A stretch of DNA of 17,496 nucleotides from Thermoanaerobaculia bacterium. GTDB taxonomy: Bacteria; Acidobacteriota; Thermoanaerobaculia; Multivoradales; JAHEKO01. Where the stretch lies: contig JARFQS010000068.1 of the NCBI GenBank assembly GCA_029287645.1, positions 1 through 17,496 of the forward strand, in the 5' to 3' direction. Positions within the stretch are counted from its first letter, which is position 1. The number at the start of each line of letters is the position of its first letter. Made by a program: the position numbers and the translations under genes. Below, piece by piece: positions 1 to 17,496 of this stretch. Under the pieces are notes generated by a model, which saw only the letters and a list, made by a program, of their open reading frames with translations, was not told where the DNA came from and ran no database searches.

Positions 1-558
1 ATGTCGGAGAGGCCGTATTCGGAGAGAGCCACTGCCGAGCGTGAGGCCTTCGCCTTTCGCCCCTGGGTGCGACGGAGCTGTCGCAAAGCGATGCTCTGGG
101 GTGTCGGCGTGGTGGCGGTCCTCGGCGGGGTGGCGTGGTACTTCAAGACCCCGGGCTCCGCCCCTCTCGGCAGGGCTTTCGGTGTCTTGCTCTTCTATGG
201 CGTTCTGTTCTGGCTGACGCTGCTCAAGATCTGGTGGACGGCGGGCAAGCCGGCGGTCCTGGTAGGCCGAAACTTCCTCTCCTATCAGCCCTTGCATGTC
301 TTCCGGATGCGCCGGATCCCCTATGCGAGAGTCCTCTCCTGCGGCCCACGAAAGGAGACGGAGTCCCTGCGCATCGTGCACGAGAAGAAACCCGGACAGG
401 GCCGCGAGTTCTTCCTGAATCTGGCGGTTGTCGACGGCCGTCACGCCTTCCTCGATCGGCTCGGCGAGCGCCTCGAGGCCGCCGGCCTGCAGCCCGTCCC
501 GGACGAGCCGAACAACTGGTCTCGCCCCGGCTGGCACGAGCCCGGCCTCGGCGCCTGA
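1..558 (+). CDS. Two-helix membrane protein with PH-like C-terminal region, unknown function
   Basis: The reading frame opens with ATG at the first base of the window, so the true start could lie further upstream. The 185-residue product has a charged N-terminus (1-30), two hydrophobic helices at about 31-48 and 58-79, and then a soluble region (about 83-165) with beta-strand-like alternation (AVLVG, LSYQPL, RRIPYARV, LRIVHEK, FFLNLAVVDG) ending in an amphipathic helix (AFLDRLGERLEAAG). Two membrane helices followed by such a region resemble bacterial PH-domain membrane proteins; this is a fold guess, not a recognised family. The last 20 residues are proline- and glycine-rich and probably disordered. 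It faces a long structured gap and a convergent gene, so it is the end of its transcription unit. The coding frame is convincing; the function is not known. Confidence 0.7.
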   Translation: MSERPYSERATAEREAFAFRPWVRRSCRKAMLWGVGVVAVLGGVAWYFKTPGSAPLGRAFGVLLFYGVLFWLTLLKIWWTAGKPAVLVGRNFLSYQPLHVFRMRRIPYARVLSCGPRKETESLRIVHEKKPGQGREFFLNLAVVDGRHAFLDRLGERLEAAGLQPVPDEPNNWSRPGWHEPGLGA

Positions 559-602
559 AGCGGCGGGCGGCCCTGCCGTCCGTTGTCGATTGGAGGGTCC
601 GA

Positions 603-663
603 CGTGGGGCCCCCAGGGGGCTATCCTCCCTTCCGCTGCAAGAACCCCCTGGAGGTCCCCACG
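603..663. repeat. Long imperfect hairpin
   Basis: CGTGGGG (603-609) pairs with CCCCACG (657-663), and CCAGGGGG (613-620) pairs with CCCCCTGG (645-652). An internal loop (CCC / AGGT) separates the two helices and a 24-nt apical loop closes the structure. Two more pairs (600-601 with 665-666) can form beyond an A-C mismatch. This gives 15 strong base pairs, far more than expected by chance. No T-run follows on either strand, so it is not a classical intrinsic terminator. Confidence 0.7.
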
Positions 664-779
664 CCGAACCCTTGGAACCGCTCTAGGTCCCCTGCTGAGC
701 TGTTACCCCTAAGCCCATACGCCCCTATTGCCTTCACCGGCGGTAGAGGTTCGTTCGGGCGGCCCAACCTTGATGTCGA

Positions 780-798
780 GGAGGGGCTTGACCCCTCC
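780..798. repeat. Perfect 7-bp hairpin
   Basis: GGAGGGG (780-786) and CCCCTCC (792-798) form a perfect stem around a 5-nt loop (CTTGA). It lies in tandem with the next hairpin, 3 nt away. No adjacent T-tract on either strand; a possible strong but non-canonical terminator for the convergent genes. Confidence 0.6.
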
Positions 799-801
799 CA
801 T

Positions 802-822
802 GGGAGCCCGCAAGGGGCTCCC
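802..822. repeat. Perfect 8-bp hairpin
   Basis: GGGAGCCC (802-809) pairs with GGGCTCCC (815-822) around the loop GCAAG. Together with the 780-798 hairpin it forms a double stem-loop about 60 bp beyond the stop codon of the minus-strand kinase gene. A role in stopping transcription or protecting the mRNA 3' end is an inference. Confidence 0.6.
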
Positions 823-836
823 TCAGATTGCCGACG

Positions 837-864
837 CCGTCCCCCCGGCGAACCACCCGGACGG
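837..864. repeat. 6-bp inverted repeat next to the kinase stop codon
   Basis: CCGTCC (837-842) and GGACGG (859-864) flank a 16-nt C-rich loop, 18 bp beyond the stop codon of the minus-strand kinase gene. It is weaker than the other hairpins in this gap and could be chance in such C/G-rich sequence. Confidence 0.4.
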
Positions 865-882
865 ACCTCCACCCGAAGAGGG

Positions 883-2304
883 TCAGATTTTCAGGATTCG
901 GTGGACGAAGTTGCGCCAGTCGGAGCGGGCGGCGTGGGTGCGGGAGGGGGGCCAGTCGGGGTCTCGGGTGTAGCTCACGGGAGTGCCGCCGGTCAGGGAG
1001 GTCGAGTCGGGGTCGAGTCCGGCTGCGGCCAGGCGCGCCATGCCGGCCAGGCCGGGCTCCTCTTCGGCCGACACCTCGACCCTGACCTGCGTGAGATTGG
1101 CGATCAGATCCACGAGAGCCCTGCACCGGGTCAACTTGCCGCTCAGGCGGAAGACCTCGGCGGGTGCCCCCGCGGCGGACAGCGTCTCGAAACAGTCCAC
1201 AACTCGCATGGCCACACCGACCAACATGCCGTCGGCTAGATCGAGGGCCGAGGTGGAATCACGAGTCTCCTCGACGACGGTCCGGATCTCGGGTCGCCAC
1301 CAGGGCGTGGCCAGGCCAGAGATTGCTGGCAGAACGCGGGGCAGACGTTCGGGCTCGAGGGGCCGTTGTCCCCATGCCTCGGGCCCGAGACCGGTTCGTG
1401 TCGAGATCCAGTCCATCGCGGCGCCGGCGCTGTTGACGGCCCCTTCGAGTTGGAAATGACGCTGCGACGAGGAGCTGGCGAGCACTGCCGAAAGCAGGCC
1501 AGGATGGCGGAGGGTTGTGGGGCCTGTACCCGTCAGGACGAAGGCACCTGTTCCGAAGTGAGCCGCCGTGATGCCCGCGTGCCACCCACCGTGCGCCAGC
1601 AGGGCCGCCTGTTGGTCGCCGGCTACCGCCGTCAGAGGCACCCCCTGCCATTCGCCTCGATGCCCGATGGAGGGCTCGAGAGCCGGCAGCGACGCTTCGG
1701 GAATTCCGAAGAGATCGCACAGAGTCGGGTCCCAGGTGTCGAGCTCGAGGTTGTAGAGCAGCGTCCGACCGGCGTGCCCGGCCTCGGTCGAGGGTTGGCC
1801 TGTCAAGTTGTGAACGAGAAAGGCGTCGAGCGTTCCTGCCACGACCTCACCAGCCTCGGCACGGCTTCGGAGATCTGGTTGTGAGCTCAACAAACGACTC
1901 AGCTTGGGCGCGGCGTAGTAGGGCGACAGATGGAGACCGGTCCGGGTGGCGACGTCCGGGGCGTGTTGTGCGAGCTCTTCGACGAGTTCTTTGGCACAGC
2001 TGTCCCGCCAGGAGACCGCCGATGTCAGGGCACGGCCAGTGGAGCGCTCCCAGAGCAGGCACGTCGAGCGCTGGCAGGTGATTCCGATGGCACGCACGGC
2101 TCCTGCTTTCCGAAGACTCGCCAGTAGGGACTCGAAGCTGCGAAGCAGCTCCTGCGGATCGTGCTCGACCGAGGCGCCGTCGACGATAGCCGTTACCGGC
2201 AAGGCTGCACTGGAAAGGCACCGCCCTTCGGGCGAATAGAGGCCACCCTTCGCAAGGGTCGATCCGAGATCCACAACCGCGATTGCCGGGTCGGCCGAGA
2301 TCAT
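883..2304 (-). CDS. FGGY-family carbohydrate kinase, glycerol-kinase-like
   Basis: Product of 473 residues, expected to transfer phosphate from ATP to a polyol or sugar in the cytoplasm. The family layout is visible: nucleotide-binding DLGST (12-16), a GITCQRST...W...TG...VSWRD block (74-101), GLHLSPYYAAPK (123-134), an AGRTLLYN block (178-185), catalytic Asp230 in GDQQAAL, and HFGTGAFVLTGTG (249-261). These blocks resemble glycerol kinase more than xylulokinase or ribulokinase. Of the glycerol-contacting residues of E. coli GlpK, the equivalents of Arg83 (R79), Tyr135 (Y129) and Asp245 (D230) are kept, but Glu84 is replaced by Ser80, so the substrate may not be glycerol. The start is the ATG overlapping the stop codon of the upstream phosphodiesterase gene (ATGA), without a Shine-Dalgarno sequence, implying translational coupling. 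An upstream in-frame extension runs through that gene and is not used. Family assignment is firm; substrate is open. Confidence 0.88.
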   Translation of the reverse strand: MISADPAIAVVDLGSTLAKGGLYSPEGRCLSSAALPVTAIVDGASVEHDPQELLRSFESLLASLRKAGAVRAIGITCQRSTCLLWERSTGRALTSAVSWRDSCAKELVEELAQHAPDVATRTGLHLSPYYAAPKLSRLLSSQPDLRSRAEAGEVVAGTLDAFLVHNLTGQPSTEAGHAGRTLLYNLELDTWDPTLCDLFGIPEASLPALEPSIGHRGEWQGVPLTAVAGDQQAALLAHGGWHAGITAAHFGTGAFVLTGTGPTTLRHPGLLSAVLASSSSQRHFQLEGAVNSAGAAMDWISTRTGLGPEAWGQRPLEPERLPRVLPAISGLATPWWRPEIRTVVEETRDSTSALDLADGMLVGVAMRVVDCFETLSAAGAPAEVFRLSGKLTRCRALVDLIANLTQVRVEVSAEEEPGLAGMARLAAAGLDPDSTSLTGGTPVSYTRDPDWPPSRTHAARSDWRNFVHRILKI

Positions 2305-3026
2305 CGGGCAGATCGCTCGAGGCTCTTGCGGAGCCTTCCGGGATAGTCGGTGAAGACGCCGGCAGCACCCCGGCTCACCAGATTGCGTGCCAGGAATGAC
2401 CGGTTGACTGTATAGACCAGTGGCGGCTTGCCTGCTTCCGCCGCCGCCGCCAGAAACTCTCGGCGAGCGAGCTTGCGATGGCAGTGCACGCTGAAGGACT
2501 CCAGCTCGATCGCCGCGTCGAGGAGGGCGCCAGGTCTGCGATCGCCGATCGGAGCGATCGGGTACTCCGGAAGATGAGCCTTGAACTCGGCCAGCAGAGG
2601 CCAATCGAAGCTGGACAACAGGACCTGGGCCCGCCCATCGAGGCTGGTGGCAAGGGCCTTGGCGATGGCATGCGGCTCGGCACTGCGCCGCTTGATGTCG
2701 AGATTTACCGGCTGGGAGTCGGGGATCGCCTCGAGAATCTGATGGAGAGTCGGAGCCTCGATGCCGCTACCCTTCTTCAGGGCTCTCTGGAACCGGTACA
2801 GCGTCAGGGATTCGACCGGAGCCTTGCGCTGTAGCCCGGCCTTCAGAAGGGCGTCGTGAAACGCCACGAGCCGACCGTCGCGAGTCAACCAGAGGTCGAG
2901 CTCGAGGACATCCGCGCCCTGTTCGACCGCCAGCAGGAGGCTCTCGAGGGTGTTTTCGGGAGCCTCTCCGGAGGCTCCACGGTGGGCCAGGATCCAGGGC
3001 GGAGAAGGCAGGTCGAAGATCTTCAC
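2301..3026 (-). CDS. Glycerophosphodiester phosphodiesterase, cytoplasmic UgpQ-like
   Basis: Product of 241 residues, close to the 247 of E. coli UgpQ. It should hydrolyse deacylated phospholipids (glycerophosphodiesters) to sn-glycerol 3-phosphate plus an alcohol. Motifs in order: AHRG (14-17, catalytic His15), PENT (23-26), ELDLWLT with metal ligands Glu42 and Asp44, FHD (56-58, second catalytic His57), NLDIK (108-112, Asp where Glu is more usual) and a C-terminal YTVNR strand with GVFTDYPGRL, typical of the TIM-barrel end. No signal peptide, so it acts in the cytoplasm. The start is GTG at 3026 with no Shine-Dalgarno; a possible promoter (TTGGCG, 18 bp, CAGAAT) would put transcription start nearly at that GTG. 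It is the first gene of a two-gene unit with the FGGY kinase, and both could feed the glycerol-3-phosphate pool. Confidence 0.92.
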   Translation of the reverse strand: MKIFDLPSPPWILAHRGASGEAPENTLESLLLAVEQGADVLELDLWLTRDGRLVAFHDALLKAGLQRKAPVESLTLYRFQRALKKGSGIEAPTLHQILEAIPDSQPVNLDIKRRSAEPHAIAKALATSLDGRAQVLLSSFDWPLLAEFKAHLPEYPIAPIGDRRPGALLDAAIELESFSVHCHRKLARREFLAAAAEAGKPPLVYTVNRSFLARNLVSRGAAGVFTDYPGRLRKSLERSAR

Positions 3027-3034
3027 CGTGGATC

Positions 3035-3064
3035 ATTCTGACCGATGGTGGAAGCTGCCGCCAA
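3035..3064 (-). promoter_or_regulatory. Possible sigma70-type promoter for the phosphodiesterase-kinase pair
   Basis: On the minus strand TTGGCG (3059-3064) and CAGAAT (3035-3040) are separated by 18 bp, each matching the consensus at four of six positions. Transcription would begin within a few bases of the GTG at 3026, giving an essentially leaderless message. Prediction by eye only. Confidence 0.35.
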
Positions 3065-3083
3065 TCCTCGGGAGAGCTGGCAG

Positions 3084-3089
3084 TAGAAT
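3084..3089 (+). promoter_or_regulatory. Possible -10 box immediately upstream of the P1 peptidase
   Basis: TAGAAT (five of six consensus bases) ends 7 bp before the ATG at 3097, so transcription would start at or next to the start codon. No convincing -35 element was seen 16-18 bp upstream. A leaderless transcript is the simplest reading. Confidence 0.35.
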
Positions 3090-3096
3090 TCTCCTC

Positions 3097-4113
3097 ATGC
3101 CGAGCCTTGCGCCACTTCCGACTCCCAGTGATCGCCTGACCCTCCCTGGATTCACCCTCGGCCATGGCTCCGATACCCAGGGCATGACCGGGGTGACGGT
3201 AATCCTCTGTCCGGAAGGAGCTACCGCGGCCGCCGAGGTCCGAGGCACCGCGACGGGTACCCGGCAGTTCGACTCCTTGAAGCTCACCCACAGCCTGGCC
3301 AGCCGGGCGCATGGCGTCGTGCTGGCCGGTGGAAGTGGTTTCGGCTTGTCGTGTGCCGACCCCGTGGTGGCACATCTGGAGCGGGGTGGTTTCGGGTTCG
3401 ATACCGGCCTTGGCGTGGTGCCGCTCGTGCCGACCGCGATTCTCTTCGATCTGGGATTCGGCGACGCGACCGCCCGACCGGGACCTGACCTGGTCGAATC
3501 GGCCCTGATCTCCGCGGAATCCGGCACCATGGCTTCGGGCAGCCTGGGAGCCGGAACAGGCGCCACTGTCGGCAAGGCGCTGGGTCCTGCGAACGGCATG
3601 AAGGGTGGCTTCGGCTTCGTGAGCTTCAGCCTGCCCGAGGGGCCGACCGTGGCAGCGGCGGTGGCTGTCAATGCCTTCGGAGATGTCCGTGACCCGGACA
3701 CAGGGGACTGGCTAGCCGGCTGTCGGATCGCCGCCGATTCCCTCGAACCGGCAGATGCGCGTCGCGTGATGATGTCCTTGCCGCCGACCCTGGACCACGC
3801 CTGGGAAGGCAACACGACCCTGGCAGTCGTGATGACCGATGCCGACCTCGACAAGGCGGCGTTGCGCAAGGTCTGCGAGATGGCGTTTGGCGGTTTCTAC
3901 CGCTGCTTCGCCCCCGCTCTGTCGCTCTACGACGGCGACCTCGTGGTGGCACTTGCCAATCGGGAGGTGCCGGCCCATCTCCACCAGGTGGGGACCCTGG
4001 CGGAGATGGCGGTGGCTCAGGCCATCGTGCGGGCGACGAAAGAGGCCGATGGATTCGACCTGCTTCCGGCCTGGAGGGATCTCGGTGACGTTGGCGCGAG
4101 ATTCTCCGGATAA
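3097..4113 (+). CDS. P1-family (DmpA/NylC-like, S58) self-processing peptidase or amidase
   Basis: Product of 338 residues, from the first ATG that keeps the conserved N-terminus (LTLPGFTLGHGSD). Family members are made as one chain that cuts itself between Asn and Ser/Thr; the new N-terminal residue of the small subunit is the nucleophile, hydrolysing N-terminal amino acids, beta-peptides or cyclic amides. Visible features are the glycine-rich signature GSLGAGTGATVG (148-159), KGGFGF (169-174), an AVNAFGD strand (190-196), and GNTTLAVVMTDADL (238-251). The predicted cut is Asn239/Thr240, making subunits of about 239 and 99 residues with Thr as nucleophile, as in NylC rather than the Ser of DmpA. 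No signal peptide, so cytoplasmic. The gene stands alone, divergent from the phosphodiesterase and 17 bp from the convergent methyltransferase gene. The natural substrate cannot be told from sequence. Confidence 0.9.
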   Translation: MPSLAPLPTPSDRLTLPGFTLGHGSDTQGMTGVTVILCPEGATAAAEVRGTATGTRQFDSLKLTHSLASRAHGVVLAGGSGFGLSCADPVVAHLERGGFGFDTGLGVVPLVPTAILFDLGFGDATARPGPDLVESALISAESGTMASGSLGAGTGATVGKALGPANGMKGGFGFVSFSLPEGPTVAAAVAVNAFGDVRDPDTGDWLAGCRIAADSLEPADARRVMMSLPPTLDHAWEGNTTLAVVMTDADLDKAALRKVCEMAFGGFYRCFAPALSLYDGDLVVALANREVPAHLHQVGTLAEMAVAQAIVRATKEADGFDLLPAWRDLGDVGARFSG

Positions 4114-4130
4114 TACGAACTGAGCAACTG

Positions 4131-4847
4131 TCAGTCCTCCTGGGGTGTTGAATTCGGCTCCGCCGGCTCCATGACCAGAGAAAACCGGAACGGAAAGCGC
4201 TTTCGGAGATCGGTGGTCTCCACTTCGTCAGCCATCTCCCGAACATCTTCCAAATGCCAGGCTTGATCGGCCGAGAGCCAGCCGTCGTGAAGAGCCACCC
4301 ATCCCGCTCCGAGCAGAGGCAGAAGGATGCGGGCCATCAGGCGCGCCGCCCCGGACTGGCGCAAGTCGACCACTAGCGCTGCCCTTCGGCACACCCGACG
4401 CATTTCGCTGAGGATCTTCCTGTTCTCGGGACCGTCGAAGTGGTGAAAGAAGAGGTTGGATAAGGACCAGTCGAAAGCCCCGCTACGGAACGGTAGATGC
4501 TCGGCGTCGGCGACAACTCGAAGCTGCCGGTGACCGCGTCGGCGACCGATCACCAAGTGACAGAGCTTGAAGTCGAGGCCGACAGCTCGCAACTCGATGC
4601 CGCGCTTGCGACTATCCCTGACCAAGACACTCGACACCTGACCGGATCCGGTGCCGATGTCGAGTAGCGTCTGAAATCGGTCCCCGGTGGTCTGGCGCCC
4701 CTGCAGTACCCGACGAGCCGCCTCCAAGCCTAGCGTCCATAGGTTGATTCTCTCGAGGTCGGCCAGCGCACGGTCGGTTGTATCCAGGCCCAGTTGGACA
4801 GAGTCCATGAGCTCGGGAGCGCGTACTCGAGGCTTGCCGTCGTTCAT
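4131..4847 (-). CDS. Class I SAM-dependent methyltransferase
   Basis: Product of 238 residues with a Rossmann methyltransferase core. The SAM-binding motif I is LLDIGTGSG (61-69), followed by an acidic residue at the end of strand 2 (Asp92 in GLDF), the adenine-contact motif ADAEHLPF (113-120) and strand 4 DWSLSNLFFHHF (126-137). The N-terminal helix with DRALADLERINLW (25-37) resembles methyltransferases often found beside type III polyketide synthase or isoprenoid genes, which methylate small lipophilic molecules. No such neighbours are present here, so the substrate is unknown. The start ATG has no Shine-Dalgarno sequence. It is divergent from the diguanylate cyclase gene (80 bp apart) and convergent with the peptidase gene. 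Confidence 0.85.
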   Translation of the reverse strand: MNDGKPRVRAPELMDSVQLGLDTTDRALADLERINLWTLGLEAARRVLQGRQTTGDRFQTLLDIGTGSGQVSSVLVRDSRKRGIELRAVGLDFKLCHLVIGRRRGHRQLRVVADAEHLPFRSGAFDWSLSNLFFHHFDGPENRKILSEMRRVCRRAALVVDLRQSGAARLMARILLPLLGAGWVALHDGWLSADQAWHLEDVREMADEVETTDLRKRFPFRFSLVMEPAEPNSTPQED

Positions 4848-4882
4848 GCGGAGTTCGAGGATACCGATTGTGCCAGATCGAA

Positions 4883-4911
4883 TTGAGCTCTCAGGGCTGA
4901 AAGCATACGAT
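4883..4911 (+). promoter_or_regulatory. Sigma70-like promoter of the diguanylate cyclase gene
   Basis: TTGAGC (4883-4888) and TACGAT (4906-4911) lie 17 bp apart, each with four of six consensus bases. The predicted transcription start is near 4918, about 10 nt before the ATG at 4928, so the leader would be too short for a normal ribosome binding site, and none is seen. Confidence 0.45.
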
Positions 4912-4927
4912 CGGTCCGACTGGGATC

Positions 4928-6640
4928 ATGAAAGAGCCTACCCCTCGCGTCGAGCTTCTCCGTGGTGTCGTGCCAGCGGCGGTCGCCCTGATTCTGTTGC
5001 TGGTTGCGCCCCTGTGGGAAAGATGGCTACCAGCCACCGAGCCCACGGCGCGATGGCCCTACCTGATTCTGTGTCTGGTGGCTGTAGCAGCCGGACTGCA
5101 CGGATCGAGGGAGCGGTGGACTCTCAATCTGGCCACGGTCACTCTACCCGCGACGATCGCCTTCTTCGGTAGCGCGATGGCCGCCTGGATGGTCTTGTCG
5201 GTCTACGCGGCGAGGGAGTTCCTTCTTCGGCTGCTGCCCTCGAAGCCGGCTCGTCCCGCCGAGTCGCGTCCGGTCCTGGATCTGCTGCCGGGCGGGGCCT
5301 ACCTCGTTCTGGCGACCCTGGCGGCCGGATGGACCTGGCAAGGTGGCGGTGCCAACGCGAGCCTCGGTTGGCAGCTGGCATCGATCGCCACCTATCTTGT
5401 CGTGCTGTCGGGCCTTCACCTGCTGGATCTGCAGAGGGCCGGGCGGCTGAAGGATCTGAGCTGGCGAGAAGCGAGCGGATCGCTCGGAATCGATCTGGTC
5501 GGCTGGCTGGTGGGCCTGGCTTTCGTTCCCATGGTGATGGGTCTGAACTGGGCTGTCGCTCTCGTGCCACTCGTTGCGCTCGGCCTGCTGGCTGCAGACA
5601 CGGCGAGGAATCTCCACCTGCGCCGCCGGGCCGTCGATCAGGTCTCGGAGCTGTGGGAGGTGACACGCGCCGGGCACCGGATCATCTTCCGCAGCCCTGA
5701 TCTGGCCGGCATGGTGGGCCAGGTTCTGGAGGAATGCCGCAACATGATCCCCTTCTCCTGGTTCCAGTTCGAGCTGCTGAAGGGCGACGGCGGACCCAGG
5801 AGCTGGTTCGCGGGCCCAGATGGGCGGATCGAGGAAGGGGTCCCCGAGCCGGCCGACAGCCCACCCGCGCTGCCCGGTATCCATCGAAGGTCGTCGTGGA
5901 AGGTTCTCGGCCGCGAGCTGAAGGGCGATGGTGAGGCCATCGCCCGGGTTCGTTTCTGGTGTGATCCGCGACGCTTGGAGCCCACCTCGGTCGAGCTGTT
6001 GGACTCTCTGCTGCCTCAGGTGGCCTCCTCGGTGCATCGCGCGCTGCTGGATCGGCGCGCCAAGCACGACCCATTGACCGGACTGGCCGACCGGGGCGTC
6101 CTGGAAAAGCACCTCGAATCGGTCTTCTCGGCGATCCGCGACGAGGGTGGCTCGATGGCGGTCATCATGTGTGATCTCGACCGCTTCAAGAAGGTCAACG
6201 ACACCTACGGCCACGACGTGGGTGACCGGGCACTGCTCAGGATTGCGGAAGTCCTGGAGAAGCACCGGCGCGAGACCGATATCTGCTGTCGGTACGGAGG
6301 CGAGGAGTTCGCAGTGGTGCTGGATCAGACGAACGGAGAAACGGCACAGAGGGTGGCCGAGCGACTTCGTCTAGAAGTGCAGCGTACGGTCTTCACAGCC
6401 AAGGACGAGCGGGTCTATCTACGCCTCAGCGCGGGCGTCGCGGCCTATCCGGAGCTCTTCGTGAAGGACGGCAAGGAGCTGTTGGTGCTGGCCGACGAGG
6501 CCCTCCGGACGGCGAAGAGCCAGGGTCGGAATCGAAGCCTGCTGCATCTCGGCAGGGGTAAGTACCGCAAGTCCGACGGGACGGAGGTGGATGTGGACGA
6601 GCCCCCGCCGAAACCAGAGGCTCCGACCCTCTTCGCTTGA
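4928..6640 (+). CDS. Membrane-bound diguanylate cyclase with active GGEEF domain
   Basis: Product of 570 residues making the second messenger cyclic di-GMP from two GTP. The first about 225 residues hold seven or so hydrophobic helices (for example 12-30, 44-58, 70-95, 120-138, 147-166, 186-204, 207-223), forming a sensor region I cannot match to a named MASE domain. Residues about 240-372 form a GAF-like segment (MIPFSWFQFELLKG; LLPQVASSVHRALLD). The GGDEF domain follows: HDPLTGLADR (380-389), metal site CDLDRFKKVNDTYGHDVGD (415-433), active-site GGEEF (457-461) and an allosteric inhibitory site RETD (448-451) exactly five residues before it. Catalysis and product feedback inhibition are therefore both expected. 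No EAL or HD-GYP domain. Its stop lies 13 bp from the stop of the convergent trkH. Confidence 0.93.
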   Translation: MKEPTPRVELLRGVVPAAVALILLLVAPLWERWLPATEPTARWPYLILCLVAVAAGLHGSRERWTLNLATVTLPATIAFFGSAMAAWMVLSVYAAREFLLRLLPSKPARPAESRPVLDLLPGGAYLVLATLAAGWTWQGGGANASLGWQLASIATYLVVLSGLHLLDLQRAGRLKDLSWREASGSLGIDLVGWLVGLAFVPMVMGLNWAVALVPLVALGLLAADTARNLHLRRRAVDQVSELWEVTRAGHRIIFRSPDLAGMVGQVLEECRNMIPFSWFQFELLKGDGGPRSWFAGPDGRIEEGVPEPADSPPALPGIHRRSSWKVLGRELKGDGEAIARVRFWCDPRRLEPTSVELLDSLLPQVASSVHRALLDRRAKHDPLTGLADRGVLEKHLESVFSAIRDEGGSMAVIMCDLDRFKKVNDTYGHDVGDRALLRIAEVLEKHRRETDICCRYGGEEFAVVLDQTNGETAQRVAERLRLEVQRTVFTAKDERVYLRLSAGVAAYPELFVKDGKELLVLADEALRTAKSQGRNRSLLHLGRGKYRKSDGTEVDVDEPPPKPEAPTLFA

Positions 6641-6653
6641 GCTCGAATCTTGC

Positions 6654-8102
6654 TCAGGGCCGCCAGAAGGCCCGGCTGAACAGGGCGGCGATCGAGTAGA
6701 TCTCGAGTCTTCCCATCCACATCAGCAGCACCATCAGGGCTTTGTCCCAGCCGCTGAAGAAGGCGAAGTTCTGGGTCGGGCCGACCATCGCCAGACCGGG
6801 CCCGATATTGCCCAGAGTCGCTGCCGAAGCTGTCGCACTGGTGACCAGGTCAGGCCCGGAGATGCTGAGCAGCAGCGTTCCGGCACCCCAGATGCTCAGG
6901 TAGAGAATAAAGAAGCCGGCGACACTTCGAACGACGGCGTCGGGTACCGACTTGCCCCCGACAAAGACCGACATCACCGTGTTGGGGCTGAAGATCAGTC
7001 GAGCCTCACGGAAGGCCGAGCGCAAGCCGATGAGCATGCGCATCACCTTCATCGAGCCGCCCGTCGAGCCAGCACAGCCGCCCACGAACATCAGGCCGAC
7101 GATGAGCATGCGCGAGAGCACGGGCCAGGTGTCGAAGTCGGCGGTTGCGAAGCCCGTGGTGGTAGTGATGGAAACCGTTTGGAAGACAGCGTCGAGCGCC
7201 GCGCGCGGTCCGTTCTCATAGGTGCCCCGGCGCAGCAGATCGAAGGTGACGACAGCGGCCACACCCAACATCACGTTCAGGTAGAGGCGAAACTCCGGAT
7301 CCCGGTAGAGGTTCCAACCGCGGCGCCTCTTGAGGCCGTAGAACAGGGAAAAGTTCGTTCCGGCCAGGACCATGAAGAGGATGATCACGATCTCGACCGC
7401 AGGTGACTGGAACGCGGCGACCGAAGCATTGCGCGGCGAGAACCCTCCGGTGGACATGGTTGAGAACGTGTGGGTCAGGGCGTCATACAGGTTCATGCCG
7501 CAGGCCATCAGAAGGACGGTCTCCGCGGCCGACAGCATCAGGTAGATCTTCCACAAAACCCCCGCGGTGTGGGTGATTCGCGAGCCGAGTGCCTCGGACG
7601 TCGGGCCGGGCACTTCGAGCTTGTAGAGGAAGCGGGCGCCAGGACCCAATTCGGGGAGCAGGGCCACGAAGAGGACGATGATTCCCATGCCGCCCAGCCA
7701 TTGGGTGAAGCTGCGCCAGAATAGGATCCCCAGGGCATGTCCTTCGATCGCCGTCATGACCGAGGCCCCGGTGGTGGTGAACCCGGAAGCCGACTCGAAG
7801 AGCGCGTCCATCGGGTGTGTGAAAGTACCGGCCAGTAGATAGGGAATCGCGCCGAAGAGAGATGCCAGCACCCACCCTCCAACCACCACGAGGATTCCCT
7901 CCCGCCTGTAGCTCTCGCCCTTTTCTCCGCCGATGCCCACCATGATGCCGCCCGCGATGGCGGTGATCAGGCTGGACACCAGGAACGCGATGACCACCTT
8001 CCACTCACCGTAGAAGGCGGAGCAGAGGGCCGGGGCCAGGTTCATGGCCGCCAGCAGCAGGACCAGTCTGCCGAGGAAGCGAAGTGGAACGCGGAAATTC
8101 AC
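6654..8102 (-). CDS. trkH: Trk/Ktr-type potassium uptake protein, membrane subunit TrkH
   Basis: Product of 482 residues, the usual TrkH length, an inner-membrane K+ translocation subunit. All four pore repeats carry their filter sequences: TTTGAS (109-114), STGGFS (217-222), TTTGFA (314-319) and TLGNIGPG (429-436). GGCAGSTGGSMK (341-352) also matches the family, and the C-terminus has the typical MWMGRLEIYS stretch. The start is GTG at 8102, 10 bp after the trkA stop, so it is translated from the trkA transcript. No obvious Shine-Dalgarno sequence precedes it. It needs the TrkA ring, encoded just upstream, for nucleotide-gated opening. Confidence 0.95.
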   Translation of the reverse strand: MNFRVPLRFLGRLVLLLAAMNLAPALCSAFYGEWKVVIAFLVSSLITAIAGGIMVGIGGEKGESYRREGILVVVGGWVLASLFGAIPYLLAGTFTHPMDALFESASGFTTTGASVMTAIEGHALGILFWRSFTQWLGGMGIIVLFVALLPELGPGARFLYKLEVPGPTSEALGSRITHTAGVLWKIYLMLSAAETVLLMACGMNLYDALTHTFSTMSTGGFSPRNASVAAFQSPAVEIVIILFMVLAGTNFSLFYGLKRRRGWNLYRDPEFRLYLNVMLGVAAVVTFDLLRRGTYENGPRAALDAVFQTVSITTTTGFATADFDTWPVLSRMLIVGLMFVGGCAGSTGGSMKVMRMLIGLRSAFREARLIFSPNTVMSVFVGGKSVPDAVVRSVAGFFILYLSIWGAGTLLLSISGPDLVTSATASAATLGNIGPGLAMVGPTQNFAFFSGWDKALMVLLMWMGRLEIYSIAALFSRAFWRP

Positions 8103-8112
8103 CGGAGCAATC

Positions 8113-9471
8113 TCACGACCGTTCGCGGCCCGGGAACAACAGGCGCACGGTGTCCAACTCGGATTCGTGGACGAAGAGGATCACCAGATCCCCGGCCTCG
8201 AGTCGATCGTTGCCGCGCGGTACGAAGACGTCGTCACCCCGCATGACGGCACCCACGATCATGCCGCGCGGCGGGCTCATCTCGGCGAGGGTGACGCCAG
8301 AGGCGGGGCTCGCTTCAGCCAGCTTGCGCTCCAGAACCTGGGCAGCACCCTTGTGCAGGGAGACGATGTTGGCGCTGTATCCACTCTCGATGTACTCCTC
8401 GATTCGCTCCCTGGCCAGCGTCCGAGGACTGAAGACCTCCTGCATCCCGAGTCGTCTCCAAAGTTGCGTCGTCTCCGAGCGGTGCACCATCGCCAGCACC
8501 TGCTCCACACCGAGCTCCTGTGCGAGCAGGCAGGCCATCAGATTGCTCTCGTCGTTGGCGGTGAGGCCGACGAAGCTCTTGGCCAGGCCGATGCGCTCGG
8601 CCTTGAGCAACGCCAGATCCGTGGCGTCGCCGTGGATGATCTCGAACTGGGGAAACTCGGCGGCGAGTCGCTGAGCGACACTCTTCTCGATCTCGATGAT
8701 CTTTACAGGGATTTCCAAGGGTGCGAGCGCCCTTGCAACCGCGCTGCCGGTCTCGCCGCCGCCAGCTATGACGACTTTGCCGACGACCTTGCGATGATTG
8801 CTGACGGTGAGCTCGGCTTGCTCGATGACCTCCGAGGTGCCGAGAATCAGTGCGTCGTCGCCTTCCTGAGCCTGGTCGTTACCGCCGGGAATGATGAGGT
8901 CGTCACCACGATAGAACGCGGCGACCAGAGAGTTTCTGGGGAGCAAGACGTCTCGCAGGGGCTTGTTGACGAGCGGCGAGTCGGCGTCGAGGTGGATCTT
9001 GCGGAGCTGGACCTTGCCGGCCGCCAGATACTCGACCGCCATGGTGGCATGACCGTGAATCTCGTTGAGGACGCGCGTGGTGGTGAGTAGCTGGGTGGAG
9101 AGCAGTAGATCGACGTCGAAGGCCTGCTCCAGGAGCCGACGGTAGGTGATGACTTCCTCGGCCACCGCCACCCGCACAACAGCCCTTTGGGCGCCGAGGT
9201 CCTTGGCGAGATTCGCCGCCGCCAGATTGGCTTCGTCGGACGACGACACCGCCATGAAGAGCTCGCACCCTTCGACCCCGGCGGCTGCGAGAACGGGAGG
9301 GTGAGCCCCGTTTCCGCCGACCACCCGCACATCCAGCTCTTCGTCGATCCGTTCTTGCTTGGCCGGATCAAGCTCGATGACGGTGACATCCTCACCCTGT
9401 TGGGAAAGGGTCTGCGCCAGGTGGTAGCCCACCTCGCCAGCCCCCATGACCACGTAGTGTTTTCGTTGCAT
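8113..9471 (-). CDS. trkA: Trk potassium uptake system regulatory subunit TrkA
   Basis: Product of 452 residues with the full-length two-lobed TrkA plan: RCK_N (1-about 120, dinucleotide motif GAGEVG at 10-15, with Glu33 at the end of strand 2), RCK_C (about 140-220), a second RCK_N (230-about 350, glycine motif AGGGETG at 236-242) and a second RCK_C (about 365-450). It is a soluble protein that docks on TrkH and gates K+ uptake in response to NAD(H) or ATP/ADP. The ATG at 9471 begins the family-typical N-terminus (YVVMGAGEVG) and lacks a Shine-Dalgarno sequence. It leads the trkA-trkH operon; the 210-bp region upstream is shared with a divergent DUF4136 gene. Confidence 0.95.
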   Translation of the reverse strand: MQRKHYVVMGAGEVGYHLAQTLSQQGEDVTVIELDPAKQERIDEELDVRVVGGNGAHPPVLAAAGVEGCELFMAVSSSDEANLAAANLAKDLGAQRAVVRVAVAEEVITYRRLLEQAFDVDLLLSTQLLTTTRVLNEIHGHATMAVEYLAAGKVQLRKIHLDADSPLVNKPLRDVLLPRNSLVAAFYRGDDLIIPGGNDQAQEGDDALILGTSEVIEQAELTVSNHRKVVGKVVIAGGGETGSAVARALAPLEIPVKIIEIEKSVAQRLAAEFPQFEIIHGDATDLALLKAERIGLAKSFVGLTANDESNLMACLLAQELGVEQVLAMVHRSETTQLWRRLGMQEVFSPRTLARERIEEYIESGYSANIVSLHKGAAQVLERKLAEASPASGVTLAEMSPPRGMIVGAVMRGDDVFVPRGNDRLEAGDLVILFVHESELDTVRLLFPGRERS

Positions 9472-9515
9472 GGTTTTCAGTGACTCTGGGATCGCACCAC
9501 CGTCTTGTTAGTGGG

Positions 9516-9521
9516 ATTGTA
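9516..9521 (-). promoter_or_regulatory. Possible -10 box of trkA-trkH
   Basis: On the minus strand this reads TACAAT (five of six consensus bases), inside GGGCTACAATCCC, giving a leader of roughly 40 nt before trkA. No clear -35 was found at 16-18 bp, so an activator or alternative spacing may be involved. The same GCTACAATC string recurs in the promoter of the phosphatase gene (13430-13435). Confidence 0.4.
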
Positions 9522-9589
9522 GCCCGAAACTCCTTCCACAAAGTCAGTTGGGACCCCATGGATCCGGCTCTTTGGGCCGCTGAAGCGGT

Positions 9590-9610
9590 GTCTCGTGGGA
9601 CGTCTCGTGG
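9590..9610 (+). repeat. Direct repeat GTCTCGTGG x2, candidate operator
   Basis: GTCTCGTGG occurs at 9590-9598 and again at 9602-9610, a 12-bp period, slightly more than one helical turn. The second copy covers the -35 region of the promoter proposed for the DUF4136 gene at 9682. Tandem half-sites in this position are typical of response-regulator or activator binding; which protein binds is not known. Confidence 0.4.
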
Positions 9611-9620
9611 CTGGACCTTG

Positions 9621-9629
9621 TGCTAACGT
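9621..9629 (+). promoter_or_regulatory. Extended -10 promoter element for the DUF4136-channel operon
   Basis: TGC followed by TAACGT (9624-9629) forms an extended -10 element. The -35 position (about 9601-9606, CGTCTC) matches poorly and is overlapped by the GTCTCGTGG direct repeat, suggesting activation. The leader to the ATG at 9682 would be about 45 nt. Confidence 0.4.
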
Positions 9630-9681
9630 CTGCCTGCCGAAATCGGGTGCCATCGCCAGAGTTCCGCGAGAGGAGAGAATC

Positions 9682-10218
9682 ATGTCGAGATCCATCGTAT
9701 TCGGTGTCTCACTTTGCCTGATGCTGGCCGCCAACGTGTCTGCGCAGGACGTAGACATTCGTGCCAAGGACGGGGTGAACTTCTCGGGCTTCACGACCTA
9801 TGCATGGGCGCCACATCTCGATGTGGATGGCGACCACCCGGTCGCAGACGGCTCTCCCCTCGATCTGAAGATCAAGAAGGCGGCCGACTCCGAGCTCGAG
9901 CGCAAGGGCTACGAGCGTGTCGAGCGGCAGGAGTCTCCCGACCTGATGATCAACTACGTCGGTTTCGGTACGGACATCACAGACATCGAGGGAATTACCA
10001 AGGAGCTGACGCCCGGAGTCAAGTGGATTGGCGACCCGCAGGCGCACTCGATGCGCTCCTATCGTGAGGGCACTCTGGTGTTCGAGGTCGTGGATACGGC
10101 CACCGAGGAGATGGTGTGGAGCGGCTGGGTGACCGAGTTGGCGCGCACCTTCGAGAAGCTCAGGGCCAAGGCCGAGAAGGCCACGCGCAAGGTCTTCACA
10201 CACTTTCCTCAGAAGTGA
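9682..10218 (+). CDS. Secreted DUF4136-family protein
   Basis: Product of 178 residues from the ATG behind a strong ribosome binding site (GAGGAGAG, 9669-9676). Residues 1-21 are a signal peptide with predicted cut after NVSA; there is no lipobox cysteine, unlike many DUF4136 members, so it is probably soluble in the periplasm. The mature protein shows the family pattern: an N-terminal VNFSGFTTYAWAP block, a helix with SELERKGYERV, then DLMINYVGFG, a strand pair TLVFEVVDTATEEMVWSGWVTE and a final helix ending in VFTHFP. The function of DUF4136 is not known. It is 6 bp upstream of the potassium-channel gene and co-transcribed with it. A second DUF4136 gene lies just beyond the channel on the other strand. 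Confidence 0.85.
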   Translation: MSRSIVFGVSLCLMLAANVSAQDVDIRAKDGVNFSGFTTYAWAPHLDVDGDHPVADGSPLDLKIKKAADSELERKGYERVERQESPDLMINYVGFGTDITDIEGITKELTPGVKWIGDPQAHSMRSYREGTLVFEVVDTATEEMVWSGWVTELARTFEKLRAKAEKATRKVFTHFPQK

Positions 10219-10224
10219 GGCTCG

Positions 10225-10962
10225 ATGGGCCAGAAGATCGAGATGCTGGGCGATCGTGTCTGGCACAGATACTCGCGGGAGAACCTCAACGTCTCCCTCC
10301 TCGTATCCCTGGTCGTCCTGTTCTTGCTCTACCCGGTGATGGTGGAGCTCGGGCTTGTCAGGTTCTACAGGTGGGTGTTCATTTTCGAATTGATTCTGGC
10401 GTCTTTCGCCATGGCGTCAACCTGGGCGCACCGGAACCTGGCAGTGGCTCTGGGGGCGCCGGCGATCCTGTTCCAGATGGTGGCTTACTCGCTACCCTCT
10501 CGACTGAGTTTGGGTATGGCGGCGCTAGCGACTCTGGTCTTCTTGGTCTATGTGATCATCGTGGTCTATCGATTGCTCCTCGCACCTGGCGTCGTGACGG
10601 GTGACAAGCTGGCCGCAGCAGTCAATGTCTACCTTCTTCTGGGCTTGGCGTGGGCCATCGCCTATGGGGTGATCGCGACGCTCGACTACGGGGCCTTCAC
10701 GACCTCGACCATCAAATTCGAGACGCTCGAAGAGTATGTCGAGCTCGGGGCCGAGTTCGTCTTCATCTACTTCAGCTTCGTGACGATCACGACGCTCGGC
10801 TATGGCGACGTGCTGCCGGTGACACCCATCGCGCAAACCGCGGCTTGGACGGAAGCCGTCGTGGGTCAGCTCTTCGTGGCGGTGACGATCGCTCGTCTGG
10901 TGGGGTTGCTGGGCAGGCGGGATGTGATGGGGTCCCGAAAACACCAGGACGACCGTGACTAA
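10225..10962 (+). CDS. Potassium-channel protein with TTLGYGD selectivity filter
   Basis: Product of 245 residues, an inner-membrane ion channel subunit that probably forms a tetramer. The C-terminal half is a two-helix pore module: helix 131-151, pore helix and filter TITTLGYGD (187-195), then helix 204-228. Four further hydrophobic helices precede it (about 23-43, 48-66, 72-88, 95-118). They lack the regularly spaced arginines of a voltage sensor, and there is no RCK or cyclic-nucleotide domain after the pore, so gating is not evident. The start ATG is 6 bp after the DUF4136 stop, with TGAGG overlapping that stop as ribosome binding site. Its TAA shares bases with the TAG of the convergent second DUF4136 gene. 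Assignment as a K+ channel is firm; direction and trigger of flow are not known. Confidence 0.88.
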   Translation: MGQKIEMLGDRVWHRYSRENLNVSLLVSLVVLFLLYPVMVELGLVRFYRWVFIFELILASFAMASTWAHRNLAVALGAPAILFQMVAYSLPSRLSLGMAALATLVFLVYVIIVVYRLLLAPGVVTGDKLAAAVNVYLLLGLAWAIAYGVIATLDYGAFTTSTIKFETLEEYVELGAEFVFIYFSFVTITTLGYGDVLPVTPIAQTAAWTEAVVGQLFVAVTIARLVGLLGRRDVMGSRKHQDDRD

Positions 10963-11483
10963 TTGGAATCGGGAGGAAAGCTCTCGAACATCTTCGTGAC
11001 AGCCTTGTCGATCTGCTTCTGAGCGGTTTTCGGGTTTTCGCTCAGAGTTCTGGTGGCTGTGCCGCGCCAGATGTTCAAACGGCTGTTCCCGTCATCCATG
11101 TCCACGACCAGGGTGCCGACCTCGATCTCGCGGAGGGAATCCCCGGAGACCCCTCCAGGCTCGGAGTCTTCAGGCCAGCGTTGCTGCACACCGAGGATGT
11201 CCACGTCTTCTCGCAGCTCGCTGGCTCGCCGAGCGTGGGTCGACACCAGCAGGTCGGCATCGGAATCGACCCGGGTGAGACCTTTGGCCAGTAGCTGCTT
11301 CTGGACCGTCTCCCGGATCATCTTCTCGATCGCGGGGTCGGCTGCCGGTGTGCCTTGCTTCCAGGCGAAAGTCTTGAACTGCGTGAAGTCGACGGTCTTG
11401 GCAGCTTGAACCGCCACCGCAGCCTGCACCTGGGCTGCCGACAACATGAGGATCAGTCCGACGAGACACTTGGCGAATTTCAT
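10959..11483 (-). CDS. Second secreted DUF4136-family protein
   Basis: Product of 174 residues. A signal peptide covers residues 1-21 (cut after VQA), with no lipobox. The mature chain repeats the DUF4136 pattern: VDFTQFKTFAWKQG near the N-terminus, helix IRETVQKQLLAKGLTRV, DADLLVSTHA, strand pair GTLVVDMDDGNSRLNIWRGTATRTL and a last helix ending in MFESFPP. It is clearly divergent from the copy at 9682-10218, so not a recent duplication. The ATG lies 1 bp after the stop of the phosphatase gene (TGA-G-ATG), with a GGGGGTGAG ribosome binding site inside the end of that gene, so the two are translated from one message. Its last 4 bp overlap the convergent channel gene. Confidence 0.85.
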   Translation of the reverse strand: MKFAKCLVGLILMLSAAQVQAAVAVQAAKTVDFTQFKTFAWKQGTPAADPAIEKMIRETVQKQLLAKGLTRVDSDADLLVSTHARRASELREDVDILGVQQRWPEDSEPGGVSGDSLREIEVGTLVVDMDDGNSRLNIWRGTATRTLSENPKTAQKQIDKAVTKMFESFPPDSN

Positions 11484-11484
11484 C

Positions 11485-13404
11485 TCACCCCCCCGATTGC
11501 GCTGCTTGGGAATCGCACACTTTGAGGATCCTATCGCGTCGGAACAGCAGCCCGTCGATCTGCTCCGTCGAGAGAAGGTCTCCGACGACTCCCGCGAGTT
11601 GCTGGCGGCTCAGCGAGCTCAGCCCCAATTCGAGATCGGCGTCGAGCGGGCCGCAGGGATCCGGCAGATCCGGACCCGGTTCTGGCGAGGTGGGGAAGGC
11701 CTTGGTGCTGTCCGAAAGGGCGATGCGGCGGTCCTGGGGAAGGAACATCCTGCCGAAGTCCTCGCGGCCCTCGACGGCCAGGAGAGCACTGAAGACTCTC
11801 GCGGTGAACCTCTCCTCGTCCAGGCCCTCCAGAAGATCCAACTGATCGTAGGTCTCGAGGAGGGTCAGATCTACGGCACCCTCCATGAAGATCTGGATCG
11901 CCCCGGGTGTTCCCTCGACGCTTCGCTCGATGGTGACGGGCACCAGGTCGAGGCCCAGCAGTCGGTCGAGGCGGTAGGCGGCTACTTCGTTGCGGTAGGC
12001 GCGGACAGCCACTCCTGCTGGTTGCCCGGGTTCGGGTGATTCCTCGACACCCGAGAAAATGGCGCGCATCTCAGGGCCGTCGCCCTCCAGATCACAGACA
12101 TTGGCTGACCGCAGGCCCTTCTGGATCAGGGTGCAGGAGGTGATCTCGGCTTGCCGCAGGAACTCTTCCAGTTGGGCATCGGTCAGCTGTTCGTCGAACC
12201 GGGACCATCCCTCACCCGCAGGCGGTTCGACGGTCGGTTGAGACAACGAAGCGATCTTCGGGTCGAAGACCTCGAAGTCGTCACCCTCGATCACCAGGGC
12301 CAGCGGCTCGCGACCGTAGGCCATACCTACGTCGGCGCGATAGATCTGACCCTTGAAGCGCGAGGTGATACGACCCGATCCGGTCGGAGTGTGGGCGACT
12401 ACGACGGCGCGCGCGTCCAGCGCTGTCAGGGCTCTGTCGAGGCTGGCTCTTTCGAGTCGCTCATTCTCCAGCGAGTTGCCGCGATACCAGAGCGGCCCGG
12501 TCGGCCTGAAAGCCAGGGACTCGGTCAATCGCAAGAAGCTCCTTGCGGCTTCGACCCTGGTATCGCGACCGCCGTTTTCCACCAGAGCGAGGGCCGCGCG
12601 GTAGGTCTGGGTGAAGTCCGCGGGGCCCGCGGTCTCGCCCTCCAGCTTGTCCATGATGGGGATGAGCTCGAGGATGCTCTCACGAACTTGCCCGTTGATC
12701 GCTTCCAGTCCCAGGCCGGCCACGATGTCGGTCAGTCCTCCGTGGAGAAACACCACGCCGTTGATCTTGATGATGGTGGGATGCCGGAGGATCCAGGAGC
12801 CATACTCGCCCTCCGGTGCGAAGGCCCGAATCCGTGCGAAATAGCCGGGCGGGTAGCGTTGATCGAACGCGGCCTTGACCTTGCCGAGGGGAACGGTGGG
12901 TGACGCCATTCCGCCGCGAAAACGCTGCCAGGCCTTCGACCGGTCCTTCTTGTTCTCTTCAGCCGCGAAAGCCAGGAATCCCTCCTCGGGTACATAGCGC
13001 AGATCGCGGACGAGATTCATCACCTCGTGATTGCCCAGCAGTGCATGTACCTCTCCACCTGCCGATGGGGCCTGCTCTTCCAGTTGTCGAACGAGATCCA
13101 GAACCTCCAGCTCCTGTGGACCGCGATCGATCAGGTCACCGATAAACACGAGGTGGGTCGAGCCGCCGCTCCAGGCCAGCGCTTCATCGACCACACCGGT
13201 GCCCTGCAACAGGGAGATCAGCTTGTCGTAGGAGCCGTGCACGTCGCCAATGGCGACGATCCGGGACACCTCGGCCCATTCATAGGGAGTGGACTCGCTC
13301 ACCGCTGACGAGCCCATCACCAGGGCCAGGAGGCAGCACAGCAGGGAGTGTCGTGCCCAATCGACAGAATTCCGCACCAGAATGCGGTCCCTTGGTAAAC
13401 GCAT
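11485..13404 (-). CDS. Secreted PPP-type phosphatase fused to a C-terminal kinase-like (probable pseudokinase) domain
   Basis: Product of 639 residues. A signal peptide or anchor lies near 19-37. The phosphatase domain (about 46-380) has every PPP metal motif: GDVHG (53-57), GDLIDRG (89-95), GNHE (124-127), FLHGGL (219-224) and AHTPTG (337-342), resembling Shewanella-like protein phosphatases. After a linker, LTDAQLEEFLRQAE (408-420) opens a second domain with RNEVAAYRLDRLLG (471-484) and VPVTIER (488-494), the pattern of HipA/FAM20-like kinases in which an N-lobe helix packs on the hinge. Active relatives, as I remember them, carry a lysine after AxF, an N-x-D-R catalytic loop and a DHS metal motif. 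Here these read AIFS (Ser451), VEGRE (544-548) and SDST (564-567), so catalysis is probably lost. Start: ATG 5 bp after the strong AAGGAG site (13410-13415 on the plus strand), with a good promoter upstream. Phosphatase part firm; kinase-like part moderately sure. Confidence 0.85.
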   Translation of the reverse strand: MRLPRDRILVRNSVDWARHSLLCCLLALVMGSSAVSESTPYEWAEVSRIVAIGDVHGSYDKLISLLQGTGVVDEALAWSGGSTHLVFIGDLIDRGPQELEVLDLVRQLEEQAPSAGGEVHALLGNHEVMNLVRDLRYVPEEGFLAFAAEENKKDRSKAWQRFRGGMASPTVPLGKVKAAFDQRYPPGYFARIRAFAPEGEYGSWILRHPTIIKINGVVFLHGGLTDIVAGLGLEAINGQVRESILELIPIMDKLEGETAGPADFTQTYRAALALVENGGRDTRVEAARSFLRLTESLAFRPTGPLWYRGNSLENERLERASLDRALTALDARAVVVAHTPTGSGRITSRFKGQIYRADVGMAYGREPLALVIEGDDFEVFDPKIASLSQPTVEPPAGEGWSRFDEQLTDAQLEEFLRQAEITSCTLIQKGLRSANVCDLEGDGPEMRAIFSGVEESPEPGQPAGVAVRAYRNEVAAYRLDRLLGLDLVPVTIERSVEGTPGAIQIFMEGAVDLTLLETYDQLDLLEGLDEERFTARVFSALLAVEGREDFGRMFLPQDRRIALSDSTKAFPTSPEPGPDLPDPCGPLDADLELGLSSLSRQQLAGVVGDLLSTEQIDGLLFRRDRILKVCDSQAAQSGG

Positions 13405-13429
13405 GGAGTCTCCTTGGCTCTTGGAGAAG

Positions 13430-13459
13430 ATTGTAGCTACCTGACTCATCCACCGACAA
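13430..13459 (-). promoter_or_regulatory. Sigma70-like promoter of the phosphatase-DUF4136 operon
   Basis: On the minus strand TTGTCG (13454-13459) and TACAAT (13430-13435) are 18 bp apart, with four and five of six consensus bases. The leader of about 20 nt contains the AAGGAG ribosome binding site. This is the best-looking promoter in the window. Confidence 0.5.
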
Positions 13460-13487
13460 ACTCGGAAGACAAGAAGATCGGAGACTC

Positions 13488-13516
13488 TTGGGAGGAGTTC
13501 TGCCGCCATGTAACAT
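13488..13516 (+). promoter_or_regulatory. Sigma70-like promoter of the TonB-like gene
   Basis: TTGGGA (13488-13493) and TAACAT (13511-13516) are 17 bp apart, each four of six consensus bases. Transcription would start at about 13523, which is the upstream GTG itself, so the message would be leaderless from GTG or have a leader of about 15 nt to the ATG at 13538. It is arranged back to back with the phosphatase promoter. Confidence 0.4.
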
Positions 13517-13522
13517 AGCGCC

Positions 13523-14260
13523 GTGAAATCCCGAGTCATGAAGGTGGTGATCCTGGCGGTCCTGCTGTTGGGCCAGGTGGCCAGCCTCTCTGCAGAGCTG
13601 CCCATCGACACCGTCAAGAACGACAAGATCCGCAAGGCCTTGCGCGAGGTTTCTCTGCAGCTGCTGTTCGGTAACCCCGTCATCACGCGCTCCAACGCCC
13701 GCGATATCGCCTGGGGTATCTTCAACCGCGGCCTGAGTCAGGAGCGAGATGCGCTGGGCTACGCTCTGGCCATGCAGGCGGTCGCCGAGGCCAGTCTGAA
13801 CCTCGACCGGGAAGCGCTCTGGCACTGGGACATGGCCCAGATCATGGTGCCGAACCTGCGCGCCGACCTGGTACAGAGGTACAGCGGCCTGGTGGGTATG
13901 TTCGACGCCAGTCCCTTTCGGGACCAGCCTTCTGCCATCGAGCACCTGTCGGCCGAGGGTGAGTGGCTGCCTTCGGAGGGTGGCGTGATTCAACCTGCGC
14001 AAGTCACGACGCGGTCGGACATTCCGTCACCGGGCCGCAGTCGTAACGCACTGGTTGGACAGCGCGTCAAGGTCTCCTATCTGGTCGATACCCAGGGCAG
14101 GACCTATACCCCGGTTGTCGAGGAAGGAAGCGGGAACACGCTCGCTGTCTTTACTGTGCTGGAGTCCATTCTCGTGTGGAATCACGACCCGGCGACCGTG
14201 GACGGTGAGGCGCGATGGTCGCGAACGGGTGGGGCTTTCTCCTTCAAGAAGAACCGATAG
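13523..14260 (+). CDS. Secreted protein with TonB C-terminal-like domain
   Basis: Product of 245 residues from GTG, or 240 from the ATG at 13538; both give a good signal peptide (cut after SLSA, residue 24), and neither has a Shine-Dalgarno sequence. The middle (about 55-125) is helical and may hold TPR-like repeats (ALGYALAMQAVAEASLNLDREALWHW is split by short turns). Residues about 178-245 match the TonB-C pattern: VKVSYLVDTQGRTYTPVV, a helix, then WNHDPATVDGE and a final FSFKKNR strand. TonB-C domains contact outer-membrane receptors, but true TonB proteins have an uncleaved N-terminal anchor and a proline-rich linker, both missing here, so this is more likely a periplasmic protein of unknown role. 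It begins the transcription unit leading into the methyltransferase, gdh and nhaA genes. Confidence 0.75.
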   Translation: MKSRVMKVVILAVLLLGQVASLSAELPIDTVKNDKIRKALREVSLQLLFGNPVITRSNARDIAWGIFNRGLSQERDALGYALAMQAVAEASLNLDREALWHWDMAQIMVPNLRADLVQRYSGLVGMFDASPFRDQPSAIEHLSAEGEWLPSEGGVIQPAQVTTRSDIPSPGRSRNALVGQRVKVSYLVDTQGRTYTPVVEEGSGNTLAVFTVLESILVWNHDPATVDGEARWSRTGGAFSFKKNR

Positions 14261-14272
14261 GAAGGAGGTGGA

Positions 14273-15001
14273 GTGAGTCAGGACTCCATCTACGAAAGGC
14301 AGGGGCTCCATCTTCTGCTTTTCATGATTCTGTTTACGGCTGTCGGCTCGATCAGTGGCACGGAGGGGCTTCTCGTCGGCCAGTGCCAGGGAGTTCCGAC
14401 GGCCTACTGGTTCTGGCTCTCGATCCTGTTTCCGGTTCTCCACCAGGTCTGGGTCTGGATCTGCTGGAGGATGGAGCTTCATCACCGGTGGCTCAGCCGC
14501 AGTCTCGGAGACTGGGGGTTCAAGATCTACGCGATCGGCTTTGCGCTGTTGTCCTTCGCGCGCTTGTACACGCTGACCGCTACCGCCCTCGGAAGTGAGG
14601 GCAGCCTGGCTGTCGATCGGAATCTCCTGCGAGTCCTGGCGATGGTCGTGGCGATTCCGGTCGTCTACACCTTCTATTCGGTGACACGGTACTTCGGGTA
14701 CAAACGCGCCCTGGGGATCGATCACTTCGATCCCGCCTATCGGACCAGGCCCTTCGTACGGAAGGGCATTTTTCGGTGGACGAGAAACGGTATGTACACC
14801 TTCGGCCTGGCCATCGTCTGGTTGCCTGGCTTGCTCTGGGCTTCGACGCCAGCGCTGGTGTCGGCGGCCTTCTCGCACCTCTACATCTGGGTGCATTACC
14901 TCTGCACCGAGCTCCCGGATATGCGCAGGATCTATGGAACCGCCGAAGTCGACGGGGAGACCGAGTGGGCAGCAACAGGCGGAAAAGGAGACGGAACATG
15001 A
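14273..15001 (+). CDS. Integral-membrane methyltransferase of the PEMT/ICMT type
   Basis: Product of 242 residues with about five or six membrane helices (10-28, 43-65, 83-103, 117-140, 173-210). The C-terminal part carries the hallmarks of phospholipid or isoprenylcysteine methyltransferases: WTRNGMYTFG (169-178, in place of the usual RHPxY) and, after the last helices, TELPDMRRIYG (212-222), whose Glu and Tyr-Gly elements help bind SAM in this fold. The substrate could be a phospholipid head group or another membrane-borne molecule. The GTG start follows a near-perfect AAGGAGGT site (14262-14269) only 3-4 bp away. It lies 12 bp behind the TonB-like gene and overlaps the glutamate dehydrogenase start by 4 bp (ATGA), so it is part of an operon with metabolic genes. 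Confidence 0.75.
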   Translation: MSQDSIYERQGLHLLLFMILFTAVGSISGTEGLLVGQCQGVPTAYWFWLSILFPVLHQVWVWICWRMELHHRWLSRSLGDWGFKIYAIGFALLSFARLYTLTATALGSEGSLAVDRNLLRVLAMVVAIPVVYTFYSVTRYFGYKRALGIDHFDPAYRTRPFVRKGIFRWTRNGMYTFGLAIVWLPGLLWASTPALVSAAFSHLYIWVHYLCTELPDMRRIYGTAEVDGETEWAATGGKGDGT

Positions 15002-16416
15002 GCCCAGCCAAAACCTCTACGTTTCTGACCAGCGTCGAGTCGATGCTGAATCGAGCCATAGGCCTGATGGATCTTCCGCCTGGCCTGGGAGAGGTGCTGC
15101 AGAGATGCCGCTCGGTCTATCAGATGCGCTTCCCCGTGAAGATCGCAGGCAAGTGGCAGGTCTTCGAGGGTTGGCGGGCGAATCACAGCGAGCACCTGCT
15201 GCCGACCAAGGGAGGTATCCGCTACGCGCCCGAGGTCGATCAGGAGGAGGTCGAGGCGCTGGCTACCTTGATGACCTTCAAGTGTGCGGTTGTGGACGTC
15301 CCCTTTGGCGGCGCCAAGGGCGGCCTCAAGATCGATCCGCGCAAATACAAACGACATCAAATGGAGCGGATCACCCGGCGATTCGCCCTCGAGCTCGACA
15401 GAAGGGGCTTCATCAGTCCGAGCGAGAATGTGCCGGCTCCCGACATGGGCACAGGCGCTCGGGAGATGGCCTGGATGGCCGACACCTACCGTACGCTGCA
15501 CCCCAACGACATCGATGCCATCGCGTGCATCACGGGCAAGCCGCCACAGATGGGTGGCATTCGTGGCCGGGTCCAGGCTACGGGCCGCGGTGTGCAGTAC
15601 GCGCTTCGCGAGTTCTTCTGCCACCCGGAGGACGTGGAGGCTGCGGGCCTCGAAGGCGGACTGGCGGGCAAGAGAGTCGTGGTCCAGGGCCTGGGCAACG
15701 TGGGGTATCACGCCGGCAAGTTCCTGCAAGAAGAGGATGGCTCCAAGATCGTGGCCATCATCGAGCGAGACGGTGCCCTGCGAAGCTCCGAGGGTCTGCC
15801 GGTCGAAGAGGTCAGGAAGTACATCACCGCCAACGGCGGCGTGAAGGGTTTCCCTGGTGCGGAGTATCTGGAGGACGGCCGAGCGGCCCTCGAGGACGAA
15901 TGCGACATCCTCGTTCCGGCGGCGCTCGAAGGGCAGATCACAGTGGAGAATGCCCCGAAGATCGAAGCGAAGATCATCGCCGAAGCCGCGAATGGGCCCG
16001 TCACGGCCGAAGCCGATGCGATGCTCCTCGAAGCGGGAAAGGTGATCCTCCCCGACATGTATGTGAATGCGGGCGGTGTCACGGTTTCCTACTTCGAGTG
16101 GACCAAGAACCTCGCGCACATGCGGTTCGGCCGCATGGGGCGGCGCCTCATGCAGATGCGGTCCGAGGCGGCTCTGGAGCTCCTCGAAACTGTGCTGAAG
16201 ACGCAGGTTCCTGAAGGCTTCAGCAAGGCGTTCCGTCAGGAAGCGGATGAGCGTAACCTGGTGTTGTCGGGCCTGGAGGACACCATGCGCGAGGCCTACG
16301 GCGGAATTCGCGAGGTCTGGCGCTCGCGCGACGATGTTCCCGACCTCCGCACGGCCGCCTACATCCTGGCCATCGGGAAGGTGGCCCATCACCATCACGA
16401 ATACTCACTGGCGTGA
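14998..16416 (+). CDS. gdhA: Glutamate dehydrogenase, Glu/Leu/Phe/Val dehydrogenase family
   Basis: Product of 472 residues catalysing reversible oxidative deamination of glutamate to 2-oxoglutarate and ammonia. Substrate-site motifs are TKGGIRY (70-76, Lys71), FKCAVVDVPFGGAKGG (94-109, with Lys95 and catalytic Lys107) and PAPDMGTG (146-153, Asp149). GRVQATGRGV (190-199) and the Rossmann motif GLGNVG (231-236) follow, with Glu256 at the end of strand 2 (AIIERDG), favouring NAD over NADP. A related amino acid such as leucine as substrate cannot be excluded, though the Lys71/Lys95 context fits glutamate. The chain is about 50 residues longer than usual hexameric enzymes of about 420, the excess lying near the C-terminal helices (about 375-440). 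Start: ATG after AAAAGGAGA, overlapping the methyltransferase stop (ATGA). nhaA follows after 19 bp. Confidence 0.92.
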   Translation: MSPAKTSTFLTSVESMLNRAIGLMDLPPGLGEVLQRCRSVYQMRFPVKIAGKWQVFEGWRANHSEHLLPTKGGIRYAPEVDQEEVEALATLMTFKCAVVDVPFGGAKGGLKIDPRKYKRHQMERITRRFALELDRRGFISPSENVPAPDMGTGAREMAWMADTYRTLHPNDIDAIACITGKPPQMGGIRGRVQATGRGVQYALREFFCHPEDVEAAGLEGGLAGKRVVVQGLGNVGYHAGKFLQEEDGSKIVAIIERDGALRSSEGLPVEEVRKYITANGGVKGFPGAEYLEDGRAALEDECDILVPAALEGQITVENAPKIEAKIIAEAANGPVTAEADAMLLEAGKVILPDMYVNAGGVTVSYFEWTKNLAHMRFGRMGRRLMQMRSEAALELLETVLKTQVPEGFSKAFRQEADERNLVLSGLEDTMREAYGGIREVWRSRDDVPDLRTAAYILAIGKVAHHHHEYSLA

Positions 16417-16435
16417 TCGAGAAGCAGAGACACTC

Positions 16436-17496
16436 ATGAGCGCTTCTGAACCATCGGCGGGAAAACAGAAACACGGTATCTTCCAGCGTTTTCTGCATTC
16501 GCAGGTGGCAGGCAGCGTGGTGCTGCTCGCCTGCACGATCTTGGCGCTGATCTGGGCCAACTCCCCGGCCGGTGACAGCTATCGGGAGCTGACCCATACC
16601 TATGTCGGCGTCTCCTTCGGTGAGCACAGTTTCAAGTTGTCGCTGCAGCACTGGATCAACGACCTGCTGATGGCGGTCTTCTTCTTCGTGGTCGGCCTCG
16701 AGATCAAGCGGGAGATGGTCTTGGGTGAGCTGTCTTCGTTCAGGAAGGCGATCCTGCCGGTGACGGCAGCGGTTGGCGGCATGGTCGTACCCGCGGCCAT
16801 CTACCTCATGTTCAACATTGGAGGAAAAGGCGGGGCGGGTTGGGGAATTCCGATGGCGACCGACATCGCGTTCGCCCTCGGGATCCTGGCGATCTTCGGC
16901 AAGCGGGTGCCTCTGGGGCTGAAGGTCTTCCTGACGGCCCTCGCCATCGCCGACGACATGGGGGCGGTCCTGGTCATCGCTCTCTTCTACACGGAGCAAG
17001 TCAGTCTGAAGGCCCTGATCGTGGCGGGTGTCTTCCTCCTCCTGCTCCTCGTCGCTTCGAGAGCCAATGTCCGGCGTGTGGGCGTTTGGGCGTTTCTTCT
17101 GATTGGAGTCTGGCTGGCGGTCTTCGCATCGGGTGTCCATGCCACGGTCGCGGGCATCCTGGTGGCCATGGTGGTGCCGGTACGGGCCCGAATGGATCCA
17201 CACAAGTTCGTGGAGACGGTCGAAGCGAATTGGCGGAAGCTTGATATGTCCAAGCTGACCCAGGAGAGCATGGTCTCGAACAACGAGCAGTACGAGGCCC
17301 TGCGGACCATCGATCTCGCAGCCACCGACATGCTGCCGCCAGGGCTGGTCCTCGAGCGTTACCTCCACCTGGGGCAAGCCTTCCTCATCTTGCCGTTGTT
17401 CGCTTTCTTCAATGCGGGAGTCAAGATCGGCGGGGACTACCTGGAGCTCCTGAGCAATCCGATCAGCCTCGGGATCATTCTGGGCCTGTCTCTTAT
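16436..17496 (+). CDS. nhaA: Na+/H+ antiporter NhaA, 3' end outside the window
   Basis: The frame runs from ATG at 16436 to the window edge without a stop (353 complete codons; E. coli NhaA has 388 residues in all). NhaA exchanges two H+ for one Na+ across the inner membrane, keeping Na+ low and pH constant. Diagnostic parts are VVGLEIKREMVLGEL (85-99), ATDIAFALGILAIFGKR (141-157) and LTALAIADDMGAVLV (166-180), with the ion-binding pair Asp173-Asp174 and Asp143 matching E. coli Asp163/164 and Asp133, then LPLFAFFNAGV (319-329). The loop between helices near 249-312 is roughly 45 residues longer than in E. coli and charged, as seen in several NhaA subgroups. It is the last visible gene of the methyltransferase-gdh operon; only a weak ribosome binding site precedes it. 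Confidence 0.95.
   Translation, partial: MSASEPSAGKQKHGIFQRFLHSQVAGSVVLLACTILALIWANSPAGDSYRELTHTYVGVSFGEHSFKLSLQHWINDLLMAVFFFVVGLEIKREMVLGELSSFRKAILPVTAAVGGMVVPAAIYLMFNIGGKGGAGWGIPMATDIAFALGILAIFGKRVPLGLKVFLTALAIADDMGAVLVIALFYTEQVSLKALIVAGVFLLLLLVASRANVRRVGVWAFLLIGVWLAVFASGVHATVAGILVAMVVPVRARMDPHKFVETVEANWRKLDMSKLTQESMVSNNEQYEALRTIDLAATDMLPPGLVLERYLHLGQAFLILPLFAFFNAGVKIGGDYLELLSNPISLGIILGLSL

Follow-up and report, generated by a model that had tools for sequence, protein, structure and literature searches.

A putative exported PPP-family phosphatase with a FAM20-type pseudokinase domain in Thermoanaerobaculia, and the ATP/ADP translocase genes found near its relatives

When a single polypeptide joins a complete phosphatase site to a second half that resembles a kinase deprived of its active site, the question arises of what the second half is retained for. 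Such a protein (639 aa, protein label P0001) is encoded on the minus strand at 11485..13404 of the 17,496-nucleotide stretch of Thermoanaerobaculia DNA analysed here (the window); plus-strand frame 1 across the same positions contains several stops and is not an ORF alternative. A sequence-only reading had described a PPP phosphatase that begins with a signal-like segment and continues into a kinase-like domain of FAM20/HipA type without an active site; it had suggested that this second half may sense a ligand or hold a phosphoprotein, and had gone on to propose a self-contained switch in one chain. The first description is borne out by motifs, fold, profile and losses that extend across the clade; the switch is not supported, since the kinase half is expected to be unable to phosphorylate. 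We consider it probable that the protein is a PPP-family phosphatase, likely an exported one, and that the FAM20-type kinase domain forming its C-terminal half has lost catalysis but persists as a module for binding or regulation.

The protein was matched by 1170 of 7997 scored database proteins (E<=1e-3), and query coverage reaches at least 91% in 119 of the 120 best matches listed, so that the resemblance lies far beyond chance. A tblastn search of genomes matched 555 loci by way of the phosphatase motifs, and some of these are therefore possibly not fusions; an ORF of at least 590 aa is present in 77 of the 80 loci retrieved from them. After a length filter, 314 of 321 homologues and 118 of 121 window-type proteins were aligned, near-duplicates being kept in both sets.

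The N-terminal half contains the whole motif set of the PPP family (GDxHG, GDxxDRG, GNH(E/D), HGG and a second metal His). Its phosphatase domain spans residues 48-395 (12220..13263, on the minus strand like every feature of this gene), with a Pfam Metallophos match of 3.1e-13 over residues 48-162. The metal motifs GDVHG (53-57; 13234..13248; D54 in 313 and H56 in 309 of the 314 homologues), GDLIDRG (89-95; 13120..13140; D90 in 313/314), GNHE (124-127; 13024..13035; N125 in 313/314 and H126 in 314/314) and FLHGGL (219-224; 12733..12750; metal ligand His221 in 314/314) lie where they had been placed earlier, and are joined by the metal-ligand His338 (12391..12393), likewise found in 314/314. 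The seven PPP residues are conserved in 308 of 314 full-length fusions and, judged by its motifs, the phosphatase half of the window protein should be functional. In four fused homologues (P0076, P0090, P0094 and P0105) His56 is replaced by Ser, possibly a degeneration on the phosphatase side. The best match of this half by both sequence (2.9e-33) and fold, and its closest solved relative, is the cold-active PPP protein-tyrosine phosphatase of Shewanella (1v73, 2z72, 2zbm), to which the full-length model matches at about 1e-20, with calcineurin and PP5 at about 1e-7. The Shewanella chains, however, comprise 336-342 residues and have no kinase-like domain, the window protein being ~240 residues longer.

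FAM20-type kinases are used by animals to phosphorylate secreted proteins, and we know of no fusion to a phosphatase among animal FAM20A, FAM20B and FAM20C. In the window protein, residues 405-630 (11515..12192) are predicted to form a FAM20/PI4K-II-type pseudokinase domain: the modelled fold matches FAM20 and PI4K-II, and is thus not one unrelated to kinases, and the family profile matches FAM20 sequences. The window protein alone shows no kinase match, as no Pfam family covers its C-terminal half, no curated kinase family is reached and no kinase appears among the best 60 of 86 matches in a PDB sequence search, so that the link to kinases needs the profile, the model or the relatives. Relatives by kind are the type II PI 4-kinases, HipA/HipT, CtkA and SCO1664; HipA and PI4K are cytoplasmic, and the NCBIfam SCO1664 family (TIGR03843) matches residues 416-523 at 1.1e-5 with 25 bits, below its 172.4-bit cut-off. 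The segments on which the kinase likeness had originally been based, RNEVAAYRLDRLLG (471-484), VPVTIER (488-494) and DSTKAF (565-570), are present, and a chance likeness to kinase motifs is ruled out by the fold, the profile and the relatives with intact motifs.

An active FAM20-type site is built from a Lys, an acidic residue, the catalytic Asp, the metal Asn and the metal Asp, and of this set the window protein keeps Asp565 alone (11710..11712; the DFG-Asp position, with Asp in 278/314 homologues); the helix residue Glu473 is also kept. Alignment with motif-intact homologues puts Ser451 (12052..12054; Lys in 120/314) at the ATP-lysine position and Gly546 (11767..11769; Asp in 168/314) at that of the catalytic Asp, in agreement with the earlier assignment. 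The loss of the metal Asn had also been recognised, but its position is Gly551 (11752..11754; Asn in 109/314), one residue before the Arg552 that had been named. Missed at the time was the loss of the acidic residue five positions before the helix Glu, here Arg468 (12001..12003), where the 314 homologues have Arg in 129, Asp in 129 and Glu in 22. At this position Asp is found in 0.99 of 103 motif-intact members (those with Asp/Asn/Asp, in this comparison of residues), whereas 110 of the 117 members of the dead clade have Arg; in the alignment of the family profile with FAM20 sequences, Hydra Fam20 has Asp and FAM20A has Gln, this Gln being part of the reason why FAM20A is a pseudokinase (PMC5865150). 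FAM20A pairs with FAM20C; the window protein differs further in having replaced the Lys, the Asp and the Asn. The full Asp/Asn/Asp set is absent from 117 of the 118 window-type proteins, with a single one keeping all three, and Asn occurs at 551 in 0/117 dead-clade rows, which rules out that the residues are just shifted. Near-invariant in the window's clade are Asp512 (11869..11871), Arg468, Glu455, Pro556 and Cys630, each found in at most 5% of motif-intact members. By sequence and model, the domain combines a kinase fold with a lineage-fixed loss of catalytic residues and is a predicted pseudokinase, and the kinase half of the window protein should not phosphorylate.

Several features are compatible with export. 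By crude hydropathy, a signal-peptide-like segment (13300..13404) is hydrophobic from residue 21, 294 of the 302 homologues that could be scored begin with a segment of this kind, and no TM-like stretch was found after it in the scorable homologues; the structure model has a low-confidence helix at residues 11-30. Cys584 (11653..11655) covaries with Cys630 (11515..11517), both being present in 111, a single one in 8 and neither in 195 of the 314 homologues, and the pair marks the window's clade (105 of 118 window-type proteins vs 6 of 196 others). From this pattern, a Cys584-Cys630 disulfide is probable. Cys424 and Cys437 likewise covary (both in 44, a single one in 5 of 314), and such pairs would fit the disulfides of an exported protein.

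Loss of the kinase site is not general in the family. All four kinase residues, the Lys included (the meaning of intact in these counts, in the 154-member tree and in the 76-locus scoring given below), are kept in 101 of the 314 full-length fusions, and the last Asp alone in 106. Precomputed Pfam results assign PF00454 (PI3_PI4_kinase) or PF20613 (HipA_2) to some listed fused relatives, one of which, from Lysobacter ruishenii, is annotated as a phosphatidylinositol 3-/4-kinase; in six fused relatives that were scanned, the PI3_PI4_kinase, HipA_2 and Fam20C matches all fell under cut-off. On a tree of the phosphatase half for 154 of the 314 members (<70% identity between members), at least 14 changes separate intact from lost states, six of them forced by well-supported branches; these counts carry no direction, and loss rather than gain is the sensible reading since the loop residues occur in the stand-alone relatives and in those from animals. 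In seven pairs of relatives with a dead kinase half, six proteobacterial and one acidobacterial (L010/L011, in the window's supported seven-row clade), pN/pS is 0.14-0.55 for the kinase half and 0.16-0.45 for the phosphatase half, the corresponding values in six motif-intact pairs being 0.11-0.36 and 0.20-0.44. The kinase half is the less constrained of the two in 4/7 dead vs 1/6 intact pairs, so that constraint appears somewhat relaxed, yet real; the highest ratios, 0.55 vs 0.45, belong to the sole acidobacterial dead pair. A decaying pseudogene half is ruled out, as dead-half pN/pS lies near the phosphatase-half value in the seven pairs of relatives. Sequences and models together thus establish the two folds, the complete PPP site, the loss of Lys, Asp468, Asp546 and Asn, the descent among relatives that keep the motifs, and purifying selection on the dead halves of relatives.

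Beyond what the sequence-only reading could see, kinase motifs are kept in many fused relatives, and the window genome (3.1 Mb, 638 contigs, 70% complete) encodes separate kinases of the same type, some of them adjoining a gene for an ATP/ADP translocase. Contigs C140, C341 and C535 each carry FAM20-type kinase coding sequence that stands alone, its product starting with a hydrophobic segment, the start of the one on C341 being uncertain and the one on C535 scoring over the Pfam PI3_PI4_kinase cut-off (1.7e-7). On C341, a TLC-HEAT translocase (TLC 2.2e-13, over cut-off; HEAT_2 1.1e-29) lies directly upstream of two FAM20-type kinases on one strand (L087 1-2577; L003 653-1843), the second kinase being cut by the contig end. 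A second TLC match, on C388, exceeds the TLC cut-off but MFS_1 scores higher there; no ATP/ADP translocase was found on the window's own 17.5-kb contig. Another stand-alone kinase paralogue (L002 1459-2292, minus strand) keeps the Lys and catalytic Asp with an altered loop (LDYSDLRNLV, SSMAFD), and is a candidate for a further degenerate member.

The proximity of kinase and translocase recurs outside this genome. In 80 loci of fused relatives, the translocase family PF03219 is the commonest neighbour family that can be named (2.2e-9, over cut-off). In the 76 of these loci covered by proximity scoring, 14 of the 22 with intact motifs have it no more than 6 kb away, vs 7 of the 54 lost ones. In the 21 translocase-near fusion loci the gap is at most 100 bp in 16 and the translocase is on the opposite strand in 13, and the adjacency recurs both in loci named Acidobacteria and in proteobacterial loci. 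Among 147 genomes of the window's class, a FAM20-type kinase match occurs in 41 and a translocase in 54, the translocase being present in 40 of the 41 kinase genomes vs 14 of the other 106 (Fisher p 7e-23, not phylogeny-corrected). In at least 27 of the 40 genomes with both, a match to the kinase or to the phosphatase lies no more than 5 kb from the translocase, nearly always on its strand (among the match rows, 25 of 26 kinase pairs and all 26 phosphatase pairs counted), phosphatase match counts in this survey being lower bounds. The same class supplies 30 fused genes in 22 genomes, 14 of them linked to a translocase. Asp468 and Asp/Asn/Asp, the latter defining intact here and in the 83-locus tree, are kept in all 13 linked fusions that could be scored, one being cut by a contig end and left out; among the 16 unlinked ones, Asp/Asn/Asp is complete in 4, of which 3 sit at or near contig ends, and incomplete in the other 12.

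When 83 loci were placed on one tree (a set that omits near-duplicates, short fragments, and loci with <2 kb of flank and no translocase), a translocase accompanied 27 of the intact and 7 of the lost kinases and was missing beside 7 intact and 42 lost ones. Once phylogeny was controlled for, the association between an intact kinase and a neighbouring translocase was not significant, with three supported-branch pairs (six when paired by translocase); the link clusters by lineage, and lineage may explain it. Kinase activity is also only putative in the linked class fusions, which have no Lys451 and often no Glu473: position 451 is Arg in 5, His in 8 and Lys in 0 of the 13, and in the 8 with His451 the helix residue Glu473 is replaced by Gln or Asn. 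This correlated change (L182, L184, L185, L187-L191) is unaccounted for by any explanation given here. Arg is found at 451 in 15 of 17 stand-alone kinase rows, and the Lys is present in proteobacterial translocase-linked members with complete motifs (e.g. L045, L057, L044).

All four of the long transporters that were tested out of these gene groups have PF03219 over cut-off together with HEAT repeats, as in the NTT-HEAT translocases, whereas the proteobacterial neighbours are shorter TLC proteins of about 440-565 aa, unlike NTT-HEAT. In 8 of the 16 wider neighbourhoods examined (L218, L220, L222, L225, L227, L228, L230 and L231), a gene of ~150 codons is grouped with those for the translocase and the PPP-kinase; genes there were called by a simple ORF rule and some known genes were missed; the single product tested has a cNMP-binding domain (6.8e-13). 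The grouping of such a gene with the translocase is the arrangement described for NTT-HEAT genes in PMC5381601, which gives no function for these proteins in free-living bacteria and whose main text contains neither "kinase" nor "periplasm"; here, translocases of that type adjoin FAM20-type kinases. In the FAM20 literature, the string "bacteri" occurs 0 times in the text of PMC5865150 and once in that of PMC7948968, in the reference list, and titles and abstract openings of open-licence articles yielded nothing on a PPP-FAM20 fusion or on a link between translocases and FAM20 kinases.

How might these pieces fit together? The periplasm is generally considered to lack ATP; an NTT (TLC) ATP/ADP translocase encoded beside such kinases could supply it. 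In the periplasm, the phosphatase would then dephosphorylate what the cell's own FAM20-type kinases had modified. The dead domain would serve as a docking site for the substrate of the kinase or for the kinase, in the manner of FAM20A with FAM20C, or would gate the phosphatase. Exported writer-eraser fusions, together with stand-alone writers, would repeatedly have given rise to kinase-dead erasers like the window protein. We infer that a writer-eraser family fed by a translocase is the most economical model, with a substrate that might be a glycan or a lipid instead of a protein. The broader proposal, namely that in free-living Acidobacteriota and Proteobacteria an NTT(-HEAT) translocase brings ATP to the periplasm, that exported FAM20-type kinases, alone or as PPP-fused writer and eraser, use it, and that kinase-dead fusions repeatedly became dedicated erasers guided by their pseudokinase, is put forward tentatively, with the doubts about it slightly stronger than the case for it; its probability is lowered by the 8 of 13 translocase-linked fusions that lack both the ATP lysine and the helix Glu. 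If true, it would explain what translocases do in free-living bacteria, and the secretory-pathway kinases of animals would have a counterpart in bacteria. The recurring group of translocase, FAM20-type kinase and PPP phosphatase would offer a directly testable answer on the role of NTT-HEAT and on periplasmic ATP, and the repeated decay of the kinase half beside a kept phosphatase metal site would form a natural series on the origin of pseudokinases.

The same observations can be read differently. The protein could be a plain, broad periplasmic phosphatase for nutritional phosphate scavenging, with the kinase-like half a mere appendage for folding or stability, as may be suggested by a closest solved relative that does without such a half, by the C584/C630 pair, which resembles a stabilising disulfide typical of the window's clade, and by PPP phosphatases without a fused kinase that also adjoin translocase genes. 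Maintenance of the fusion over nearly the full query length in the matches listed, the constraint on the dead half, in the seven pairs almost equal to that on the phosphatase half, and the joint occurrence of kinase and translocase, which argues for signalling or modification, make this rather improbable. Alternatively, the degenerate domain could be an enzyme of another chemistry on a kinase fold, using residues of its own such as Asp512 and Asp565. AMPylation reported for bacterial pseudokinases provides a precedent, Asp512 is invariant in the dead clade vs 0.04 of motif-intact members, Arg468, Glu455 and Pro556 are clade-specific, and Asp565 is kept; polyglutamylation by a bacterial pseudokinase is a further precedent, from a reference title in PMC7948968. 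However, the residues that take the place of Lys451 and Asp546 vary widely within the clade, which resembles relaxed chemistry, a second catalytic motif was not recognised, and in the model Asp512 comes after the strand behind the VPVT segment, where its role may be structural; we hold this to be unlikely. A bifunctional kinase-phosphatase, phosphorylating by an unorthodox mechanism, could appeal to the kept Asp565 and Glu473, to the fused relatives with all four motif residues and to position 451 being other than Lys even in translocase-linked class fusions, but is very hard to credit when the window protein has lost four key positions and Asn551 is missing from every dead-clade row.

The phosphatase-pseudokinase gene is followed by a gene for a DUF4136 protein (10959..11483, minus strand; Pfam 3.8e-29), which abuts it with an ATG 1 nt past its stop, and co-transcription of the two is possible. 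DUF4136 as a conserved partner was rejected, since at E<=1e-3 no ORF matched it in any of the other 80 loci whose neighbourhoods were compared. An ion-channel gene lies between two DUF4136 genes of the window (9595-10218 plus; 10959-11483 minus). An anti-phage system was likewise rejected, the window protein having no PADLOC match at E<=1e-3 and one stand-alone kinase a single weak match (2.6e-5).

Among proteobacterial loci, kinase-dead fusions are accompanied by a conserved protein of ~360 aa (L029 7969-9048, minus strand, and 20 other loci; 20 lost and 1 unscored), which has no Pfam match, and a gene for a DUF4956 protein (Pfam, NCBIfam) forms another cluster near lost-kinase fusions. A translocase is still near the kinase-dead fusions of L038, L078, L027, L080 and L084, possibly recent losses. 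In L057, L086, L044, L081, L045 and L031, proteobacterial fusions with complete motifs lie at most 25 bases from, or overlap, an opposite-strand translocase gene, and Lysobacter daejeonensis (L057) and Kangiella spongicola (L044) are among the proteobacterial carriers of complete motifs, making strains of Lysobacter and Kangiella potential test organisms.
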